From Candidatus Gastranaerophilales bacterium (lineage in GTDB: Bacteria > Cyanobacteriota > Vampirovibrionia > Gastranaerophilales > Gastranaerophilaceae), in contig CALUTM010000001.1 in the NCBI GenBank assembly GCA_944323705.1, forward strand, positions 1 to 64,000: 64,000 nt of DNA. Direction: 5' to 3'. The translations under genes and the position numbers were made by a program. The notes under the pieces were generated by a model, which was not told the origin of the DNA, ran no database searches, and was given only the letters and a program-made list of their open reading frames with translations. Positions within the stretch are counted from its first letter, which is position 1; every line of letters starts with the position of its first letter. This document shows positions 1 through 64,000 of this stretch, piece by piece.

Positions 1-186
1 ATAGTTGAAGGCTTTACTCAAAAATATGGGGTTGATAAATTAGGGTATTATGAAGTTTATGCAAATATTAATTCTGCGATAGCTCGTGAGAAACAACTTA
101 AAGGTGGTAATAGAAAATCAAAACTTGAATTAATCGAATTGAATAATCCCGATTGGCAGGATTTGTATTTCTGTATTTTAAATTAA
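1..186 (+). CDS. GIY-YIG nuclease family protein, C-terminal part
   Basis: The reading frame is open from the first base and ends in TAA, giving the last 61 residues of a protein whose start lies outside the window. The segment REKQLKGGNRKSKLELI followed by NPDWQDLY is the usual C-terminal half of short GIY-YIG endonuclease-domain proteins, where the catalytic Glu helix precedes a basic stretch. The GIY...YIG strands themselves are not visible. These are small single-domain proteins with structure-selective or homing-type nuclease folds. A palindromic repeat starts about 25 bases after the stop (211-241). Such genes are often found beside repeats of this kind, so the pair may form a REP-like unit, though that is inference. 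Confidence 0.75.
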   Translation: MVEGFTQKYGVDKLGYYEVYANINSAIAREKQLKGGNRKSKLELIELNNPDWQDLYFCILN

Positions 187-210
187 AATATATTAGTTAT
201 TAATTGGCTG

Positions 211-241
211 GATTGCTTCGGACTAATCGTCCTCGCAATGA
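211..241. repeat. REP-like palindrome next to the GIY-YIG gene
   Basis: The arms ATTGC/GCAAT (212-216 and 235-239) and GGAC/GTCC (220-223 and 229-232) form a hairpin around a short loop. The sequence resembles the widespread bacterial repeat built on GGATTGCTTCG...CTCGCAATGAC. The rest of 187-488 is non-coding and holds this hairpin plus two units of the 54-bp dispersed repeat; I see no gene there. Confidence 0.6.
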
Positions 242-360
242 CATGAAATTTATTTGTTGGTTTTCACCCAACCTTGCTTAGCACATTTTTCTCATCAACG
301 AGACTTAAGCATTATAGGGTAGACTTTAGTCTGCCGCTTGCAGTCGGGCGTTAACCCCCC

Positions 361-470
361 AAACTTGATTTACCCCCTTTTTTAAACAAGCGGAGTAGTT
401 TGGCGTGGAGTCTTCGAACTTGATTTACCCCTTTTTCACCATACAGAGTAACTTGCAGGGCGGGTGGAAC
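361..470 (+). repeat. 54-bp dispersed repeat, locus A (two units)
   Basis: Two degenerate tandem units start at 361 and 416. Each begins (A)AACTTGATTTACCCC, has a T-run, then a variant of CATGCGGACTAGTTTGGCGT. The same unit occurs at 8578, 23531, 39930 (inverted) and 45027. It ends just before the stop codon of the minus-strand gene at 489-1100. Confidence 0.75.
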
Positions 471-488
471 CCAACAAAAAACTGAATT

Positions 489-1100
489 TTAAAAATTTAG
501 TTTTGGAGCAATGTTCTTAATCTCATCTAAACTGTTCAGTTGAAACCTATGTATCTCCGCATTACCAATTACTTTCTCAAAAAACTTATCTATCACATTT
601 CCTATATGTGCAGCAGCAAAGAGTTCTTGCATATCTTTACTTTTATATTTATAAAGTGCCCTCAGAGAATATTCACGTACTATTTGTATTCTGTTATCTG
701 CTTTATAAAAATCCAGCATTTTGTCTTTGTGTTCTTTGGTTAAGACAAAAAATGAATGATAATCTTTATCTATAGCATCTTTTACGGGAACATTCATATT
801 GCTTGAAAGCCATGATATCGAATAATCTCCGTTTTTTTGCAATGCCGTTTTGGAATGAAAATAAGAAGGGTATTCCATACGTAAATCAAACTTATGCAGA
901 TTTTTTTTACCAATACCGAATGCAGCAAGAATATTATTCAATTTATATCCTGTCTTTATACCGGAAGCCTTTGCCAGTTCTTTATAAACCTGAGCCGAGC
1001 ATTTTTCTAAATTATTCGGGTTGGAAAATATCTCTTTCGGAAATTGTAATAAACTCACACTTTTAAAATTAGGCTGATTGATAGAATTTGATACACGCAT
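489..1100 (-). CDS. Hypothetical protein with N-terminal NFKS motif
   Basis: This is a 203-residue protein I do not recognise. It starts at ATG 1100 and has no signal peptide or membrane segment. Residues 1-15 contain QPNFKS, a version of the short N-terminal motif seen in several other proteins of this window (see 10862, 49650, 50389, 51180). The rest is a mixed alpha-helical, lysine-rich sequence with no catalytic motif that I can identify. It is flanked on its 3' side by dispersed repeat locus A and transcribed away from the gene at 1199. The shared N-terminal tag suggests common targeting or processing, but the function is unknown. Confidence 0.6.
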   Translation of the reverse strand: MRVSNSINQPNFKSVSLLQFPKEIFSNPNNLEKCSAQVYKELAKASGIKTGYKLNNILAAFGIGKKNLHKFDLRMEYPSYFHSKTALQKNGDYSISWLSSNMNVPVKDAIDKDYHSFFVLTKEHKDKMLDFYKADNRIQIVREYSLRALYKYKSKDMQELFAAAHIGNVIDKFFEKVIGNAEIHRFQLNSLDEIKNIAPKLNF

Positions 1101-1198
1101 ATATTTACCTTTTATTCTTTTATAATATATCCTTATTAAAACTCCTAAATATAAATTTTGCGTTTTGAATAAAATTTTTTTTTACATAGAATATAAAT

Positions 1199-1540
1199 AT
1201 GCTGAGACACATTGCACCAATAATATTATTGCTTATTTCAAATATTTTTATGACATTTGCCTGGTACGGACATCTCAGGTTCAGAAGCCTGCCGCTTGTC
1301 ATTGTTATTCTTGCAAGTTGGGGTATCGCATTTTTTGAATATTGTTTTCAGGTTCCTGCCAATAGAATCGGTTACAATTGCTATAATGCCGTGCAGTTAA
1401 AAACTATACAGGAAGTTATTACTCTTACTGTATTTACATTCTTTTCCGTTTGGTACTTAAAAGAAGAATTCAAATGGAACTATTTGGTAGGATTTGTATT
1501 TATCATATTAGCAGTGTTTTTTATATTTAAGAAAGGATAA
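1199..1540 (+). CDS. DMT-family small membrane protein (DUF486)
   Basis: The 113-residue product has four predicted membrane helices (about 5-22, 30-47, 65-83 and 92-110). It matches the DUF486 family, with characteristic stretches such as MTFAWYGHLRF near residue 20, SWGIAFFEYCFQVPANRIG near 40-58 and AVQLKTIQE near 65. Length is normal for the family. These proteins are related in fold to small drug/metabolite transporters, but no substrate is established. The gene is monocistronic between two minus-strand hypothetical genes. Confidence 0.85.
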   Translation: MLRHIAPIILLLISNIFMTFAWYGHLRFRSLPLVIVILASWGIAFFEYCFQVPANRIGYNCYNAVQLKTIQEVITLTVFTFFSVWYLKEEFKWNYLVGFVFIILAVFFIFKKG

Positions 1541-1593
1541 TGAGATAAACCACATTATATAAATTTTTGCTGAGCAAAGCTCACCCGCAACTT

Positions 1594-1902
1594 TTATTTC
1601 TTAAAGCCGAATTTTAAGCCTAAAAAATTTATTTTCTTATGTTTAACCCCGTTTGAGTATACATCTTTAACGGAAAATACTTTATTCGCGAAGTTTTCCG
1701 CCCAAAGTCCGGCTTTTTTGAATCTGCTGTATTCCTCGTTTGTTTCGCTAAGTTTGGAACTCAAAAATTCTTTAACCTTAGGTTTCAGCCATTCACTGCC
1801 ATCAGTACAAACACGATTTCTAATATCAGCATAAGTTAAATCAGAAAAACCGGGAGTGAGGCAGAGAATTCTCTGCGTTGTGTTATATAACAGTAATGAC
1901 AT
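1594..1902 (-). CDS. Hypothetical 102-residue protein
   Basis: This small soluble protein begins at ATG 1902. No known domain is visible. It has a basic C-terminus (KHKKINFLGLKFGFKK) and no signal peptide. The C-terminal INFLGLKFG recalls the NFxG-type tag seen at the N-terminus of other proteins in the window, but here it is at the wrong end. The codon pattern is consistent with coding, though support is mainly the intact ORF. Confidence 0.45.
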   Translation of the reverse strand: MSLLLYNTTQRILCLTPGFSDLTYADIRNRVCTDGSEWLKPKVKEFLSSKLSETNEEYSRFKKAGLWAENFANKVFSVKDVYSNGVKHKKINFLGLKFGFKK

Positions 1903-2047
1903 CTTAAATTACAAGTTGTAACAGGTAAATAACAATCAATAAAACGCTTTATTTTATCTCCCATTATATATATAATAAATTACAAAATTTTGATTTGGAA
2001 AAAATAAAATTAATCGCCAGAATTATTGATGATATAATTATATAGTT

Positions 2048-2257
2048 ATGCGGGAAATAGAGGTCAATAAAACATACAGACATTATAAAGGAAATATATA
2101 TAAAGTCCTTGCCCTTGCCAAACACTCCGAGACGGGTGAAGATATGGTTGTTTACCAAAATACGGAAAAAGGCGATATATGGACACGCCCCGCTAATATG
2201 TGGAATGATATAATAAAACTGAACGGAAAAGAGGTTTTGAGGTTTACACCGATATGA
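2048..2257 (+). CDS. DUF1653 domain protein
   Basis: This 69-residue protein matches the DUF1653 family: HYKGNIYKVLALAKHSETGE at residues 13-32, then MVVYQN and a WTRP motif near 46-49. It is a compact beta-rich domain of unknown function, often found alone or fused to nudix-like domains. No clear ribosome-binding site precedes ATG 2048. The stop codon overlaps the start of a 48-codon gene (ATGA at 2254-2257), which implies translational coupling. Confidence 0.85.
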   Translation: MREIEVNKTYRHYKGNIYKVLALAKHSETGEDMVVYQNTEKGDIWTRPANMWNDIIKLNGKEVLRFTPI

Positions 2258-2400
2258 TAACAAGAGAAGTAAGAGAATGGCTGCAAAAAGTAGAGCGTAA
2301 GCAATATTCTCATGAAGACGCAATGCGGGAATTTATAAAATTTTCATCCTATCTGACAAGAGAAGAGATGAAGATGATTAAAGAGAAGCTCTCACGCTAG
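2254..2400 (+). CDS. Small 48-residue helical protein coupled to the DUF1653 gene
   Basis: This short gene starts at the ATG overlapping the DUF1653 stop (ATGA) and ends with TAG at 2400. The product begins MITREVREWLQKVE and ends REEMKMIKEKLSR. It is charged, helical and soluble, with no recognised domain. The 4-base overlap is the main evidence for translation. Its last four bases overlap the convergent ClC gene. Confidence 0.55.
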   Translation: MITREVREWLQKVERKQYSHEDAMREFIKFSSYLTREEMKMIKEKLSR

Positions 2401-4022
2401 CAACCGAGAATATCCCTTCTGGTTACAATACCCAGAACCCTGCGTTTTTTATCCGTAACAACAGCCCACTCGGTCGAGTTTTCATGAAGCCGATAGTATG
2501 CGACAAAAATACTTTCATCAGGATAAACAACTACAGGTGATGTATCCAAAATTCTGTTGACCTTTGCATTTTTCATATCGGAATCAATAAGAGCATCTTC
2601 TATATCGGAGCCCGTAATAATTCCCGCAAGTCTGTTTTTATCATCTACGACGGGATAAGCACGATGTCCCTCTTCACGCATCGTAGCCAAAATTTCTGCA
2701 ATATCCGCATCATTTTTGAAAACCCTTACCCTCTCAGACATAACATCCTTAACCAGAGCTTCCTTAGACACAGTAGAATTGAGCTTCTTATACTGGTTAA
2801 CCGCCAATATGGAATAAATCGGTTTATGGTTAAACCTCTCGGCAGTCAAGTCCGCTACTGCTGCAGTCAGCATAAGCGGCAAAATACAACCGTATCCGCC
2901 CGTCATTTCAAAAACCATAACAACTGCGGTAATCGGAGTTCGAGCAACAGAAGCCAGAAAACCCGCCATTCCGAAGGACGCTATTGATGCAAGATTCAGG
3001 TCAAAGCCAAAATTATTGAATGTAAAGCCCGTAATATATCCGAGAAACGAACCCAACATTAACATAGGAAGAAAAATTCCGCCTGCCGCCCCGGATGAAA
3101 AACATATCGGAGTTACAAAAAATTTAAGAATAAAAATAATACAAACAGCCTTTATCGGAAACCCGTTATCCGTTAATATACTGATACAGTTATTGCCTGA
3201 TGAAAGGACAAAAGGAACGGCAAGACCAATCAGCCCCGTAATTAATCCCGCAATGGCAGGTTTAAAATAATTGGGAATTTTAATTTTGGAATACACACCG
3301 TCCAAAAAGAATATTGTCTTTGAAAATAACACTCCTATCGCTCCTGCGGCAATACCGAGAACTATACACACAATTACAATATTTAAATCAATCTTTATCG
3401 GTGCAAGCGAAATCCCAAAAGCGGGATTATTGCCGAAAAAGTACTCTGCGACTGTTGCAGCGGTTACTGTTGCTACAAGCACCGGGAAGAGCAGTGTCGG
3501 GGTAAATTTGTGAACCAATTCTTCCAACACGAAAAGTGCCCCCGCAATCGGAGCATTAAACGTAGCACCGATGGCAGCACCCGCCCCGGAGGCTATAAGT
3601 TTATTCTTATTATTGCCGTTTAAGTGAAAAATCTTTCCTACAAAAGAACCTACACCGGCACCTAACTGTACACTCGGACCCTCTCTGCCCAAAGAAAGTC
3701 CGGTACCTATTCCAATAATCCCCGCAAAAAACTTAATAAAAATTGTCCTTACCCTGATAAGTTTTCCGCTTCGCAGTAATACCGTTTTAACATACGGAAT
3801 CCCGCTTCCCGAAGTCTCAGGGGCAAATTTGTACACCAAAATTCCCGATAACAATCCGCCCAAAGTGGTTGTCAGTATAAATAACAAAGTGTGAGAATAT
3901 ATGCTGCTCATCACAAAATCAAAAATATTCTCAATTCCAAGCCGAAACAAAACAACGGATAAACCCGTCAAAATCCCGACAAGAACAGCCTGCCAAAATA
4001 TTTTTGTAAATTCCTTTGTCAT
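2397..4022 (-). CDS. ClC-type chloride/proton exchanger with C-terminal CBS pair
   Basis: This is a voltage-gated chloride channel family protein. Signature segments appear in order: GSGIPYV, GREGPSVQ with the external gating glutamate, LFVLEELVHKF, and GGIFLPMLMLG. About ten membrane helices precede two CBS domains in the last ~120 residues (for example VKDVMSERV and EEGHRAYPVVDDKNRLAGIITGSD). The EE pair in VLEELVHKF matches the internal proton glutamate of ClC-ec1, so an exchanger is likelier than a channel. The ORF is open to 4106. I prefer the internal ATG at 4022 (MTKEFTKIFW), because the extra 28 residues are poorly conserved in type and the upstream ATG has no ribosome-binding site. 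Confidence 0.9.
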   Translation of the reverse strand: MTKEFTKIFWQAVLVGILTGLSVVLFRLGIENIFDFVMSSIYSHTLLFILTTTLGGLLSGILVYKFAPETSGSGIPYVKTVLLRSGKLIRVRTIFIKFFAGIIGIGTGLSLGREGPSVQLGAGVGSFVGKIFHLNGNNKNKLIASGAGAAIGATFNAPIAGALFVLEELVHKFTPTLLFPVLVATVTAATVAEYFFGNNPAFGISLAPIKIDLNIVIVCIVLGIAAGAIGVLFSKTIFFLDGVYSKIKIPNYFKPAIAGLITGLIGLAVPFVLSSGNNCISILTDNGFPIKAVCIIFILKFFVTPICFSSGAAGGIFLPMLMLGSFLGYITGFTFNNFGFDLNLASIASFGMAGFLASVARTPITAVVMVFEMTGGYGCILPLMLTAAVADLTAERFNHKPIYSILAVNQYKKLNSTVSKEALVKDVMSERVRVFKNDADIAEILATMREEGHRAYPVVDDKNRLAGIITGSDIEDALIDSDMKNAKVNRILDTSPVVVYPDESIFVAYYRLHENSTEWAVVTDKKRRVLGIVTRRDILGC

Positions 4023-4134
4023 ATCTTTTATAATTATAACCTTAACATAGCTTAATAAAATCTGAAATTTTAGCAATTTTTTCCGTAAAATATACTTTAT
4101 ATTCATGTAGCAGGTTTAGGAAGGTAATATTTTC

Positions 4135-5583
4135 ATGTCTTTTGAAAACTATAACAACATGAATTATAAACATTATTCCAATATAAATTTTAGGAATAAC
4201 TCTTCTGACACGCCTATACTTGCCAAACCGATAGAAAAAGTTGAAGGTGTTATTAACAACACCGTAGACACATTTATTAAAACAGAAGAAAAAAACGAGA
4301 AGAAAACATCGCATAAAACTGCAATAGCAGTAGGAAGTTCCGTACTTGTCCTGTCAGGGTTGGTTGCCCTTCTTAACCCGAAATTTTCAGGAAAGTTGAT
4401 AAATAAATTAAAGATGATGTCACATAAAGCCGGAACCGAAGCCAGAAAAAACGAAAACAGCACGGTTAAAAGCAAATTCTTTAATGCAATGTCCAAATTT
4501 TGGAAAGGTGTTGGTGATACCTTCCAGTTTACCAATACTCTGAATGCCGGAAAAGATATCGGCTTTAAGTGGCTTTGTACAGAAAAGAAAACATTCGGCA
4601 AGGTTAAAAATAACACTCTGAGAAATATATTGCAAAAATGTGATGCTGGTTTCAGATACCCGATGTCACGCATACATAAATCACTTACAAACTGGTTTGA
4701 CAGCATAAGTAAAAAAACCGTTATTAATAACTACAGACAAGCCTCACATAAACTTGATGCGTTTGAAGATTTGGCAGTATATTATAAGAACAAACTGCCC
4801 GCAGACAAACAAAGACTGCTTGAACAAAAATTACAGGAAATAAAAACTGCAAGAGAATATTTTTCCGCACCCAAAACGATGGAACGCTTGAAAGCTCAGG
4901 AAAAACTCATGGGAAATCTTGAATCCGACCTGAAACCACGCTACAAAAAATATGCCCAAGACCTCTGGAAAGGCAACGGAAGCCGTAAGAAAACCATTAA
5001 GGAAAACCTATCCTTTTGGGCAGAAGATATATTGATGCCGCAGCGTAACAAACTGGAAAAAGAAGGGCAAGAAACCGTAAGCTCTCTGGTTGGAAATATA
5101 CAGGGCACTAAGGGAAAATTCAATGAAGTATATGACATACTTACCCCATATCTGAGTAAAGACGAAGCAATATTGCTGGGTAAAAGGCTTAAAAAAGCCG
5201 ATAAGTCTTTGCACAAAGCCAATTACAGCGAAACAGTCGGATATTTTGACAAAAAACGTGATTTGATGATTGGCGGAGCCCCGACAGATATATTATCAGG
5301 ACTTGCAATGGTAGGACTGAGCGGTATTGCCGTAAGTACCGCAAATACAAAAGAAGAACGGATTTCAAACGCTATTACCGCAGGTTTCCCCGCAATAGCA
5401 GGTATCGGGACTTCCATGGCTCTCACTGCAATGTTATTCTCAGGCGTAAAAAGCTTAATATACGGTGCCGTCGCAGGCGGCGTATTCAGCTTGATGGGAA
5501 GCGGTGTTAACAGAATCATTTACCCCAAAAACTCCGAATTAATCGCACAAAATATACAACAAAAGGAGGTTATAAATGCTTAA
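4135..5583 (+). CDS. Lineage-specific membrane-associated protein with NFRN motif
   Basis: This 482-residue protein is of unknown function. The N-terminus is Asn/Tyr-rich and contains NINFRNNSS (residues 17-25), a member of the NFxG-type motif set. A hydrophobic helix lies near residues 63-81 (AIAVGSSVLVLSGLVALL). A long basic helical region follows, and a Gly/Ala-rich hydrophobic C-terminal region at about 382-465 could form three or four membrane helices. The start is supported by AGGAAGG 13 bases upstream of the ATG. The overall plan resembles the 506-residue protein at 10862: tag, helical middle, hydrophobic segments. The 3' end overlaps the convergent kinase gene by four bases. Confidence 0.65.
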   Translation: MSFENYNNMNYKHYSNINFRNNSSDTPILAKPIEKVEGVINNTVDTFIKTEEKNEKKTSHKTAIAVGSSVLVLSGLVALLNPKFSGKLINKLKMMSHKAGTEARKNENSTVKSKFFNAMSKFWKGVGDTFQFTNTLNAGKDIGFKWLCTEKKTFGKVKNNTLRNILQKCDAGFRYPMSRIHKSLTNWFDSISKKTVINNYRQASHKLDAFEDLAVYYKNKLPADKQRLLEQKLQEIKTAREYFSAPKTMERLKAQEKLMGNLESDLKPRYKKYAQDLWKGNGSRKKTIKENLSFWAEDILMPQRNKLEKEGQETVSSLVGNIQGTKGKFNEVYDILTPYLSKDEAILLGKRLKKADKSLHKANYSETVGYFDKKRDLMIGGAPTDILSGLAMVGLSGIAVSTANTKEERISNAITAGFPAIAGIGTSMALTAMLFSGVKSLIYGAVAGGVFSLMGSGVNRIIYPKNSELIAQNIQQKEVINA

Positions 5584-6086
5584 CGTATTTGTTCAACAAT
5601 TTTTAAAACATTTTTTCTCAATGTTTCGTAATCCTTGTTATTGTCGAGTAGAAAGTTCCAGTCCCGAACATCGTCTAAATCGACTTCTGTAACATCATTT
5701 TCACCAATAAGCTTTCCGCCTCTTGCTTCTCTGATTTCACGAGAAGCCTCAACCCTTATTGATATGGCACCTGCGGCTTTAAAAATCTCATATTCATGTT
5801 TAATCCGCACATCAGTGACTACAATATTACCTTCCTGTGCAATAATTTTTTCAAGCCAATAATTCGGACTCTGCTCTCTGCCCCAATTGCCTAAATCAAT
5901 AAGCCCCTGCCTGTATTTGACTTTGTCAGCCTCAATCTCTTCATAAGTCAAATTATGCCTCTTGGCATATTCTATTTTTATTATGTCGCCCATCGCACAA
6001 CGCCTGAAATCAGGCATAGCTTCCATTAATATTTTTGCCGCAGTATCTTTGCCGGAATACTGCTTTCCCGAAAATATAATAATCAT
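5580..6086 (-). CDS. P-loop nucleoside/phosphomevalonate-type kinase
   Basis: The 168-residue protein begins with a Walker A loop, [11 protein letters not shown], at residues 5-15. The acidic [12 protein letters not shown] near 93-104 and an Arg-rich segment at [14 protein letters not shown] (about 115-128) follow. This layout fits deoxynucleoside monophosphate kinase-like or animal-type phosphomevalonate kinase-like proteins; the substrate cannot be settled from sequence alone. It overlaps yidD by four bases, with yidD upstream on the same strand, so the two are probably co-transcribed and translationally coupled. Confidence 0.75.
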
Positions 6087-6301
6087 ACTTCCTCCGGTAC
6101 AGGATCATACCCGCCCTCATTTAAAGGATGACACCTGCATATCCTCTTAACCCCCAACCAAGAGCCGCGAATAACTCCGTATCTCTCTATCGCCTGTTTC
6201 GTATACTCGGAACAGGTAGGATAAAATCTGCACCTCGGAGGAGTCAGAGAAGAAATTTTTTGATATAAAAATATCAACCCGAGCACTGTTTTCTTTAACA
6301 T
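6083..6301 (-). CDS. yidD: Membrane protein insertion efficiency factor YidD
   Basis: The 72-residue protein carries the full YidD signature: [24 protein letters not shown], then [20 protein letters not shown] and GGYDPVP at the C-terminus. YidD assists YidC-dependent membrane insertion. It normally lies between rnpA and yidC; here it stands apart from both and precedes a P-loop kinase gene with a 4-base overlap. The three conserved cysteines of the central motifs are present. Length is typical. Confidence 0.95.
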
Positions 6302-6380
6302 ACAAACATATTATCACGATATATGAATTAACTCAAAATTAAAAGTCACACTCTTTTTGCAATATTGTTTGTAAACTTTT

Positions 6381-6403
6381 GTAAAGAAAAGGCAATTTTT
6401 TAC
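6381..6403 (+). promoter_or_regulatory. Upstream element shared with the gene at 8119
   Basis: GTAAAGAAAAGGCAATTTTTTAC lies 68 bases upstream of the ATG at 6449 (element start to ATG). A near-identical sequence occurs at 8048-8070, 71 bases upstream of the ATG at 8119. Conserved sequence and spacing before two small-protein genes suggest a shared promoter or regulator site. The -10 part seen at 8068-8075 is not obvious here. Confidence 0.35.
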
Positions 6404-6448
6404 TCTTTATTTCTTTTATATATATAAGGGATAGAACGAGGATTAAAA

Positions 6449-6697
6449 ATGACTATTATTAATTTCCACAGCAATAATAAAGTTATATTTCGACCCGGTT
6501 GCGGACCGTTTGGATACAATATGTTTGGATGCGGACCTCTCGGTTTCAATCCGTTCGGCTTTGGATTTTATCCGCATTGTCATTTTAACAGCTGCTTTAC
6601 AAATCCGGGGAAAGCATTTGCAGCAGGTGCCGGAATAGGATTAGGTTTCGCAGCAGGTGCTGCACTAATTAACGGCATTGCAAGATGGTGTGCGTAA
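6449..6697 (+). CDS. Gly/Phe/Cys-rich small protein with hydrophobic C-terminal helix
   Basis: This 82-residue protein has unusual composition. Residues 17-45 are a degenerate repeat of GCGPFGYNMFGCGPLGFNPFG type. A His/Cys-containing stretch (PHCHFNSC) follows. The C-terminal 28 residues are Gly/Ala-rich and hydrophobic, with GAGIGLGFAAGAALINGIA, the GxxxG-rich pattern seen in pore-forming bacteriocins and small membrane proteins. GAACGAGG about 10 bases upstream of the ATG serves as ribosome-binding site. No processing or immunity gene is adjacent, so a bacteriocin role is unproven. The 3' end overlaps the convergent HAD gene by 33 bases. Confidence 0.6.
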   Translation: MTIINFHSNNKVIFRPGCGPFGYNMFGCGPLGFNPFGFGFYPHCHFNSCFTNPGKAFAAGAGIGLGFAAGAALINGIARWCA

Positions 6698-7363
6698 ATT
6701 AAATATACATTTGTCAATTTCATCAAAGTTTTTGATAATCTGGCTGACTCCGTCAATTTGTTGATAAAATTCGACAGGTTCCAGTGAAGCTATTGCAATG
6801 ATTTTTCCAATCCCCGCGGATTTTGCTGCCTTAATCCCCGCAAGAGCGTCTTCTATAACAACGCAATCGGAAGGCGGTAAACCAATTCTTTCGGCAGCTA
6901 TGAGAAAAATATCAGGGGCAGGTTTACCGGGAATTTTACCGTCAGAATAAACTATTTTATCCAAATCAAACCATTTTTTCAGGTGAAACTCTTTAATGTA
7001 AAATTCAACATTATCCCATTCGGACATTGTAGCAATTGTTCTCGGAATATCATTTTCTTTTAAAAAATTTAAAAATTCGACAGCTCCCGGAGCAAGTTTG
7101 AAATTTTCCCTGTCAAGCAGGCAGCGTTTTCTATACAAAGCTTCTTTTTCTTTTGCATACTTCTCAACCAATTCGTCTGAAGGTTTTTTGCCGATTGCGT
7201 ATTCTATAATGTCAAAATTGGTATGCCCGAACATTTTTTCACGCATTTCGGAATCGGTAAACTCAAATCCTCTTAATTCCTTTGAAAATTCCCTCCAAGC
7301 ATCATAGTGAAGCTTAGAGTCCCAAAACAATGTTCCGTTAAAATCGAAAATGATACCCTTCAT
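6665..7363 (-). CDS. HAD-family phosphatase, beta-phosphoglucomutase-like
   Basis: The 232-residue protein has HAD motif I DFNGTLFWDS (residues 7-16). This is a variant of DxDGT in which Asn replaces the second Asp that acts as general acid in phosphatases. Motif II-type TIATMSEW lies near 111-118, motif III Lys near KIPGKPAPD (about 143-151), and motif IV VVIEDALAGIKAAKSAG near 168-184. A helical cap lies between motifs I and II, as in subfamily I enzymes acting on sugar phosphates. The DxN change suggests altered or weaker catalysis. ATG 7363 is the natural start. Confidence 0.8.
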   Translation of the reverse strand: MKGIIFDFNGTLFWDSKLHYDAWREFSKELRGFEFTDSEMREKMFGHTNFDIIEYAIGKKPSDELVEKYAKEKEALYRKRCLLDRENFKLAPGAVEFLNFLKENDIPRTIATMSEWDNVEFYIKEFHLKKWFDLDKIVYSDGKIPGKPAPDIFLIAAERIGLPPSDCVVIEDALAGIKAAKSAGIGKIIAIASLEPVEFYQQIDGVSQIIKNFDEIDKCIFNLRTPSCNAVN

Positions 7364-7389
7364 AAATATTATTTTGGCTCAAAATCTGT

Positions 7390-7395
7390 TATAAT
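7390..7395 (+). promoter_or_regulatory. -10 TATAAT immediately upstream of the PilZ gene
   Basis: A perfect TATAAT ends nine bases before ATG 7405, and no Shine-Dalgarno sequence is present. Transcription would start at or beside the start codon, so the mRNA may be leaderless or nearly so. The -35 region is weak. Confidence 0.4.
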
Positions 7396-7404
7396 ACAAG
7401 TACG

Positions 7405-8040
7405 ATGAAATTCAATCTGAGTCTTAACGGCATAAATTACATAAAAATTGTTTACAAGGATAATAATGACGTTACTCACTGTAAAAAAGCGGCAATTAAG
7501 CAAATGGGAGAACGCGAAATTTTTGCCTGTGCAAAATTTGAAGAAGAGTGCTCAATAAAAACTCCTCAAGAGGTTATGCTCAGTTTTATTTGTGATAACG
7601 GGCTCTATCGCACGACAACAACGCTTAAATTTATAGAAATTAACGAGCCGTATGTATTTTTTGCACTAAAAACCCCTCAAGGACTTGAATACCAACAAAA
7701 TCGGGAATATTTTAGGGTAAGATTAAGAGAGGACGCTATTTTATCGTTTAAAGAAAACGGAAAAAATATAATTCTGCCTTGTAAAACTCACGATATTTCC
7801 GCAAACGGAGTAAGATTGGAGCTGGAAAGAAAGATTGATACCATAGAGCCTGTCATTATTGATTTACTTTTTAGCCCCAAAAGTGTTAAAGCAAAAGCGG
7901 AGTTGGTAAGAACCGACAACGATGACGGAATTTATAAAGCTTCGTTTCATTTTCTCAATTTACCTGAAGCCGATGTTGATATAATTTCACAAATATGTAT
8001 TCAAAAACAGTTGGAATATAAACGAAATTCCTTAATGTAA
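7405..8040 (+). CDS. PilZ domain protein (YcgR-like, c-di-GMP effector)
   Basis: The 211-residue protein has an N-terminal YcgR-type beta domain (about 1-95) and a C-terminal PilZ domain. The c-di-GMP binding motifs are visible: RxxxR as REYFR near residue 101, and DISANGVRL (D/NxSxxG) near 132. YcgR-like proteins bind c-di-GMP and slow flagellar rotation, which fits the flagellar genes at 17.6-21.4 kb and the HD-GYP genes at 50.4 and 59.1 kb. Whether this protein acts on flagella or pili cannot be told from the sequence. Confidence 0.85.
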   Translation: MKFNLSLNGINYIKIVYKDNNDVTHCKKAAIKQMGEREIFACAKFEEECSIKTPQEVMLSFICDNGLYRTTTTLKFIEINEPYVFFALKTPQGLEYQQNREYFRVRLREDAILSFKENGKNIILPCKTHDISANGVRLELERKIDTIEPVIIDLLFSPKSVKAKAELVRTDNDDGIYKASFHFLNLPEADVDIISQICIQKQLEYKRNSLM

Positions 8041-8048
8041 CATTTTTG

Positions 8049-8075
8049 TAACAAAAAGGCAATTTTTACCGATAA
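8049..8075 (+). promoter_or_regulatory. Sigma-28-like promoter upstream of the gene at 8119
   Basis: TAAC (8049-8052), a 15-base spacer, and ACCGATAA (8068-8075) closely match the flagellar sigma-28 consensus TAAA-N15-GCCGATAA. The ATG at 8119 lies 43 bases downstream. The -35 and spacer part is shared with 6381-6403. This is a sequence match only; no sigma-28 gene is in the window. Confidence 0.4.
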
Positions 8076-8118
8076 TTTGTTTTTCATGTAATAGAAGGTA
8101 AAAACCGGGAGGTTCGTT

Positions 8119-8505
8119 ATGAATAATGTATCATTTATGGGCGGAGAATCAGCAGGAAGTATTGCTAAAACAGGGAAAACGGAATTATCACCGCAGCCCA
8201 GATATAATGCCGTCCCGGAACAAGCTCCTGATAAGGTCTGTTTTAAAGGTAGAGACCATGATGATGGCATACCGTTTTTAGGAAGTTTGGCAAAACTTGC
8301 CGCCGCTGCGGTAGTTATAATCGGGGCTTTAGGTTATGCACATAAAGCCAATGTTGTCGGAAAGTTAAAGGACGGGAAATTAAAAGATTTCTTGCGAAAG
8401 TCCGACAAAATTACGGAGCCTTGCCATAAATGGTGCAGCAAAACAAAAGAATTCGGAACAAAATATTATAATAAAGTTAAAGAGTTTTTCTCCAAAAAGA
8501 GTTAG
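8119..8505 (+). CDS. Small membrane protein with two NFxG-type motifs
   Basis: This 128-residue protein has an N-terminal VSFMGGES (residues 4-11) and a second VCFKGRDH near 43-50. One hydrophobic helix (about 59-76, LAKLAAAAVVIIGALGYA) follows, then a basic helical tail with two cysteines. CGGGAGG six bases upstream of the ATG is a good ribosome-binding site. The function is unknown. It resembles the larger tagged proteins in having a tag, one membrane segment and a basic helical region, and it is preceded by a sigma-28-like promoter. Confidence 0.65.
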   Translation: MNNVSFMGGESAGSIAKTGKTELSPQPRYNAVPEQAPDKVCFKGRDHDDGIPFLGSLAKLAAAAVVIIGALGYAHKANVVGKLKDGKLKDFLRKSDKITEPCHKWCSKTKEFGTKYYNKVKEFFSKKS

Positions 8506-8577
8506 ATGTTTGAAAACTAATGCCTGTTCGCATACATTAACTTGCTATTGCAGCTTCGCAGGCACGTTCGTCATTCT

Positions 8578-8765
8578 AAACTTGATTTCCCCCTTTTTTA
8601 AACATGCGGACTAGTTTGACGTTAAATCTCCGAACTTGATTTGCCCCCTTTTCAAACATGCGGACTAATTGGGCGTAGAGCCTCTAAACTTGATTTCCCC
8701 CCTTTTCAAACATGCGGACTAATTGGGCGTAGAGCCTCCGAACTTGATTTACCCCCTTTAACATG
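8578..8765 (+). repeat. 54-bp dispersed repeat, locus B (three full units and one partial)
   Basis: Units start at 8578, 8633, 8686 and 8741, a period of 53-55 bases. Each reads roughly AACTTGATTTnCCCCC, TTTTnAAA, CATGCGGACTAATTGGGCGT and AGAGCCTCC. Units 2 and 3 are almost identical, so duplication is recent. The array ends about 16 bases before the ATG of the glycosyltransferase gene at 8782, so any promoter for that gene must lie in or upstream of the repeat. Confidence 0.85.
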
Positions 8766-8781
8766 ATACCTTGGATGTTGT

Positions 8782-10614
8782 ATGGAAACATTCGAGACCG
8801 AAACGCACGCAAAAGAAATTGATACAATATATGAAATGTCCAATAACACAATTGATGATATTGTGTTTGATGATGCGGATTTGATGTACGATTTCAAAAC
8901 AAAATTCAGATTGATAAGAAAAGCTGTTTCCTCCTTCTTGAGAAAGAAAAAACAGAAAAATTTTAAAGAAATTTTGTATATAACACTAAAAAACATCCCG
9001 TCTGATTATATTTTGGCTTTTCAAAAACAATACCCCGATAAAGAAATAAAAGTCTTGCAGCCCGTTGACAAAATAAAAGGCAGTGAGAAGTTTCGGTTTG
9101 AATTTTTTTTGCAAAACAGAATGAATACGGCAGTGTTGTACGAACTTCCGCTTAACAGAGATAATATAAAAGTATACGGGCTGTATTCAACGGCTTTTTC
9201 CGGTCAGGATATGACAAGGTTTCAATATCTTGCACCGTTTATTAAGGCTGCAAGAGTTTGTGCGGAAAAATTAAAACCCGATATTGTTCATGCAGATAAT
9301 ATCCCGTTTTTCCTCGGGGCAGAATTTGAACGCAGAAATAATCTTAAAGTTTTTCAAACCGCAGATGATTTTTCTCAAATAGAACTTAATAAATTAGAAA
9401 GTTTTTGGGCAGCAATAAATCTGGTTAACAGGCAAAATATGAAAAAACTTTGCAGAGATAAGATGATTAAAAAATGTATTGCATCGCTCTTTAATTTACA
9501 TAATTCAAAACGGTTTTATCAGATGCGGGAATGTCTGGAGTTCATATACCAAAACTATTTCAAGTTTCGCAAGTATATTGATAAATGTGAAGATATTGAT
9601 GAAAATATTTTGTTTAACCGAATGAATGCCCGTGTGATTAAACTCTTTCCGCAGATGGCATACGGCGATGAAGTGTTTTATAATCCCATGTTCTCTTCCA
9701 TAAAAAAAGCCGATTCATGGGGCACTGTATCCAAAACGTATTATCGGGAAATTTTTCAGCGACCTGAACTTTCAGGGAAAATGTACCCGAGAATTGAAAA
9801 AACAAAATCAAAAAGCTCATACATTTCCTTTGGCTGCACAATTCCAAAAGTCAGACTCTATCAACCGTTTAATTCGGAGAATTTTAGAGAACTGCGTTTG
9901 CGAAACAAAACTTATATTCTTAAAGAATTCTCTGAAGAGAGAATACGAACCAAATTTACCGATATAAGTTTGTTTTTATCAGAGAATCATGCAATCTGCG
10001 GCTATTTAGACTCTTTTTATAATGCCCCGCTTGTGTTTGCCGCATTTACGCCCGATATATTTGCTCAGGGTGTTGATATCGCACTAAATACGATACTCAA
10101 ATTGTTTGAAGAAAACAAAAATATTCAGGTAATAGTTAATATTTCTGACGGGTTAAAAAATCATTATATAAAATCGTGGGTCGAGTTTTTAAACAAAAAT
10201 TCTGCGTTTAAAGGTCGTTGGTTATTTATTGACGGTGAGGTCAATAAGGCACAATTTTTTGCTTCTTCCGATATGACTTTTCTTCCGCAAAGGATGAATG
10301 TGACAACTTCGGACCATTATGTAGCAATGAAATACGGATGTATTCCCATTGCATCAAGAAGCGGAATTTATAACGACACAATTGCGGATATCTTTGATGA
10401 CATAACTAACGGATGCGGATTTAAAACAAAAACATCATTGTTCACTAATGATGACGGCAACCAAATTTATCTGTCAACCGTTCTCAAGGCTTTGAACTTG
10501 TATACCAAAAATCCGGCAAGTTGGAATTTATTGATAAAAAATGCCATCAACTATGATTCAAGTTGGAATTTTGAAAGAATTGAAAAGTTTAATGAAATTT
10601 ACGAAAATCTGTAA
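8782..10614 (+). CDS. Divergent glycogen/starch synthase-like glycosyltransferase
   Basis: This 610-residue protein has a GT-B layout resembling GT5 starch/glycogen synthases: KPDIVHADNIPFFLG near residues 170-185, a central ADSWGTVSKTYYREI near 308-323, and a C-terminal FLPQRMNVTTSDHYVAMKYGCIPIASRSG near 505-533. The latter corresponds to the nucleotide-sugar site (usually PSRFEPCGLxQxxAMxYGxxP). The N-terminal KTGGL nucleotide-binding motif of true GT5 enzymes is not visible, and the usual Glu of the C-terminal site is replaced by Thr/Ser residues. Catalysis may therefore differ or be lost. The first ~70 residues are an acidic, lineage-specific extension. Confidence 0.65.
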   Translation: METFETETHAKEIDTIYEMSNNTIDDIVFDDADLMYDFKTKFRLIRKAVSSFLRKKKQKNFKEILYITLKNIPSDYILAFQKQYPDKEIKVLQPVDKIKGSEKFRFEFFLQNRMNTAVLYELPLNRDNIKVYGLYSTAFSGQDMTRFQYLAPFIKAARVCAEKLKPDIVHADNIPFFLGAEFERRNNLKVFQTADDFSQIELNKLESFWAAINLVNRQNMKKLCRDKMIKKCIASLFNLHNSKRFYQMRECLEFIYQNYFKFRKYIDKCEDIDENILFNRMNARVIKLFPQMAYGDEVFYNPMFSSIKKADSWGTVSKTYYREIFQRPELSGKMYPRIEKTKSKSSYISFGCTIPKVRLYQPFNSENFRELRLRNKTYILKEFSEERIRTKFTDISLFLSENHAICGYLDSFYNAPLVFAAFTPDIFAQGVDIALNTILKLFEENKNIQVIVNISDGLKNHYIKSWVEFLNKNSAFKGRWLFIDGEVNKAQFFASSDMTFLPQRMNVTTSDHYVAMKYGCIPIASRSGIYNDTIADIFDDITNGCGFKTKTSLFTNDDGNQIYLSTVLKALNLYTKNPASWNLLIKNAINYDSSWNFERIEKFNEIYENL

Positions 10615-10668
10615 ACTACCCTGTAATATCTATGAGAGGATATTTATCCTTATTGACCAGACAGAGAG

Positions 10669-10698
10669 TTGACAAAAATGAAAAAATAATTGTATACT
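10669..10698 (+). promoter_or_regulatory. Consensus sigma-70 promoter of the serine leader
   Basis: TTGACA (10669-10674), an 18-base spacer and TATACT (10693-10698) form a strong vegetative promoter. The expected transcription start, about seven bases after the -10 box, coincides with ATG 10705, so the leader ORF would be translated from a leaderless mRNA. Confidence 0.75.
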
Positions 10699-10704
10699 GA
10701 TTCT

Positions 10705-10767
10705 ATGCAAAATTTATACTTAAACAATTCATCATCCTCATCATCCGGGTCGTCGGGACTTTGGTGA
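10705..10767 (+). CDS. Serine-rich 20-residue leader peptide
   Basis: This ORF of 20 codons plus TGA has six consecutive Ser codons (10729-10746), then Gly-Ser-Ser-Gly-Leu-Trp. Eight of 20 residues are Ser, using TCA, TCC and TCG. It has no Shine-Dalgarno sequence but sits at the predicted transcription start. CGGGAC near its 3' end (10754-10759) is complementary to GTCCCG in the 5' arm of the downstream terminator (10811-10816). A ribosome stalled on the Ser run would leave CGGGAC free to block the terminator, while a ribosome at the stop codon would cover it. This is classic attenuator geometry. That it senses seryl-tRNA is inference. Confidence 0.6.
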   Translation: MQNLYLNNSSSSSSGSSGLW

Positions 10768-10807
10768 TATTTTGATGTGAAGTTTTAAGTCAAACCAAGT
10801 TTTTCAT

Positions 10808-10845
10808 AAGGTCCCGTTTATTATTAATAAACGGGACCTTTTTTT
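10808..10845 (+). terminator. Strong intrinsic terminator/attenuator before the 506-residue gene
   Basis: A 33-base near-perfect palindrome (10808-10840, core GGTCCCGTTTATT) is followed by a T-run. It lies between the serine leader ORF and ATG 10862, and no other promoter is evident after it. Expression of the downstream gene would then need read-through. Confidence 0.85.
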
Positions 10846-10861
10846 GTTGAAAGGGTAAAAT

Positions 10862-12382
10862 ATGAAAATTACAAACAATAATTTAAATTTCAAAGGAGCA
10901 GGAGTGCTGACGGCAGCGTTAAGATGCTGTGACAAGAACGAAATAGTTAACGCAGTCGGACTTGATATTGGTGCAATGGTTATCCCGAGAACGTACTACG
11001 ACACTAAAGCAAGAAATAAGTATGCCGGTGCCGAAACTTTTTTCAGAGAAGCTTGCGGAACTTTTATTAACTGTTTATCTGCCGGAATTTTTGCGGGAAT
11101 AATTGCCAAAATAGCGGCAAAAGATTATAAAATTAATCCTAAAAGTTGGTACACCCGAGATTCTTTAGACACGCTGAATGCAGCTTGGAACGGAACTGTA
11201 GAGGGATATGCGGGAAACGTATTGAAAAATCTTTCAGGGCATGACGGGAGAAAAATCAATGAATTTAAAAACATCGATTGGAATAATATCGAATGGATTG
11301 ATGAAAAAGGTTGGGAAAAAATAAACTGGAAAAACGAAGATTACAAAACCACTGCTGAAAATCTGAAATCAAAAGAGGGGTTTATAAATACTCTTACAAA
11401 AATAATTAAAGACAAAAATATTTCACAAACAGATAAAAAGAACGCCCTATCTATAATGGAGATGAGACTCACCAATGCACTCGGAGCGGAAAGAAATACT
11501 GAAGTAAATATTAACGGTCACAAGCTTTCCGCAAAGTTAGAAAACATTCTGCGTGATACGGTTGATATGGGGAAAGATGTTCTCGGGAAAAAAGATACGG
11601 AACAAATAATTAATAAAATTAAAAAAGTTAATAAGATAAAGACTTTTGGTGCCATTGCGGGCTCTTGCGTGCTCGGACTTACTAATCAATACATAAATCG
11701 CAAAATCACCGAAAAACGAACAGGAAAAAAGGGATTTGTAGGCGATGTTGATTTTACGTCAGAATTAAGAAAAGAACTTAAAAAGGATGAAACTCTTTGG
11801 TACAAAAAGATTGGTGCAAGTGTTTTAATGGCAGGCATGGTATTCAGTGCAATGGGGGTAAAAAACCTTAAGCAGTTTGCCCGAAAACTTGAATTTTCCG
11901 GGCCCGTTACAAGCGGCAATGCTATTAAAACCGTTTATGCTTCAACAATCATCGGAAGATTTTTGGCAGCAGATAACGGAACCGAACTTAGAGAATCTAT
12001 GACAAGAGATTATTTAGGTTTTCTTAACTGGCTTGTCTTGGGCGGTTTTGTTGCCAAAGGGGTTGCAAACCTTTTGGACAGAAAAGGGGAAAATTTATTT
12101 AACTATAGTCCGAAAGCCGACAAAGCACATGGAGTTATTAAGCCGAACCCTCAATCCCGCTCGCTCGGGTTTAGAAAAATAAAGTTTTGGCTTAATGATA
12201 TGACGCTAAAGACTCATAATGAAATAACCGCTAAGGGAAGCAAGTTTGCGAATAAAAATATGTGGAAACTTAACCTTGCACATATATCGGGAATTGCATA
12301 TTCTGCAATTGTTCTGGGATTATTGCTTCCAATGTTAAATGCACGTATTACACAAAAACAGGCTAAAAATTATAAAGTTTAA
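10862..12382 (+). CDS. Lineage-specific protein with NFKG motif, attenuator-controlled
   Basis: This 506-residue protein is of unknown function. Residues 9-15 read LNFKGAG, the clearest copy of the N-terminal motif in this window. Hydrophobic segments occur near 70-90, 258-276, 320-338 and 480-500, separated by lysine-rich helical stretches. A repeated short theme, IDWNNIEWIDEKGWEKINW, lies near 138-156. GAAAGGG about eight bases upstream of the ATG is the ribosome-binding site. The gene sits behind a leader peptide and terminator, so its expression may be conditional. It resembles the protein at 4135 in overall plan. The 3' end overlaps the convergent gene at 12363. Confidence 0.65.
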   Translation: MKITNNNLNFKGAGVLTAALRCCDKNEIVNAVGLDIGAMVIPRTYYDTKARNKYAGAETFFREACGTFINCLSAGIFAGIIAKIAAKDYKINPKSWYTRDSLDTLNAAWNGTVEGYAGNVLKNLSGHDGRKINEFKNIDWNNIEWIDEKGWEKINWKNEDYKTTAENLKSKEGFINTLTKIIKDKNISQTDKKNALSIMEMRLTNALGAERNTEVNINGHKLSAKLENILRDTVDMGKDVLGKKDTEQIINKIKKVNKIKTFGAIAGSCVLGLTNQYINRKITEKRTGKKGFVGDVDFTSELRKELKKDETLWYKKIGASVLMAGMVFSAMGVKNLKQFARKLEFSGPVTSGNAIKTVYASTIIGRFLAADNGTELRESMTRDYLGFLNWLVLGGFVAKGVANLLDRKGENLFNYSPKADKAHGVIKPNPQSRSLGFRKIKFWLNDMTLKTHNEITAKGSKFANKNMWKLNLAHISGIAYSAIVLGLLLPMLNARITQKQAKNYKV

Positions 12383-12770
12383 ATGCAAATTTTTGCAACT
12401 TTGTCATTTTGGGTATAATTTCACCCAATGTCACAAAACGGCAGTCAATCAAATTCATACGTGCCTTACCCGTTTTGGGATAAAGTTTTTTGTACTGAGA
12501 TACAAAAATGTCATTTTTTTCCTTCACTTCCGGGAAATTAAACATTATCTTCTGATTTGTTAAAAATTTTGGAGAATCAGGGATTGGGCTTTGTTGTTCC
12601 CTTCTTGCCAATAAACCTCTTGTGGGATTATGTATACAATCATCCAAATGATTAAGTGTCGATTCTATTTGTTCTTTTGAAACAATGGAGTCGGAGTCTA
12701 AATTAGCATTGTGCAGAAAAGCATTTTTTCTTATACTGTCATACGGACTTGCACCTTCCGTTATTTTCAT
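12363..12770 (-). CDS. Hypothetical 135-residue protein
   Basis: The ORF extends to 12803, but the internal ATG at 12770 (MKITEGASPYDSIRK) has GAAAGGGG seven bases upstream and is the likely start. The product is soluble, with no signal peptide, membrane helix or known domain. It contains IESTLNHLDDCIHNPTRGLL near the middle. It is convergent with the tagged 506-residue gene, overlapping it by 20 bases, and divergent from mraY. Similar MKIT... starts are common to lineage-specific proteins here. The function is unknown. Confidence 0.55.
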   Translation of the reverse strand: MKITEGASPYDSIRKNAFLHNANLDSDSIVSKEQIESTLNHLDDCIHNPTRGLLARREQQSPIPDSPKFLTNQKIMFNFPEVKEKNDIFVSQYKKLYPKTGKARMNLIDCRFVTLGEIIPKMTKLQKFAFKLYNF

Positions 12771-12880
12771 ATTTATCCCCTTTCGGTGTAGTAATTCTAA
12801 CACTTTTTGGGTGGTTTAGTCAATATATACATCATTTTCTTTTTGAGGTAATATGTAGGATAATAAGGAGAAGTTTAATT

Positions 12881-13840
12881 ATGATAATGTTTGCGGTAGC
12901 GTTGCTTTTGAGTATGGTTTTATGCCTTCTGTTCGGTGTACCGTACATAGATTTTTTAAGAAAGAAAACAATCGGTCAATATATTTTGGACGTTGCACCC
13001 GAAGCTCACGCAAAAAAAGCGGGCACTCCTACAACGGGCGGAGTTTTTATAATAGCCGCAATAATCATTGCATCAATTATTACTCTTCTTATGGCTCAAC
13101 AGATGGACAATTCTGCCTGGATAATCATAATTACGCTTCTATTTATGGCTCTTGCGGGATTTCAGGATGATTATCTTAAGCTAAAAGGTCACGAAAACAA
13201 GGGTTTGAGCCCGAGAGGAAAATTAATAAGACAAATTTTGATTGCACTTATCCCTACGGTTTATGCAATGCAGCACTATGGTACGGTCATAACTCTCGGC
13301 TACAAGACTTTCGATTTGGGAATTTTATATCCTGTTTTTACGGTTTTTGTAGTAACGGGAGCCTCTAACGCATATAACTTGACAGACGGGCTTGACGGTT
13401 TGGCAGCATCAACGGGGATTCCCGCATTTCTTGCTTGCGGTCTGATTGCATTTGCGGGCGGTCATAATGCCGCAGCAATTGTCGCGGCAACGGTAATAGG
13501 TGCTTTAATCGGATTTTTAAAATACAATAAGCCTAAGGCTCAGGTGTTTATGGGAGATACGGGCTCTCTTGCACTGGGAGGACTTTTGGGCACGTTAGCG
13601 GTTGTCGGAAGGTGCGAAATTCTTTTGGCTTTGTTTGGAGGAGTGTTTGTTATAGAAACATTGTCCGTAATTTTGCAAGTTACAAGTTTCAAACTCACGG
13701 GGAAAAGGATATTCAAAATGTCACCCATTCATCATCACTTCGAACTTTGCGGACATTCCGAAACAAGGATAGTAAAAGAGTTTACTCTTGTTTCATTTAT
13801 CTTTTCCGCTGCAGCGGTTATTTTGAATTTTATTTTATAA
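12881..13840 (+). CDS. mraY: Phospho-N-acetylmuramoyl-pentapeptide transferase MraY
   Basis: MraY transfers phospho-MurNAc-pentapeptide to undecaprenyl phosphate to make lipid I in the inner membrane. Signatures are KKAGTPTTGG near residue 45, FQDDYLKL with the catalytic Asp pair near 95, NAYNLTDGLDGLA near 160, FMGDTGSLALGG near 222 and MSPIHHHFE near 280. About ten membrane helices are predicted. The ORF extends to 12749, but ATG 12881 has AAGGAG ten bases upstream and gives a normal 319-residue enzyme. It is the first gene of the run mraY-murD-ftsW-murG. Confidence 0.96.
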   Translation: MIMFAVALLLSMVLCLLFGVPYIDFLRKKTIGQYILDVAPEAHAKKAGTPTTGGVFIIAAIIIASIITLLMAQQMDNSAWIIIITLLFMALAGFQDDYLKLKGHENKGLSPRGKLIRQILIALIPTVYAMQHYGTVITLGYKTFDLGILYPVFTVFVVTGASNAYNLTDGLDGLAASTGIPAFLACGLIAFAGGHNAAAIVAATVIGALIGFLKYNKPKAQVFMGDTGSLALGGLLGTLAVVGRCEILLALFGGVFVIETLSVILQVTSFKLTGKRIFKMSPIHHHFELCGHSETRIVKEFTLVSFIFSAAAVILNFIL

Positions 13841-13898
13841 AAAATATTCACGGTAAGTTAATGTTTGCGTTAAAATTAGAACGATTTGGAGAATAGTT

Positions 13899-15215
13899 AT
13901 GAGAGAAAAAGTTTTAATTTTAGGTTTGTCCAACAGCGGTATTGCAGCCGCCGAGTGTGCAGTAAATAAAGGATATGACGTATACATAACGGAATCTAAA
14001 AGTATCGGCGATATACGTGAAGAATACCGCAGCAGGCTTGAAGATTTAGAATCCAAGGGAATAAAAATAGAGACCGGAGGACATAGCGAAAAATTTATTG
14101 AGGGAGCGAAATTTGCCGTAACAAGTCCGGGAATTCCGCCCAAATCTGATATTTTTAGACGTTTGAACGAAAAGGGAATAAAGATAATTTCCGAAATTGA
14201 GTTTGCATACATTAATACAAAAACTCCGTTCATTGCAATCACCGGAACAAACGGCAAAACTACTACTACATCTCTTGTTTCACATATTTTAAGTCAAAAA
14301 TTTTCGGCTCCGGTTTGTGGTAATATAGGTGTTCCTCCGTCTTCGTTAGCGGATGAAAAACACGATTTTTTGGTGTGTGAAGTAAGTTCCTTTCAGGCAC
14401 AAATGACAGAAAAATTCAAGGCAAAAATTGCCTGTTGGACAAATTTTACGCCCGACCATATTGACTGGCATGATGGACTGGAAAATTATTTTAAAGCCAA
14501 GGCTAAACTGTTTCTTCCGCCTCAGGAACCAGAGTTTGCGGTATTAAATGCTAAGGATGAAAGACTGAGAGAGTTTGCTAAACAATGTAAAAATGTCGTA
14601 TTTTTTGATGATGAAAAAGATTGCGGAATAAAAGACAATGCAATCTGTTACAAAGGGGAAGAAATAATACGGCTGAGCGACTGTCCTCTTGTCGGACACC
14701 ATAATTACCAAAACATTATGTGCGGAATAATTATAGCAAAACTTTTGGGGATGAATAATGCAGATATTCGCGACAAAATTATGAGCTTTAAATCCCCTGA
14801 ACATCGATTGGAAAAAGTGCGTGAAATGAACGGCATAACCTTCTACAACGACTCTAAAGCAACAAATCCAGAAGCTTCAATTGTTGCAATAGATTCTTTT
14901 AACAATCAGGATGTTGCCCTTATTCTGGGCGGAAGGGACAAAAACACCGACTTAACCGAGATGTGCAAGTCCATAAATAAGCATATTAAAACTGTTTTAC
15001 TCATTGGAGAGGCGACCGAAAGGTTTGAAGAAAATCTGGTAAAAAACGGATTTAGTAATATAATAAAAGAACACACGCTTGAGGAAGCCGTTGATAAAGC
15101 AATAAGCCTAAAACCTGATGTAGTGCTTCTCTCTCCCGCCTGTGCAAGTTTCGATATGTTCAAAAGCTATGAACACAGAGGAGAAGTTTTTAAAGAATAT
15201 GTCCTTTCAAAATAA
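13899..15215 (+). CDS. murD: UDP-N-acetylmuramoylalanine-D-glutamate ligase MurD
   Basis: The 438-residue cytoplasmic enzyme adds D-Glu to UDP-MurNAc-L-Ala. It has an N-terminal Rossmann-like domain (LGLSNSGIAAAECA), the ATP loop ITGTNGKTTTTSL near residues 114-126, VCEVSSFQAQ near 157, NFTPDHIDWH near 182, and FYNDSKATNPEA near 313 in the C-terminal ligase domain. TGGAGAA lies nine bases before the ATG. The end overlaps the ftsW start by 17 bases. Confidence 0.96.
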   Translation: MREKVLILGLSNSGIAAAECAVNKGYDVYITESKSIGDIREEYRSRLEDLESKGIKIETGGHSEKFIEGAKFAVTSPGIPPKSDIFRRLNEKGIKIISEIEFAYINTKTPFIAITGTNGKTTTTSLVSHILSQKFSAPVCGNIGVPPSSLADEKHDFLVCEVSSFQAQMTEKFKAKIACWTNFTPDHIDWHDGLENYFKAKAKLFLPPQEPEFAVLNAKDERLREFAKQCKNVVFFDDEKDCGIKDNAICYKGEEIIRLSDCPLVGHHNYQNIMCGIIIAKLLGMNNADIRDKIMSFKSPEHRLEKVREMNGITFYNDSKATNPEASIVAIDSFNNQDVALILGGRDKNTDLTEMCKSINKHIKTVLLIGEATERFEENLVKNGFSNIIKEHTLEEAVDKAISLKPDVVLLSPACASFDMFKSYEHRGEVFKEYVLSK

Positions 15216-16347
15216 CAACACCGAAAAAATGAGTACTCAAAATATGCAGTCGGACAGACCGCTTATGGTTGCGGTGATTTTTCTTGTTGTTATAGGGCTT
15301 ATGTCTATTTTTTCGGCAAGTGCTCCAAAATGTATAGAGATGGGGCTCAATCCGGCACGATTTCTCATTCAACAGATTTTCGGGGTTATTGTCGGATTAA
15401 TCGGGCTTAAATTTTTATCAAATTTTCACTATAAAAAACTTATGACCTATACGCTGCCGTTTGCGGCTTTTGTCATTATTATGCTGATTCTGGTTAAAGT
15501 TGCAGGTGTAACGGTTAACGGTGCACAGAGATGGATTAATATAGGTCCTCTGAGTTTACAACCGTCCGAGTTTGCAAAACCTGCTGTTGTAATGCTTCTT
15601 GCGGGAGTATTTTATAAAAACACAAACCTTTTGGACAACAACAAAATTGTAGCTGCATTTATACCGATACTCATTATGACGGCTCTTATTTTTACTCAGC
15701 CAAACTTGAGTATGGTTTTGCTTTTGCTTGCAACCTCAATTGCCATATATATATGTGCGGGAGGCTCCATTCAACTTATTGTATACGGGCTCTGTGCTCT
15801 CATTCCGCTTTTACTTTTTAAAGGCTTAAAAGGGTATCAATCTTCAAGAATTATAACCTGGCTTCATCCCGAAGCAGATCCGTTGGGTGCCGGATACAAT
15901 ATAATCCAATCTCTTGTTGCATTCGCGTCCGGCGGACTTTACGGAGTCGGGTACGGAAGCTCAAAACAAAAACTTGCTTGGCTTCCTGAGGCACATACGG
16001 ATTTTATTTTTGCAGTAATAGGAGAAGAACACGGATTTATCGGCTGCCTGTTAATTATATGTTTATTTTGGACAATATTACAACGAGGTTTTGTAATTGC
16101 GGTAAAATGTCAGGACATGTACGGAAAACTGCTTGCATTAGGTCTGACTTTTTCAATATGTTTTCAGGGATTTCTTAATATGTGGGTCGCAAGCTCATTT
16201 GTTCCCGCAACAGGTGTACCGATGCCGTTTATAAGTTACGGCGGTTCATCCATTATGGTATCATTATGGATGGTAGGAATTTTGTTAAATATATCAAAAG
16301 ATAATGTAAAGAGGGTAAGGTTCGGAAATGTCAGAAATATACAATAG
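15199..16347 (+). CDS. ftsW: FtsW/RodA-family lipid II polymerase FtsW
   Basis: This SEDS-family glycosyltransferase has ten predicted membrane helices. Motifs are VNGAQRWINIGPLSLQPSEFAKPA, PNLSMVLLL with the catalytic-type region, QSLVAFASGGLYGVGYG, LPEAHTDFIFAVIGEEHGFIG and VPATGVPMPFISYGGSS. Its place between murD and murG identifies it as FtsW rather than RodA. The ORF is open from 15142. I prefer ATG 15199 because GAGGAG lies upstream and the earlier codons lie deep within murD. It overlaps murG by 20 bases. Confidence 0.93.
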   Translation: MSFQNNNTEKMSTQNMQSDRPLMVAVIFLVVIGLMSIFSASAPKCIEMGLNPARFLIQQIFGVIVGLIGLKFLSNFHYKKLMTYTLPFAAFVIIMLILVKVAGVTVNGAQRWINIGPLSLQPSEFAKPAVVMLLAGVFYKNTNLLDNNKIVAAFIPILIMTALIFTQPNLSMVLLLLATSIAIYICAGGSIQLIVYGLCALIPLLLFKGLKGYQSSRIITWLHPEADPLGAGYNIIQSLVAFASGGLYGVGYGSSKQKLAWLPEAHTDFIFAVIGEEHGFIGCLLIICLFWTILQRGFVIAVKCQDMYGKLLALGLTFSICFQGFLNMWVASSFVPATGVPMPFISYGGSSIMVSLWMVGILLNISKDNVKRVRFGNVRNIQ

Positions 16348-17437
16348 CACCTACTTCGTAACAGGCGGAGGCACAGGAGGTCATATTTATCCCGCAATTG
16401 CAATAGCAGATGCACTCACGGATTCAAAAGTTTATTATGTAGGAAATAAACGTAATATGGAATTTGAACTTGCTACAAAAAAGGGATACAAGTTCCTGCA
16501 CGTAAGTATTAAAGGCATGCCGAGAAAACTAAGTCCGCGTCTGTTTATGTGGGGCATAAAACTCGTTAAAGCCATAATACGTTCAATAAGATATATAAAA
16601 AAATACAAACCGAATGCGGTTTTTGCAACGGGCGGATACGTTTCGGCACCAATGATTTTTGCCTGTATCATTACTAAAACACCCTATATTATGCACGACT
16701 GTGACGCTATGCCGGGGCTTGTGACAAGAAGACTTTCAAAAAGGGCAAAATATGTAACACTCGCGTTTGAGAATGCGAAAAAATATATCCCCAATAAAAA
16801 ATCAGTTGTAACAGGAAACCCGATAAGGGAAGGATTCAAAACAATATCAAAAACAGATGCAAAACAAACACTGGGGCTTTCGGACAACAAAGTTACACTA
16901 TGCATTATGGGGGGGTCACAAGGAGCAAAGTCCGTCAACAACACAACTATTGAACTTTTGAAAGAATTTTCGCAAGAGATGAATTTGCAAATAATCTTTC
17001 AGACAGGCAAAAAAAATTACGAAGATGTGATAGAGAGAGTGCGGCAAATTTATCCTTCTTTTGAGCAGGACAAAAACATAATCATTAGACCTTATTTTGA
17101 GGACATGGTCTCGGTTTTAAAATCCTCCGATATTGTTGTCTCACGAGCAGGTTCTTTGAGTTTGTCCGAGATTTGTGCTTCAGATACAGCTCCGATTTTA
17201 ATACCGTACCCTTATGCCGCGGCAAATCATCAGAGAATTAACGCAAAGTATCTGCTTGATATGGGTGCTTGTATATATATTGAGGATAAAGAACTTGAAC
17301 CGAACAGGCTCAGAGAAACAATAATGGAGTTGTTAAATAATCCGATTAAAATGAATTATCTGAAACAAAATGCCTCACATCTTGCAAAATACAATGCGGC
17401 AGAAGAGATTGTCAAATTGTTAAAAAGCATAGGCTGA
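16328..17437 (+). CDS. murG: MurG N-acetylglucosaminyltransferase
   Basis: MurG adds GlcNAc to lipid I on the cytoplasmic face of the membrane. The 369-residue protein has the N-terminal loop TGGGTGGHIYPA (residues 10-21), ATGGYVSAPMIFA near 98, the second glycine loop MGGSQGAKSVNNT near 194, and RAGSLSLSEICA followed by PILIPYPYAAANHQ in the UDP-GlcNAc site. It ends the peptidoglycan run. murC and murB are not in the window, so the division/cell-wall cluster is split in this genome. Confidence 0.96.
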   Translation: MSEIYNSTYFVTGGGTGGHIYPAIAIADALTDSKVYYVGNKRNMEFELATKKGYKFLHVSIKGMPRKLSPRLFMWGIKLVKAIIRSIRYIKKYKPNAVFATGGYVSAPMIFACIITKTPYIMHDCDAMPGLVTRRLSKRAKYVTLAFENAKKYIPNKKSVVTGNPIREGFKTISKTDAKQTLGLSDNKVTLCIMGGSQGAKSVNNTTIELLKEFSQEMNLQIIFQTGKKNYEDVIERVRQIYPSFEQDKNIIIRPYFEDMVSVLKSSDIVVSRAGSLSLSEICASDTAPILIPYPYAAANHQRINAKYLLDMGACIYIEDKELEPNRLRETIMELLNNPIKMNYLKQNASHLAKYNAAEEIVKLLKSIG

Positions 17438-17542
17438 TTTAAGTTTTTGAGTTTGCTGCATTTCCCGTGCCTCCTCTTTTAAATCAGTGTTATAAATTTC
17501 CTCTAAACAGTTGATGTACATCCTTTCTAAATACTTTATCAT
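17420..17542 (-). CDS. Possible 40-residue protein, antisense to the murG 3' end
   Basis: An ORF runs from ATG 17542 to TAA at 17420, overlapping the last 18 bases of murG on the opposite strand. The product starts MIKYLERMYINCLEEIYN and continues with a charged amphipathic helix ending KSAYAF. An internal ATG at 17521 is preceded directly by AGAAAGG, which is too close to be ideal. The protein-like composition is the only support, and it may be chance. Confidence 0.3.
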   Translation of the reverse strand: MIKYLERMYINCLEEIYNTDLKEEAREMQQTQKLKSAYAF

Positions 17543-17568
17543 AGTCTTGGACTATAGTAGGGTATGGT

Positions 17569-18663
17569 ATGATAAATTCCGTATTTTTTGACGAATTATA
17601 TAAACAGTTTGCATGGTACGATTCGGTATTTACACCTGTTGTGAAAAATTGCAGCAGTGAATTTTTTTATGACGGTTTTGAATACAAACTTGAGTCAATC
17701 AGTACAAATATGAACGTACTTGCCCAAAACGAAACATTTTTCGTAACCAAGGTTAAAATTAATGCCAAAAATGACGTTTATATAAGAATTTCGCAAGAAG
17801 CAATAAACGTTATTTTAGACAAGGTTTTGGGGAAAAATAACAGACGGTTCGATTTGACGGAAGTAACCGAGTTGGAAGCCCGCATTATAACGGCTTTTAA
17901 CGATTTTTTATATGAATCTCTTGCCCCGAATTTTACGATTGAACCTCACAGACGTTACAGCGAAATACTGCACCTTACATATTTTGTAAAGAGTGAAATC
18001 TCTGACAGTGCGGCAAAGTTCATTATTTCCGTTCCGAAAGAAATCCTAAGTCCGAAAGAGATAGAAAGAAAAGAACCCCGATTTAGCGACAAAGATTTTT
18101 CAAACAGTTTTGTTGATGTAGACTTGCTTCTCGGGACAACAACATTCCCCGTTGCGGATATAAAACGGTTGGATGTTGGTGATATTGTTGTTTTTGAAAA
18201 CAGCGACTCGTCAGAAATGACTCTTATGTGTGAAAATATCGTACAAAAGTTTAAAGTGAAACCAAATGAAAAAATTATAGTACCTTATGATACCGGCGGA
18301 GGAGGCGGCATGGAAGAAAATACAAATACTAATTTGTGGGACAGCATTCAAGTAGACATGGCGGCTGAATTTGATAAAGTAAAAGTTACTTTGGGAGAGC
18401 TGAAAAGTATTGAAGAAGGCTTGATTGTAGATTTGTGCTCCGTTTATGATAACAAAGTTTCCTTAAAAGTAGGCGGCAAAATCGTTGCGGTCGGTGAGCT
18501 TGTTATTATTAACGACAGATTTGGCGTAAGAATCGAAAAGGTTAATGACTCTGCACCTCAGGAAGAATCTGCGGCTCCGACACAAGAAGCTGAAGCGGCG
18601 GAAGAAAAAGCAGAAGATTTTGACTACAGTGATTTTGAAGTCGAAAACGGACAAGAAGCTTGA
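17569..18663 (+). CDS. Flagellar motor switch protein of FliM/FliN type, two SpoA domains
   Basis: This 364-residue protein has a C-terminal SpoA/FliN domain (about 262-335, with KVKVTLGELKSIEEGLIVDL and GKIVAVGELVIINDRFGVRI). A second, more divergent SpoA-like domain lies at about 183-245. The N-terminal ~150 residues are FliM- or CheC-like, and the C-terminal 30 residues are Glu-rich. FliN-type domains form the C-ring. A two-SpoA arrangement recalls type III secretion HrcQ/SctQ proteins or a FliM-FliN fusion, but the fliO-fliP-fliQ-fliR neighbours support a flagellar role. Confidence 0.8.
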   Translation: MINSVFFDELYKQFAWYDSVFTPVVKNCSSEFFYDGFEYKLESISTNMNVLAQNETFFVTKVKINAKNDVYIRISQEAINVILDKVLGKNNRRFDLTEVTELEARIITAFNDFLYESLAPNFTIEPHRRYSEILHLTYFVKSEISDSAAKFIISVPKEILSPKEIERKEPRFSDKDFSNSFVDVDLLLGTTTFPVADIKRLDVGDIVVFENSDSSEMTLMCENIVQKFKVKPNEKIIVPYDTGGGGGMEENTNTNLWDSIQVDMAAEFDKVKVTLGELKSIEEGLIVDLCSVYDNKVSLKVGGKIVAVGELVIINDRFGVRIEKVNDSAPQEESAAPTQEAEAAEEKAEDFDYSDFEVENGQEA

Positions 18664-18718
18664 CTTGGAGAGATGAATAATTAAAAAATATACGGGTATG
18701 AACCCGAGAGGATAATAT

Positions 18719-19087
18719 ATGGGATATTTAGCAAACTTTATTGTATATACACTCGCTATGGCAGGAGTTATGGCAATTGCACTGCTTATTTTCAAAAACG
18801 CAACGTCAGCAGGCGGCAACCATAAATCCAAATGCCTGAAAGTCCTTGATACAATGTCGCTTGCACCGAGAAAAACACTCTATATAGTCGCAGCGGGAAA
18901 AGAAAAGTTTTTAATTGCGGGGGATGTCGATAAAACCACCCTAATTTCCAAGTTGGAAACAAGGGAAGAATTTGATTTCAAGCCGGATATTTCGCCAACC
19001 CCTAAAATAGGCATACAATCAAGTTTAATGCATACGGAAAAATCGGTTATGAGAAATCTTGCGGATAGAATTAAAGTTAAAGGATAA
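18719..19087 (+). CDS. fliO: Flagellar export protein FliO
   Basis: The 122-residue protein has one N-terminal membrane helix (about 5-25) and a cytoplasmic domain with KVLDTMSLAPRKTLYIVAAGKEKFLIAGD, which matches the FliO pattern (LxPRxxLxLVxxGxxxxLlG). FliO helps assemble the FliP ring of the export gate. It sits between the switch protein and fliP, six bases upstream of fliP, as in most flagellar operons. Confidence 0.8.
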   Translation: MGYLANFIVYTLAMAGVMAIALLIFKNATSAGGNHKSKCLKVLDTMSLAPRKTLYIVAAGKEKFLIAGDVDKTTLISKLETREEFDFKPDISPTPKIGIQSSLMHTEKSVMRNLADRIKVKG

Positions 19088-19092
19088 ATAAT

Positions 19093-19731
19093 ATGGACTC
19101 TGTAATAAAAGATATGAATCCTGTTTTACAAATGCTGACGGTAATGACGCTTTTTTCGCTTCTGCCGTTTGTATTCTGTTGTATGACTTGTTTTTTGAGA
19201 TTTACAATTGTATTTTCGCTTCTCAAAACAGCCATGGGCGTACAAGTTCCGCCCGCAATCGTAACAATAGGGTTATGTATGATTTTAACGTTTTATACGA
19301 TGGGCGGTGTTTTTCAACAAATGTATGAAAGAGGCTCCGTACCGTACCAAAAGACGGGTAATCTCATTGCAACAATAGATGAAGGGTCCAAGCCTTTAAA
19401 AGAATTTATGATGAAACAGACCCGAGAAACCGACCTGGCATTTTTTGTGGAACTTAAACGAAAAACTCCGCCAAAATCGCCCGAAGATATAACTATATGG
19501 GAAGTTGCTCCGGCATTCATCTTAAGCGAACTGAAAACAGCATTTGAAATCGGATTTGTTGTTTTCGTTCCGTTTATCGTGCTTGACCTTGTTGTAGCAA
19601 ACATACTTCTTGCATTAGGTATGTTCATGTTGTCTCCGACAATTATTTCACTGCCGTTTAAATTGCTTATATTCATTGCGGTTGACGGCTGGGCTTTAAT
19701 CGTTCAGGGGCTGGTTCAGAGTTATAACTAA
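19093..19731 (+). CDS. fliP: Flagellar export gate protein FliP
   Basis: The 212-residue protein has four membrane helices. Conserved FliP segments include FLRFTIVFSLLKTAMGVQVPP (residues 36-56), FVELKRKTPPKSPEDI, APAFILSELKTAFEIGFVVFVPFIVLDLVVA and SLPFKLLIF. Most FliP proteins have a cleaved signal peptide; here the N-terminus is short, so the first helix follows directly. FliP forms the pentameric core of the export gate with FliQ and FliR. Confidence 0.95.
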   Translation: MDSVIKDMNPVLQMLTVMTLFSLLPFVFCCMTCFLRFTIVFSLLKTAMGVQVPPAIVTIGLCMILTFYTMGGVFQQMYERGSVPYQKTGNLIATIDEGSKPLKEFMMKQTRETDLAFFVELKRKTPPKSPEDITIWEVAPAFILSELKTAFEIGFVVFVPFIVLDLVVANILLALGMFMLSPTIISLPFKLLIFIAVDGWALIVQGLVQSYN

Positions 19732-19802
19732 CCGAGCGGACGGTTGATTGATAAATTCGATAAACTCACAACTGCTGCTCACCGAAAAGAAGGACATTAA
19801 TT

Positions 19803-20291
19803 ATGGAAATGTTAACTGAATATTTGGCAAAAGGCTTTATGGTAATGCTATCAATCTCAATGCCCTGCGTACTCACAGCGGCGGCAATCGGTTTGGTTGT
19901 AGGTATTATTCAGGCGGTTACACAGGTGCAAGAACAAACGATTGCCGCCGCTCCTAAGATTTTTGCGGTCTTTCTGGTTATAATTATAGGCGGCATGGGA
20001 TTTATTAAACTGCTTACCAACCTCTTTTCCGAAGGGGCGGCATTAGCATTTAACGCAGTACCAAAAAATGATGCATTTGTACTTCCTGCGGATTATTACA
20101 AGTATACAACACCGTTTGAGGGAGAAATGAAAGATTCTTTTAAAGATGCTCCTACTGTTAAAGAGGTCATGAAAAATCCGGGTAAAGTTCCATATATTGA
20201 TAAAGCACAAAAGATTAAATATGATACTGCTCCGAGAGCACCAATGCCAAAAGGCAACTTCATGGAAATTAATAAAATGTTAGGCAGATAA
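19803..20291 (+). CDS. fliQ: Flagellar export gate protein FliQ with long C-terminal extension
   Basis: Residues 1-88 are a normal FliQ: two membrane helices with AIGLVVGIIQAVTQVQEQTIAAAPKI between and into the second. FliQ is usually about 90 residues. This protein has 162, with an extra ~75-residue hydrophilic tail (from about NAVPKNDAFVLPADYYKYT to the end) rich in Lys, Pro and Met. AGAAGGA nine bases before the ATG supports the start. The stop codon and the next gene's ATG overlap by one base. The extension has no recognised domain. Confidence 0.9.
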   Translation: MEMLTEYLAKGFMVMLSISMPCVLTAAAIGLVVGIIQAVTQVQEQTIAAAPKIFAVFLVIIIGGMGFIKLLTNLFSEGAALAFNAVPKNDAFVLPADYYKYTTPFEGEMKDSFKDAPTVKEVMKNPGKVPYIDKAQKIKYDTAPRAPMPKGNFMEINKMLGR

Positions 20292-20677
20292 TGAAGAGAC
20301 TGTTATTTTTACTTTGTTTAGTAATCCTTCCCGCACAGGCATTTGAGGACTGTGTAATTTCTACTGACGGAAAACTTTCTGATATTAAAATCGAGAAAAA
20401 TGACATAGTCGACGTATATCCGCTTATAACGGTAATGAATGAAAAAAATACTTTGATTATCCATCCTCTGAAAGAAGGGTCCACGCGTTTTTCGGTACTT
20501 AAGAACAATAAAGAAAAATTTGTGTTTAATGTTCATATCACGCAGGAAAAAACCATTATTGACGATGTGGCGGGTTTTGACATTCTCCAAATTGATTCTC
20601 CGCCGGAGGTTTATGACTATGAACTTGACCTGCCGCCGGGGTTGAGCAGGGAAGGCGGTAAAACATGGATCAATTAG
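20291..20677 (+). CDS. Secreted protein between fliQ and fliR
   Basis: The 128-residue product has a signal peptide (MKRLLFLLCLVILPAQA, cleavage near residue 17) and a periplasmic beta-rich domain. The segment VMNEKNTLIIHPLKEGSTRFSVL resembles the N-terminal domain of pilus-formation/secretin proteins (CpaC type), but the match is weak. It begins at the fliQ stop and overlaps the fliR start by 13 bases, so it is translationally coupled to both. No standard flagellar gene lies at this place in known operons. It may link the basal body to the periplasm or outer membrane; that is inference. Confidence 0.6.
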   Translation: MKRLLFLLCLVILPAQAFEDCVISTDGKLSDIKIEKNDIVDVYPLITVMNEKNTLIIHPLKEGSTRFSVLKNNKEKFVFNVHITQEKTIIDDVAGFDILQIDSPPEVYDYELDLPPGLSREGGKTWIN

Positions 20678-21444
20678 TTTCGCAAATCGCCGTAATGTTT
20701 CCTGATTTTGAACGTTGGTTTTCAGCGGGTTTCATTGTGTTTGCAAGGCTCTTGGGGTTTATAAGGTTCGCTCCTGTATTTAACCGAAAAGAGATTGCGG
20801 GACTCGTAAAACTTGCTCTGACCTTCATATTAACCCTGATGATAACACCTATATTAAAGCCCGCGGCACCTCCCGGCGATATTTCGCCTTTACTTCTTTT
20901 ATTATTAAATTTTGCTGTAGGTGCAATTATAGGATATATAGCCCAATTGCTTATTCTGGCAATAGAAGCGGGCGGAGATATGATTAATACTCAGATGGGC
21001 TTATCCTCAGCCATGGTCATGGACCCTACAACAAACAGTCAGACATCCATCTTAAGCCGTATGATAACTCTTTTGGGAATATGTATATTTATACAACTCG
21101 GCGGTTTTTATTGGATGTTTAATGCTCTGATGAGAAGTTTTGAGATATTTCCGATTTATGCGGTTAGTATACCGTTAGAAAAAATAATAAATATAGATTA
21201 TCTTGTAACAATGACTTCCAATGTTTTATATATGGGCTTACAAATAGCTTCCCCCGTTCTGTTAGCGACATTGGGGCAAGATATTATTCTGGGTGTAATC
21301 TCCAAAACCGCACCGCAGGTTAACGTATTTCAATTAAGCTTCTTATTTAAACCTGTTTTTGGAGCTGCAATAATGATTTGGATTTTACCCATGCTTATTA
21401 ACGTAATTTCCGAATTCTTTTTATCTTTTTCAAAAATATATTAG
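20665..21444 (+). CDS. fliR: Flagellar export gate protein FliR
   Basis: The 259-residue protein has about six membrane helices and FliR hallmarks: RLLGFIRFAPVFNRKEIAGLVKLALTF near residues 28-54, EAGGDMINTQMGLSSAMVMDPTTNSQTS near 96-123, and ASPVLLATLGQDIILGVISKTAPQVNVF near 195-222. It completes the FliPQR gate. flhB and flhA are not downstream; a pilin-like gene with its own promoter follows. Confidence 0.93.
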   Translation: MDQLVSQIAVMFPDFERWFSAGFIVFARLLGFIRFAPVFNRKEIAGLVKLALTFILTLMITPILKPAAPPGDISPLLLLLLNFAVGAIIGYIAQLLILAIEAGGDMINTQMGLSSAMVMDPTTNSQTSILSRMITLLGICIFIQLGGFYWMFNALMRSFEIFPIYAVSIPLEKIINIDYLVTMTSNVLYMGLQIASPVLLATLGQDIILGVISKTAPQVNVFQLSFLFKPVFGAAIMIWILPMLINVISEFFLSFSKIY

Positions 21445-21453
21445 CCTCTATGC

Positions 21454-21482
21454 TTCACAAAGCTTGTTCAATATGCTATCAT
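21454..21482 (+). promoter_or_regulatory. Putative sigma-70 promoter of the pilin-like gene
   Basis: TTCACA (21454-21459), a 17-base spacer and TATCAT (21477-21482) lie 34 bases before ATG 21517. TATGCTA and TAGCATA (21473 onwards) also form a small hairpin that spans the -10 region. Confidence 0.45.
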
Positions 21483-21516
21483 AGAGATGTAGCATAGAAA
21501 TTAGGAGAGTTTTTAT

Positions 21517-22377
21517 ATGATGAACAAACGAGGTTTCACATTAACTGAAGTTTTGATAACTTTGGGTATCATAGGTGTAATTGCGGCACTTACTATCCCT
21601 GCTTTAGTCCAAAGCGGGCAAAATGAAGCTAATGCGGCAAAGCTTTCTGTTGTTGTTTCCACTCTGGAAAATGCTTTAACAACAATGATAGCCCGAGAAG
21701 GTGCACCAAATTTATACGGTACAAAAGCCTGGGGAGTTGTTCAGGGGGCCGAGTGGGAAGACAACGGAAATCCCGATGATTCAAATAACACAAGAAAGAT
21801 AGATATAAGTTCAAATGAAGATGACATAGCTGCATTTGCAGGACGCTTGGGACAATATATGCAAATTACTGGTTATGTAAAAGAAACAGGTAAAATATAC
21901 TATAATAACAAAGGACTTTATGGCTTGACAAACTCAGGAGGTACAGGTGATTATGTAACGACAATTGATGACTGTTTTGCTCTTGAATTAAAAAACGGAG
22001 CAACTATATTTTTGCGTGCTTTTGCTAACGGTGATAATCAATCCAGGAGAACACAGGATGCAATTGATGCAGTTATTGAAGTGGGAGGAGCTTTAATTTC
22101 TGATGCAGCTGACTTATTTATTGATGTCAACGGGAAAAATCCCCCAAATACTATAGGGAGAGATATGTTCCACTTCTATTTGGGTTCCGATGGTATTTTA
22201 TATCCAATAGGTAGTAAAGATACTTCTATATATGATAATAGAGGAACAACTGATATTTGGGATAATGGTTCTGCCGGAAGTTGGAGGACTTGTAGACCCG
22301 AAAGTAATAATGTTAAAGGTAATGGTACGGGTTGTACTGCAAGGGTTATAGAAGAAGGTTACAAAATTAATTACTAG
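21517..22377 (+). CDS. Type IV pilin-like / type II secretion pseudopilin protein
   Basis: The 286-residue protein has a class III signal sequence: basic MMNKR, then G|FTLTEVLITLGIIGVIAALTIP. Prepilin peptidase would cleave after Gly, and Glu5 of the mature protein is present. The remainder is a large soluble domain with Gly/Asn-rich loops, and cysteines near the C-terminus (TCRP and GCTAR) could form a disulfide. Such stand-alone pilin-like genes are common where minor pilins or DNA-uptake pseudopilins are dispersed. AGGAGAG precedes the ATG. Confidence 0.85.
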   Translation: MMNKRGFTLTEVLITLGIIGVIAALTIPALVQSGQNEANAAKLSVVVSTLENALTTMIAREGAPNLYGTKAWGVVQGAEWEDNGNPDDSNNTRKIDISSNEDDIAAFAGRLGQYMQITGYVKETGKIYYNNKGLYGLTNSGGTGDYVTTIDDCFALELKNGATIFLRAFANGDNQSRRTQDAIDAVIEVGGALISDAADLFIDVNGKNPPNTIGRDMFHFYLGSDGILYPIGSKDTSIYDNRGTTDIWDNGSAGSWRTCRPESNNVKGNGTGCTARVIEEGYKINY

Positions 22378-22381
22378 AATA

Positions 22382-22414
22382 AAAAAAGACCGATTGAAAA
22401 CATCGGTCTTTTTT
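22382..22414. terminator. Bidirectional intrinsic terminator
   Basis: The 13-bp stem AAAAAAGACCGAT/ATCGGTCTTTTTT has a seven-base loop. The A and T runs serve both the pilin gene (+) and the converging secreted-protein gene (-), whose stop codon touches the stem. Confidence 0.85.
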
Positions 22415-22958
22415 ATAACTCAAAATATTCCGCCTTGTCAAGCATCCTGTCATCACGATAATAGCTGTTATAGAGTTTTGCTCTCTTGATTATGTTATAC
22501 CACTGATTATAATGTGCCATAAAATCATCTTTATTCTTGTTCATATAATGTATTGTAACAATACCTTCGTACCCTCTTGTTACCCGATAAAACTCACACT
22601 GAGCCTGAACTTTGCCGTAGTTTTCGGTACATCTGCCGACAATAGCGTCATTTTGCGTAAGTCTGAGTGTCTTGTATCTTGCAGTCGGATTAGCCTTAAG
22701 AAGTTTGGCTGAACTGTTATGCAAAAAAACATTTATGGGAAACTCGGAATGTTTGTAAGAATGTATAACGATTGAACGGGTCCAATTATTGCTGCTCTGT
22801 CCGTTCGGAACATACTGCAAAAGAGCCTCATTACCGATTTTTTTATAATATCCCTTCACCCAGAGTTCTTTGTCGGGAAATTTTATTATGATTGTTTCAT
22901 ACGCAAAGACACTCAGTGCAGAAAATATCAAAATACTAAATAAAAGGACTTTTCTCAT
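22413..22958 (-). CDS. Secreted hypothetical protein
   Basis: The 181-residue protein has a clear signal peptide (MRKVLLFSILIFSALSVFA, cleavage near residue 19). The mature part is mixed alpha/beta, with two cysteines in GRCTENYGKVQAQCEFY suggesting one periplasmic disulfide. No known domain was recognised. It overlaps the upstream NIF3 gene by 23 bases and probably belongs to the same transcript as nif3 and coaBC. Confidence 0.6.
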   Translation of the reverse strand: MRKVLLFSILIFSALSVFAYETIIIKFPDKELWVKGYYKKIGNEALLQYVPNGQSSNNWTRSIVIHSYKHSEFPINVFLHNSSAKLLKANPTARYKTLRLTQNDAIVGRCTENYGKVQAQCEFYRVTRGYEGIVTIHYMNKNKDDFMAHYNQWYNIIKRAKLYNSYYRDDRMLDKAEYFEL

Positions 22959-23712
22959 TTGCGATTACTCCCTTTATCCCGACAATCTTTTCAAGCAGCT
23001 TCGGTGCAAAAATTTCACTCTCAAAATGCCCTATGTCAAATATAACCGACTTTGCTTCCAATGCGGTATGGAACTTGACATCTCCCGTAACAAACGCATC
23101 CGTCTTGCCTATAAATTCCGAGCCTGAGCCTGCACAAAATCCGATAGTACGGACTTTTTCCACACCCAAATTATTGACATATCTTAGCTTGGGTGAAATT
23201 TTTAAAAGCCTGTTTTTTAACTCTTCCACCGTTATCGGCTCATCAAGCTCTACAACCCTTGCAAAATCATCATTATAACTTTTTTTAAACCCCAATTCAT
23301 TAATAAGCGTGTCCGTTGTACCGCCTTCCGCTCTGTCAAGATTGGTATGTGCAGAGTAAATATTAATATCTTTATACTCAAGCGGAACATAAAATAAAGG
23401 ATGGTGCGAAATTATCATATCACAACCCGCTTCCCGTGCCTGCTTGACAACATCATCCGTAACGGTCAGGGCATAAAGAATTTTATTAACTTCTGCCACT
23501 AGCATAGATGAATCATTTTCTTTATTGTGCGGGGTAACTTGCAACTCAAGCTTACTGTTTACATTTACCCCCTTTTCACCATGCGGACTAGTTGGTAAGT
23601 CAAGGCTACTGTTTACATTTACCCCTACCCCCCAGCCGCTTGCATCCCAAGCCTCCTGAGTGTCTAAAGGTGCAAACTCCTCAATTCTGCGTACAATCTC
23701 ATATTTATTCAA
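22936..23712 (-). CDS. NIF3/YbgI-family metal-binding protein with an in-frame repeat insert
   Basis: NIF3 proteins form hexamers with a dinuclear metal site and are often called GTP cyclohydrolase I type 2, though their role is uncertain. Family features are EAWDASGWGVG near residue 20, AGCDMIISHHPLFY near 94-107 with metal-binding His pair, SAHTNLDRAEGGT near 120, and GHFESE near the C-terminus. The segment from about residue 29 to 64 is two 18-residue repeats starting GVNVNS, encoded by two units of the dispersed repeat (23531-23636). It sits in a loop just after the first strand and keeps the frame. The length of 258 is near normal for short NIF3 proteins despite the insert. Confidence 0.85.
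   Translation of the reverse strand: MNKYEIVRRIEEFAPLDTQEAWDASGWGVGVNVNSSLDLPTSPHGEKGVNVNSKLELQVTPHNKENDSSMLVAEVNKILYALTVTDDVVKQAREAGCDMIISHHPLFYVPLEYKDINIYSAHTNLDRAEGGTTDTLINELGFKKSYNDDFARVVELDEPITVEELKNRLLKISPKLRYVNNLGVEKVRTIGFCAGSGSEFIGKTDAFVTGDVKFHTALEAKSVIFDIGHFESEIFAPKLLEKIVGIKGVIANEKSPFI
23531..23636 (+). repeat. 54-bp dispersed repeat, locus C, inside the NIF3 coding region
   Basis: Two units with an exact 54-base offset (TACTGTTTACATTTACCCC at 23553 and 23607) include the core CACCATGCGGACTAGTTGG. The 54-base period equals 18 codons, so the NIF3 reading frame on the minus strand is preserved and encodes two similar 18-residue blocks. Confidence 0.85.
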
Positions 23713-24874
23713 AAATTTCCTCCAAAATGCGTCTTGCTATATTTTGTTTACTCTCTTTTTCAATATGTTTTATATTTAAACTTTTGTCAATAATGTAAAC
23801 TTCATTATCATCGCTGTTAAACCCGATATCCTTTCTTGAGATATCATTTGCAATCAACAAGTCGCATCCTTTGTTTTGAATTTTTGTTTTGGCATTGTCA
23901 ATCAAATTTTCGCTTTCGGCACAAAATCCGACAATCTTAACCCCTTTAGTACCCGAAATTTCTCTTAAAATATCGGGATTTTTCACAAGCTCAAGAGTTA
24001 AGCTCTCCTCTTTTCCTTTTTTAATCTTTTGTTCCGAATAATTTTTAACCCTGTAATCCGCAACCGCAGCCGCCATAATAACGCAATCCTGATTTAACAA
24101 ATTTTCTTTTACTGCCGATTCCATCTCCAATGCCGTCGGAGTTACAATATTTTTATATCCTTTATTTACAGCAAAGGTAGAGACTAAAGTAACCTCCGCT
24201 CCCATTTCAAAGGCTCTGTCCGCAAGTGCTATGCCCATTTTTCCCGACGAAGAGTTTGAAATATATCTGACGGGATCAATTTTTTCTCTGGTTCCGCCCG
24301 CGGTAATTAAAATTCTTTTGCCCTTCAACTTCTCCGCAAAAATTTCTTCAGTCGCGTTATAAATGTCTTTTACCTCTCTCATCCTGCCCTTGCCTTCCGT
24401 TCCGCAGGCAAGATATCCCTCATCGGGTTCAAGAATGTAAAATCCCCTGTTTTTAAGTTTTGTCAGATTTTCCTGCACAAAAGGATTTTCCCACATATTA
24501 TTATTCATTGCGGGAGCTATCAAAAACTGCTTATTGAAAGCACACGCAGTGGATAAAAGTAAATTATCACATATTCCGTTCGCTAATTTTGATATAGTAT
24601 TTGCACTTGCGGGAGCAATGACAAAAATATCCGCCTCGGTAAGTGCAATATGTTCGGGCTTGTATTCTTTTATCTCAAAATTATCAATATAAACTTCGTT
24701 ATTGGAAAGCGTTTGCAAAGTCAGTTTTGTTACAAAATTGAGTGCATTCGGTGTTAAAACAACCCTTACGTTGGCACCGGATTTTCTGTACATTCTGATA
24801 AGTTCACAGATTTTGTATGCTGCAATACCGCCCGTAATTCCGATTAAAATATTCTTATTCTTTAACATAAACAC
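23705..24874 (-). CDS. coaBC: Bifunctional CoaBC (phosphopantothenoylcysteine synthetase/decarboxylase)
   Basis: The protein makes 4'-phosphopantetheine for coenzyme A. Residues 1-180 form the flavoprotein decarboxylase CoaC (GITGGIAAYK near 13, catalytic His in EYKPEHIALTEAD, APAMNNNMWENP near 130, the CGTEGKGRM loop with catalytic Cys). Residues 185-389 form the CoaB synthetase (ITAGGTREKIDPVRYISNSSSGKMG, MAAAVADYR, KKGKEESLTLELVKNPDIL). The start may be ATG 24874 or ATG 24868, as neither has a strong ribosome-binding site. It overlaps nif3 by eight bases. Confidence 0.96.
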   Translation of the reverse strand: MFMLKNKNILIGITGGIAAYKICELIRMYRKSGANVRVVLTPNALNFVTKLTLQTLSNNEVYIDNFEIKEYKPEHIALTEADIFVIAPASANTISKLANGICDNLLLSTACAFNKQFLIAPAMNNNMWENPFVQENLTKLKNRGFYILEPDEGYLACGTEGKGRMREVKDIYNATEEIFAEKLKGKRILITAGGTREKIDPVRYISNSSSGKMGIALADRAFEMGAEVTLVSTFAVNKGYKNIVTPTALEMESAVKENLLNQDCVIMAAAVADYRVKNYSEQKIKKGKEESLTLELVKNPDILREISGTKGVKIVGFCAESENLIDNAKTKIQNKGCDLLIANDISRKDIGFNSDDNEVYIIDKSLNIKHIEKESKQNIARRILEEIFE

Positions 24875-25000
24875 ATTCTAACCCAAAAACATGACTTCTC
24901 AAATACGGTCATTAAAATAATATCATACAAACGTATGAAATTCATATAAAACGGTAAAGAACCCGCTTCAAACGACCGATATTACTAAAGGAGGTTTATA

Positions 25001-26656
25001 TTGTTTAACACAATGAATACAATACGCCCAAGACCCTATCCACAGAGGGAAACAGGCAACTATAACGCAGGGAACGAAGGCCTCGACAAAGACGGTCATA
25101 ACGAGAATGCCCGTGACCAACAACAGCAGCAACACCGTGAAGTTGTTGCAAGAGGTCGTGCCGAAGATGTTCAGGCACAAGCTCCCGCACGCCGTGCAAT
25201 ATATTCTCCCGCAAACAATGCTTATCCACAGGGACAGCCCTACGGTTCACGTGCGGCAACTCCCGTAATGTATAATCCGCATCAGATTAATCCGATGCAA
25301 TATCAGGCGGCACAGGCAGGATATCAGCCGATTGAAGAACATCCCGCTCCTGCAGCCCCAAAACCCGCAAGAAGCAATAAAGTTAATATTGCTCAGATTT
25401 TAAAAGATTTCAGAAATACAATTAAAGCAATTGCAACTCCGGCAGATATTGAAGAGCAGGTTAACCATTATCTGCAAATCGTTGAACAGCAAGTTCGCGA
25501 ACCGCAGCCGCAAGTTAATCTTATTCAAAGCAATTTGAAAATTGCCGCATCTTTGCTTGACAAATACATATCCGAAACCCTTAACAAAGATTCAAAAGTT
25601 GTACAAAATTGGCTTGATGCACTTTTTCTGCAAAGAATCAACTACAGTTATAACGAAGAAGAAGTAAACCCTAATTTTCTGGTTAAATTTCCCGACAGAA
25701 ACGAAAAAGAACCGCAAAAACAGCAACCGGAACAACAGGTTGAACAACAACCCGAACAGAATATTGAACAGTTATCGGAAAAATCAGAGTTTCCCAAGCA
25801 AGATATTATTGAAATAGAACCCGAAGAATTAACGCTTGAGGAAGAATTTCAACAAGCAAGACAAACAATATCCAAAAAACCTAATATAACAATAGTGCCG
25901 CAGGATACAAAACTTAAGTCTCTGTTTGTTGAAGCCAAAAAGCAAGCCTTTTCAAACAATCCGCAAAAGGCTATGCAAATGTTCAAAGAAGCTTTTATAA
26001 GGGCAGAAGAACTTAAGGATAACGAAACCCAATCAAGAATTTGTCTTGAAATCGGAAAAATTTACGATGACAATGACCATTTTGTTCAGGCACTAAACAG
26101 TTACAATAAGTCATTGCAATACACAACCGACGTAAACGTCAAATCCAGGGCACACTATTCCATGGCACAGATTTATGACGATATAAACGAAATTGAACCC
26201 GCACTAAACCATTATTTAACCTCTGTCTCTTATGCGGGAAAATCTGACGATTTAATCGGACAGTCGGATTCTTTGACCAAAATGGCAAATATTTTTACCG
26301 ACAAATATGACCTCAATGCTTTTGAGTACTACGATGTTGCCCGCAAACTCATTGAGCAGACAACCGACAACTCAATGAAAGGATATGTACTTTCTAACAC
26401 GGCGGATGCGTGCGTACAGTTTAAAAAGAATGATAAAGCATTAAAATACTATGCGGAAGCCGTAAGAAATTATGAAAAATCCAATTCGACCGAAGAAATT
26501 GCTTTGAATTACAAATCCGCAGCACAGATTATGATTGATTTTAACAGCCCAAACAAAGCAAAATCACTGCTGAAAAAAGCTCTTGTTAACGCGGTTAAAA
26601 CCCATAATGATGATTTAATTTCAGAGATTAACGCAATGCTTGCAAGCGTGGAATAA
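25001..26656 (+). CDS. TPR-repeat protein with Pro/Gln-rich N-terminus, TTG start
   Basis: This 551-residue protein starts at TTG 25001, which has AAAGGAGG six bases upstream; the next ATG (25013) is less well spaced. Residues 1-125 are Pro/Gln/Asn-rich and probably disordered. Residues 125-220 are helical, 230-275 are a Gln/Glu-rich linker, and residues 300-550 contain five or six tetratricopeptide-type repeats (for example GKIYDDNDHFVQALNSYNKSLQY and ADACVQFKKNDKALKYYAEAVRNY). It is probably a protein-interaction scaffold; partners are unknown. The 3' end overlaps the convergent PHP gene by 29 bases. Confidence 0.8.
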   Translation: MFNTMNTIRPRPYPQRETGNYNAGNEGLDKDGHNENARDQQQQQHREVVARGRAEDVQAQAPARRAIYSPANNAYPQGQPYGSRAATPVMYNPHQINPMQYQAAQAGYQPIEEHPAPAAPKPARSNKVNIAQILKDFRNTIKAIATPADIEEQVNHYLQIVEQQVREPQPQVNLIQSNLKIAASLLDKYISETLNKDSKVVQNWLDALFLQRINYSYNEEEVNPNFLVKFPDRNEKEPQKQQPEQQVEQQPEQNIEQLSEKSEFPKQDIIEIEPEELTLEEEFQQARQTISKKPNITIVPQDTKLKSLFVEAKKQAFSNNPQKAMQMFKEAFIRAEELKDNETQSRICLEIGKIYDDNDHFVQALNSYNKSLQYTTDVNVKSRAHYSMAQIYDDINEIEPALNHYLTSVSYAGKSDDLIGQSDSLTKMANIFTDKYDLNAFEYYDVARKLIEQTTDNSMKGYVLSNTADACVQFKKNDKALKYYAEAVRNYEKSNSTEEIALNYKSAAQIMIDFNSPNKAKSLLKKALVNAVKTHNDDLISEINAMLASVE

Positions 26657-27461
26657 CGGATAACAAACTGCCGTCAACGGGCAGCCCTTCCGCATTGAGT
26701 TTACCGAGCGGAATATCTTTGTTGCTTCCGTGATAATCACTCCCCCCCGAAATAAGAAGGTTATTTGTGTTTGCACACCCGGTTAAAAATTCGATTTCTT
26801 CCTTGTTATACCTCGAATAAAAGCACTCGAGTCCTTCTATTCCAAACCCTTTCATAACATCAAGCCGTTTTAAAAACTCGTCTTTTGCAAGATGTTTTTC
26901 GCCCTCACCGCCTAACGGGTGTGCCCAGATTACAACTCCTCCCGCGGCTTTTAGTGCACTAATCGCCTTCCGCCCGTCAAAGCGGGTATTTCCTGTTTTA
27001 CAACCGTCAAGATATTTTTTCATTGCATCAAGATTATTATCCGCAAGCCCTCTGTTTACAAGTATGTTGGCAACATGAGTTTTTACCGTACTTTTCCTTG
27101 AATACAGCCAATCACGTTCTTCAGGGGTTAATACAATCCCCCAAACATCTTTCAAATATTTTATTCTTGTCTCCAGTTTTTGCCGCCGCAATACCTTTCC
27201 CTCGGCAATTAATTCAACAAGTTCAGGTGTGTCCGTATCAATACCGTAACCCAATATATGACACTTTATATCGCCGCAAAGACAGGTCAATTCAACACCG
27301 GGGATAAATCCGTGTATTTCTTTAAATGCCTTGCACCCTTCCGTTGTGTCATGGTCAGTTAAGGCAAAAACATCCAACCCGCTAATTTTATCAATCAATT
27401 CATTTGTATCGTCGCTGCCGTCCGAGCAGCTGCTGTGTATATGTAAATCGGCTTTTATCAT
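26628..27461 (-). CDS. PHP-domain phosphoesterase
   Basis: The 277-residue protein has the four PHP metal-binding motifs: DLHIHSSCSDG (residues 5-15), LTDHDTTEG (about 34), WAHPLGG (about 178) and GSDYHGSN (about 240). It resembles TrpH/YciV-type 3',5'-nucleotide phosphatases rather than DNA polymerase PHP domains. It lies nine bases downstream of the ketosynthase gene on the same strand and may be the last gene of the left arm of the polyene-type operon, although its function there is unclear. Confidence 0.85.
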   Translation of the reverse strand: MIKADLHIHSSCSDGSDDTNELIDKISGLDVFALTDHDTTEGCKAFKEIHGFIPGVELTCLCGDIKCHILGYGIDTDTPELVELIAEGKVLRRQKLETRIKYLKDVWGIVLTPEERDWLYSRKSTVKTHVANILVNRGLADNNLDAMKKYLDGCKTGNTRFDGRKAISALKAAGGVVIWAHPLGGEGEKHLAKDEFLKRLDVMKGFGIEGLECFYSRYNKEEIEFLTGCANTNNLLISGGSDYHGSNKDIPLGKLNAEGLPVDGSLLSVIPRLQALR

Positions 27462-27470
27462 AAAATGTTT

Positions 27471-28691
27471 TTATATCCTTTTTAACACAATAGACGTGTT
27501 AATTCCGCCAAAGGCAAAGTTATTAGTCATAATGTATTCACAATCTATATTTCGACCTTCATTCATAATATAGTCAAGCTTTCCGCAATTTTCATCAACA
27601 TTTTTCAAATTGAGATTCGGAGCAAACCAACCGTTATTCATCATCTCAATACCCAAAATTGCTTCTATCGCACCGCATGCACCCAGAGTATGACCCGTAT
27701 AACTCTTAAGTGAGCTTATCGGAATCTCACGCTTAAAGACTTCTTCCGTTGCAAGACTCTCTGCGATATCACCGTTAATTGTTGCGGTACCGTGGGCATT
27801 AACGTACCCTATTGCATCGGGGCTCAATCCCGCACTTTCGAGAGATTTACGCATAACCTCAGCCATAGTATCCTTATTGGGATTTGTAATATGCCCTCCG
27901 TCCGTGTTTGTTGCAAATCCCATAATTTCCGCATAAATCTTTGCCCCGCGTGAACGGGCTCTTTCATACTCCTCCAAAATCAGCGTTCCGGCTCCTTCTC
28001 CTATTACAAGCCCGTCTCTGTCTTTATCAAACGGCGACGGCGTTAGTTTAGGCGTATCATTTTTACTGCTTGTTGCGTACAAAGTATCAAAAACTCCAAC
28101 CTGAGTCGGGTGAATCTCTTCCGCTCCGCCCGCAATCATTACATCCTGATACCCGTCTTTTATTGCCTCATAAGCGTATCCTATGCCCATTGAACCTGAA
28201 GTGCAGGCGGTCGATGTAGGAATTAAACGTCCGTGAGTCTTAAAATACAAAGAAATATTAACCGCTGCAGTTTGAGGCATCATTTTTATATAAGACCCCG
28301 AATTTAAAAGTTTTACTTTTTTATCAATACACATTGAATAAAAATCTAAAACCGCATCAAGAGAACCCGTAGAAGAACCGTAACTTACTCCTGCATCACT
28401 AATACATTTATCTCTCAGAAGTCCCGCATCTGTCAAGGCTTGTTCGGCAGTAGCAACCGCCATTACGGAAACATTGCCCATTGTACGCATAATCTTTCTG
28501 GTAAAATGTTCGGGAATTTGAAACCCTTGAACAAGTGCACCGAGAGATGTATTAAGTCTTTCGTATTCATCAAGCTTTTCCCAGTGTTGAACACAGTTTT
28601 CATATTTTTTTAACCTCTCATAAGCACTCTTTAATGTAGAGCCCAGAGGGGAGGCTATACCCATGCCTGTTACCACTACTCTTCGTTTCAC
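27471..28691 (-). CDS. Beta-ketoacyl-ACP synthase (FabF/ApeR-like)
   Basis: The 406-residue elongating ketosynthase has the active-site Cys in TSTACTSGSMGIGYA (about 163-177), the first His in NAHGTATINGD (about 298) and the second in SYTGHTLGACG (about 333). The N-terminus RRVVVTGMGIASPLGS is standard. In aryl polyene clusters a FabF-like ketosynthase (ApeR) accompanies the ApeO/ApeC pair; the context here supports that role. It overlaps the ketoreductase by four bases. Confidence 0.88.
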   Translation of the reverse strand: MKRRVVVTGMGIASPLGSTLKSAYERLKKYENCVQHWEKLDEYERLNTSLGALVQGFQIPEHFTRKIMRTMGNVSVMAVATAEQALTDAGLLRDKCISDAGVSYGSSTGSLDAVLDFYSMCIDKKVKLLNSGSYIKMMPQTAAVNISLYFKTHGRLIPTSTACTSGSMGIGYAYEAIKDGYQDVMIAGGAEEIHPTQVGVFDTLYATSSKNDTPKLTPSPFDKDRDGLVIGEGAGTLILEEYERARSRGAKIYAEIMGFATNTDGGHITNPNKDTMAEVMRKSLESAGLSPDAIGYVNAHGTATINGDIAESLATEEVFKREIPISSLKSYTGHTLGACGAIEAILGIEMMNNGWFAPNLNLKNVDENCGKLDYIMNEGRNIDCEYIMTNNFAFGGINTSIVLKRI

Positions 28692-29407
28692 AGATACAAT
28701 CCTCCGTTGACTGCAATTACCTGACCGGTTATATACCCCGCATCAGGTGATAACAGGTAATTAACAAGGCTTGCCACCTCTTTTGTAGTCCCCATCCTTT
28801 TCAAAGGAATTGCTTTTATCGCTTCTTCAGGGATATCTTCAGTCATATCGGTATCAATAATACCCGGTGCGATACAATTAACCGTTATTTTCCGTTTGGC
28901 AACTTCAAGACTCAATGCTTTAACCGCACCGATAAGACCAGCTTTTGAAGCACTGTAATTTACTTGTCCTCTGTTCCCGCACTGACCCGATATGGATGAC
29001 ATTACAATAATTCGTCCGTTTTTTGCCTGAATTAACGGCATTATTAAAGGTCTCAGCACATTATAAAAACCGTTAAGGTTTATGTTAATCACATCATCCC
29101 ATTCACTGTCTTCCATCGCAGGAAACGGGTTATCCTTCGCAATACCCGCATTAAGCACGACACCGTAGTAAATTCCGTGTTTTTCTATATCTTCAAGCAG
29201 GGATTGTTTTGTCTCCTCGCGATTACTTATATCAAAACTCAAAATCCTTGCACTAACTCCAGTTTGAAGAATTTCTTCCCGCAGTTTTTCAAGCTTTTCT
29301 TTATCTTTGGAACAATGCAAAACTATATTGTATCCGTTTTTTGCAAGATATAAGGCTGTTTCTCTTCCTATACCGCGGCTCGAACCGGTTATTAATACAT
29401 CATTCAC
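28688..29407 (-). CDS. 3-oxoacyl-ACP reductase (FabG/ApeQ-like)
   Basis: This 239-residue short-chain dehydrogenase has the NADP(H) loop TGSSRGIGRETA (residues 7-18), NAGIAKDN near 90, and the catalytic Ser...YSASK (about 136-154). CIAPGIIDTDMTE follows near 184. It reduces 3-ketoacyl-ACP. Its position between ketosynthase and dehydratase genes with 4-8-base overlaps ties it to the polyene-type operon (ApeQ-like) rather than to general fatty-acid synthesis. Confidence 0.9.
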   Translation of the reverse strand: MNDVLITGSSRGIGRETALYLAKNGYNIVLHCSKDKEKLEKLREEILQTGVSARILSFDISNREETKQSLLEDIEKHGIYYGVVLNAGIAKDNPFPAMEDSEWDDVININLNGFYNVLRPLIMPLIQAKNGRIIVMSSISGQCGNRGQVNYSASKAGLIGAVKALSLEVAKRKITVNCIAPGIIDTDMTEDIPEEAIKAIPLKRMGTTKEVASLVNYLLSPDAGYITGQVIAVNGGLYL

Positions 29408-29846
29408 CCTTTAACAACTCCTTTATGTTTTTACCCTGATAAGCGTTAACCGTTGCACTTGCAATCTCGTTATTATCATCATATATTAAACAGTCAAAAA
29501 CAACAATTTCATTATCCGTAAAAACCTCGGAAACTTTTACCGTATATGTTTTATCTTCCTTGAAATATTCAATCTTGTTATTATACAGTCTTGTTCCGAG
29601 AAGAAGTCCCGGATTGGGGTTTTGACAACTGTTTTTGTAATAAGAATAACACCCGATGGTTTGAGCCATAAATTCTATGCCGACAAGCGAATTTATTCCC
29701 TTGCCTTCCTCATAAAACAGTTTTTCGGGATAAACCCTAAAGACGGAAGTCAAAGTTTTTTCCTTCAAATTAACTTCGACAATATCGTCAAGAAGTATCA
29801 TGGGCGGTTTATGCGGCAGTATTTTTGTTAAATCATAGTGTTTCAT
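29400..29846 (-). CDS. Hotdog-fold 3-hydroxyacyl-ACP dehydratase (ApeP-like)
   Basis: The 148-residue protein has a single hotdog fold with ILPHKPPMILLDDIVEV at residues 9-25 and VGIEFMAQTIGCYSYYKN near 54-71. This matches ApeP-type dehydratases, which lack the full FabZ catalytic pair and partner a second dehydratase (ApeI). The possible partner domain is at the C-terminus of the protein at 33191. Overlaps on both sides (7 and 14 bases) show operon membership. Confidence 0.8.
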   Translation of the reverse strand: MKHYDLTKILPHKPPMILLDDIVEVNLKEKTLTSVFRVYPEKLFYEEGKGINSLVGIEFMAQTIGCYSYYKNSCQNPNPGLLLGTRLYNNKIEYFKEDKTYTVKVSEVFTDNEIVVFDCLIYDDNNEIASATVNAYQGKNIKELLKGE

Positions 29847-30912
29847 CCGAGCTCCTTAATACAATTGCGGCATTTGTACCGCCAAATCCGAATGAAGTGC
29901 ACAAACAGGTTTTGACTGTATTTTCCCCGCCGCCTTCAAGATTAATTTTCGGAATATTTTCATCATACTCTCCGTCATAAATATGCGGAAAAACCTTTGT
30001 CGTTTTACTCTCCAACAGTTTGCAGCATAGTGCGGTCTCAATACTTGCCGCGGCTCCCAGGCAGTGCCCCGTAAGAGGTTTCGTTGAACTTGCCGGAGTT
30101 TTTTCGCCAAAAACTTTGTGAACTGCTCTTCCTTCCATTAAATCATTTGCAACCGTCCCCGTTCCGTGCAGGTTTATATAATCGACGTCCGCAATACCGC
30201 CAAGTGCAGCCCTTATTGCCTCTTCCGCCTCAACACCTTCGGGATTCGGGGTCGTTGAATGGTAAAAATCCGTTGTTTCGCCTATACCTGAAATATCAAT
30301 TATTCCGCTATTCTTGTTTACGATAAAAGCTGCCGCACCCTCTCCGATATTAATTCCCTTTCTGTTTCTACTAAACGGAACAGAAGGTTCTGGAGAGAGA
30401 ATTTCCAATGAGTCGAATCCGTACTGCGGGAGCTTGGAAATCCCGTCCGTACCTGCTACAAGAACGTTTTCTGCATAACCAGAGTCAAGTAAATCTCTTG
30501 CAATTGAAAAGGCTTTTATTCCCGAAGAGCAGGCAGTTGATACGGATGTGTGGAAATTGTTAAGATTGTAGTAATTTTTTATGAACTCGGCAGGATTACC
30601 AATTTGGTAATGCTTGGGATTACGGCTTTTTTCGTACTCTTCGACTCCCGAGTTTGTTGTGGCACAAACAACGGCAAGCGAATTCTTGTCGTATTTTTCA
30701 ATTTCAAGCGGTTCAAGTGCAGCAAGCAAAAGACGATTGCACCGCAGATTATAATCCGCATCATTTATTTGGGGTAATTCGGTCTCCACCCGTCCGACTC
30801 TCCACTTACCCCAAAACGTAAAACGGTCGCTGCAACCCGACAAAGCCCGATTAAAGACTTCATCAATATTACTCCCCAGATTACATATTGCATTGTACTT
30901 TAAGATTTTCAT
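29833..30912 (-). CDS. Beta-ketoacyl-ACP synthase (ApeO-like)
   Basis: This 359-residue ketosynthase is slightly short. It has the active Cys in VSTACSSGIKAF (about 124-135), His in NLHGTGTVAND (about 246) and TGHCLGAAAS (about 286). It begins the left-arm operon and is divergent from an ApeC-like chain-length-factor gene 18 bases away. In aryl polyene synthesis, ApeO and ApeC form a ketosynthase/chain-length-factor heterodimer, which fits this pair. Confidence 0.85.
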   Translation of the reverse strand: MKILKYNAICNLGSNIDEVFNRALSGCSDRFTFWGKWRVGRVETELPQINDADYNLRCNRLLLAALEPLEIEKYDKNSLAVVCATTNSGVEEYEKSRNPKHYQIGNPAEFIKNYYNLNNFHTSVSTACSSGIKAFSIARDLLDSGYAENVLVAGTDGISKLPQYGFDSLEILSPEPSVPFSRNRKGINIGEGAAAFIVNKNSGIIDISGIGETTDFYHSTTPNPEGVEAEEAIRAALGGIADVDYINLHGTGTVANDLMEGRAVHKVFGEKTPASSTKPLTGHCLGAAASIETALCCKLLESKTTKVFPHIYDGEYDENIPKINLEGGGENTVKTCLCTSFGFGGTNAAIVLRSSDETL

Positions 30913-30918
30913 TTATTG

Positions 30919-30924
30919 TATAAT
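30919..30924 (+). promoter_or_regulatory. -10 TATAAT six bases before the ApeC-like gene
   Basis: A perfect TATAAT is followed by six bases and ATG 30931, with no Shine-Dalgarno sequence. Transcription would begin at the start codon, giving a leaderless mRNA for the right-arm operon. TTGTAC at 30893 is 20 bases upstream of the -10, longer than ideal. Confidence 0.4.
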
Positions 30925-30930
30925 TTTAAC

Positions 30931-31467
30931 ATGAAAAAACAATTATTTTATATTAAAGATTATTATTACACCAAATCGGAAGATGATATTGACGTCTCAA
31001 TCATTCCTCCGCTTCAGAGAAGAAAGTTAAGTCCGCTTGATAAACAGGCTCTCACAACAATGTTTAAGGTCTATACGGAGGATACGGAAGAAATTATATT
31101 CGCCTCAGAGCATGGCGAAGTCGACAGATTAAATACGCTTATAAATCAGTATTCCGAATCCGCAGAGGTCTCTCCCGCACAATTTTCAGCTTCGGTGCAC
31201 AATTATCCCGTCGGATTTTTTACATTGTTTAAAAAGCTAAACATTCCGTATCTTGCACTTTCTGCGGGCCCGAAATCCCTCTCGGCGGGAATAACCTCTG
31301 CCGTGTTATCAAGACACAACAACGTTTTATTTACATACACGGATAAGTTAAGCGTATCTTGCATGATTTCCAAAGATAGCGGGAAAATAAAATGTTCGCT
31401 TGAAGATATTGAGGCAGAAGACGAGTTTGAAAATTTTATACAAATTCTTGAAGGTATAAAAAAATGA
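30931..31467 (+). CDS. Chain-length-factor-like ketosynthase fragment (ApeC-like, PF13723 type)
   Basis: The 178-residue protein matches the beta-ketoacyl synthase-like N-terminal family found in aryl polyene clusters: PPLQRRKLSPLDKQALTTMF near 32, IIFASEHGEVDRL near 61, and FSASVHNYPVGFF near 90 (the SVHNxxxG signature). It lacks a nucleophilic Cys motif and is not itself an active ketosynthase. It is expected to pair with the ApeO-like enzyme. An in-frame TTG at 30916 lies upstream, but ATG 30931 gives the normal start. Confidence 0.82.
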   Translation: MKKQLFYIKDYYYTKSEDDIDVSIIPPLQRRKLSPLDKQALTTMFKVYTEDTEEIIFASEHGEVDRLNTLINQYSESAEVSPAQFSASVHNYPVGFFTLFKKLNIPYLALSAGPKSLSAGITSAVLSRHNNVLFTYTDKLSVSCMISKDSGKIKCSLEDIEAEDEFENFIQILEGIKK

Positions 31468-32174
31468 AACAAATACGTTCGGTAATAACAATTTTTTGCT
31501 TCTTCATATTTGGTGTCGGGGCCGTTCTTTTGAATTTTCTCTTATTTCCGTTTATTAAAAATAACAAGGAATTGTGTTCGGATATTATGCATTCCCTGTG
31601 GAAATTTTTTACTGCATTGTTGGTGTTTATAAGGCTGATTAAACTTGATATCAAGAAATTAAACAAAATTGAAAACAAAGTTATAGTAGCCACTCACCCG
31701 AGCTTTATTGATATTGTCATCCTAATAGGACTGATTCCGAGGAGTACTTGTTTTGTAAAAAAAGAATTGGCACATAACCCTATTTTAAAAAACATTATAA
31801 GCAGCATTTTTATAACCAACGAAGTCGAGCTTGAAGAGTTGAAAGAAAAAACAAAGAGAATGCTTGACAGAGGTTTCAATATAATTGTTTTCCCCGCAGG
31901 AACACGGCACAGAAGGAATGAACATCCGAAAATAAAAAAGGGAGCCGCACAGATTGCACTTAATGCAAATAAAGACATTGTTCCGATTAGAATATTTACG
32001 GATGAAGATTTTCTTTTTATTAATCAGCCGTTCTACGCGGCGGGAAGTAAAACAGTAACGTTTGAGATTGAAGAGTGTTCGGAAATAAGAATAAATGAAT
32101 TTAAAGATAAAAGTGAAATTGTTACAAAAAAACATATCACCGAACAGATTGAAAAATATTTATACGGTTTGTGA
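31464..32174 (+). CDS. PlsC-type 1-acylglycerol-3-phosphate acyltransferase-like
   Basis: The 236-residue protein has an N-terminal membrane helix (about 9-30), the acyltransferase motif THPSFID (HX4D, about 75-81) and FPAGTRHRR, a variant of the FPEGTR substrate motif with Ala for Glu. It is coupled by ATGA overlap to the ApeC-like gene. In aryl polyene clusters a similar acyltransferase is thought to attach the polyene to a lipid anchor; the exact acceptor is unknown. Confidence 0.82.
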   Translation: MKQIRSVITIFCFFIFGVGAVLLNFLLFPFIKNNKELCSDIMHSLWKFFTALLVFIRLIKLDIKKLNKIENKVIVATHPSFIDIVILIGLIPRSTCFVKKELAHNPILKNIISSIFITNEVELEELKEKTKRMLDRGFNIIVFPAGTRHRRNEHPKIKKGAAQIALNANKDIVPIRIFTDEDFLFINQPFYAAGSKTVTFEIEECSEIRINEFKDKSEIVTKKHITEQIEKYLYGL

Positions 32175-32180
32175 TATAAT
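32175..32180 (+). promoter_or_regulatory. -10 TATAAT six bases before the first ACP gene
   Basis: TATAAT, six bases, then ATG 32187, without a Shine-Dalgarno sequence. This is the same geometry as at 30919 and at 10693 (TATACT). It may be an internal promoter giving extra leaderless ACP mRNA. Confidence 0.3.
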
Positions 32181-32186
32181 ATAACC

Positions 32187-32444
32187 ATGGATTTGAAAAC
32201 AGAGTTAAAAAAACTAATTATAGAGTCGTTGGGTTTGGAAGAAATTTCCGCCGACGATATCAAAGACGAAGAACCGCTTTTTAATGAGGGGCTTGGTTTG
32301 GACTCAATTGATGCACTTGAATTGGGTATGGCTTTGAAGAGAAAATACAATATTACGCCGGACTCCAACAAAGAAGAGAACAAAAAACATTTTTACTCAA
32401 TCAATACTCTCAGTGAATTTGTGAGGTCAAAAATTGATGGCTGA
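32187..32444 (+). CDS. Acyl carrier protein (ApeE/F-like)
   Basis: This 85-residue ACP has the phosphopantetheine site GLDSIDALELGMAL with Ser near residue 38. It is acidic and four-helix in pattern. It is the first of two tandem ACPs, as in aryl polyene clusters, where one ACP carries the growing chain and the other the starter. It overlaps the next ACP by eight bases. Confidence 0.9.
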   Translation: MDLKTELKKLIIESLGLEEISADDIKDEEPLFNEGLGLDSIDALELGMALKRKYNITPDSNKEENKKHFYSINTLSEFVRSKIDG

Positions 32445-32694
32445 AAAAGTTACAAAAGAAGAGATATTTAATGAATTAAAAAACATCCTTGTTGAAGAAC
32501 TTGAAATAAATGAGGGTGATATAAATTGTGAAGCTAATCTTTTTGAAGATTTGGACCTCGACAGTATTGATGCCGTAGATATTGCGGTCAGGATGCAAAA
32601 ATTCACTGACAAGAAACTTTCCCCTGCTGAATTTAAGAAAATAAAGACGGTAAATGATATTGTGGAAGCCGTATACGCTTTATTGCAAGAGTAA
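32437..32694 (+). CDS. Acyl carrier protein (second, ApeE/F-like)
   Basis: This ACP of 85 residues has the phosphopantetheine site DLDSIDAVDIAVRM with Ser near residue 38. ATG 32437 is preferred to an in-frame TTG just upstream. It is more acidic and closer to housekeeping ACP in motif than the preceding copy. Confidence 0.9.
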   Translation: MAEKVTKEEIFNELKNILVEELEINEGDINCEANLFEDLDLDSIDAVDIAVRMQKFTDKKLSPAEFKKIKTVNDIVEAVYALLQE

Positions 32695-32766
32695 TCCGCA
32701 TTTTTACTCTTTGGAATTAACTTTAAAAGCCTGATTATTGATTAGCCCGACTGTTTGGTTTATGAT

Positions 32767-33210
32767 ATGGGGGTGTTAAGGGTTTTGACTAAAGCGGTGA
32801 AGGTATTGAAGGCAGCATTGCCGTTTATTGGGATGGTTGTTGTTATAATTGCTTTTCATTTTACGGATTTTATATTTTTCAAATTTTACCCTCCAATCGT
32901 TAACTTCGGATTTTTTGTCGTGTTCTTTTCATCAATTTTTCAGGAAAAAACCATCATACAAAGAATTGCACTATCAATGGAGCCGGATGCGGGAGAGCAT
33001 ACTATGCGGTATACACGAAACCTTACATATTTATGGTCAGGGTTTATGTTTATTAATTTTGTAATTTCGTTTGCCACTGTCTTTATGCCGAAAAATATTT
33101 GGATGATTTACAACGGAATTATTTCATATTTTCTTGTCGGAGCATTTTTTGTTATAGAATATATTGTAAGACTCAATTTTAAGAGGAAGTATGATAGAAA
33201 AAATCAGTGA
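32767..33210 (+). CDS. Small integral membrane protein of polyene clusters (COG4648-like)
   Basis: This protein of about 147 residues has four predicted membrane helices and a conserved middle segment, FFSSIFQEKTIIQRIALSMEPD, typical of the membrane protein found beside the AMP-ligase in aryl polyene loci. It ends with a basic tail. The start is uncertain: ATG 32767 has no good ribosome-binding site and an in-frame TTG occurs at 32755. It overlaps the next gene by 20 bases. The function is unknown. Confidence 0.7.
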   Translation: MGVLRVLTKAVKVLKAALPFIGMVVVIIAFHFTDFIFFKFYPPIVNFGFFVVFFSSIFQEKTIIQRIALSMEPDAGEHTMRYTRNLTYLWSGFMFINFVISFATVFMPKNIWMIYNGIISYFLVGAFFVIEYIVRLNFKRKYDRKNQ

Positions 33211-34504
33211 TTTCATAAATTCAAAAGACGGTGTACTAACCTTTCGCACGGGAGGAACAACGCTCAACGAAAAATTTGTTGAAAAGTCCGTACAAAATAT
33301 GAAAGAGGAGTGCAGGGATATTTATGAAGCCTTAAATCTGGGCAACGACGATTTGGTATTTATTTCTACTACAACTCCCAAACACATTTTCGGATACACA
33401 TACCATTATATTTTTCCTTTATTGTACGGATATAGAATTATCGAAGAAAGAATAAATTATCCCGAAGATATCAAATTTGAAAATGCGGTTTTAATTACAA
33501 CGCCGTCATTTTTGGAAAGCATGCGAAAATACAATGAAACTCCGCCTGTTAAGCCAAAAGTTATCATCGCTGCGGGTGCAGAATTGCAGGAAAAAACTTT
33601 CAAATACGCTCAGACTATTTCGGAAAGGGTCATTGAAATATACGGCAGTACTGAAACAGGAACTATTGCCTATAGAGAAAATCCCGAAGATAAAATGAAA
33701 TTACTGAACGGAATAAAAATCTTGGAGGCAGGCGAAAACTATACCAAAATAGATACAAAATATTCCGTCAAAAGCCCTATTATTATAGAGGACAGAATTA
33801 AACTCTCAGGAAGAGAAATTGAATTTGGAAGCAGGTGCGGACAAGTTTTAAAAATTCAGGAAAAAAGGATTGTATCATCCGATATGGAGAGGGAGATTAT
33901 AAACAGCGGATTTGTAAGGGCATGCCGTTGTTTTGAATACAAAGGAAAACTTGCGGTTATCGTGGAGGTTAACAAAAACGGTATAAATTACCTAATCTCC
34001 AATGACAAACTTTCGTTCACCAAACTTCTGAAAGAAAAATTGAGAAGAAAGTTTGAGATAGTCCCGCAAAAATGGAAGTTTACGGACGAAATTCCGACCA
34101 AAGAGAACGGAAAAACGGACAGAGGTGCAATAGAAGATTTGTTCAAACTCAACCTCTCTCTTCCGTTGGTAATAGAAAGAGAGTGCAAGAGAGATTGTGC
34201 AAGTTTCAAGCTCTGTTTTTTGAATAACAGCAACTTTTTTAAAGGACATTTCGACGGTTTTCCAATCCTTCCCGGAGTTGTACAACTATTTTGGGCGGCA
34301 TATTTTACCAAAGTTGCATTCAAACTCGACTGTAATGCGGGACAAATAAGAAAAATCAAATTTTCAAATATTATACGTCCCGCAGTCATTGTGGACTTAA
34401 ATATCGAAAAACTGCCGAACGGAATAAATTATACTTACTCGGATGAGCATAAGACGTACTCATCAGGGTTGCTGCCGCTAAAAAACATTTATGAGGAAGA
34501 GTAA
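33191..34504 (+). CDS. Fused AMP-forming acyl ligase and hotdog dehydratase (ApeH-ApeI-like)
   Basis: This 437-residue protein is a fusion. Residues 1-325 are an ANL adenylation enzyme that begins almost at the P-loop (FRTGGTT, 18-24) and so lacks the usual ~130 N-terminal residues. It keeps YGSTETGTIAYR (about 154) and the C-terminal Lys in TKENGKTDRG (about 305). Residues 330-437 form a FabZ-like dehydratase with GHFDGFPILPGVVQL (about 354), which keeps the catalytic His. It probably loads a starter acid onto an ACP and dehydrates 3-hydroxyacyl intermediates with the ApeP-like partner. RBS AGAGGA precedes the ATG. Confidence 0.82.
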   Translation: MIEKISDFINSKDGVLTFRTGGTTLNEKFVEKSVQNMKEECRDIYEALNLGNDDLVFISTTTPKHIFGYTYHYIFPLLYGYRIIEERINYPEDIKFENAVLITTPSFLESMRKYNETPPVKPKVIIAAGAELQEKTFKYAQTISERVIEIYGSTETGTIAYRENPEDKMKLLNGIKILEAGENYTKIDTKYSVKSPIIIEDRIKLSGREIEFGSRCGQVLKIQEKRIVSSDMEREIINSGFVRACRCFEYKGKLAVIVEVNKNGINYLISNDKLSFTKLLKEKLRRKFEIVPQKWKFTDEIPTKENGKTDRGAIEDLFKLNLSLPLVIERECKRDCASFKLCFLNNSNFFKGHFDGFPILPGVVQLFWAAYFTKVAFKLDCNAGQIRKIKFSNIIRPAVIVDLNIEKLPNGINYTYSDEHKTYSSGLLPLKNIYEEE

Positions 34505-34914
34505 TGAAACACGTTTCTTCAAAAACAAATATAAAAGTAGAATTTTATGATCTTGACCCGATGAATATTGTTTGGCACGGAAACTATGTCAAATATCTTG
34601 AAGCTGCCCGATGTGATTTTTTCGAGAAATTAAACTATGATTACATGCAAATGTACAATGACGGTATCATGTATCCTATCGTAAAAATGGATTTGAAATA
34701 TATTAAATCCGCACGGCTCGGAGACATCCTTACCGTCGAATGTATACTAAAAGAACTGGAACCTGCAATAATCTTAAAGTATAATATTTATTCGGACGGA
34801 GAAAAGATACTGAGTGCAAATTCCATGCAAATCGGTGTTTCGGTTAAAACGGGAGAGAGCATTTATGAAGCTCCGCAAAAATTAAAAGAAGGGATTGAAA
34901 AATTTGTTCAATAA
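34504..34914 (+). CDS. 4HBT-type acyl thioesterase (ApeK-like)
   Basis: The 136-residue hotdog thioesterase has VEFYDLDPMNIVWHGNYVKYLEAARCDFF at residues 11-39. The catalytic Asp is in the DLDPMNIVWHGNY motif. Its start overlaps the preceding stop by one base (TAATG). It fits ApeK, which releases or edits ACP-bound products. Confidence 0.88.
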   Translation: MKHVSSKTNIKVEFYDLDPMNIVWHGNYVKYLEAARCDFFEKLNYDYMQMYNDGIMYPIVKMDLKYIKSARLGDILTVECILKELEPAIILKYNIYSDGEKILSANSMQIGVSVKTGESIYEAPQKLKEGIEKFVQ

Positions 34915-35407
34915 AATTCTAATAACAATAGCCTGTTTTGTATTAACCTTTCCTGCTTACGGGAATGTTTTTGAACACCCGCAAAGCCTTGAAACCATTG
35001 CCGGACAAATTCCCGTACTAAACAGCACGGAGTGCAAATTCAGACAGGAAAAAACAATTCCGGCTTCTAATGTAGTTCTTAAATCCTCAGGCGATTTTAA
35101 GTACGAAAAAGATAAAGGAGTTACTTTTTATACCACATACCCGATAAAAAGCACTGTTTCATATACATCAAAAGAATATAAACAAATTAATAACATCATA
35201 AATGCTATTTCTAACAAGGCATACGCCAAACTGGAAAAAGATTTTCAATTTTATTACATAAATCAAACTCTCGGATTGATTCCGAAAAAAGAGTCTCCGG
35301 CGTTTAATTATCTTAAATCAATAGAAATTGAATTTAATCAAACTGCGATTACGAAAATGATAATACTTGCAGCTGATTCAACAAAAACGGTTATATGGTT
35401 TCAATGA
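34895..35407 (+). CDS. LolA-like periplasmic protein (ApeL-like)
   Basis: The 170-residue protein has a signal peptide (FNKILITIACFVLTFPAYG) and a LolA-like beta domain with TECKFRQEKTIPASNVVLKSSGDFKYEKDKG near 48-78. LolA-like proteins of aryl polyene clusters are thought to carry the lipid product across the periplasm. No ATG is available. TTG 34895 overlaps the thioesterase gene, and TTG 34904 has better spacing from AGAAGGG, so the true start may be three codons later. Confidence 0.8.
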   Translation: MKNLFNKILITIACFVLTFPAYGNVFEHPQSLETIAGQIPVLNSTECKFRQEKTIPASNVVLKSSGDFKYEKDKGVTFYTTYPIKSTVSYTSKEYKQINNIINAISNKAYAKLEKDFQFYYINQTLGLIPKKESPAFNYLKSIEIEFNQTAITKMIILAADSTKTVIWFQ

Positions 35408-37377
35408 TAAAAAGAATAATTTTTATAACGATATCAATACTATTTTTTCTCTCGGCAATAATTTTTACAAAGCCCGTAGAGACAGAGCTTATGAAGGCTT
35501 TTATAAGCCCGCATTCCAAATTTGAAGAAAATCTGCTTAAGCTTGCGGACATTTCGTCAAAAAAAATAAATATTATAGTGGAAGCTCAAACCCTCGATGA
35601 GCTCGAAAATCTTAAATCGGAGTTTGCGGATGATAATAAGAATTTCGGAGAGATAATTGATATTTATAAAAAATATCCGGCTAATTTTCTGTCAGAAAAT
35701 AAAAAATCGCTTATAAAAAACAAAAATTACAACCAACTTGAACAAGAGGGGTTGGAAGGAATATACAATCCGATAGGAATTTATGCGGCACCGATTAATA
35801 AAGACCCCTATTTGCTTGCAACAGACTTTGTAAGACAAAAATTGAAATACGTACAGGAAAGTGACAGAGAATATGAGGGAAAATTCTATTCCGTAATACA
35901 TAGGGAGGTCAAAAGCGATAAAGAAATAAAAGACCTTATTGAAAAAACCAAAGGCAAAAGCGTGTATTTAACAGGAAGCCCGATACACTCCTATATGACA
36001 AGTACAAAGTCAAATTTTGAGATTAATGTTATTTGTCTGATATCGACTCTTGCATTAATTTTGTTGTGCAAATTCTATTTCAAATCCGTAAAAATCCTGA
36101 TTCCGATATCTCTAAGTATTATCTTCGGCTTTTTAACGGGTTTTTCCGTTTGCTCACTGATATTTAAAAAAATCCATATACTAACGTTCGTATTCTCAAC
36201 CTCTTTGATAGGTATAAGCCTTGATTATTCTCTCCATTATTTCTTGACGGGGAAAGAAAAAAACTTCCGCAAAAGTCTTACATCTTCAATGATTACGACC
36301 GTTCTTGCTTTTATGGTGCTTCTGTTTTCAAATATAGAAGTCCTGAAACAAATCGCAATTTTTACTTCTTTCGGCTTATTCGGAGTCTGGCTTTTTGTAC
36401 TTGTATTACTCCCGATGTTTAAGTTTGACGGGAACAGGGGAACATTTCCCAAAATTAAAATTCCCGCTCGGGTTATTTTTGTATTAGTTTTAATTGTCAT
36501 TGCTGCGGGAAGTTTGAAGATAAAATTCAATGATAATATCAAAAATCTTTATGTCCCCCCCAAGAATTTACTCCGGGCAGAGATGTTGTATAAAAAGGTT
36601 TTTGATATACCTTCGCCCGAATTTGTTATGGTCTCAGGTGCAAATACGGATGAAATAATCGCAAAAGAAGAAAAATTAAACCTAAAAAATTCAATCAGCC
36701 TCAGCAGTTTTGTCTCTTCGACCAATACCCAGAGAGAGAATATTAATCTTGTAAAACAACTGTACAAAGAGGATTGGAAAAATTATCAAAAGCTCCTTGG
36801 ATTTGAGTTGGAGCAGCCCGACTATGAAATATACAATCCCGATAACTTCCCGCTTAAGGATGTGTTTATGACGGATAAGAATACGGGATTCATAATAACA
36901 TTCGAAAAAACAAAGGATTCAATCAATGTGGCTGATGAGATTTCAAAAATTATGAAACGATTGAGAAAACACTGTTTTCTTCTACTGCCCTGCGTTTTTG
37001 GAGTATTGTTTGTATACTTAAGCTTGGTCTACGGGATAAAAAATGCATTGAAAATTTCCGCTTCACCGCTGATTTCCGTTCTTTTCACCATAAGTCTTAT
37101 TTCGCTTGCAGGCAACGAACTGGATTTATTCAATATAATAGCACTCTTTCTGGTTATAGGCTTTAGCCTTGACTACTCCATTTTTAGATTGTACGGAAGC
37201 GAAAAATCTAAAGACGCAGTGTTTATGTCGGCATTCTCAACCGCGTTTTCCTTCCTCTTGCTCTCTTTTACGAGTTTCAAACTCATAAGTTCGCTCGGTG
37301 TAACTCTATGTACGGGAATTACCGCAGCGTACGTGTTAAGTTTATTTATGATAAAATCAAAGCATGAAACGAACTGA
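35404..37377 (+). CDS. MMPL/RND-family exporter (ApeM-like)
   Basis: This protein of about 657 residues has the MMPL plan: one N-terminal helix, a large periplasmic loop (about 35-200), five helices (about 205-340), a second loop and a C-terminal five-helix block. GISLDYSLHYFL and GFSLDYSIFRLYGSE are the conserved Asp-Tyr motifs of the two halves. It lacks MmpL cytoplasmic extensions. ATG 35404 overlaps the LolA-like stop as ATGA and is preferred to ATG 35395. It probably moves the polyene-type product out of the inner membrane. Confidence 0.86.
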   Translation: MIKRIIFITISILFFLSAIIFTKPVETELMKAFISPHSKFEENLLKLADISSKKINIIVEAQTLDELENLKSEFADDNKNFGEIIDIYKKYPANFLSENKKSLIKNKNYNQLEQEGLEGIYNPIGIYAAPINKDPYLLATDFVRQKLKYVQESDREYEGKFYSVIHREVKSDKEIKDLIEKTKGKSVYLTGSPIHSYMTSTKSNFEINVICLISTLALILLCKFYFKSVKILIPISLSIIFGFLTGFSVCSLIFKKIHILTFVFSTSLIGISLDYSLHYFLTGKEKNFRKSLTSSMITTVLAFMVLLFSNIEVLKQIAIFTSFGLFGVWLFVLVLLPMFKFDGNRGTFPKIKIPARVIFVLVLIVIAAGSLKIKFNDNIKNLYVPPKNLLRAEMLYKKVFDIPSPEFVMVSGANTDEIIAKEEKLNLKNSISLSSFVSSTNTQRENINLVKQLYKEDWKNYQKLLGFELEQPDYEIYNPDNFPLKDVFMTDKNTGFIITFEKTKDSINVADEISKIMKRLRKHCFLLLPCVFGVLFVYLSLVYGIKNALKISASPLISVLFTISLISLAGNELDLFNIIALFLVIGFSLDYSIFRLYGSEKSKDAVFMSAFSTAFSFLLLSFTSFKLISSLGVTLCTGITAAYVLSLFMIKSKHETN

Positions 37378-38410
37378 ACACAGACAAAAAATTATAGAAG
37401 CTCTTACCGAGGCACAAAAAATAGCGTTTTCACCGCTGAGTTTTCAGGCAATAAATTCAATGCTTGAGACAGGAATTTTAAAGGAAATTGATAAGGCACC
37501 TCTGACGCATAAGGAATTGAGGCAAAGACTTAATCTTTCAAATTATACATTGACTACACTGCTTGAAGTCGGAGAGGTTACGGGATTATTGGAAAAGAAA
37601 GAAAACCTCTTTTCAATCACGCCGCTCGGTCAAACTTTTTTGTACGACGAGATGACAAGAGTAAACTTTAATTTTGTTAAAGATGTATGTTATCGGGGAG
37701 CCGAAAAGCTCACACAATCATTTATCAAAGGTGAGCCGCTCGGAACAAAAGAAATATTCCCCGATGCTAAAACCATATATCCTTATATTTCAAAACTCCC
37801 GAATAAAATGCGGCAAAGTTGGTACGAATTTGACCATTATTATTCGGATAACTGTTTTGACATAATCTACAAGATGATTTCTCCGGTTGATAAAATTTAC
37901 GACATAGGTGCAAATACGGGAAAATTCGAAAAAGTTTGCCTGAAATATAACCCGAATCAAGATATTACCATGATTGATTTGGAAGAGAATATTAACTTTA
38001 TACGCGGTGATAAAGAACTTGAAAAATGCAAATTTCATTCCGCGGACATGCTGAGTGAAACATCGACTCTGCCAAATATGTCGGGTGCAATAGTAATGAG
38101 CCAATTCTTAGACTGTTTCTCAATGGAGCAAATTGTTTTTATTCTGAAAAAAATTGCCAAATCAAGCAGCAAAGATATAAAAATATACATTCTTGAACCT
38201 TTTATTGATAAACAAAGATTCTCGGGAGCCAAATATTCACTTGTACATACATCACTTTATTTTACCTGTATGGCTAACGGCTGCAGCAAAATGTATTCGT
38301 ACACCGATATGGAAGAAGCCGTAAAAGAAGCGGGGCTTAAAATTAATTGTGTATATGACTCACTCGGAGCATACGATTATACACTTTTGGAGTGTGTAAA
38401 AGATGAGTAA
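37364..38410 (+). CDS. SAM-dependent methyltransferase with winged-helix N-terminus
   Basis: The 348-residue protein has an N-terminal winged-helix/dimerisation domain (about 15-90, LKEIDKAPLTHKELRQRLNL) as in small-molecule O-methyltransferases. The SAM-binding Rossmann domain has IYDIGANTGKFEKVCLKY near 178-195 and the acidic TMIDLEENI near 203. It overlaps the MMPL gene by 14 bases. Aryl polyene loci contain methyltransferases that modify the aryl head group; the substrate here is unknown. Confidence 0.85.
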   Translation: MKRTEHRQKIIEALTEAQKIAFSPLSFQAINSMLETGILKEIDKAPLTHKELRQRLNLSNYTLTTLLEVGEVTGLLEKKENLFSITPLGQTFLYDEMTRVNFNFVKDVCYRGAEKLTQSFIKGEPLGTKEIFPDAKTIYPYISKLPNKMRQSWYEFDHYYSDNCFDIIYKMISPVDKIYDIGANTGKFEKVCLKYNPNQDITMIDLEENINFIRGDKELEKCKFHSADMLSETSTLPNMSGAIVMSQFLDCFSMEQIVFILKKIAKSSSKDIKIYILEPFIDKQRFSGAKYSLVHTSLYFTCMANGCSKMYSYTDMEEAVKEAGLKINCVYDSLGAYDYTLLECVKDE

Positions 38411-39263
38411 AAAATGGTTTCAATTATCGGAACAAGGAGCAGGAGAGAAAAGACTGCTCTTAAGTTATTGGTGTTACAAACTTTTTGGAAGTACCGTGCT
38501 TAGAATTATTGCTTTTTTTGTTGCACTTTCCGTATTCATTACCGCCAAAGAAAGACGGAATGCCTCAATGAAATTCTACCGTCTGATTAAAAAGCCCCCC
38601 TTTCAAAGCTCTTTAAGACAATTTATCAATTACGGAAATGCACTTGTAGACAAATTTATTTCATACGCCGGTGATTTGGACCCGGAAAAATTTATACTTG
38701 ATAACCGCGAAATATACAACGGAACATTTTTTATAACAACACACATTGGCAATATTGAAATTATGAGAAGTCTTATTGATAAATTGAAAGGCAGGCGGGT
38801 AAATATATTTCTGCAAGCCAATGCGTGTAAAGTATTTAATGATTTCTTAAAGCATTTTGAAACAAAAGTTAATGCCGACGTTTTTCCTGTAGAAGAAATA
38901 AACCTTGAAACATCTGTACTCATATCAGAAAGACTTAAGGGCGGGGAATTGGTTTTTATGGCAGGAGACAGAGTATCCGCTCAAAACTCCAATAAAGTTT
39001 ATGAAGCGGATTTTCTCGGAGAAAAAATTAAACTTCCGCTCGGGACACTAAAATTTGCTCTTATGCTTGACTGTCCCATATATTTTATAGTCTGTGCAAA
39101 AGAGGGGAAAAATTATGCCGTACATACGCAAGAATTCCTACCTAAAAGCAAAAAACGAAATGAAAACCTTGAGAGGTTAAAAAACGAATACTCCCGTTTT
39201 CTTGAAAAATACACACTCAAATATCCGTACCAGTTTTATCACTTTTATGACATTACCGAATAA
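38403..39263 (+). CDS. LpxL/HtrB-family acyltransferase-like
   Basis: The 286-residue protein has one membrane helix (about 33-48), the acyltransferase motif THIGNIEIM (HX4E, about 117), FLQANACKVFNDFLK near 140, GGELVFMAGDRVS near 183, and LPLGTLKFALMLDCPIYF near 215. This is the LpxL-like lysophospholipid acyltransferase family associated with aryl polyene clusters. It is the last gene of the right arm, overlapping the methyltransferase by eight bases. Confidence 0.82.
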   Translation: MSKKWFQLSEQGAGEKRLLLSYWCYKLFGSTVLRIIAFFVALSVFITAKERRNASMKFYRLIKKPPFQSSLRQFINYGNALVDKFISYAGDLDPEKFILDNREIYNGTFFITTHIGNIEIMRSLIDKLKGRRVNIFLQANACKVFNDFLKHFETKVNADVFPVEEINLETSVLISERLKGGELVFMAGDRVSAQNSNKVYEADFLGEKIKLPLGTLKFALMLDCPIYFIVCAKEGKNYAVHTQEFLPKSKKRNENLERLKNEYSRFLEKYTLKYPYQFYHFYDITE

Positions 39264-39276
39264 TCATTTTAATACA

Positions 39277-39308
39277 AAGTGCGGATTGGCTTAAGCCAAT
39301 CCGCACTT
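39277..39308. terminator. 32-bp perfect palindrome between convergent operons
   Basis: The sequence is self-complementary from AAGTGCGGATTGGC to its mirror. It lies between the end of the polyene-type right arm (+) and the Hsp20 stop (-). Neither side has a strong T-run (minus-strand tail TTTGTATT), so it may terminate weakly or stabilise 3' ends. Confidence 0.6.
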
Positions 39309-39324
39309 CAACAATTCATTGTAA

Positions 39325-39780
39325 TTAATTAACTTTTAATTTCTTAATATCACCCTTTTCAGCATCAAGTTTCGGAGCAGTGATTTCAAGAATACCATGT
39401 TCCAACTTTGCGTTAGTTTTTTCAACATCAATTTCTTGCGGGAAATAAACCGTTCTTGAAAATTCACCATAGCGGAACTCTGATTTTCTATAACCTTTCG
39501 TATCTTCTTTGTGTTCCTCTTCTTTTTTAGCATTAATAGTAATGTGATTTTTATCAATATCAATATCTAAGTCATCTTTCTTAACTCCCGGAAGCTCTGC
39601 CCTTACACTGTATTCCGTATCTTTTTCATGCAACTCGACGGGCATGGCATACTTATCAACATCCTCGTTATAAATATATTCGGGGAAAAAGCTGTCAAAA
39701 TTTCTGTTTAAAATAGAACTGATTTCATCATTTACGGATTTAATAAATCCATCAGGTGATTTTTTAATTAAGAATTTCAT
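39325..39780 (-). CDS. Small heat-shock protein, Hsp20/alpha-crystallin family
   Basis: The 151-residue holdase has a central alpha-crystallin domain (about 48-140): YSVRAELPGVKKDDLDIDIDKNHI, then a beta-rich stretch with YGEFSRTVYFPQEID, and the C-terminal GILEITAPK before the final beta strand. AAAGGAG six bases before the ATG gives strong translation. It sits about 500 bases from dnaK on the opposite strand. No CIRCE element is visible in its upstream region. Confidence 0.93.
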   Translation of the reverse strand: MKFLIKKSPDGFIKSVNDEISSILNRNFDSFFPEYIYNEDVDKYAMPVELHEKDTEYSVRAELPGVKKDDLDIDIDKNHITINAKKEEEHKEDTKGYRKSEFRYGEFSRTVYFPQEIDVEKTNAKLEHGILEITAPKLDAEKGDIKKLKVN

Positions 39781-39929
39781 GATGTTCTCCTTTCATATTT
39801 AATACCATTTACTTTCAACACCTATATTATTACTCCATATTTACACATACTCCGATTTCTTAACCAAAAATTAACAAAGTGTCAAAAAAGATTTGCTGAT
39901 AGGATAAACTTGGTTTTTGTTGCGGAGAA

Positions 39930-40135
39930 AAAAGAGGGGGTAAATGGGGTAAATAAAGTTTGTAAGCTCAACGCCCGATTGGTCCGCATGCTAAAAGAGG
40001 GGGTAAATGGGGTAAATGGGGTAAATAAGGTTTGTAAGCTCAACGCCCGATTGGTCCGCATGTTAAAAGGGGGGTAAATGAAGGGGGTAAATGAAACTTG
40101 TAAGTTTCACACCTGACTTATCCATATATTGAAAA
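39930..40135 (-). repeat. 54-bp dispersed repeat, locus D (three units, inverted)
   Basis: Three units lie in reverse orientation relative to the other loci. Each contains GGGGGTAAAT, TTTGTAAGCTCAACGCCCGATTGGTCCGCATG. Two to three extra copies of the 9-mer GGGGTAAAT expand the first two units, and the third unit is degenerate. The locus fills most of the 506-base gap between hsp20 and dnaK (39781-40286), which otherwise holds only the heptamer inverted repeat and promoters. Confidence 0.8.
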
Positions 40136-40196
40136 AGCAATTATTAAAAAAATGTTTATTTTTTAAGTTTTTCTTCAAAACAGTGTTTTAATAATA

Positions 40197-40265
40197 TTAG
40201 TGAATAGTGACTAGTGATTAGTGATTTAAAAATAAACCTTCTATTCACTATTCACTACTCACTAA
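40197..40265. repeat. Heptamer inverted repeat upstream of dnaK
   Basis: The left arm (40197-40224) is four tandem copies of TAGTGAN. The right arm (40244-40265) is the inverse of about three copies. The arms pair over 20 bases with few mismatches around a loop of about 19 bases. It ends 21 bases before ATG 40287, just ahead of the AAGGAG ribosome-binding site. Confidence 0.7.
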
Positions 40266-40283
40266 TTAAAAAAAAGGAGATAA

Positions 40284-42128
<1,845 letters not shown>

Positions 42129-42145
42129 TCAATTTGAGTAATATC

Positions 42146-42179
42146 AAAAAGCAGCCGGGTAAAAGTCCGGCTGCTTTTT
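42146..42179. terminator. Bidirectional terminator after dnaK
   Basis: The stem AAAAAGCAGCCGG/CCGGCTGCTTTTT with an eight-base loop has T-runs on both strands. It serves dnaK and the converging gene at 42209. Confidence 0.9.
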
Positions 42180-42208
42180 ATTATACAAAAACGCGTTTAT
42201 ACAACAAT

Positions 42209-42712
42209 TTAGTTTTTAAACGGAATTGTAATTATGTACTTGTCACCTTTACGTTCTTTGGTCATTTTATCAATGTTTAGTGCTTCGTCAAGATAGAATG
42301 ATTGTGAGAAGTTCATAATTCTTTCTCCGCCTCGTTCGTTTTTTTCCATCTCTCCCGATACGGTTACTATGTTATTGTCAAGCTTAACATTTACATTTTT
42401 TTCGTTATTGTCCAGAGGTTTGAGATTTACAATAACCTTGTATTCGTCGGATTCTTTTACAAGATTTACGAGCATTGGTGCCATTCTGGGCTCAAACGGG
42501 TTCTCCATCATCTTATCTTCAAATTTGTGAAGCCGTTTCTCCTGGTGACGCATCATTTTTTCCATTTTCCTGATTTGATAATCGGGATTCATCATACGAT
42601 TGAAAGTCGTATCTACAACAAAATAAAATGCCAGGTAAGCACCGATAAATGTAGCGAGTACTATTCCCAAAAATTTCAAAATCGGATGATGGCTCTTTTC
42701 TTCTTCTAACAT
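42209..42712 (-). CDS. Membrane-anchored Hsp20-like protein
   Basis: The 167-residue protein has a single membrane helix near the N-terminus (FLGIVLATFIGAYLAFYFVV, about 14-33), a Met/Lys/Arg-rich helical linker (40-75), and an alpha-crystallin-like beta domain (about 80-167) with EYKVIVNLKPLDNNEKNVNVKL, NIVTVSGEM and FSQSFYLDEALNIDKM. This matches Hsp20 folds more than other beta sandwiches. The domain would face the cytoplasm or periplasm depending on orientation. It lies convergent to dnaK. Confidence 0.75.
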   Translation of the reverse strand: MLEEEKSHHPILKFLGIVLATFIGAYLAFYFVVDTTFNRMMNPDYQIRKMEKMMRHQEKRLHKFEDKMMENPFEPRMAPMLVNLVKESDEYKVIVNLKPLDNNEKNVNVKLDNNIVTVSGEMEKNERGGERIMNFSQSFYLDEALNIDKMTKERKGDKYIITIPFKN

Positions 42713-42792
42713 ATAAAAACTCCTTTCTGTTCACAATAGAACTCATTAAGTTTTATTTACCTTATTATAATTCTTAAAACAATTATGCAACA

Positions 42793-42857
42793 GGGGAATT
42801 CTTATTAAAGTTGTATTCCCCCGTCGGCTAATTATAAAATTTGGTGTCGGGGGGATT
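42793..42857 (+). promoter_or_regulatory. Three-segment alternative hairpins upstream of the M16 gene
   Basis: GGGGAATT (42793-42800) and CGGGGGGATT (42848-42857) can each pair with ATTCCCCCG (42815-42823), so two hairpins are mutually exclusive. A -10-like TATTAT near 42890 lies downstream. If that is the only promoter, the element would be DNA-level or belong to a longer transcript. It also lies in the divergent gap upstream of the membrane Hsp20 gene. Confidence 0.4.
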
Positions 42858-42912
42858 CTCTATTCTAAAATACCTGAATTTGTAGTATTATATTTAAAGG
42901 AATGAGGTGTTT

Positions 42913-44238
42913 ATGAAAAAAACTTCGGTTAAGTATCCGTTTTTAACAAAAGATGTGGAAATTTACGAGCAGGATAACGGTCACAAAATTGTTTTGGCTC
43001 ACAAAGAAGGCGGGATGGTCAGTGTTTCTTCCTGGGTAAAGACAGGTTCTATTAATGAAAATGATAAAAATAACGGAATTTCGCATTTTCTTGAGCACTT
43101 GATGTTCAAAGGTACGCATAAGCACAAGGCTGGAGAGTTTGACCATATTCTTGAATCAAAAGGTGCGATTGTAAATGCCGCTACCTGGAAGGATTATACG
43201 TTTTATTATGTAACCCTTCCGAAGGGTGAAAATAATGAAAACTTTTATACTGCGATTGATTTACACGCAGATATGATGACTGACCCGGTAATTCCAGATT
43301 ACGAAATGGGTGCTCCTTTCGACGTGAATGACGGTAATGTTACCGACAAGCGTGAAAGGCATGTTGTTATTGAAGAAATAAGAATGCGAAAAGACCAGCC
43401 TTGGACAAAGGTTTATAACGCAACAAATAATGCTATGTATACATCTCATCCTTATAAACGCGATGTAATAGGAACGCCTGAAATTATTTCTCAGGTTACA
43501 CAGCAAGAAGTTATGAATTATTACAGAACGTTTTATTCTCCGAAAAATGTTACGACAATAATAGTCGGTGATTTTGACTCCGAAGATGTTTTAAAACGTG
43601 TTACGGAGGCTTTCCGTTGGGGCGAAAGACCTGAGGCTCCCGAGAGAAATATTGAGCCTGATAAACCTGTTGAAAACACGGTTTATGTAGAAAACGAAGC
43701 AGTAATTAATTCTTCGTTTATGATGTTTGGTTTTCTGGGGGCAAGAGCAAGAGAGCTGAAAGAAAATATTGCACTTGAGATGTTGGCAATTATTTTGGGC
43801 GAAGGCTCAAGCTCCAGACTGTACTTGAATTTGATTGAAAATATGGATGAACATATTTTTAATATGATTGAGTCCGAATGTTATTCTTTCAGAGACGGAA
43901 GTAATTTCTTTGTGCAGGCAAATTTTAATTCTCAATACAAAGAAAAGGCAATTGAGCTTGTTAAGGGCGAGATTGAAAAGCTTAAATCAGGAATTGATGA
44001 GAGGGAGCTTAATAAAGCAAAGAAAAAATTGAAATCACGTTTTGCCTGTGAAGCGGAAACGGTTTCGGATATTGGAGAAACAATAGGTTATTATATGACG
44101 GTGTGTGATGATTTGTCCTTGGCGGAGGAATATCTGCCGATTTGTGAGGCAATGACGGAAGAAGATTTGATTCAATGTGCCGAAAAATATTTGGACTTGA
44201 ACCATGCGGTTATTTCCGTTCTGGTACCTGAAAAATAA
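42913..44238 (+). CDS. M16-family zinc metallopeptidase
   Basis: This protein of 441 residues has the inverted zinc motif HFLEH (in NGISHFLEHLMFKGT, about 57-71) and the downstream Glu in VVIEEIRMRKDQPW (about 150). The second, inactive-type half has MMFGFLGARARELKENIALEMLAIILGEGSSSRLY near 270-305. It is a processing-peptidase-like enzyme of cytoplasmic or periplasmic peptides; no signal peptide is seen. ATG 42913 is preferred to an in-frame GTG at 42907. Confidence 0.92.
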   Translation: MKKTSVKYPFLTKDVEIYEQDNGHKIVLAHKEGGMVSVSSWVKTGSINENDKNNGISHFLEHLMFKGTHKHKAGEFDHILESKGAIVNAATWKDYTFYYVTLPKGENNENFYTAIDLHADMMTDPVIPDYEMGAPFDVNDGNVTDKRERHVVIEEIRMRKDQPWTKVYNATNNAMYTSHPYKRDVIGTPEIISQVTQQEVMNYYRTFYSPKNVTTIIVGDFDSEDVLKRVTEAFRWGERPEAPERNIEPDKPVENTVYVENEAVINSSFMMFGFLGARARELKENIALEMLAIILGEGSSSRLYLNLIENMDEHIFNMIESECYSFRDGSNFFVQANFNSQYKEKAIELVKGEIEKLKSGIDERELNKAKKKLKSRFACEAETVSDIGETIGYYMTVCDDLSLAEEYLPICEAMTEEDLIQCAEKYLDLNHAVISVLVPEK

Positions 44239-44249
44239 CGGACCTTTTG

Positions 44250-45020
44250 ATGTTTGAAGCAATATTTAATTCTATTTACTATCAAATGTTTATGCCAATT
44301 ATATCGGTTTTGGCTTTGGTTTTGCTTCCTGTAACGGTATTTGCCGGAATACGTTTTAAGGGTAAGGCGGTAAAAACATTATCACTCGTTTTGGCGTTAT
44401 TTTTTATATTTATTGTTTATGAGGGAATATTATATTTTTATGCTGCAAAAGCCATCTTGGCGAATAATAAAGATGAAATGGTTTTGAATTATGAAAGGGC
44501 AATTAAATATTCTGTTCTGCCTGAGCAAAAAGGTGTTTTGTATATCGAAAAGTCTAAATCTTTGGCAGCTATGGGGTTTGGAGAAGAAGCATTAAAAAAT
44601 TACGAAAAAGCTTATTTATACCATCAGACTTATGATAAACTGTCAGACTCTTTGGCGGGATTGATATATATAAGAAGTGAAAATTATGATAAGTCAATAG
44701 AAATTTATGAAAAAATACAAGACTACGGTATGTTGTCCTATATCTACCGACTAAAAGGTGATTACAATAAAGCTTTAGAGTATGCAAACAAACAACTGGA
44801 ATTTTCTCAGGAGCGTACCTCATACATCGGAAGGGCTATAGTATACAGATATTTGGGGTGTGATTCTCTTGCTCAAAAGGATTACGAAAAGGCATTGTCC
44901 TTATGTCCTGATGATGGCTGTAAAAATGCATTTAAAAAAAGATATGAACAATATCGGATGTTTGACCGTAAGCAACACGAAACCGCCCGGCAAAGATTAG
45001 GTTTTGAAGGCAGCTTTTAG
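44250..45020 (+). CDS. Membrane-anchored TPR protein
   Basis: This protein of 256 residues has two N-terminal membrane helices (about 12-30 and 40-65). Three or four TPR-like repeats follow from residue 75 (for example KSLAAMGFGEEALKNYEKAYLY and YRYLGCDSLAQKDYEKALSLCP). It follows the M16 gene by 12 bases and may be co-transcribed. It is probably a membrane scaffold. Confidence 0.75.
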   Translation: MFEAIFNSIYYQMFMPIISVLALVLLPVTVFAGIRFKGKAVKTLSLVLALFFIFIVYEGILYFYAAKAILANNKDEMVLNYERAIKYSVLPEQKGVLYIEKSKSLAAMGFGEEALKNYEKAYLYHQTYDKLSDSLAGLIYIRSENYDKSIEIYEKIQDYGMLSYIYRLKGDYNKALEYANKQLEFSQERTSYIGRAIVYRYLGCDSLAQKDYEKALSLCPDDGCKNAFKKRYEQYRMFDRKQHETARQRLGFEGSF

Positions 45021-45026
45021 GCTGCT

Positions 45027-45130
45027 AAACTTGCTTTACCCCCTTTTCACCATGCGGACTAGTCGGACGTTAAGCCTACAAACTTTATTTACTCCCATTT
45101 ACCCCCATTTACCTCCATTTACCCCCCCCC
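45027..45130 (+). repeat. 54-bp dispersed repeat, locus E (two units)
   Basis: Units start at 45027 and 45080. The first includes AAACTTGCTTTACCCCC, CACCATGCGGACTAGTCGGACGTTAAGCC. The second is expanded by four copies of the 9-mer ATTTACCCC, with variations. The stop codon of the minus-strand CsaB-like gene (45109-45111) lies inside this repeat. Confidence 0.85.
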
Positions 45131-46050
45131 ATCAGTTGGTCAAACTCTTTTGAAAAATCTCTTTGAGTTAATTCAATTATCGGTAAATTGTATTCATCAG
45201 CAAGTTTTTTCACTTTGATATCATAGTTTATTGCCAAAGTTTTTACGCCCGATTTTATGGCACTAACATTAGCGTGAAACCGCATACCTATCATATATTC
45301 AAGATTACTGATTTTTTCAAAAACTTCATTAATGGTGAGTCCGTGCAAAACTTCCGTATCACTGTGCCCTTTTTTGTACAACATACGTGCAAATTTCTCA
45401 CAGATATCCAAATCGATACTGTCTTGGAAAGAAAAAATTTCTATTTTTTTGTCGGAAAATCGCTTCGTTATCTCCTCTGCAAGTGATTTTAAAAAATCGT
45501 CACTCAAAGTAGGATAATTTCTCAATTGTACTCCTACTATGCCCTTCCTGTTTCTAATCGGCAGATTTAAATCAAAAACGGCATCTTTTACAAGTTTTGC
45601 ATCTATTCCCCATTTTTTAAGCAGCTCTTGCGATTTTTTATCCCTAACGGAAATTTCATGGCAATGTCTGAGTGCCATGCGTGTTAACAACCTTCCGATT
45701 GTGGAATTTATCGGACCAATGCCTTGAGAGTATATAACAACTTTTTTACCTAAAACTAATGCCGTAAATATAACCCCGAGGTAATATATCAAACTCTTTA
45801 AGCTTGTAACATCCTGTAAAAGACTCCCGCCTCCTGAAATAAGTACATCCGCTTCAAGCATGGGTTTCCAAAAATTAAGCATCGGACAGGAAGAAACCTG
45901 ATGTAATTCTGCCGTTTTTTGGGGGTTAGAAGAGATTAGTGTTATTTTTTCCGCACCTTCTGACTTAAGTTTTTCACTCAAAACATGTGCAATCGCCTCA
46001 TCCCCGAAATTATCAAATCCTATATATCCAGAGACAATATATTTTGTCAT
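45109..46050 (-). CDS. csaB: CsaB-like polysaccharide pyruvyl transferase
   Basis: The 313-residue protein has N-terminal GYIGFDNFGDEAIAHVL (residues 8-24), VLISGGGSLLQDVTS (about 69), VIYSQGIGPINS (about 103) and YMIGMRFHANVSAIKSGV (about 253), all typical of the pyruvyl transferase family. CsaB adds pyruvate ketals to cell-wall polysaccharides that bind SLH-domain proteins. The last residues (GGGKWR) are encoded by the dispersed repeat, so the original C-terminus has been replaced or extended. It overlaps the upstream kinase gene by one base. Confidence 0.85.
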   Translation of the reverse strand: MTKYIVSGYIGFDNFGDEAIAHVLSEKLKSEGAEKITLISSNPQKTAELHQVSSCPMLNFWKPMLEADVLISGGGSLLQDVTSLKSLIYYLGVIFTALVLGKKVVIYSQGIGPINSTIGRLLTRMALRHCHEISVRDKKSQELLKKWGIDAKLVKDAVFDLNLPIRNRKGIVGVQLRNYPTLSDDFLKSLAEEITKRFSDKKIEIFSFQDSIDLDICEKFARMLYKKGHSDTEVLHGLTINEVFEKISNLEYMIGMRFHANVSAIKSGVKTLAINYDIKVKKLADEYNLPIIELTQRDFSKEFDQLMGGGKWR

Positions 46051-46979
46051 TAAACATTCTCCATCACGGTTTCTTTATAAGGAATTGACTGAATGGCTCC
46101 ATAGTTTTGAGTTTGCAGACCTGAGACTACAGATGCGAATTTTGTTGCATCAAAAGGTGTGTAACCGTTTGTCAGTGCGTACAAAAAGCCGCCGTTGAAT
46201 ACATCACCGGAAGCTGTTGTGTCTATCGCCTTGCTTGTATTGTAAAAGTCCGTAAAATTAGTTTCGCCTCTATAGCCTGTATAATAGCCGTTATCTATGT
46301 GAGATTTGATAACAACGATTTTTACACCCTTATCCCAGAAATATTTCATGATTTTGTCAACGGAATCTAATTCATAAAGTTTACTTGCATCATTTTTTAG
46401 GCTCAGAAAAATTATATCCGTATATTCAATAATTTCTTGAAAACATTCTCTTGTATCCGTAGAATTCATAAAACAGGAGGTATAATTAGGGTCATACGCT
46501 GTCAGAACGTCATTTTCTTTGGCAATTCTGAAACTTTCTCTCACAAGCTCTCTTGCTCCCGCACTCAGAGACTGTACTACCCCTGTGGAATATACAAGTT
46601 TCAGCTTTTTAATACAATCCTCCGTGATATCACCGATTGAAAGTTTTGTTGCTGCAGTTTTACGTTTGTAATACAACAATTCCTTTTTATCCTGTGTCTT
46701 GGACAGAATATACATTCCGTTTTGTTCGTCATTGGTTGTAATGAGCGAAGTGTCGATATTTTCTTTTTGCAAGCTGGAAATAATAAATTCGCTGAAACCG
46801 TCATTTCCAACCTTGGTTATATAAGTAACTTTTCCGCCTAATCTTGCTATTGAAACCGCCGTAGTTACCGTATCTCCTCCGAAATATTTGTTTAATGTCG
46901 AAGTATCTGCAAGTGTACCGTTAGCAGAAAGTTCTATAAGGCACTCGCCTATGATTGCAATATCTACTTTTTGCTCCAT
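46050..46979 (-). CDS. kdgK: PfkB-family sugar kinase, probably 2-keto-3-deoxygluconate kinase
   Basis: The 309-residue ribokinase-fold protein has NKYFGGDTVTTAVSIARLG (about 30-48), LLYYKRKTAATKL (about 100, the KDG kinase YYR..SAA-type site), and the catalytic loop DTTASGDVFNGGFLYAL (about 253), where Asp is the base. The overlapping KDPG aldolase gene immediately upstream on the same strand indicates a KDG to KDPG to pyruvate plus glyceraldehyde-3-phosphate route (Entner-Doudoroff-type, for uronates or gluconate). Confidence 0.82.
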   Translation of the reverse strand: MEQKVDIAIIGECLIELSANGTLADTSTLNKYFGGDTVTTAVSIARLGGKVTYITKVGNDGFSEFIISSLQKENIDTSLITTNDEQNGMYILSKTQDKKELLYYKRKTAATKLSIGDITEDCIKKLKLVYSTGVVQSLSAGARELVRESFRIAKENDVLTAYDPNYTSCFMNSTDTRECFQEIIEYTDIIFLSLKNDASKLYELDSVDKIMKYFWDKGVKIVVIKSHIDNGYYTGYRGETNFTDFYNTSKAIDTTASGDVFNGGFLYALTNGYTPFDATKFASVVSGLQTQNYGAIQSIPYKETVMENV

Positions 46980-47593
46980 TCCGTAAAGTCCTTAATTTCT
47001 TTTAAAATTTCTCTTGTACGCTCCGTAATCTCCTTAGGAGTAAATCCCAAATAAAAATCACGTCCTACACCGACCGCAGCAGCTCCGGCTTTTATATATG
47101 TTACGACTTCGCTTAGCTTTATGTTTCCCATAGGCATCAGGTTCAAAAACGGCATCTGTCTCAAAATGTCTTCTATATACTGAACTCCTCCCATTGCATC
47201 GGTCGGATACAATTTTATAAGCGGAACTCTTGATTTCCAAGCATTATAAGCTTCATTTGCTGTTGATGCTCCTGCGACAAAAGGTACACGTTTATTTTTC
47301 GATATCTTTACCATATTCATCTGAAAAATAGGCGAAGATATGAGCTGAGCACCGCTTTCAAATGCCGCATCTGCTTGTAAGGACGTAATAATACCCCCGG
47401 CACATACATTGGCAAACTTGGAAACCTCGGAGATTGCTCTGTAAATTGTAGGATTATCTACGTTTATTTCTAAAACTCTTATACCGCCATTGACTAATGC
47501 TTTGGCAACTTCAATTGCCTGGTCAGCCTCTTTGCAGCGTATTATGGGATATACTTTATCCTCTTTTATTATTTGAATATAGTTTTTGTCCAT
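46964..47593 (-). CDS. eda: KDPG/KHG aldolase
   Basis: This 209-residue class I aldolase has VYPIIRCKEADQAIEVAKALVNGGIRVLEINVDNP at the N-terminal half (catalytic Glu in LEIN) and LIKLYPTDAMGGVQYIEDI near 125, with the Schiff-base Lys in IKLYP. AAAVGVGRDFY is the phosphate-binding loop near 175. It begins with ATG 47593 and overlaps the kinase start by 16 bases. The pair forms a short catabolic operon with csaB. Confidence 0.9.
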   Translation of the reverse strand: MDKNYIQIIKEDKVYPIIRCKEADQAIEVAKALVNGGIRVLEINVDNPTIYRAISEVSKFANVCAGGIITSLQADAAFESGAQLISSPIFQMNMVKISKNKRVPFVAGASTANEAYNAWKSRVPLIKLYPTDAMGGVQYIEDILRQMPFLNLMPMGNIKLSEVVTYIKAGAAAVGVGRDFYLGFTPKEITERTREILKEIKDFTEWSKK

Positions 47594-47631
47594 CTCTGTT
47601 CTTTTCCCCTGATTTATTATATCATTATAAT

Positions 47632-49611
47632 ATGAACAAGATTAAATTTGCATTCTTTAGTATCATTGTCTTACTTACATTAATATTTGTCTACTTTTTA
47701 ACATACAATTTTATCGAGCCAAAAGCGTATGATTATATGACAAAGCACGTTTTAACCGAAAAACTGCCGTTTGATAAATATAAACAAACTTACGGAAGCG
47801 GTGATATAATTCTGGTCGTAATTGATGCAAAAACTGTTGAAAAATACCGTTGGCCCTGGAGGAGAGATGTAAATTGCAAAATATTTAATTATTTTCTTGA
47901 ATATGCAAAACCCAAAGTTGTTGTGCACGATTCGATAGTCGCAACATTGGATAAAGATAACCCGGAATCGGATAAAAAATTTTTTGATACGTTAAAAAAG
48001 TTTGATAATTTAATAGTCGGATTTATGCCGCTGCTGAGAGGTTGGGAGGATGAGAGCTTTGGGGAAAGGTATGATAAAACTTTTTCCGAAAAATACAGGC
48101 TCAATGTTACCAATAGAATAACCTCTAATCCTTATCTGTATTCATCTTTGATGCCGTCTCCCGAACCTTATCTTAATGTGATAAAACATATAGGGTCCGT
48201 ATCAATGTTCCCCGGCTTTATTAACGGTAATCTGAAAAAATATGCAATTGACGAAATATACAGGACCCATGAGTACATTTTGAATTATAAAGGTAGTTTT
48301 CTTCCGTCAATTGCACTGTCAACTTATCTCATTGCAAACAACAACCCGGAAATTGTCCTGACAAATTCCGAGATTAGACTGGGAGATTACAAGGTTAAGC
48401 AGAAAAAAACATTGTATCAAATGATTGTCCCGATGAGGTTTTACAAGTTATATGACGGATATTCGCATCCCAAAATCTCTGCGGTGGATATAATGGATTC
48501 TTATGATGCCCTAAAGTCGAATAAAAAACCGTTAATTTCGCCTGAAATTTTTAAGGACAAAATTGTAATGATAGGTGCAAACGTACCCGCAGGCACGGGG
48601 CTTAATGACAATAAAAATACACCGATTTCCATAAATCATCCGGGGGTTGATATTCAGGCAACCGCAGTCGATAACATTATACATAATGATTTTTTGAGAA
48701 TAATGCCCCATTTTGTAAATATTTTGATAGCATTACTCGGTATGCTGATTGTATATGTCGTGATTAGAGTCTATGATTTGTATAAATCCATAGCATTAAC
48801 ACTTGTATTAATTTTCGGTTATCTGGCATTTTCATCGGTTTGTTTTTATTTTAAAACAGTAATCAATGTGATTACTCCTGTTGTGATGTTCGTTGTGACT
48901 ATGATTCTTGCCTATATTCATAAATTTGTTTTGGAAAACAGGAGCAAGGAAAAAGTTAAATCCGCAATGGGCAAATATATGTCAGAAGATGTTATGAAGC
49001 GGGTTGTTATGAATATTGATCATCTCGGACTTGGAGGGAAAAAATCCGTCGTAACGGTTTTGTTTTCGGATATAAGAGGGTTTACATCAATGTCTGAGAC
49101 TATGCCCGCACAACAGGTATCCGAAATTCTAAATGAATATTTTACCGAGATGGAGCCTATAATAACCAAATATAACGGAATCATTAATAAATTTATCGGC
49201 GATGCGGTTATGGCAATATTTGGTGAACCTATTCAGGATAAAAACCATCCTGCTAATGCCGTAAAATGCGGATATGAAATGCTGCTTAAAGTTAAGGAAC
49301 TCCAAAAGAAATGGGCAGAAGAGGGAAAACCTAAAATCGAAATCGGTATCGGGATAAATACCGGAGAGGTTTTTGTAGGCAATATCGGCTCGGTAAATCG
49401 TATGGAGTATACGGTAATAGGTGATACCGTTAATCTTGCAAGCAGGTTGGAGAGTTACAATAAAATTTATAAAACAAAAATGCTGATAAGTTCTTCTACT
49501 TATGAGGAGACAAAGGGATTTGTGGACGTTATGAAGATTTCTAATGTAGAGATAAGAGGAAAGTCTCATAAAATGGATATATATGAGGTATTAAAAGTTC
49601 AGCTTGATTAG
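47632..49611 (+). CDS. CHASE2-domain adenylate/guanylate cyclase
   Basis: This 659-residue membrane receptor has an N-terminal helix (5-27), an extracytoplasmic CHASE2 sensor (about 35-355), three membrane helices (about 360-440), and a class III cyclase domain (about 470-640). The cyclase has TVLFSDIRGFTSMSETMP, NKFIGDAVMAIFGEP with both metal-binding Asp residues, and GINTGEVFVGNIGSVNRMEYTVIGDTVNLASRLE. The ORF extends to 47497, but ATG 47632 is the likely start because the sequence before it overlaps the KDPG aldolase gene. It probably makes cAMP in response to an external signal. Confidence 0.93.
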   Translation: MNKIKFAFFSIIVLLTLIFVYFLTYNFIEPKAYDYMTKHVLTEKLPFDKYKQTYGSGDIILVVIDAKTVEKYRWPWRRDVNCKIFNYFLEYAKPKVVVHDSIVATLDKDNPESDKKFFDTLKKFDNLIVGFMPLLRGWEDESFGERYDKTFSEKYRLNVTNRITSNPYLYSSLMPSPEPYLNVIKHIGSVSMFPGFINGNLKKYAIDEIYRTHEYILNYKGSFLPSIALSTYLIANNNPEIVLTNSEIRLGDYKVKQKKTLYQMIVPMRFYKLYDGYSHPKISAVDIMDSYDALKSNKKPLISPEIFKDKIVMIGANVPAGTGLNDNKNTPISINHPGVDIQATAVDNIIHNDFLRIMPHFVNILIALLGMLIVYVVIRVYDLYKSIALTLVLIFGYLAFSSVCFYFKTVINVITPVVMFVVTMILAYIHKFVLENRSKEKVKSAMGKYMSEDVMKRVVMNIDHLGLGGKKSVVTVLFSDIRGFTSMSETMPAQQVSEILNEYFTEMEPIITKYNGIINKFIGDAVMAIFGEPIQDKNHPANAVKCGYEMLLKVKELQKKWAEEGKPKIEIGIGINTGEVFVGNIGSVNRMEYTVIGDTVNLASRLESYNKIYKTKMLISSSTYEETKGFVDVMKISNVEIRGKSHKMDIYEVLKVQLD

Positions 49612-49649
49612 TAGCAAAAAATTTTTTTACCGTTTTTATACCAAATGTT

Positions 49650-50225
49650 ATGAAGATAAATATTTCCCCTACAACAAATTTTGGTGCTAAATTTATTAAT
49701 AATGTAACTGTACAAAAATACAATCCGTATAGCAGAGAATATACACCTGATACCGTATCTTTCGTACAAATAGAACCTGAAAAACGTCGGGATGTGTTGG
49801 CGATTAACGCAGTTACTGATTTGTGGAGCGACGGGGCTTTTATGATTGATATTGCAAATGTTGTGGACGATTTGTCTATTGGTGCTGCCGATAGTGAACG
49901 ATATCAAGTTTATGCCTTAACTTCCCAGAATAGAGATTTTGATAAATTATGTTCAGATGATATTTTGGGACTCGCTGAGGTAGAAAACGGCGAAAAAGCT
50001 GTGGAACTTGATTATCTTCAAGTAAATCCTCAGTTTATTTTTGGCAGCCAATGTCCTTTATTTAGAGAAGTAGGCACAGGGATTGTTGATTCTTTAAAGA
50101 GTTTGTACAACAAAGTTATTGAACTTACTTCGGTTTATTCTGCAACTGAGTTTTATGAAAAAAACGGATTTGAAATTTTTGATATTAACAAATTGCGTTA
50201 TCGCTGGAAGCCAAATTTGAAGTGA
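49650..50225 (+). CDS. NFGAK-tagged GNAT-like protein
   Basis: This 191-residue protein begins MKINISPTTNFGAKFINN, with the NFGAK form of the tag (residues 10-14). The C-terminal half resembles an acetyltransferase fold: ILGLAEVENG, VELDYLQVNPQF, and YSATEFYEKNGFEIFDI near 167-183 (the typical A-x-FYEKxGF motif). The acetyl-CoA loop is not clear, so activity is uncertain. It follows the cyclase gene by about 40 bases. Confidence 0.65.
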   Translation: MKINISPTTNFGAKFINNVTVQKYNPYSREYTPDTVSFVQIEPEKRRDVLAINAVTDLWSDGAFMIDIANVVDDLSIGAADSERYQVYALTSQNRDFDKLCSDDILGLAEVENGEKAVELDYLQVNPQFIFGSQCPLFREVGTGIVDSLKSLYNKVIELTSVYSATEFYEKNGFEIFDINKLRYRWKPNLK

Positions 50226-50388
50226 GGTTTAACTCCTTGATAGAATTTTTTACATTTTTCTTTTGTAAATTTTTGTTAAAAAACTTAGCCACCCGGTCAA
50301 TTATTCATTAAAAAAATACTTTACATGACTATAAGTGTGTTAGAAAAAGTGGAGCGTGTTAACTCCTTATAAGTGTGACAAGTAAAGT

Positions 50389-51141
50389 ATGACTTTTATT
50401 TACAATACCCCAATATTAAACAATATTAATCTTCCGAAGGTTCAATTTAAATCAGCCCCTTCGACTTATCAACCGACATTAAGTCCTCGCAAAGACTCTT
50501 TCAATTCCAACCCTTTGTATGAGAATTTTGCGGACAAGAATACTATTGCATCAATTGCGAAATCTAATCCGACGGTTATGAACATTTTGAAGGAAAATAA
50601 AATTCCTTTGAAAGTTAATGTTAAAGAGTTGGAGCAGTTAAAAAACGGACATTTATTGGATACCCGTGTTACTGCCGCTAAAATATACTCTGCTCTTCCG
50701 AAGGATATAAAATCAGAAATAAATCTTATGGATTTGCAGCAGGCTGCAATGCTTCACGATTACGGTAAGGTATTAATACCTGAAAAAATCCTTAATAAGA
50801 ACGGCAGATTAACTGATGAAGAAAAGAAGATTATGGAACTGCATTCCGAGTTGGGCTATGAACTTTTAAAACAGCAGGGAGTAAATGATAATGTTTTAAA
50901 TATGGTAAAATATCATCACCAGAACTCAAGCGGAACGGGCTATCCGGCTATTACAAATGATTATGAGCCTGATGTTGCAACCCAGATTCTAGCGGCTGCT
51001 GATAAATACTCTGCCCTCAGAGAAAAAAGAAGTTACAAAGATGCAATGAGCCGCGAAGACGCTTTGAAGGTTATTAGTGAAGATGTCAAAGCCGGACTTA
51101 TTTCTGAAGAAGTGTATAAGGCATTGGAACAAACTGTATAA
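50389..51141 (+). CDS. HD-GYP domain protein with N-terminal QFKS motif
   Basis: The 250-residue protein has the tag VQFKSAPS (residues 18-25), then an HD-GYP domain: MLHDYGKVLIPEKILNK (about 121-137), HSELGYELLKQQG (about 150), MVKYHHQNSSGTGYP (about 170) and DKYSALREKRSYKDAMS (about 205). HD-GYP proteins hydrolyse c-di-GMP. The metal-binding HD, HH and GYP motifs are present. The preceding 160-base gap contains two copies of AACTCCTT and an ATAAGTGTG repeat, with no obvious gene. Confidence 0.85.
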   Translation: MTFIYNTPILNNINLPKVQFKSAPSTYQPTLSPRKDSFNSNPLYENFADKNTIASIAKSNPTVMNILKENKIPLKVNVKELEQLKNGHLLDTRVTAAKIYSALPKDIKSEINLMDLQQAAMLHDYGKVLIPEKILNKNGRLTDEEKKIMELHSELGYELLKQQGVNDNVLNMVKYHHQNSSGTGYPAITNDYEPDVATQILAAADKYSALREKRSYKDAMSREDALKVISEDVKAGLISEEVYKALEQTV

Positions 51142-51179
51142 TAAGTTTCTTAATTTCTTGCATTGTTTTACTTAATAAT

Positions 51180-52316
51180 TTAAGGCTTAAACTTAATGCC
51201 ATGAGTTTTGAGTTTAAAAGACTCAAGTAACATAGAAGAAAGGCTGTATTTTTTTGTAAATAGATGCTTCCAGGCAAAACTCATTTTTAATGGGAAGCGG
51301 TGTTTGGCAGTTAAAATCGAATCTAATTTTGTTGTATCTTTTGTGCATAAAACTATCGTATTATTATAATCTTTGGATGTAGTATCCATAAAACTCTTTA
51401 GAAATGGAATGATTTGTGTATCTTCATCTTTTGTAAATTTTTCGATATTAGTGACCAGTGTAAGTGTATGTCGGTTTGATTCTTGCTTGTTCTTTTTGGC
51501 TTGTTCGGAAATATTGCAAAGAGCATCAAAAAATTCGCCTTCGGTTTTATACCTATTTGCATTTAATTTTGCATAATTGGAATTTGTCTTACCGACAAGC
51601 CAAGCTAAAATAATTTCAGGATATAATCTATTAGGGGCTTCTATTAATAAACCGTTTGGGACGGTGTAATCTTTATTGGTTTGATTGATTCTCAATGGCA
51701 TTACCAAATTTTGATTTAGGTAGAGCATTGGTTTATTGATTAAACTACTTAATTGTTGGCTATATTCTTCGTTTGTTTTTTGTTTGATTTTATTTGTCTG
51801 TTCTTGTATGGCTGCTTCTGTTTGCGTTCTGATACTTCCGAGTTCTGTTTTTAGTTGAGAAGTTTTTTCTTCGAAATTTGAAATTTTTTCACGTATCGCA
51901 TTAGTTTTATTTTCAATACTATCTAAAGCTTTACCGCTTTTTGCAACATTATCGTATTGCGACGATATTCTTTTTTCTAATGTATCGATTTGGGTTTGTT
52001 GCGAAGTATAGAGATTTTGTTCATTTTGAATTTCACTGTCTAACTCATTCAACCTTTCTGAATTTTTACTGCTTTGGTAATTGTAATGACTAACATATCT
52101 TTCATAATCATGCTCTGCTTTGTTCTTCCTTCGCCAATTGGAATCTATCTCATTTAGCATTTCATTTTCTGCAGAATTTCTGGCGGCATCTCTGTCACCG
52201 CCAAAATTTCTATCCCACCAACCTGAATGAGCGAGTTTCTCTTGAACTCTTTGTGAATATGTTTTAGCTCCAAAATTTACTCTATAAAATGATAACTTTG
52301 TAGTATTTACTTTCAT
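51180..52316 (-). CDS. NFGAK-tagged coiled-coil protein with degenerate AAA domain
   Basis: This 378-residue protein begins with VNFGAKTYSQRVQEKL (residues 13-28). A WWDRNFGGDRDAARNSAENEM segment near 33-53 is shared in pattern with the AAA protein at 52325. A long coiled coil covers about 55-190. The C-terminal region aligns with an AAA domain, but the Walker A site is lost (LLIEAPNRLYPEI in place of GxxGxGKT), as is Walker B (LTLVTNIEKF). It is probably a non-catalytic partner of the active AAA protein upstream. Confidence 0.7.
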   Translation of the reverse strand: MKVNTTKLSFYRVNFGAKTYSQRVQEKLAHSGWWDRNFGGDRDAARNSAENEMLNEIDSNWRRKNKAEHDYERYVSHYNYQSSKNSERLNELDSEIQNEQNLYTSQQTQIDTLEKRISSQYDNVAKSGKALDSIENKTNAIREKISNFEEKTSQLKTELGSIRTQTEAAIQEQTNKIKQKTNEEYSQQLSSLINKPMLYLNQNLVMPLRINQTNKDYTVPNGLLIEAPNRLYPEIILAWLVGKTNSNYAKLNANRYKTEGEFFDALCNISEQAKKNKQESNRHTLTLVTNIEKFTKDEDTQIIPFLKSFMDTTSKDYNNTIVLCTKDTTKLDSILTAKHRFPLKMSFAWKHLFTKKYSLSSMLLESFKLKTHGIKFKP

Positions 52317-52324
52317 GTTTACCT

Positions 52325-53731
52325 CTATATTTTCTGTACATATTGTATTTGTTTTTTAAACAATTCCATAAAATCATTTGATATATCCGGTACTGTATTG
52401 ATAAACGCTTTTTTAAGCCGTGCCGCATCCAAGACTATCTTAGAAGTGACGGACTGGGCAATTTGATTATTTATAATATCTTTTATTATTGAATTACTGT
52501 ATCTCCCATTTTTATTATTAAGGATTATGGAGATTAAATCGTATATCTCAGCATCATTCTCAAAACAACCATTCAAGTATCTATATATAATTTTTTTCAA
52601 GTCGTCTTTATAAGCAGGTCCCATGGCAATCTTTTCAAAACGTCCGTCACGTAATAAAATTGGGTCTATTTTTTCAGGGTAATTTGTCGTTGCAATGATT
52701 GAACAATGGTATTTAGGGGAGATATAGTCCGTAAGGTTTTTCATTCTTTCACTTCTTACACTATTCAGAGGAGCAAATGAATTAAATTCGTCTATAAGTA
52801 CAAATGTTCTTATTCCTTTATTTTGGTAATTATTTCTTGCATCTTCTGCTATATCTATAAGTTGATTATATGCTCTGTCATCATCCATTGTAGGTTTAAA
52901 ATATGCAATTTTGTGGTTATATTGTTCTGCAAAGGCTTTTGCTAAGGATGTTTTGCCACAACCTGACGGACCAAATAAAAGTACACCGTTGGGTATCTCA
53001 TTTTCTTTATTATTTTTTAACGGTTCTATAAAAAGTTTGTATAACTCTTCTTTGGCATAATCATATCCCTGTATCTGAGCTAAGCCGTTCCTTATGGTGG
53101 GAGGCGGTAATTTTATAAATTGTTCCGCTAAGATATCCGCATTTTGCATTCGGCTTTCTGTCTCATTAATATGTGTTTGTTGCTGTATTTTTAAACTGTT
53201 TTTTGCTTCTTTGACTTTTGCCTTTATGTAATTTTGAGAATTATGTCGGCTGTCTTCTGTTTTTTGTTTTATATCCGTATATTCTTTCTTAGAAGATGCC
53301 AACCGTTCTTGTAATTCACTGTTTTCACGTTTCAAATTTTCTACTTGATTGTAATTATGTGAAATCGTTCTATCATTGCTCGCAAGTTCTGATTTAAGTT
53401 TCTTAATTGTTTTGTTATTTTGTTTAGTTTGAGTCTGGAGCTCGTTTAAAACCCCTTGTTTTGCTCTAATATTTTCTTCTTGAGCATCAAGCCTTGCTTG
53501 GGCATATCGTCTATAACTTGAAGCTTTTTCTTCTGCGGTATCAGCCGCCCGCTCTGATGAGCTGCACTCATCGTTTAATTGTGACTCGGCTTTACTTTTG
53601 GCTTCAGATTTTCCGCCACCCACATTCCACTTTAACCAACTGTAATCACTTCTCATATCGTTCATACGTTCGGAAATTTTTTTCGCTTTAAAATTGTGCA
53701 TTTGTACTATTGATATTGGGTATATTCGCAT
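52325..53731 (-). CDS. NFKAK-tagged coiled-coil AAA ATPase
   Basis: This 468-residue protein has HNFKAKKISERM (residues 12-23), the shared WLKWNVGGGKSEAKSKAESQL segment near 32-52, and a coiled coil at about 55-205. Its AAA domain is complete: Walker A FGPSGCGKTS, Walker B TFVLIDEFNSF, sensor 1 ATTN and arginine finger LLRDGRFEKI. The AAA subgroup resembles 26S protease-regulatory or Vps4/FtsH-type ATPases. It lies nine bases upstream of the degenerate homologue and two bases downstream of another. Confidence 0.8.
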   Translation of the reverse strand: MRIYPISIVQMHNFKAKKISERMNDMRSDYSWLKWNVGGGKSEAKSKAESQLNDECSSSERAADTAEEKASSYRRYAQARLDAQEENIRAKQGVLNELQTQTKQNNKTIKKLKSELASNDRTISHNYNQVENLKRENSELQERLASSKKEYTDIKQKTEDSRHNSQNYIKAKVKEAKNSLKIQQQTHINETESRMQNADILAEQFIKLPPPTIRNGLAQIQGYDYAKEELYKLFIEPLKNNKENEIPNGVLLFGPSGCGKTSLAKAFAEQYNHKIAYFKPTMDDDRAYNQLIDIAEDARNNYQNKGIRTFVLIDEFNSFAPLNSVRSERMKNLTDYISPKYHCSIIATTNYPEKIDPILLRDGRFEKIAMGPAYKDDLKKIIYRYLNGCFENDAEIYDLISIILNNKNGRYSNSIIKDIINNQIAQSVTSKIVLDAARLKKAFINTVPDISNDFMELFKKQIQYVQKI

Positions 53732-53733
53732 TT

Positions 53734-55899
53734 TTATGTCCTCTTTATATATTTTTCCAATTCTTCACGCGGGATATCGGGCTCCCTGCTTCTAATTTCA
53801 TCTTCAAGTAATTTTTGAGTAATTTCTTTATGTCTAATTTTTACCTTATATACTATATTTTCTAATCTGGCATTACTGAATGCATTTCCATCTGTTTTTG
53901 CAATTAACATATCGGCAAGCTTTTCATAATCTATTTTACCCGTTTCTTTGCCATCTACATGGTGTTTAAGAATCTGAATAATATCATTACGATTTGCAGG
54001 CGGTATGTATAAAGTTTGCATTTGTTCCAGTACGGGTTTGTCCAGTTTCTCGGGAGAATTCGTGGTACCTAAAATCGTGCAACCGTATTTATCTGCACAG
54101 CAAGATAAGAATTCGGCAAAATTTTGGGGTTGTTTTTTCAGCCTTTTAAAGAATGAAGTTGTTTGATTGTTTCCGAAACCTTCTATTTCATGTATTTGAA
54201 TAATAGTTCTTTTGCCGGTCTTTTTAAATCTTGTTTGGGATTCTTCTGCAATTTTCATCAATCTGCTATAATTTAAATCATCCCCGATTTTTAGCAACAT
54301 AGCTCCGCCGTCATAACAATCAAATTGTGTTGCTAATGCTTCCCCAAAGAGATTTTTTCCGCTTCCGTGCTGACCGTATAAGAGTATGGCATTTGGAATT
54401 TTTTCATTTTTTAACAAAGGAACGCCAAACATTTTTGTCAGTTCTTGTTTTGTACCCTCGTATCCTGCTATTTTCCCAAATCCGATATGATTTGTTTTGG
54501 TAAAGAGAGCTTGATATTTTCTCACCATTTCAATAATATAATTCGCATTAACTAAGACTTCGTCCTCCTGTTGCTTCATTTCTTTTTCCAGTATTGCTTT
54601 TTGTTTGGTTAATTCGGCTTCCCATTTTTTGTCGTACTGGCTTCGGGCATTTTTAAGTTCTTCATTAATATGGGCCAAAGTTTCTTGGATGTTTTTAAAA
54701 GCGTTATTTTTTTCAATAATAAGTTGTTGCAAATATCTTCGATTTTTTTCCATTTGGTCATTGTTTGAAGATATTTGTGCATTTGCACAAGCAATTATTC
54801 TTTCACTTTCGGCACGAGTTCTTTGGGCTTCTTTTTTTGCATTTTCTAAGTCTCTTGCGTTCCTTTCGCGGTCCATACGGACTTTTTCTTTTTCTTGATC
54901 AATCAGTTTTTGTGTATTATCACGTATACGATTGATATCTTCTTTGGTAGCCTCTTCGTACTTACGGCTTCGTTCTTGCTCTCCTCTATCGGGATCCGGT
55001 TCACCTCTGTCTATAATTGAGTTTTCAATTTTGTTTCTTTGTTTTGCCCACATAAGAGAAGCTTGTTTTGCACCACCCCAGAGTCCTGTACCTTCACCTC
55101 TGTTTCCTGCGAGCCAGGAGAATGTACCCATAACTCCTCCGAAAGCTGCCCAAGCCAGTTTGACGGGAGCTACAGCTATTTCACCGAGCCTTGTAGCAGT
55201 TCCGACCGCAGCTTTTTCATAATCTCCGTCTAACAGGTCTTTTCCCGGTTTTAGGAATTTAGTACCGGGAAGAATTTCTGCTACGACTCCTGTTAGTACA
55301 GGATTGTCAAGCATTTCCGCAATCTCTGTAAGTGGTTGTGATATAGGTGTGGTGGTAATTATTCCTCCCAATCCTGTTTGTTGAGGGATTCCTGCACTAA
55401 TTGCCCCGCCTCCGGGTTCATATATCGGAGGTATATCGCCATAAGTCTCTCCGTTATACGAAGTATCAGCCGGATCGAATTGTTGGTCGTCAGGAGCTCC
55501 TTTATGAGAAATCTTTTTAGAATCTAAATCTTTTTTTGTTGATTCGTTTTTTAAGTTTCCATCTTTATCAAGCTCTTTATTGATATCCTTTTTCCGAACT
55601 CCAGCCTTGCGTAATGCTTTGGTATTTGTCTCTGTATTATCAGTAACAGGAGTATGTGCTTTTCCCTTTTCTAAATTTCGAGCTAAATTGCGTTCATTAG
55701 CATCTGTCTTAGTATTATATGCAACAATTGGTATTGCAACATATGGTACAACATATTTTAAGTTAGTAATACTTTTATCTTTTTTTGTACGTAAAACATT
55801 ATTAGCAAATTTTTGAAAAATATTTTTATATTGTGTCCTTTGCATCGCATTACTAATTGGTTTTATCAAGATTATATTCCTCATGCTTTCTTGTATCAT
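53734..55899 (-). CDS. Large coiled-coil protein with semi-degenerate AAA domain
   Basis: This 721-residue protein has a basic N-terminus, a disordered Lys/Asp/Gly-rich region (about 70-170), a Gly/Ala hydrophobic region with WAAFGGVMGTFSWLAGNRGEG near 260, a long coiled coil (about 310-465), and a C-terminal AAA domain. Walker A is LYGQHGSGKN (Asn for Thr), Walker B is IIQIHEIEGF (His for Asp) and sensor 1 is TTN. The arginine-finger region has no DGRF. It may bind but not hydrolyse ATP. The N-terminal tag is not obvious. It overlaps the next gene by 47 bases. Confidence 0.72.
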   Translation of the reverse strand: MIQESMRNIILIKPISNAMQRTQYKNIFQKFANNVLRTKKDKSITNLKYVVPYVAIPIVAYNTKTDANERNLARNLEKGKAHTPVTDNTETNTKALRKAGVRKKDINKELDKDGNLKNESTKKDLDSKKISHKGAPDDQQFDPADTSYNGETYGDIPPIYEPGGGAISAGIPQQTGLGGIITTTPISQPLTEIAEMLDNPVLTGVVAEILPGTKFLKPGKDLLDGDYEKAAVGTATRLGEIAVAPVKLAWAAFGGVMGTFSWLAGNRGEGTGLWGGAKQASLMWAKQRNKIENSIIDRGEPDPDRGEQERSRKYEEATKEDINRIRDNTQKLIDQEKEKVRMDRERNARDLENAKKEAQRTRAESERIIACANAQISSNNDQMEKNRRYLQQLIIEKNNAFKNIQETLAHINEELKNARSQYDKKWEAELTKQKAILEKEMKQQEDEVLVNANYIIEMVRKYQALFTKTNHIGFGKIAGYEGTKQELTKMFGVPLLKNEKIPNAILLYGQHGSGKNLFGEALATQFDCYDGGAMLLKIGDDLNYSRLMKIAEESQTRFKKTGKRTIIQIHEIEGFGNNQTTSFFKRLKKQPQNFAEFLSCCADKYGCTILGTTNSPEKLDKPVLEQMQTLYIPPANRNDIIQILKHHVDGKETGKIDYEKLADMLIAKTDGNAFSNARLENIVYKVKIRHKEITQKLLEDEIRSREPDIPREELEKYIKRT

Positions 55900-57277
55900 T
55901 TATGTGAATAATCGGTTTTTGTTCTATAATAAATTTTTTTATAAAATTTTTTATATCTTGTTCTGTTATGGAATTAATTAATTCATAAATTTGAAAATAT
56001 TCACCTACAAGAAAAGGTTTACACCTTTCCATACCATTTTCATTTTCTTGTAAATCATATTTATAATCATCTTTTAATAAATTTTTATATTCTTCTAATT
56101 CTTTAGAAAAATCTGAATTATAAATATTGTTGACATGCTTTTGGAAATCTTTGTATTCTTCTTTCTCATCTATATCTGGATTTGGAGCTATATCAGCATG
56201 TATTTTCCAATATAGACATGTATTAATTTGTTTAGGGTCTTTTATATCGATAGGATCATTGTAATATTTCTCTAATACTGTATAATTATCACCTGTTAAA
56301 ATAAGTTCTGCAATTTCGCCAATAAGACTTTCTTTAGTATTGTTAAAAGAAATTTTGTAGTTAAAATTTAATGGATAACTATCAGGGATACCCCTTATAC
56401 AAGCCAATTGATTATTAGGAACGAAATTCTTTATATCTTCTATATTATTTTTAGATTGCAACTTAATAGGTATATTTTTATTAATTGATTGCAAGATTTT
56501 ATTTTGATCTTTTTCAAAAGAATTTTTAGGAATGACAACCCTTGCAATTCCTTCTGAATTCTTTAAACAATTATCTTGATAATTTTGTATGGCATAGAGC
56601 GTAACAGAGTTAATTTCTTTTGTTAATTCATTATTAGATTTAAAATCATCAGATTTATATAAATATTTTAAATCTATATTTTTATTCATATATTCATCAG
56701 AACTTATATATTTAATTAGATCTTTTTTTGCCATTTCGAGTTCTATATTACTAAATTCTGTATTGAAAATAATCTTATTTAATTGGGAAATATTTTTTAC
56801 TGCATCTTGATTATTTAATTGAAAATATGAAATAATATTGCCCTCATTTTCATAATATGTATCAACACCAAAGGTTTGTAAAAAACGTTTATTAATCATT
56901 ATGTTTAAAAGATTTGACATAATTGGATTAGATTCGAATTGTTTGTTATTATTTAAAGTCATTGTTACAATAGGATTTTCTATTTGGTCTGCCAGATTAA
57001 GCACTAATGTTAAATTCGTATCAGGGTATTCATATATGTGAACATTTGGTAAATCGAGATGGTCTTTGCCTTCGGTCTTTTTGTTGTATTTGTCTGTCAC
57101 TTCTATCGGTACGGCAAGGTTTCGGAAGGTAATATTATTACGTGCTAAAATTGCCTGTCCCGTTTTGTAGCCCGAAAGCTCAAAATCAGGCATTGTTGTA
57201 TTCGTCTCTCCTGCCTGCTTTTCGGGCATTTTGTTGTAATACATTGGATTTGTACTTATATTAATCGGATTAATCAT
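55853..57277 (-). CDS. Pseudo-M16 peptidase-like protein
   Basis: This 474-residue protein is M16-like in architecture (VHIYEYPDTNLTLVLNLADQIENPIVTMTL near 80-110, FNTEFSNIELEMAKKDLIKYIS near 170-191, and a C-terminal TEQDIKNFIKKFI). The HxxEH zinc motif is missing: the corresponding helix reads SNLLNIMINKRF. The N-terminus has ITFRNLAVP (about 49-57), a tag variant. It is probably catalytically inactive. It is the first gene of the minus-strand operon leading to the three AAA genes. Confidence 0.6.
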   Translation of the reverse strand: MINPINISTNPMYYNKMPEKQAGETNTTMPDFELSGYKTGQAILARNNITFRNLAVPIEVTDKYNKKTEGKDHLDLPNVHIYEYPDTNLTLVLNLADQIENPIVTMTLNNNKQFESNPIMSNLLNIMINKRFLQTFGVDTYYENEGNIISYFQLNNQDAVKNISQLNKIIFNTEFSNIELEMAKKDLIKYISSDEYMNKNIDLKYLYKSDDFKSNNELTKEINSVTLYAIQNYQDNCLKNSEGIARVVIPKNSFEKDQNKILQSINKNIPIKLQSKNNIEDIKNFVPNNQLACIRGIPDSYPLNFNYKISFNNTKESLIGEIAELILTGDNYTVLEKYYNDPIDIKDPKQINTCLYWKIHADIAPNPDIDEKEEYKDFQKHVNNIYNSDFSKELEEYKNLLKDDYKYDLQENENGMERCKPFLVGEYFQIYELINSITEQDIKNFIKKFIIEQKPIIHINDTRKHEEYNLDKTN

Positions 57278-57461
57278 TCCCTAACCTTCAGAATAAAAAA
57301 TTGTAGCTACACATGAGTATTAAAACACCTGATTTAAAAAAATTAACATATATTGTTAATTTTTTTACAAATATTTACACAATGAGGATACGAAAAGGGT
57401 TCGAAAATTGTGAGAAATGAACATTTCTTTGCACTTTCTATATACAATCTTCGTCAGATTT

Positions 57462-57782
57462 CTATAATAAAAAAGTGCGAATGTACTTATAAACAAGTGA
57501 AATTTCTTCATCTTGAAGCTTATCCAACATATATAAAATTTCTTTTTTTAAATTGTCAGGGTCTTGAAGGTGGTAAAATTCAAATAGTTCTTTCGGTTCA
57601 ATATTTAAGACGTTTACAAAACGTTCAATCAAATCGGCGGAGGGAAAATTTTTGCCGCTTTCAATGCAGCTTATGTGCTTGTCATCAACATTGACAAGCT
57701 CTGCCAGTTGAGCCTGCGTCATTTTTCTTTTTTTACGAATTTCTTTTATTTTACGCCCAAATAAAATTTTTATATTTTGCAT
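57462..57782 (-). CDS. XRE-family HTH regulator
   Basis: The 106-residue protein has an N-terminal Cro/CI helix-turn-helix at about 9-62 (IRKKRKMTQAQLAELVNVDDKHISCIESGKNFPSADLIERF) and a short C-terminal helical part. ATG 57782 is the natural start. It is divergent from the glycosyltransferase-like gene at 57938. Repeats in the gap (57804-57930) are candidate operators. Confidence 0.9.
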   Translation of the reverse strand: MQNIKILFGRKIKEIRKKRKMTQAQLAELVNVDDKHISCIESGKNFPSADLIERFVNVLNIEPKELFEFYHLQDPDNLKKEILYMLDKLQDEEISLVYKYIRTFLL

Positions 57783-57803
57783 TGTGTCCTCATAGTTATT
57801 TTA

Positions 57804-57930
57804 TGTGACTTTAAAAGTTAATAAAATGGTAAATAAGGTAATAATTTGACTAAAAATTACGTGTATGGTAAGATAACTTTACGAAATAAGTAATAATTGA
57901 ACTAAAATTTACTTGTTAGGTGTAAATAGC
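57804..57930. promoter_or_regulatory. Operator-like imperfect direct repeats
   Basis: Two direct repeats of about 48 bases (57831-57878 and 57884-57930) share AAATAAG...TAATAATTTGACTAAAA-type sequence followed by TTACnTGT. A third partial copy (TGACTTTAAAAGTTA) begins near 57806. They fill the gap between the XRE regulator and the divergent gene, so autoregulation and joint control are plausible. Confidence 0.5.
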
Positions 57931-57937
57931 AAATTTT

Positions 57938-58993
57938 ATGAAAATATTTGAGAAAATAAAGATTAATATAAGAAACGGGAAGATAAGGCAAATAAGATTT
58001 TGTGATATTCCGATTATTGAATACGGGATAGAAAATAATAAAAAAATCAGACCATATTTAGTGTTTTTTCACAAAAGAAAAATAAATCGCCAAAAATCGG
58101 TTTTCTATCTCAAAATAAATCGGGATGAAGAATATACATATCTTTCTCTCCAACACTGGTTAGATACTATAGCATTAAAAAAGCACGATTTTTTTATACT
58201 TTGTGATAACCAAAAGTTGGAAAGAAATGTACTGCGAAAAATTGTATTTGCGGATAGTAATATAAAATTTATTCGAAGTATGAGAAATGCGAAACTGCAA
58301 AAAATTGTTGAAAAGATAGCAACCAAATGGTGGTCTAAAGCAACTTTTGCACATTTAACCACTTTTTTTCATGCCAGAAAAAATTCCATTACAAATTTTT
58401 GGAATATTGATGCCGATGATACAATGTTTGTTTTGGATACAAAAGATATAGACAATGTGTTGACAAATGTCGAGGATTATTCCGTTCAAAACGGAATTCG
58501 GGCTATTTCGCTTGATATGTGGCACAGCAGAACTCGTATGAAACATTGGTCTTTCGGGATTACTTATATAAATAATTTTTATGAAGTTTATGATATCTGT
58601 GAGGAATTAGCGGATTCGTCTTGGCAAAAAAATTATACGGAATGTGAAATTGCTTTTAATTTGGATTGGTTTTTTACTTATTTAAAAGAATTTAAACATT
58701 ATCGTATAGAGAGTTTTTATGTTAGCAATTGTTTGTTTATACATTGGGGGAATTTTTTGATTAATCCTATTGGAAGTAATGTTTGTTATTGGCAGGACGG
58801 ATATTTGAATTATCCGATTTTGATTTATATATATAATGACGAGGTTCTGGGCAGAATTCCTATAGCTCTTGATTGCAAGGAATTTCATTCGAATGCGGCA
58901 TTGGGCTTGATGAGTAACAAGCTATTGTTTAAACATGTATCAAATATAAAATTTTTCCCCCAAGAGCTTAAGAGATTGCATAATATTAAATAA
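57938..58993 (+). CDS. Probable glycosyltransferase with DADD motif
   Basis: This 351-residue soluble protein has NGKIRQIRFCDIPIIEYG near residues 13-30, typical of proteins in LPS/capsule glycosyltransferase loci, and NFWNIDADDTMFVLD near 145-159, a DxD-like nucleotide-sugar motif. The rest is aromatic-rich with several Trp. No family assignment is certain. The intergenic sequence after it (58994-59131) has no obvious gene. Confidence 0.55.
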   Translation: MKIFEKIKINIRNGKIRQIRFCDIPIIEYGIENNKKIRPYLVFFHKRKINRQKSVFYLKINRDEEYTYLSLQHWLDTIALKKHDFFILCDNQKLERNVLRKIVFADSNIKFIRSMRNAKLQKIVEKIATKWWSKATFAHLTTFFHARKNSITNFWNIDADDTMFVLDTKDIDNVLTNVEDYSVQNGIRAISLDMWHSRTRMKHWSFGITYINNFYEVYDICEELADSSWQKNYTECEIAFNLDWFFTYLKEFKHYRIESFYVSNCLFIHWGNFLINPIGSNVCYWQDGYLNYPILIYIYNDEVLGRIPIALDCKEFHSNAALGLMSNKLLFKHVSNIKFFPQELKRLHNIK

Positions 58994-59131
58994 TCAAAAC
59001 TCGGATGTTTATATGAAGGTTTATTGAGTTTGGTCTGTTTTGATAAATTCAGACACTATAAGTCGGACTGCCTGCTTCACGATATATGGAACGAAAAGCC
59101 GTGATTAATACAGGGGGCTGTTTATGTTGAT

Positions 59132-60502
59132 TTAACCTTGTTTTACCACTTCAAACAGTGCATTAACAACCACGGGGTCCCATTTTACTCCCGCTTCTTC
59201 TTTTATGATTGCAAGAGCTTCTTCGCTGCTCATTGCTTCACGATAAGACCTATCGGAAGTCATTGCCGTATAAGCATCCGCAACCGCAATAATTCTTGAA
59301 CCGAACGGGATGGAGTTTCCTTTCAAACCTTCCGGTTCGCCTCTTCCGTCCCAACGTTCTTTATGATAGTGGATATAAGGTATAACTTCGGATAAGAAAT
59401 TGATATTCATCAAAAGATTTACACCGACGTTGGGGTGGTTTTGGAGTTTTTCCCAATCCTCTTTTGAGAGTTTTCCTTTGTTGGTAAATAAGGACTCGGG
59501 CAGTGTAATTTTCCCGATATTTTGAAGCAGCCCCGCATAGTAAACCAAATCCGTGGTTTTTTCGTTCAGACCAAGCTGCTTACATAATTTTTTGGACAAA
59601 TCGGCAGTATTCTGAGAGTGTGCTACTTTGTACTGTCCCTTTTCGTCTACGGCTTTTGCAAGTTTTTCGACGAACGCCTGTTGTTGTACGCCCAAATCAC
59701 CTATCAATGCGGTAAGTTCCGCCCTTTTATGCTGTAATTCTTCCGCAGTAACACTGTCATCATTTATCAGTGTTTCGGTTTCTTCAATTGTTTTTTGGAG
59801 GTGCATTGATGTACCAAACAATCTTCCTATAGTTTCAAGAAGGTTCATATAAGCACGCTTGATGGTCTTTTCCTTGTAGTTTTCAATAACAATCACACCT
59901 ACGATATAAGCATTGTTATGCATCGGAACTACAGCAAGTGATTTAACATCAAACTCTCTGAGTTCATATTTGGGTATAAAGTTATCTATTTGTGAAACAT
60001 CTTTTATTTGTACTTTTTCAAGAGTGTTAAAAGCCTTAACGACAATTGATTTATCATCCTCAGTATATCCGAGCTTCTTGGCATAAATATCCTCATCAAA
60101 GTCAATTGATGAACCGACAAGACCCAACAACTTGTTATCAATATCAAGTCCTTTGGTAAACTCTTTTGTTAAATAAATATGGCATGCGTCAACATCAAGA
60201 ATTTGTGTCAGCGTTTTGGCAATCGAATTATATACGACATATTCGTCTTGAGAGTTAAATCCGAGTACGCATAGAGTATTATTTAAGGAATAAATTGAAA
60301 TTAATTCTTTTAACTGGGATTTAAGCCGTGTTGTCTTATCTTTCACATTTTTCCCGATTTTATCCGCCAACTCTTCGGAAATCAAATATTCTGATATAAA
60401 ATCACCCAGGTTTAGGGCAAAAATCTCTTCCAACGGATCGTCTTCCATTAAATCTAATGTGCGTCCGAAAAGCGATGCTCCTAATTCTTCTTTATCCGTC
60501 AT
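59132..60502 (-). CDS. GAF and HD-GYP domain phosphodiesterase
   Basis: The 456-residue protein has a helical N-terminus (1-70), a GAF-like sensor (about 75-230), a helical linker, and a C-terminal HD-GYP domain (about 275-450): VAHSQNTADLSKKLCKQLG, YYAGLLQNIGKITLPE, HPNVGVNLL, YIHYHKERWDGRGEP and DAYTAMTSDRSYREAMSSEEAL. The usual HD doublet is replaced by LLQNIGKI (Gln-Asn for His-Asp) and GYP by GEP, so catalysis may be weak or lost. It may act as a c-di-GMP receptor. Its 5' leader is structured. Confidence 0.82.
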   Translation of the reverse strand: MTDKEELGASLFGRTLDLMEDDPLEEIFALNLGDFISEYLISEELADKIGKNVKDKTTRLKSQLKELISIYSLNNTLCVLGFNSQDEYVVYNSIAKTLTQILDVDACHIYLTKEFTKGLDIDNKLLGLVGSSIDFDEDIYAKKLGYTEDDKSIVVKAFNTLEKVQIKDVSQIDNFIPKYELREFDVKSLAVVPMHNNAYIVGVIVIENYKEKTIKRAYMNLLETIGRLFGTSMHLQKTIEETETLINDDSVTAEELQHKRAELTALIGDLGVQQQAFVEKLAKAVDEKGQYKVAHSQNTADLSKKLCKQLGLNEKTTDLVYYAGLLQNIGKITLPESLFTNKGKLSKEDWEKLQNHPNVGVNLLMNINFLSEVIPYIHYHKERWDGRGEPEGLKGNSIPFGSRIIAVADAYTAMTSDRSYREAMSSEEALAIIKEEAGVKWDPVVVNALFEVVKQG

Positions 60503-60989
60503 AATATTCCTTCCTGTACTATATAAGTAAACCTCGGTTCGGCTGACTCGTTTCCGACCTGTCGGGCGTATCTCTCTTTGATAAGATGACTAGCCTTCTT
60601 ATTATATATAACGGCATAAATTTTAAAAACTTTAGCTTTTTTTGAAAAATTTATACTTTAGTTATAGAAAAGTTATACTAAATTGCGAAAATAAAGGCTA
60701 TAGGGTGTTTACAAAACGTTACATTTACCGATAATTAATGTATGATTTTGCGGGGAAATAATCGTTTCAGTAATATCTTGTAAATAAAAACCCGATTTAT
60801 TCAATCGGGAAAAATCTTGGAAAACTTTACATTAATTGTATCTTATTTCATACTTATTTTGGTACATTAATTTATTTTTATAATAAATCTAATATAGAAA
60901 TTAGGCTATCAGCCATGTGTCTAATATATCTCAAACTCTTGCAATAGCATTTCTGTTCTTTTAAAATATATAACAAAGAGGGTTGTGTC
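60503..60989. other. Divergent 487-base gap upstream of HD-GYP and response regulator
   Basis: No gene is visible. On the minus strand the HD-GYP leader contains GGTCGG pairing with CCGAACC (60536-60559) and an alternative local CCGAC/GTCGG hairpin. A TATAAT on the minus strand near 60600 could be the promoter. At 60782-60809 a minus-strand intrinsic terminator (CCCGATT stem and T-run) has no annotated gene behind it. TTTACCGATAATT at about 60727 repeats the sigma-28-like box seen at 8067. Confidence 0.5.
60782..60809 (-). terminator. Orphan minus-strand intrinsic terminator
   Basis: The 7-bp stem CCCGATT/AATCGGG is followed on the minus strand by TTTTTATTT. No minus-strand gene precedes it, so it may end a small RNA or attenuate a long HD-GYP leader. 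Confidence 0.55.
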
Positions 60990-61697
60990 ATGGTTGAGAA
61001 AAAAAGAATACTTATTGTGGATGATGATACAGAAATCAGGGATTTGCTTGAGTTTGATATCTCTTCAAGCGGTTATTTTACCGATACGGCATCTGACGGC
61101 ATGGAAGGGCTGCAAAAAGCTTTGAATAATAAGTATGATTTAATTATTCTTGATGTTATGATGCCCAAGATGAACGGCTTTGACGTATGTAAGAATATAC
61201 GTCAGGCAAAAATAACCGTTCCGATTCTTATGCTTACCGCAAAGGGAACCATAGGCGATAAGACGAGCGGATTTGATAGCGGGGCGGATGATTATTTGGT
61301 TAAGCCGTTTGATGTTCAGGAGGTGCTTCTCAGGATAAGGGTTCTTTTAAGGCGAAATCAGCCTGCGGTGGAAAACCTCGGCTCTACCGAAATTCTTGAG
61401 GCGGGAGAAATAGAAATTTTCCCCGATACTCTGGAGGCTGTTGTTATGAATAAACGTATGAAGCTTACTCCGACGGAGTTTGAAATTTTGTACTGCCTAA
61501 TGCAGCATTTTAATAAAGCAGTGACGCTTGCTACGCTGTTGGAAGAGGTTTGGGGGTATAGCAGCGATGAGGATGTGAGAATGTTAAGGGTGCATGTCGG
61601 TGCTTTAAGAAACAAAATTGAGCCCGATACAAAAAATCCAAGATATCTTCATACGGTCACAAATGTCGGTTATAAATTAACTCCTTTTGGCGGGTAA
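60990..61697 (+). CDS. OmpR/RpaA-family response regulator
   Basis: The 235-residue protein has a receiver domain (about 4-118) with the acidic pair in IVDDDTEI, phospho-acceptor Asp in LIILDVMMPKMNG (about 53), and Lys in DDYLVKPFD. A winged-helix DNA-binding domain (about 140-232) has MKLTPTEFEILYCLM and VRMLRVHVGALRNKIE. It is coupled to a histidine kinase gene two bases downstream. In Cyanobacteria, RpaA/RpaB-type regulators show this domain plan. Confidence 0.95.
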   Translation: MVEKKRILIVDDDTEIRDLLEFDISSSGYFTDTASDGMEGLQKALNNKYDLIILDVMMPKMNGFDVCKNIRQAKITVPILMLTAKGTIGDKTSGFDSGADDYLVKPFDVQEVLLRIRVLLRRNQPAVENLGSTEILEAGEIEIFPDTLEAVVMNKRMKLTPTEFEILYCLMQHFNKAVTLATLLEEVWGYSSDEDVRMLRVHVGALRNKIEPDTKNPRYLHTVTNVGYKLTPFGG

Positions 61698-61698
61698 T

Positions 61699-63369
61699 AT
61701 GGTTCAGTTTTTTAGCAAAAGACGGCTTAAGATAGCGGAACAGATTATTATAGTAATATTTTTTGCAGTGCTTATTCCCATGACGGTAAGCGGTGTAATC
61801 ATAAATAATATTAACCAGCAGTCCAATCGTTCGCAGCTTCGTTCCGCGGCAATAATGATTGCAAACATTGTATCGGAAGAAATTGATGTTTTTGAACACT
61901 CAATTAATAACGAATTGGCACAAATCGCTGCTACGCTTGAATATTATAACTCACCCGAGCAGGAGCAAAAATATCTTGATACCATTATTAAAGACCTGAC
62001 TTTTTATAAAGAGCTTGATATAGTTAATAAGAACCAACTTGAATCGTATCAGGTTTACAATCTTCGGGATGATTATGCGGTTTTTCCCCGTGCTTTAAAT
62101 GACGGACGCTATCTTGTCGCAGTACTTGATATCAAAAATCTCCAAACCAATCTTTTTAGGACCTTAAGTGACGATAAACGTCAGATTTATGTTATTGCTG
62201 ACGGTCTTTTGGTTGCCTCCAGTAACTATTCTGAAAACGATTATATAGCCAGTTTATCGCAGCTTCCTAAAAAGTTGGAGACAGACAAGCCCGTCGTATA
62301 CGGTAATCTTAAGAACCAACCTCTTGTTTATCTGAAAAAGACTAATCCTGACGTTACAGTTATTGTTAATACAACTGAGGACGTTACGAAACATACAATA
62401 GACTATAACCGCGATAAAATAATACTTTCCATTATTATAACCATACTTACGGTATTCTTTGTGGTCGGATTATATACATCATACTTGTATATCAATATCC
62501 GTCAGCTTTTTAAGGCGATAATTGCGATATCAAAAGGAAACTATGAACGCAGAATACGACTTTTGACGAATATTTTTACTCCATTTGAGATTGTGTTCCT
62601 CGGAAACGAGTTTAACAGAATGGTTAATCAGATTCATAAATCCTATATTCAGCTTAAGAAGAAGAATAAGGAATTGAAACAGGTCAATGAATTTCGTTCA
62701 AATATGATTGATACGGTAAGTCATGAATTTCGAACACCGCTTACAAGTATACAGGGGTATACTTCAAGGCTCTTGCGTCAGGATATTGAAATCGATGAAG
62801 AGACAAGGATAAAATCTTTAAAAATCATTAAAAAACAATCGGAGCGATTAAAACGTATGATAGAGGATTTGCTAGTTATTCCTGATATTGAGGGGGCAAG
62901 GCTGAATGTTAATCTTGTGCGTGTTCCGATTAACTCCGTGATAGAAAGCTCCGTAATGCTTGTAAGAAATGATGTTAATAAGGAGATTATAAATAATGTT
63001 CGTAACTGCCAAATAGAGATTATAGCGGACATTGACAGGATAGAACAGGTTTTTGTAAACCTTATAGAGAATGCCATTAAGTATTCAAAAGATAATTCCG
63101 AAATAGTTTTGGATTATGAGATTCTTGATGACAGGCTTGTAATCAGTGTTAAGAACGATTATGACATAATCCCGCGGGAGAAACTGAAAACCCTGTTTGA
63201 TAAATTTACACGGATTGATGATAAAACAACGCGTACAACACGCGGCACGGGTTTGGGGTTATATATAGTTAAGGGGCTTGTTGAGGCGATGAACGGCGAA
63301 ATCAGGCTTTATTCCAATGAAGAATGCGGATTTTGCGTGAAAGTATTTATGCCGATAGCGGAAGTGTAA
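61699..63369 (+). CDS. Sensor histidine kinase
   Basis: The protein of 556 residues has a membrane helix (about 18-40), an extracytoplasmic Cache-like sensor (about 45-240), a second helix (about 242-265), HAMP (about 268-320), HisKA with phospho-acceptor His in DTVSHEFRTPLTSIQGYTSRLL (about 336), and HATPase motifs NLIENAIKYS (about 455) and GTGLGLYIVKGLVEAM (about 520). ATG 61699 is used; an in-frame TTG at 61687 overlaps the response regulator. The TAATATG junction implies co-translation with the regulator. Confidence 0.94.
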   Translation: MVQFFSKRRLKIAEQIIIVIFFAVLIPMTVSGVIINNINQQSNRSQLRSAAIMIANIVSEEIDVFEHSINNELAQIAATLEYYNSPEQEQKYLDTIIKDLTFYKELDIVNKNQLESYQVYNLRDDYAVFPRALNDGRYLVAVLDIKNLQTNLFRTLSDDKRQIYVIADGLLVASSNYSENDYIASLSQLPKKLETDKPVVYGNLKNQPLVYLKKTNPDVTVIVNTTEDVTKHTIDYNRDKIILSIIITILTVFFVVGLYTSYLYINIRQLFKAIIAISKGNYERRIRLLTNIFTPFEIVFLGNEFNRMVNQIHKSYIQLKKKNKELKQVNEFRSNMIDTVSHEFRTPLTSIQGYTSRLLRQDIEIDEETRIKSLKIIKKQSERLKRMIEDLLVIPDIEGARLNVNLVRVPINSVIESSVMLVRNDVNKEIINNVRNCQIEIIADIDRIEQVFVNLIENAIKYSKDNSEIVLDYEILDDRLVISVKNDYDIIPREKLKTLFDKFTRIDDKTTRTTRGTGLGLYIVKGLVEAMNGEIRLYSNEECGFCVKVFMPIAEV

Positions 63370-63381
63370 ACGGAAAATATA

Positions 63382-63410
63382 TTGATATATTTACATTCCG
63401 TTGGTATAAT
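63382..63410 (+). promoter_or_regulatory. Sigma-70 promoter of the first peptide unit
   Basis: TTGATA (63382-63387), a 17-base spacer and TATAAT (63405-63410) predict transcription from about 63417, immediately before the repeated unit. The second unit has only a weak counterpart (TTAACG at 63605, AATAGT near 63628). Confidence 0.7.
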
Positions 63411-63416
63411 TGTAAT

Positions 63417-63630
63417 GCACATTAAAAGAAGAATACGGGCAGAAGATTTTAACACATTTTAACTATCAGGAAAGGAGGTTAAAATGATAGTTAAAATCAC
63501 TGAAAGAGAATTAGTACTAATCATAATACTAATTCTCACAACCAAAGTCCTTTAATGAGGACACGGGTTTGGGTGGAATCAGCACCCTTACCTGTATTTT
63601 TATTTTAACGTATTTTTAGAAAAATTCAAT
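63417..63630 (+). ncRNA. Structured mRNA unit 1 with hydrophobic peptide ORF
   Basis: This unit of about 214 bases carries AATACGGGC near its 5' end (63432), which can pair with CCTGTATT (63591-63598), closing the molecule end to end. An 11-bp hairpin (63506-63516/63527-63537) lies inside the ORF, and a terminator-type hairpin with GGGTG/CACCC core lies at the 3' end, followed by TATTTTTATTTT. The unit is repeated at 63637-63866. Confidence 0.6.
63484..63555 (+). CDS. 23-residue hydrophobic peptide (unit 1)
   Basis: The ORF has a strong Shine-Dalgarno sequence (AAAGGAGG, five bases spacing) and ends in TAA. The peptide has a short charged N-terminus (MIVKITERE), a strongly hydrophobic middle (LVLIIILIL) and a TTKVL end. 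Size, single hydrophobic span and structured RNA resemble type I toxins such as the Ibs, Ldr or Fst classes, but no homology is claimed. Confidence 0.65.
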   Translation: MIVKITERELVLIIILILTTKVL

Positions 63631-63636
63631 AGTAAA

Positions 63637-63866
63637 ACAGTACATTAAAAAGAGAATACGGGCAGAAGATTTTAACAAACATTTGCACTTATTTCAACTA
63701 ATGAAAGGAGGTGAAAATGTTAGTTGAAATTAATGAAAAAGAACTAGCACTACTTGCGATAATGCTAATTCTACTCAATCAAATCCTGCACTGATTGCAG
63801 GTGGTAAGGGTGCGTTCATCACCCTTGCCCGTATTTTCATTTTAACGTATTTTTAGAAAAATTCAA
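63637..63866 (+). ncRNA. Structured mRNA unit 2 with hydrophobic peptide ORF
   Basis: This second copy of the unit has AATACGGGCA (63655-63664) perfectly complementary to TGCCCGTATT (63826-63835). The ORF-internal hairpin is 63741-63749/63763-63771, and the terminator hairpin has the stem GGTAAGGGTG/CACCCTTGCC. The 3' ends of both units share TTTTAACGTATTTTTAGA. lipA starts 13 bases after the unit. Confidence 0.6.
63717..63794 (+). CDS. 25-residue hydrophobic peptide (unit 2)
   Basis: The ORF has AAAGGAGGTG with four-to-six-base spacing and ends in TGA. The peptide parallels unit 1: MLVEINEKEL, then ALLAIMLILL, then NQILH. About half of the residues match unit 1, and charge and hydrophobicity patterns are kept. 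Paralogous peptides in tandem, each with its own RNA structure, suggest duplication of a functional unit. Confidence 0.65.
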   Translation: MLVEINEKELALLAIMLILLNQILH

Positions 63867-63878
63867 GAGTGAGGAATT

Positions 63879-64000
63879 ATGCAGAGACTGCCTGAGTATT
63901 TAAAAAGACCGATAATTGATACCGAAAAAACAAAAACCGTACGGCGGATTTTGAAGGATAAATGCCTTAATACCGTGTGCGAGGGAGCCCGATGCCCGAA
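63879..64000 (+). CDS. lipA: Lipoyl synthase LipA (5' part)
   Basis: The first 40 residues of this radical SAM enzyme are visible: LPEYLKRP, TVRRILKDKCLNTVCEGARCP. CEGARC supplies the first two Cys of the auxiliary iron-sulfur cluster motif (CX4CX5C). It inserts sulfur into protein-bound octanoate to make lipoate. GAGTGAGG precedes the ATG by four bases. The gene runs off the window. It could be co-transcribed with the peptide units if their terminators leak. Confidence 0.93.
   Translation, partial: MQRLPEYLKRPIIDTEKTKTVRRILKDKCLNTVCEGARCP

Follow-up and report, generated by a model that had tools for sequence, protein, structure and literature searches.

A probable serine-codon transcription attenuator upstream of an uncharacterised protein family in Candidatus Gastranaerophilales

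The window analysed here, a 64,000-nucleotide stretch of a Candidatus Gastranaerophilales genome, carries on its forward strand a short serine-rich open reading frame (ORF) between a promoter-like site and a terminator, followed by a 506-codon gene. The putative promoter (10669–10698) has a -35 box TTGACA (10669–10674), an 18-nt spacer and a -10 box TATACT (10693–10698); it matches the consensus at 11 of 12 positions, scores higher than any other promoter-like site of the region in a consensus scan, and its TTGAC.../TATACT elements are kept in relatives. Only 6 nt 3' of the -10 box lies the ATG (10705) of a 20-codon leader ORF, MQNLYLNNSSSSSSGSSGLW, which ends in a TGA at 10765 (10705–10767). 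Exactly eight of its 20 codons specify serine (codons 9–14, 16 and 17), and the putative regulatory run reads TCA TCA TCC TCA TCA TCC GGG TCG TCG (10729–10755). The last codons of the ORF form segment 2 (TCGGGACTTTGG, 10753–10764), in which CGGGAC (10754–10759) is complementary to GTCCCG inside the terminator 5' arm, segment 3 (AAGGTCCCGTTTATT, 10808–10822). Segment 4 (10826–10845) comprises the terminator 3' arm AATAAACGGGACCTT (10826–10840) and the T-run TTTTT. This 15-bp terminator (10808–10840) is the sole terminator-like site within 9500–12800. It ends approximately 15 nt before the ATG (10862) of the downstream gene (10862–12382), whose Shine–Dalgarno sequence is AAAGGG (10850–10855). 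A sequence-only reading had placed the consensus promoter, the ORF with its eight serine codons, CGGGAC and the terminator here, and all were recovered at those positions; its view that the gene has no other visible promoter also holds, as the short terminator-to-ATG interval leaves no room for one.

Between the leader stop codon and the terminator lies a conserved segment, TTTTGATGTGAAGTTTTAAG (10771–10792), defined by the leader alignment. Within it, TTTTGATGTG..GTTTTTAA is strongly conserved in Ser-type leaders, most of which show no assigned pairing for it. At gathering score, Rfam gave no match in the window, including to T-box elements or other riboswitches. The nearest model was His_leader (RF00514), with 28.6 bits and an E value of 0.0056, below its 49-bit gathering score. 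Taken by itself the window sequence is suggestive only and chance is possible, since promoter-like sites are no commoner in the region than in its shuffles (12 versus 10.9 ± 3.0). It is conservation that settles the matter.

The product of the downstream gene is a 506-residue protein with an N-terminal NFKG tag. Its AF2 model is mostly helical and of good confidence (pLDDT 82), and it is probably an uncharacterised membrane protein. The protein belongs to no Pfam or NCBIfam family, and a Foldseek search of the PDB with the model returned nothing below E 0.28, the value of its best match. Membrane pyrophosphatase was considered as a structural relative and rejected, its best VIA Z of 6.3 lying within background. 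The target in the window is an uncharacterised protein and not a serine-biosynthesis gene, as had been proposed from the sequence alone.

The earlier reading had suggested looking for the same leader before homologues of this gene, and it is conserved there. DNA searches detected the element in at least 12 genomes of the same genus, with an orthologue of the 506-residue gene downstream in every clear case, and in a single copy in the source genome. A protein search found homologues in 216 of the 241 genomes of the order. We compared 80 loci from named genomes, almost all of which are Candidatus Gastranaerophilales or uncultured MAGs from gut and rumen; a strict script recognised a leader ORF with a Ser or Cys run together with a terminator at 73 of them, and leader-bearing orthologues occur in many genera. 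Among the seven that failed is locus L171 (the same as L035), where the run is broken by an Asn (MNNIYITNNTSSNCSKFLSGLE). Very distant homologues (L090–L097) mostly lack a recognisable leader. When a covariance model of the leader was run against the 241 genomes, its strong matches preceded the 506-residue gene family by coordinates, with two exceptions, G217 and G251, described below. Some matches, with E values of about 1e-5 to 1e-4, lay in front of unrelated genes (L138, L141, L142, L146–L152 and L154) and were dismissed on inspection as terminators after ordinary ORFs; weak matches in the source genome, such as that at C3:71743, are ordinary terminators.

Several observations suggest that the leader ORF is translated. 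Its reading frame is maintained across leaders of 19–30 codons, while the two alternative frames stay open along the whole of the ORF in just 6 and 3 of 71 distinct leaders. In the 65 distinct relatives whose promoter could be recognised, the distance from the -10 box to the ATG is 6–9 nt in 20, of which 19 have no Shine–Dalgarno sequence, and exceeds 15 nt in 41, of which 34 have one. Leaderless and ordinary starts thus appear to replace each other, which argues for translation of the ORF. The window ORF itself is probably translated leaderless, from the ATG 6 nt after the -10 box. Leaderless initiation, claimed by the earlier reading, therefore stands for the closest clade but not as a general trait of the family.

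In close relatives the codon run is serine, TCA and TCC are favoured and AGY codons are avoided. TCA and TCC together make up 79% of leader serine codons compared with 40% in the large ORFs of the window, and AGY codons 7% compared with 29%. The sensitivity of attenuators is known to depend on the choice among synonymous codons (PMC1183508). In orthologues approximately 45–57% identical, and in a paralogue group, the run consists instead of cysteine codons (TGC/TGT). On a tree of 82 proteins a single change suffices to account for the two states, and rooting with the Cys paralogue makes Ser look like the derived state. The two exceptions to the covariance-model result carry Cys leaders. In G217 the leader (MRTLFVKNLICCCCKFSC, L276) stands before a cystathionine-lyase/synthase-like gene and cysteine synthase; the G251 leader (L277) is followed first by a methyltransferase and then by that same pair of genes. 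A Cys leader before cysteine synthase is the textbook arrangement of classical attenuation, and it anchors the amino-acid reading. A link to serine auxotrophy was not found: full-length serA is absent from the source genome and present in other Ser-leader genomes, and so does not track the Ser leader. In a single case (L275, G040:C129), a distant homologue of the 506-residue protein is preceded by a leader with a run of Gln codons (MLSFTSKLNAQQQQQQ...), whose ORF ends in a copy of the terminator arm.

The exchange of Ser and Cys runs also bears on two other ways of reading the element. It might encode a nascent-chain arrest peptide, so that the ribosome would be stalled by the peptide itself, on sensing a small molecule or the state of the membrane, and not through tRNA charging; the recurrence of an N-terminal M-x-N-L-Y/H-F...NN and of a Lys after the run would fit such a peptide. 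We regard this as very unlikely, because the two runs interchange, the residues behind them change freely along with the RNA helix, codon choice is biased among synonymous codons and the Cys form precedes cysteine genes. Alternatively, the promoter, a transcript of approximately 140 nt and the terminator could constitute a stand-alone small RNA that ends at its own terminator and whose UCCUCC-rich tract pairs in trans with Shine–Dalgarno sequences, since this pyrimidine-rich tract looks like a series of anti-Shine–Dalgarno seeds. In Cys-type leaders, however, the tract becomes UGUUGCUGU, so that an anti-Shine–Dalgarno seed would be lost while the amino-acid run is kept. The maintained frame and codon-position pattern, and the association of the element with a single gene family or with cysteine genes, likewise leave the small RNA with very little chance of being correct.

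Amino-acid attenuation would require competing RNA helices, and these were evaluated in 66 distinct aligned leaders, with 500 shuffles and a partner slid by 1–3 columns as controls. In the terminator helix, 94.9% of cells were paired and 111 showed double changes. The antiterminator formed by the end of the ORF and the terminator arm (2:3) had 88.4% of cells paired, with 64 double changes, and the 1:2 helix beside the codon run had 85.7% paired, with 27. For each of the three helices, neither the paired fraction nor the double-change count was reached by any of the 500 shuffles, counts that are not probabilities and that overstate significance because the aligned leaders share ancestry. With the slid partner, paired fraction and covariation score were far lower for all three. 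The terminator and antiterminator, two mutually exclusive pairings, therefore both covary, as does the 1:2 helix, although the window's own 1:2 hairpin is weak. The attenuation logic put forward from the window sequence is thus supported by the covariation of three competing helices across the family.

Gene order around the element is also informative. Upstream in the window lies a gene for a 610-residue glycogen-synthase-like protein (8782–10614), which ends approximately 55 nt 5' of the promoter; it is co-directional here and divergent from the leader in close relatives, indicating that the locus was rearranged around an intact leader–gene unit. The upstream neighbour is divergent at L010, L011 and L013 and a different gene at L014, L016, L021 and L024, and leader and terminator are retained at all of these. 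Because upstream neighbours differ or diverge, the leader–terminator unit belongs to the downstream gene. One could also see in the hairpin no more than the terminator of the 610-codon gene, and in the short ORF a product of chance. The orientation and proximity of that gene in the window fit this idea, but the divergent neighbours already refute it, the neighbours of other kinds, the covarying antiterminator and the retained leader ORF speak against it as well, and it is almost certainly wrong.

To follow how a ribosome would influence the competing pairings, we folded the leader with a ribosome footprint at successive codons. In the window, an A site at codons 9–12 permitted a 9-bp antiterminator of -18.2 kcal/mol, which was weaker with codon 13 in the A site and was gone from codon 14 onward. 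With the ribosome in the run, at least six pairs with the terminator arm were possible in 73 of 73 relatives, compared with 47% when linkers were shuffled. With the ribosome at the stop codon, at least six such pairs formed in just 18 of the 73, with a mean of -1.1 kcal/mol. As the 15-bp terminator stem is more stable than the 9-bp antiterminator, the mechanism needs the usual kinetic order of folding.

Collectively, our results suggest that the element is very probably a transcription attenuator of the trp/his type, operated by a translating ribosome and responsive to charged tRNA-Ser. Comparison shows which parts are present, how they covary, which codons are chosen and that the Cys form stands before cysteine-synthase operons; from these we infer stalling and readthrough in vivo. 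Under this model, the transcript would start at or just 5' of the leader ATG and a ribosome would enter the 20-codon ORF. With ample Ser-tRNA, the ribosome would reach the stop codon and cover segment 2, leaving segments 3 and 4 to pair and end transcription 5' of the 506-codon gene. When serine is short, the ribosome would stall at codons 9–13 and leave segment 2 available for pairing with segment 3 ahead of the synthesis of segment 4, so that no terminator forms and the gene is transcribed. If the leader were not translated, an extended 1:2 helix would hide segment 2 and the gene would be off. Exchange of the Cys and Ser runs in relatives would change the amino acid that is sensed and leave the switch itself unchanged.

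Weaker matches to the leader model led to a second family, of 416-residue membrane proteins. A His-run leader, typically LQKHHHTHHINP (HHHTHH), was present at 30 of 30 inspected loci (L236–L265) of this family, and an antiterminator was predicted at 24 of the 29 with a script-found terminator, compared with 33% when linkers were shuffled. The source genome has such a leader as well (MAYLSGIHHHTHHTNPKGLGVLCSLIE; L271, G000:C3, at approximately 16.8 kb). hisG was absent from 17 of 17 searched genomes of the genus, including the 99% complete source genome, and present in 11 of 11 genomes of other families. Since hisG is missing in the genus, a His-responsive gene is unlikely to serve biosynthesis there by the normal route. 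The 416- and 506-residue families are possibly related (hhalign P 0.002, probability 13%).

Some homologues of the His-leader gene (L290, L291 and L293, in G043, G046 and G038) have instead an Arg-rich leader (MRIRKYQ[KR]RCF..TN) with a terminator. A mini-ORF ending in NLxWGL* or similar lies directly 5' of paralogues at L290–L294 and at L273 in the source genome (G000:C27). At L290, L291 and L293, its DNA ACTCAAG can pair just 5' of the gene's Shine–Dalgarno sequence, an arrangement that resembles a translation attenuator or an arrest peptide.

The leaders described here share with the trp, his and leu attenuators of Proteobacteria (Rfam His_leader RF00514, Trp leader) a short ORF in which codons for one amino acid are clustered, alternative 1:2, 2:3 and 3:4 helices and a terminator 5' of the gene. 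They differ in their Ser or Cys codons, in their uncharacterised membrane-protein target and in the leaderless start of the nearest clade. In mycobacteria, polycysteine leaderless short ORFs have been described as Cys attenuators (Shell 2015, PMC4633059; Canestrari 2020, via PMC13236596). They are likewise short, leaderless ORFs in which an amino-acid run controls downstream genes, but they are described as acting by translation attenuation and for Cys only, whereas the window leader has a transcription terminator and Ser codons. In Rhodobacterales, the uORFC-8-2 motif 5' of cysS is a predicted transcription attenuator with tandem Cys codons (PMC8632094); it resembles the present leaders in both respects but differs in phylum and target and has no Ser form. 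In the B. subtilis sinR gene, UCN codons slow ribosomes under serine starvation (PMC3862929). UCN codons are common to both systems, but sensing in sinR acts inside a coding gene, without a leader or terminator. A literature search that covered few subscription papers returned neither a transcription attenuator based on serine codons nor any trp/his-type attenuator from this phylum; nor did it return an attenuator family that swaps the sensed amino acid between orthologues. The attenuation mechanism itself is already known; the novelty appears to lie in the use of Ser codons, in their exchange with Cys and in the genes controlled.

The sequence-only reading had a single serine leader before a gene with no evident connection to serine biosynthesis. 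With the Ser/Cys swap, the Cys leaders on cysteine-synthase operons and the His leaders added to this, the case for amino-acid sensing becomes much stronger, and the odd target is a less isolated example. The codon run of an attenuator tells which amino acid is important for the gene under its control. Judged from its regulation alone, the 506-residue protein may plausibly, at a little less than an even chance, help to acquire the amino acid that is sensed. That attenuators for Ser, Cys and His precede large families of uncharacterised membrane proteins throughout the order offers a direct test of a role in uptake or supply, and would show classical attenuation in non-photosynthetic relatives of cyanobacteria. 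More tentatively, we suggest that the uncharacterised membrane-protein families of Gastranaerophilales, for which no relative of solved structure was found, might serve to acquire amino acids. Each would be controlled by a dedicated attenuator (Ser, Cys, His, perhaps Arg and Gln), and the sensed amino acid would have switched together with the role of the protein. If true, this would reveal nutrient-uptake systems of a new class in a phylum whose amino-acid biosynthesis is reduced.

Follow-up and report, generated by a model that had tools for sequence, protein, structure and literature searches.

The most probable explanation for an enlarged loop in a NIF3-family protein of Candidatus Gastranaerophilales is that a dispersed repeat entered the gene at this loop and survives there as a tolerated in-frame insert (probability about 0.83). 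The gene was identified in a 64,000-nucleotide stretch of genomic DNA (the window), to which positions given below refer. The peptide that the repeat encodes is presumably present in the mature protein, most likely as a passenger that NIF3 tolerates and without a functional role in it.

The NIF3/DUF34 gene is located on the minus strand at positions 22936-23712 (ORF list; TTG start, 258 aa). Its product matches PF01784 (Pfam, E 9e-46), with a score for TIGR00486 of 120 bits, slightly below the cut-off of 130.55. Comparison of the fold with solved structures of SA1388, B. cereus NIF3 and YbgI gave Z values of 23.7-24.6, the highest (24.6) being for the structures of SA1388 and B. cereus NIF3. 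Profile match and fold together place the protein in the DUF34/NIF3 family. The ORF is intact, as is its synteny with the neighbouring coaBC (23705-24874, minus strand), which is free of inserts in this genome and carries inserts in many congeners. Records retrieved with the NIF3 protein as query bear titles that are mostly Candidatus Gastranaerophilales or uncultured cyanobacterium/Melainabacteria.

Alignments of NIF3 to its relatives end at 23493/23494 and restart at 23626/23627. From these breakpoints and from low pLDDT, the whole insert is placed at about 23495-23625 (minus strand), forming a loop of 48 residues compared with the native nine. Two repeat units lie within it in 54-nt register: unit 1 (23572-23625, minus strand; GGGGTAAATGTAAACAGTAGCCTTGACTTACCAACTAGTCCGCATGGTGAAAAG, translated as GVNVNSSLDLPTSPHGEK) matches the profile of the repeat family with 51.1 bits (E 2.4e-13 genome-wide), and unit 2 (23518-23571, minus strand; GVNVNSKLELQVTPHNKE) is more diverged. 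These are the two 18-residue GVNVNS blocks noted in the preliminary description, whose recognition of the insert as a member of a dispersed repeat is borne out by the profile match and by copies at ~22 sites. The exact 54-base period also given there applies to the spacing (54 nt from start to start for the two direct copies at 23528-23625) but not to the copies, which are ~80% identical over 44 nt. Similarly, the reading frame is kept in NIF3, as had been stated, but the divisibility of 54 by three is not an intrinsic reason for this: tandem copies elsewhere are spaced 51-72, so the 54-nt spacing is a survivor in the NIF3 ORF and not a fixed property of the element. The frame was probably kept because an array within a gene survives only if it is in frame and free of stops.

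In an AlphaFold2 model built with 33 related sequences, pLDDT is above 90 over most of NIF3 and below 50 at residues 35-42 and 44-67; the host fold is modelled confidently and the insert is predicted to be disordered. The insert (residues ~31-72) follows the strand at residues 26-29 and precedes that at 78-81, and it lies upstream of the HHP metal-site motif (residues 103-105), which agrees with its earlier placement in a loop ahead of the metal-binding region.

The repeat family has a unit consensus of about GGGGTAAATGAAGTTTGTAGGTTTTACGCCCAACTAGTCCGCATGTTTGAAAAAG. Counts across the genome were obtained by profile and pattern searches, using a sequence-only profile built from 21 units; in the 1.93 Mb genome, the profile search gave ~41 unit matches at ~22 sites, mostly in tandem. 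The sequence GGGGTAAATG occurs 10 times in the window, with 0.11 occurrences expected, and the core pattern has 27 matches in the genome compared with none for its reversed control. The NIF3 insert is therefore a dispersed repeat and not a chance similarity; one of its units shares 29 consecutive identical bases with the intergenic copy at 45 kb. Units are bounded by GGGGTAAAT, and this edge is common among species whose internal cores vary. Profile matches were found in 22 of 57 genomes, every one of the same genus (for example, 50 in G030 and 23 in G033), and in none of the 23 genomes of other genera. The edge motif GGGGGTAAATG has a similar distribution: it occurs 74 times in this genome (13 for the reversed control), is present in 33 of 34 genomes of the genus, two others of which hold more than 80 copies, and does not exceed one copy per genome in other genera.

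Within the window, further members comprise an intergenic copy of two to three partial units (341-473, minus strand), an intergenic tandem array of three 54-nt units (8585-8755, minus strand), an intergenic array with spacings of 72 and 66 (39937-40137, plus strand) and a copy with a GGGGTAAATG tail at the 3' end of ORF 45109-46050 (45035-45139, minus strand). The last of these adjoins the ORF and provides its final codons (MGGGKWR) and stop. Empty sites of the intergenic arrays could not be found, as synteny with relatives is too broken.

The unit is not palindromic. RNA folding of single units was no better than that of shuffled sequences (z 0.1, 1.2, -0.35 and -1.15), the consensus unit folded as DNA gave a z of 0.8, and the unit alignment contained no covarying structure. 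The same method is able to detect palindromes, as it returned a z of -5.1 for a repeat adjacent to a REP-associated tyrosine transposase (RAYT) of this genome. A short hairpin was seen only in the variant consensus of congener G030 (z -1.9), and an Rfam search of positions 20000-46500 produced no gathering-level match. No inverted ends were seen on the unit; the GGGGTAAAT at both edges may either belong to the unit itself or result from target duplication. The REP-associated tyrosine transposases are encoded at L130:1477-2013 and L131:325-909, each with its own palindromic repeat, and in L130 the transposase gene itself contains an in-frame copy of this palindrome (GTTGGGCAAGTATGCCCAACCGAC).

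Alignment of NIF3 orthologues, the check that had been proposed for the insertion claim, identified insert-free alleles in most congeners and in further genera of the same order. The native loop in these is 9-10 residues long, and the segment was not seen as a conserved part of the fold, the observation that the preliminary description had named as contradicting an insertion. Inserts in the same loop also occur in L029/L058 (VNEI..FDRTT twice), L042 (GVNSS repeats), L043, L048, L060, L072, L030/L031/L046 (SPRPAGEG type), L037 and L059 (GC-rich type). That of L048 is a clear member of the ~54-nt family (E 5e-13). At the insertion point of the present species, its sister L029 carries two units that have diverged strongly and match the profile weakly (E 0.005 and 0.048), and its clade with the present species has support of 100/97; the insertion into NIF3 thus probably predates the split of the two. 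On a tree built without the loop, the insert state changed at least 10 times, and at least six times for the GVN type alone; a single clade of all GVN-type rows was rejected (p 3e-9), and insert-free species outnumber and surround filled ones. Loop sequences of the other types are likewise dispersed in their own genomes, with SPRPAGEG-type sequence at seven places in G020, six in G024 and three in G008, and the L059 insert matching one further place.

Two further features of NIF3 were observed among the relatives. The L030 insert (SPRPAGE type) looks nested, with a second dispersed sequence within a palindromic one. In L089 and L090, a different loop, right after HHP, contains CHSELFSESLQP, which resembles a translated TGTCATTCTGAACTTGTTTCAGAATC-type repeat that is also found in this genome (L027).

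Three of the ~22 sites of the family lie within long ORFs, namely those of NIF3, NagZ and an Omp85/POTRA protein, and the frame is kept in all of them. This share is far below the coding density (assumed to be 85% for this comparison), as would be expected if most genic insertions are removed. NagZ (Glyco_hydro_3; L026/L156, G000:C53:8815-9900) contains an in-frame array of three units at residues 254-299; in 16 orthologues of the genus, the parts matching query residues 1-253 and 300-361 are directly adjacent, and the orthologue of sister species G003 is empty at the array site. In the Omp85/POTRA ORF (L009, G000:C2:77070-77185), two units are located in the Pro-rich N-terminal region and are read from the opposite strand, again in an open frame. 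Array spacings are divisible by three in 4/4 cases in coding sequence versus 7/17 outside genes, which is suggestive only (Fisher p 0.09, not significant).

As a control for NIF3 being a special hotspot, coaBC sequences from the same loci were aligned (L029-L062). Long in-frame inserts are present in coaBC of congeners at three main positions, one at the junction of the CoaC and CoaB parts and the others at two places within CoaB, in up to 14 of 38 rows. They are often of repeat type (PLPKGEG-like, GVN-like, GGGGTAAAT-like or REP-like), and one carries the RAYT-type palindrome AGGTTGGACATACCTGCCCAACA. NIF3 as a special hotspot was rejected, since coaBC is struck as much or more. Repeat-derived segments are thus common in this genus, and NIF3 is one of several tolerant hosts.

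It is proposed that the genus-specific, non-palindromic ~54-nt repeat propagates in the form of short tandem arrays with GGGGTAAAT at their edges, and that it entered NIF3 in the common ancestor of the species and the closest sister sampled. The landing site would have been the short turn that joins strand 26-29 to strand 78-81. Survival there would have depended on a stop-free frame (GGG-GTA-AAT, read as GVN), on the number of inserted bases being a multiple of three and on the turn tolerating a disordered loop; of the other frames, the one read as GGG-TAA would end translation and the one read as GGT-AAA-TGA would often do so too. An array would thus be tolerated in a gene only if it lies in an exposed turn, is read in the open frame and has a length that is a multiple of three, and the loss of the rest would fit the small genic share of sites.

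The pre-insertion sequence of NIF3 was deduced from relatives. Insert-free L034 has a native TGGGGGGTAAAT at the junction (codons TGG GGG GTA AAT, Trp-Gly-Val-Asn), and L060, to which it is closely related, shows a duplication of 12 nt (GGGGGTAAATGC) at that place. The NagZ array starts on codons aligned to the native GV(K/E)xFG. At two insertion points GGGGTAAAT therefore doubles as native codons, though it is also the element's own edge and at a filled site is not in itself proof of a pre-existing target. These native GGGGTAAAT-like runs at the NIF3 (L034, L060) and NagZ junctions favour entry at a resident GGGGTAAAT-like run, by recombination or by template switching, and suggest seeding through microhomology. 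A broader picture is offered tentatively and at somewhat less than even odds: that the genus possesses mobile non-palindromic repeats which insert beside existing GGGGTAAAT, including ordinary Gly-Val-Asn codons, and which, with other families, continually add new disordered stretches to housekeeping proteins at the same loops.

Mobilisation by a transposase, in place of recombination at short homology, would make the repeat a miniature element of the REP/RAYT or IS200/IS605 type with a specific target site. The fixed edges and recurring boundary motif resemble such an element, two REP-associated tyrosine transposases are encoded in the genome (NF047646, E 5e-44 and 5e-39) and RAYT-linked REPs are likewise found in frame within genes here. 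However, the possibility that these transposases carry the 54-nt unit at their flanks was rejected, as both are flanked by other palindromic repeats (GTCGGTTGGGCATACTTGCCCAACGA, which is the repeat with fold z -5.1, and GGTGGGC...GCCCACC), and the 54-nt unit lacks a conserved fold and has cores that differ between species around the common GGGGTAAAT edge; this origin is considered unlikely. Tandem duplication by local slippage in NIF3, unlinked to the dispersed repeats, or a chimeric assembly is very improbable. Short GGGGGTAAAT duplications do occur within NIF3 of relatives L060 and L042, but it is the whole 54-nt unit and not the edge alone that matches intergenic copies, a homology by which slippage and artefact are largely refuted; moreover, the gene and its coaBC neighbourhood are undisturbed and the related insert of the sister comes from an independent record (L029/L058).

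The two remaining alternatives concern the history and the use of the loop. A single insertion in the ancestor of the genus, followed by loss in most species, would be compatible with the GVN-type loops of several species, and counts of state changes cannot separate gain from loss. The loops nevertheless belong to unrelated families (SPRPAGEG, GC-rich L059 and GVN types), each dispersed in its own genomes, and the tree topology described above, with its rejected GVN clade and surrounding insert-free species, renders this history improbable. Slightly more doubtful still is an adaptive loop, in which species-specific disorder would tune oligomerisation, partner binding or metal access of NIF3. 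Repeated use of one loop and retention of a two-unit insert by two sister species despite strong divergence could be read in this way, but the loop peptides are wholly different between species, the insert is modelled as disordered, and the pattern recurs in coaBC and NagZ, so that NIF3 is not special. Insertion of a dispersed repeat into a tolerant loop is accordingly the preferred reading.

The best-documented examples of repeats inserted in frame in conserved genes come from Rickettsia and Wolbachia, whose orthologues often have the insert in common. In the present, distant phylum, neighbouring species differ in whether a repeat occupies a given loop and in which family does so (NIF3, CoaBC, NagZ), which permits direct comparison of filled alleles with empty ones. 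With such alleles side by side, the question of how a non-coding repeat becomes a protein segment is made testable; if the proposed reading is true, the lineage is a natural experiment, with many replicates, on proteins gaining segments from non-coding DNA. The turnover of several repeat families in the same loops of close species lifts the case above a single curiosity. Caution is also warranted with these metagenome-assembled genomes, in which a repeat can be the source of a low-complexity peptide or of a difference in length between orthologues. A literature search found no paper on repeat inserts in NIF3 and none on repeats of Gastranaerophilales, which does not show that none exists.

Palindromic elements of Rickettsia (RPEs) and Wolbachia have been described by Ogata et al. 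(2000, 2002, 2005) and reviewed (PMC2229807, PMC10969869). RPEs are 105-146 bp in length, form stem-loops with terminal inverted repeats and are found in frame in Rickettsia genes; translation and activity have been reported for a guanylate kinase with such an insert (PMC2229807). The NIF3 unit resembles them in being dispersed both in intergenic DNA and in genes, where it is read in frame and affects solvent-exposed parts of conserved proteins, and in having insert-free orthologues alongside an open frame (NIF3, NagZ). The parallel to RPEs drawn in the preliminary description therefore stands for behaviour but not for membership. The unit is ~54 nt, tandem, GGGGTAAAT-edged and non-palindromic, and it occurs in Gastranaerophilales, in one genus among 57 relatives, whereas RPEs and their kin are hosted by Rickettsiales (Rickettsia, Wolbachia); an RPE proper was rejected on the grounds of palindrome and taxon. 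Different RPE families have been reported at or near the same locus in orthologues, but rickettsial orthologues usually have a common insert (PMC3767692), in contrast to the NIF3 loop, which turns over between species.

Intragenic REPs of the GTAG and CGTC superfamilies are known within ORFs of several species (PMC3733652), as are the RAYT transposases (PMC2817692). These REPs are likewise short, single or grouped, and encode tens of residues in conserved genes, and insertion of different REPs at the same site has been noted for Xanthomonas recB, as in the NIF3 loop. True REPs with RAYTs occur in this genome and in coaBC of a congener; the NIF3 unit, however, is not the 20-40 nt palindrome that flanks a RAYT in a REP/RAYT system, as other repeats occupy that position here. 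Correia/NEMIS (107-bp form) and ERIC are MITE-like bacterial repeats with open frames (PMC2229807). The NIF3 unit shares with them the frame-compatible fusion to ORFs but is tandem, with neither visible terminal inverted repeats nor a TA duplication. In a related phylum, the short and long tandemly repeated repetitive sequences of cyanobacteria also form dispersed short tandem arrays. The evidence as a whole supports the interpretation of the NIF3 insert as an in-frame insertion of a selfish-type repeat, which works in a manner like that of RPEs.

Follow-up and report, generated by a model that had tools for sequence, protein, structure and literature searches.

Positions 63382-63869 of the window, by which we mean the whole stretch of 64,000 nucleotides of DNA analysed here, contain a tandem array of two units of about 200 nt, and each unit is probably a member of a new family of type I toxin-antitoxin modules. 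The host is a gut bacterium belonging to a cyanobacterial branch that does not photosynthesize. This reading is supported by a conserved ORF with its Shine-Dalgarno sequence, by covarying structures, and by a minus-strand promoter combined with a terminator inside the ORF. Since dozens of relatives were found, the family is apparently both undescribed and widespread. It would be a new family of a known kind, operating in the manner of AapA/IsoA or TxpA/RatA, and its place among type I systems rests on two features read from sequence: a small hydrophobic peptide that is conserved at the protein level behind a ribosome-binding site, and an overlapping antisense gene whose promoter and terminator are conserved. 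The sequence-only reading had compared the layout with type I toxin genes or membrane micropeptides; the comparative data now support type I, and we infer the toxicity of the peptide from architecture, distribution and precedent.

The pair is flanked, on the same strand, by a histidine kinase gene (61687-63369) and lipA (from 63879). Most elements that had been proposed for the pair were borne out (Table 1). The two units are direct repeats with 76% identity across about 200 nt, and their peptides of 23 and 25 residues show the claimed charged N-terminus and single hydrophobic span, a pattern that is kept in the copies from relatives. A strong Shine-Dalgarno sequence, AAAGGAGGT, precedes both ORFs, and the RNA is structured, with folds better than those of 200 out of 200 shuffled sequences. 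The sigma-70 promoter suggested in front of unit 1 agrees with the consensus at 11 of 12 positions. The sense terminator hairpin assigned to each unit, on the other hand, was not borne out: the hairpin is really a GGGTG...CACCC stem-loop, immediately followed by the closing stem's 3' arm, the terminator scan was passed by that of unit 2 only, and no sense terminator is established.

Each unit runs from the 5' arm of the closing stem (ACATTAAAA..GAATACGGGCAG) through a 5' UTR and the Shine-Dalgarno sequence into an ORF of 23 or 25 codons with an internal hairpin, followed by a stop-codon hairpin, the GGGTG...CACCC hairpin and finally the 3' arm, which pairs with the 5' arm. For the ORF of unit 2, the program-made ORF list gives a 27-aa alternative that starts from an upstream GTG. 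A promoter-like TTGAAA-17-TAAAAT with TG before its -10, located at 63669-63697 on the minus strand, faces the junction between the units; it occurs in unit 2 only and was not counted as a part of the module.

Table 1. Features of the tandem pair in window coordinates, with the evidence for each.
Feature	Position	Strand	Evidence
Sense promoter of the tandem pair, TTGATA-17-TATAAT, extended -10 (TG before -10)	63382..63410	+	Promoter scan
Unit 1 toxin-like mRNA, ends approximate	63419..63615	+	Fold z -9.3; R1 E=1.9e-37 (in R1 seed)
Unit 1 closing stem, 5' arm	63419..63442	+	Fold; compensatory changes among relatives
Unit 1 Shine-Dalgarno GGAAAGGAGGT	63469..63479	+	
Unit 1 ORF MIVKITERELVLIIILILTTKVL, 23 aa	63484..63555	+	Frame and second codon position conserved
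Unit 1 closing stem, 3' arm	63590..63610	+	Fold, covariation
Unit 1 putative antisense promoter, TTGAAT-16-TAAAAT	63602..63629	-	Scan, conservation profile
Unit 1 predicted antisense RNA, about 100 nt, both ends inferred	63497..63595	-	Promoter, antisense fold, strand asymmetry
Unit 1 putative antisense terminator hairpin within ORF, then minus-strand TTTC	63506..63537	-	
Unit 2 toxin-like mRNA, presumably cotranscribed with unit 1	63642..63852	+	Fold z -7.6; R1 E=4.2e-31 (in R1 seed)
Unit 2 closing stem, 5' arm	63642..63665	+	Repeat comparison, fold
Unit 2 Shine-Dalgarno TGAAAGGAGGT	63702..63712	+	
Unit 2 ORF MLVEINEKELALLAIMLILLNQILH, 25 aa	63717..63794	+	
Unit 2 closing stem, 3' arm	63826..63847	+	Repeat comparison, fold
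Unit 2 putative antisense promoter, TTGAAT-16-TAAAAT	63839..63866	-	Promoter scan
Unit 2 predicted antisense RNA, about 100 nt, both ends inferred	63733..63832	-	Promoter, antisense fold
Unit 2 putative antisense terminator hairpin, 14 pairs, then minus-strand TTTTC	63740..63772	-	

When 97 genomes of relatives were searched at the DNA level, 39 had matches, almost all of them in the same genus. From 60 loci in related genomes 66 full-length units were taken, and a covariance model (R1) was built from 55 copies. R1 matched 31 of the 58 genomes of the genus, in a patchy pattern and often with several copies per genome, and found no unit in the other genomes of the genus, including several that are at least 97% complete; the match counts include both strands, as the palindromic stems cause R1 to score the reverse strand weakly. 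Outside the genus, R1 scored weakly in further genera of the family, where its matches were often in tandem. Many of these matches represent a second subfamily with a different leader (AGGGTAAGCCCT...) and the same type of peptide (e.g. VDFSITEKALVLILLIILVLKH), in which the codons differ and the pattern of a charged motif plus a hydrophobic stretch is retained. A model of subfamily 2 (R2) matched 34 of 146 genomes of the class (12 of 66 genera) and 49 of 194 genomes of the phylum (14 of 95 genera), and with one weak exception all matches fell within one family of the order Gastranaerophilales. The window units were also recognized by R2 (E values of 5.8e-7 and 3.9e-6), so that the subfamilies are linked in the reverse direction as well. 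The covariance-model search of the clade, proposed with the sequence-only reading as a check, has been run, and the ORFs and structures proved to be conserved in dozens of copies, so that on the point of conservation in related genomes the proposal was not refuted.

Nearly all of the 66 copies encode a peptide of 23-26 aa of one pattern with a strong Shine-Dalgarno sequence upstream; in two of them the ORF is shortened to 18 codons by a TGA. The consensus of the first 20 positions is MIVKISEKELLLIIALVLIL, with MIVKISEKEL as the charged N-terminal motif. Ile5 and Leu10 are invariant, Glu9 is nearly so, and positions 11-18 are almost always hydrophobic. The reading frame is maintained in 63 distinct ORFs, and within the codons that form the hairpin the entropy is lowest at the second codon position (0.42 bits, versus 1.06 and 0.85 bits at the others), as expected under selection for hydrophobicity. 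The hydrophobic run comprises about 11-13 residues, which is short for a membrane-crossing helix and counts against the toxin reading. At one locus (L101:1716-1916) the ATG has changed to ATA, the ORF hairpin is disturbed and the antisense -35 is weakened; this copy is a decaying module.

The units of relatives are structured as well, with a mean fold z of -8.5 (n=21). A consensus structure was scored with 55 copies (the set of 61 copies has a mean pairwise identity of 66%); 95% of its cells are paired, and 19 of its pairs exhibit compensatory change. Both sides were changed in 183 cells, compared with 60 +/- 7 after shuffling (a level of 183 was reached in 0 of 500 shuffles) and with at most 25 in slid controls, albeit the copies are related and such cell counts therefore overstate the number of independent events. 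In the stem that closes the 5' end upon the 3' end, double changes were seen at 5 of 10 pairs. A second stem, in which the 5' UTR pairs with the first codons, is predicted to bury the start codon: in thermodynamic folding of the full-length RNA the start codon was unpaired with a mean probability of 0.12 and the Shine-Dalgarno sequence with one of 0.42. The AapA-type combination of 5'-3' long-distance pairing and a sequestered start is present, with the start buried by the local stem between 5' UTR and ORF and not by the closing stem. When 3' trimming alone was computed, the ribosome-binding site was not freed (unpaired probability from 0.42 to 0.43, thermodynamic folding); computed removal of the 5' UTR arm frees it. 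A switch of the AapA/Hok type that is activated from the 3' end therefore gains no support from thermodynamic folding.

The sequence-only reading had left an antisense RNA open, and a predicted antisense promoter and terminator are now found in both units. Of 61 distinct subfamily 1 sequences, 60 have the minus-strand motif CTTGAAA-N16/17-TTA(A/T)AAT at the 3' end; in essentially every unit the motif reads CTTGAAA-N16 or N17-GTTAAAAT. Among the 60 fitting sequences the spacer is 16 in 49, 17 in 10 and 15 in one. The corresponding minus-strand motif of subfamily 2, CTTGAAA-N16/17-TTATAAT, is present in 22 of 23 copies by a strict count. An antisense promoter score of at least 9 was reached by 94% of the units and by 20-27% in controls. 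Conservation amounts to about 2.0 bits at the TTG of the -35 and at most of the -10, drops to 0.2-0.5 bits in parts of the spacer, and ends just past the -35. The putative terminator lies downstream of this promoter; its hairpin is the ORF hairpin read in reverse, and the U-rich tract behind it derives from the Glu-Lys-Glu codons. The predicted antisense RNAs form three stem-loops. The region of complementarity takes in the greater part of the ORF as well as the stop codon and 3' UTR; the Shine-Dalgarno sequence lies outside it.

An A.C mismatch on the sense strand is a G.U pair on the antisense strand, and mismatches therefore reveal which strand is under selection. In the ORF hairpin, the sense strand has 39 A.C and 3 G.U. 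The bias is reversed in the closing and UTR stems, where 65 G.U stand against 8 A.C (Fisher p = 3e-19 versus the ORF hairpin), and the ORF hairpin is more stable in its antisense form in 36 of 44 distinct sequences (p = 2.6e-7), both p-values overstating independence because the copies are related. For the arms of the closing stem the sense strand is favoured by the G.U/A.C counts only and not by cofold energies. The opposite biases point to two structured RNAs on opposite strands under selection: the closing and UTR stems seem to belong to the sense RNA, and the ORF hairpin to its antisense counterpart. That structures on both strands evolve under base-pair constraint is supported by the comparison of the copies.

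This asymmetry also bears on the question of whether the units are small mobile or repetitive elements, similar to MITEs, in which the complementary unit ends would be terminal inverted repeats and the ORF incidental. The opposite bias of the stems is unexpected from terminal repeats that act as DNA; in addition, the peptide is under protein-level constraint, promoters are present on both strands, and subfamily 2 keeps the peptide type despite an unrelated leader. Although the complementary ends, the scattered intergenic copies and the empty lipA-locus sites in relatives would suit such an element, we regard this explanation as very improbable.

Units are located among many unrelated genes, right after a gene on the same strand in 52 of 63 cases, and no common partner gene was found among their neighbours. 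The lipA site itself varies. It holds two units in the window genome and one in the close relative G003, whose LipA is 97% identical, and in some other relatives lipA follows straight after the kinase gene with no unit between them. A cis-regulatory leader, i.e. an attenuator or leader peptide, of the downstream gene would agree with the location of the pair on the same strand between the histidine kinase gene and lipA. Given that the downstream gene is on the same strand in only 34 of 61 units, that downstream genes are many and unrelated, and that lipA occurs without a unit, this explanation has hardly any probability, and a lipA leader was rejected from genomic context. At another locus (L167), just upstream of a lipA-like start, there is a long perfect inverted repeat (AATACAAGCAGGGGCGGC...GCCGCCCCTGCTTGTATT), the outer part of which resembles the closing stem.

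The single unit of G003 (L053:2040-2360, CALUPJ010000109.1) has a promoter and first bases like those of unit 1 and is otherwise like unit 2, as expected of recombination between tandem copies. A third copy in the window genome, at contig position 121924-122075 (L115, about 1501-1652), is decayed; it has lost the 5' leader and start codon and retains the antisense promoter and hairpin. A complete unit, with peptide MIVQINEKELILITILVLLLKSL and a sense promoter of the TTGACA-TATAAT type, resides on the 40-kb phage contig IMGVR_UViG_3300010163_000078 (L179:350-560), which has tail and lysozyme genes; no further unit-bearing contigs were found in pattern scans of viral contigs. The gene that adjoins this unit has a start resembling that of a terminase small subunit.

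Copies that are patchy, multiple per genome, scattered among unrelated genes, present or absent at the lipA site, phage-borne in one case and in part decayed have the distribution typical of type I modules. A non-toxic membrane micropeptide, which would modulate a membrane complex or signal envelope stress and have its level tuned by the antisense RNA, would be expected to come with the same peptide, the same Shine-Dalgarno sequence and the same evidence of an antisense promoter and terminator. We nevertheless consider it unlikely, as the patchy, tandem or scattered, decayed, site-variable and phage-borne copies are more in keeping with an addiction-like module than with a housekeeping subunit, and the units share no neighbour gene.

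The promoter scan found no sense promoter belonging to unit 2 itself. When a match at 9 or more of 12 positions was counted, a sense promoter preceded 82% of 55 solo or first units and 0 of 8 tandem followers, with 9% in shuffles. As the followers have no sense promoter and retain their own antisense promoter, a single sense RNA would comprise several toxin ORFs, every one of them paired with a separate antitoxin.

Rfam contained no match for the units at gathering score, and at permissive thresholds it gave chance-level matches only, far below gathering. No family for the peptides was found in Pfam, NCBIfam, PADLOC, PHROGs or PDB sequences; among the Pfam/NCBIfam profiles, TatA_Rickett gave a sub-threshold match (E=0.022) to the peptide of one relative only. 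BLAST against phage and plasmid records returned no match, and a literature search found one cyanobacterial type I system, MsoT1/MsoA1 (PMC12390103), and nothing that combines Melainabacteria with type I toxins.

Several known systems share parts of this architecture. In TxpA/RatA, BsrG/SR4 and Fst/RNAII of Firmicutes, a convergent antisense RNA overlaps the 3' part of the mRNA for a small hydrophobic peptide; the TxpA, BsrG and Fst toxins are longer than the peptides described here, which match no NCBIfam or Pfam model. Ibs/Sib and Ldr/Rdl of E. coli encode very short hydrophobic toxins in tandem and scattered copies, each with an antisense RNA, which in Ibs/Sib covers the whole toxin gene. 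The Rfam, Pfam and NCBIfam searches revealed no sequence relation between these E. coli systems and the units.

Another parallel in organization is AapA/IsoA of Helicobacter pylori, a set of multicopy chromosomal modules in which the AapA3 toxin has about 30 aa and an 80-nt cis antisense RNA lies opposite the ORF; a 5'-3' long-distance interaction renders the primary mRNA translationally inert, and the target bound by the antisense RNA is the processed mRNA (PMC6733600). The present units likewise are multicopy, their 5' and 3' ends pair in a closing stem, and the antisense RNA predicted for them measures about 100 nt. They differ in that several loci are tandem with a shared sense promoter, and in that the ribosome-binding site is not freed by computed 3' trimming alone. 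In the Pfam and NCBIfam libraries the peptides matched no family.

According to a report on MsoT1/MsoA1 of Microcystis aeruginosa, type I systems had before 2025 been found in Proteobacteria, Firmicutes and Tenericutes only, and were then joined by this one cyanobacterial case (PMC12390103). As described there, the system has type I features, with a toxin of 63 aa, two predicted helices and a pI of 11.2, and a predicted antitoxin of 56 or 83 nt whose binding site is the 3'-terminal part of the coding region together with the 3' UTR (PMC12390103). It shares with the present units the phylum Cyanobacteria and the region predicted to be targeted by the antisense RNA. MsoT1 is unrelated to the peptides here, which have 23-25 aa, one hydrophobic span and mixed charges. 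The tandem and multicopy structured mRNA of the present units has no counterpart described for MsoT1/MsoA1 in the available part of the report (PMC12390103).

By analogy with AapA/IsoA (PMC6733600), we suggest a silent primary transcript and removal of the translatable form by the antisense RNA. The full-length sense RNA would be translationally silent, and a translatable form may arise through processing or co-transcriptional refolding. The antisense RNA would pair with the mRNA and thereby block translation or mark the duplex for RNase III. If antisense transcription were lost, the peptide would be made and inserted into the inner membrane, and growth would stop.

We further lean towards an old, family-wide lineage of modules in the Gastranaerophilales. 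In such a lineage the antitoxin terminator would lie within the codons of the hydrophobic toxin helix, which would tie the evolution of the peptide to that of the antitoxin, codon by codon. The sense leader would have been swapped wholesale between the subfamilies, with the antisense module and peptide type kept, and tandem arrays would use one sense promoter and one antisense promoter per unit.

The comparison of G.U and A.C mismatches between strands offers a sign of a selected antisense RNA that needs only a genome, and it could reveal other type I systems. If the present reading is true, a multicopy type I family extends across a dozen or more genera of Gastranaerophilales, and has escaped annotation because its ORFs are just 23-25 codons long.
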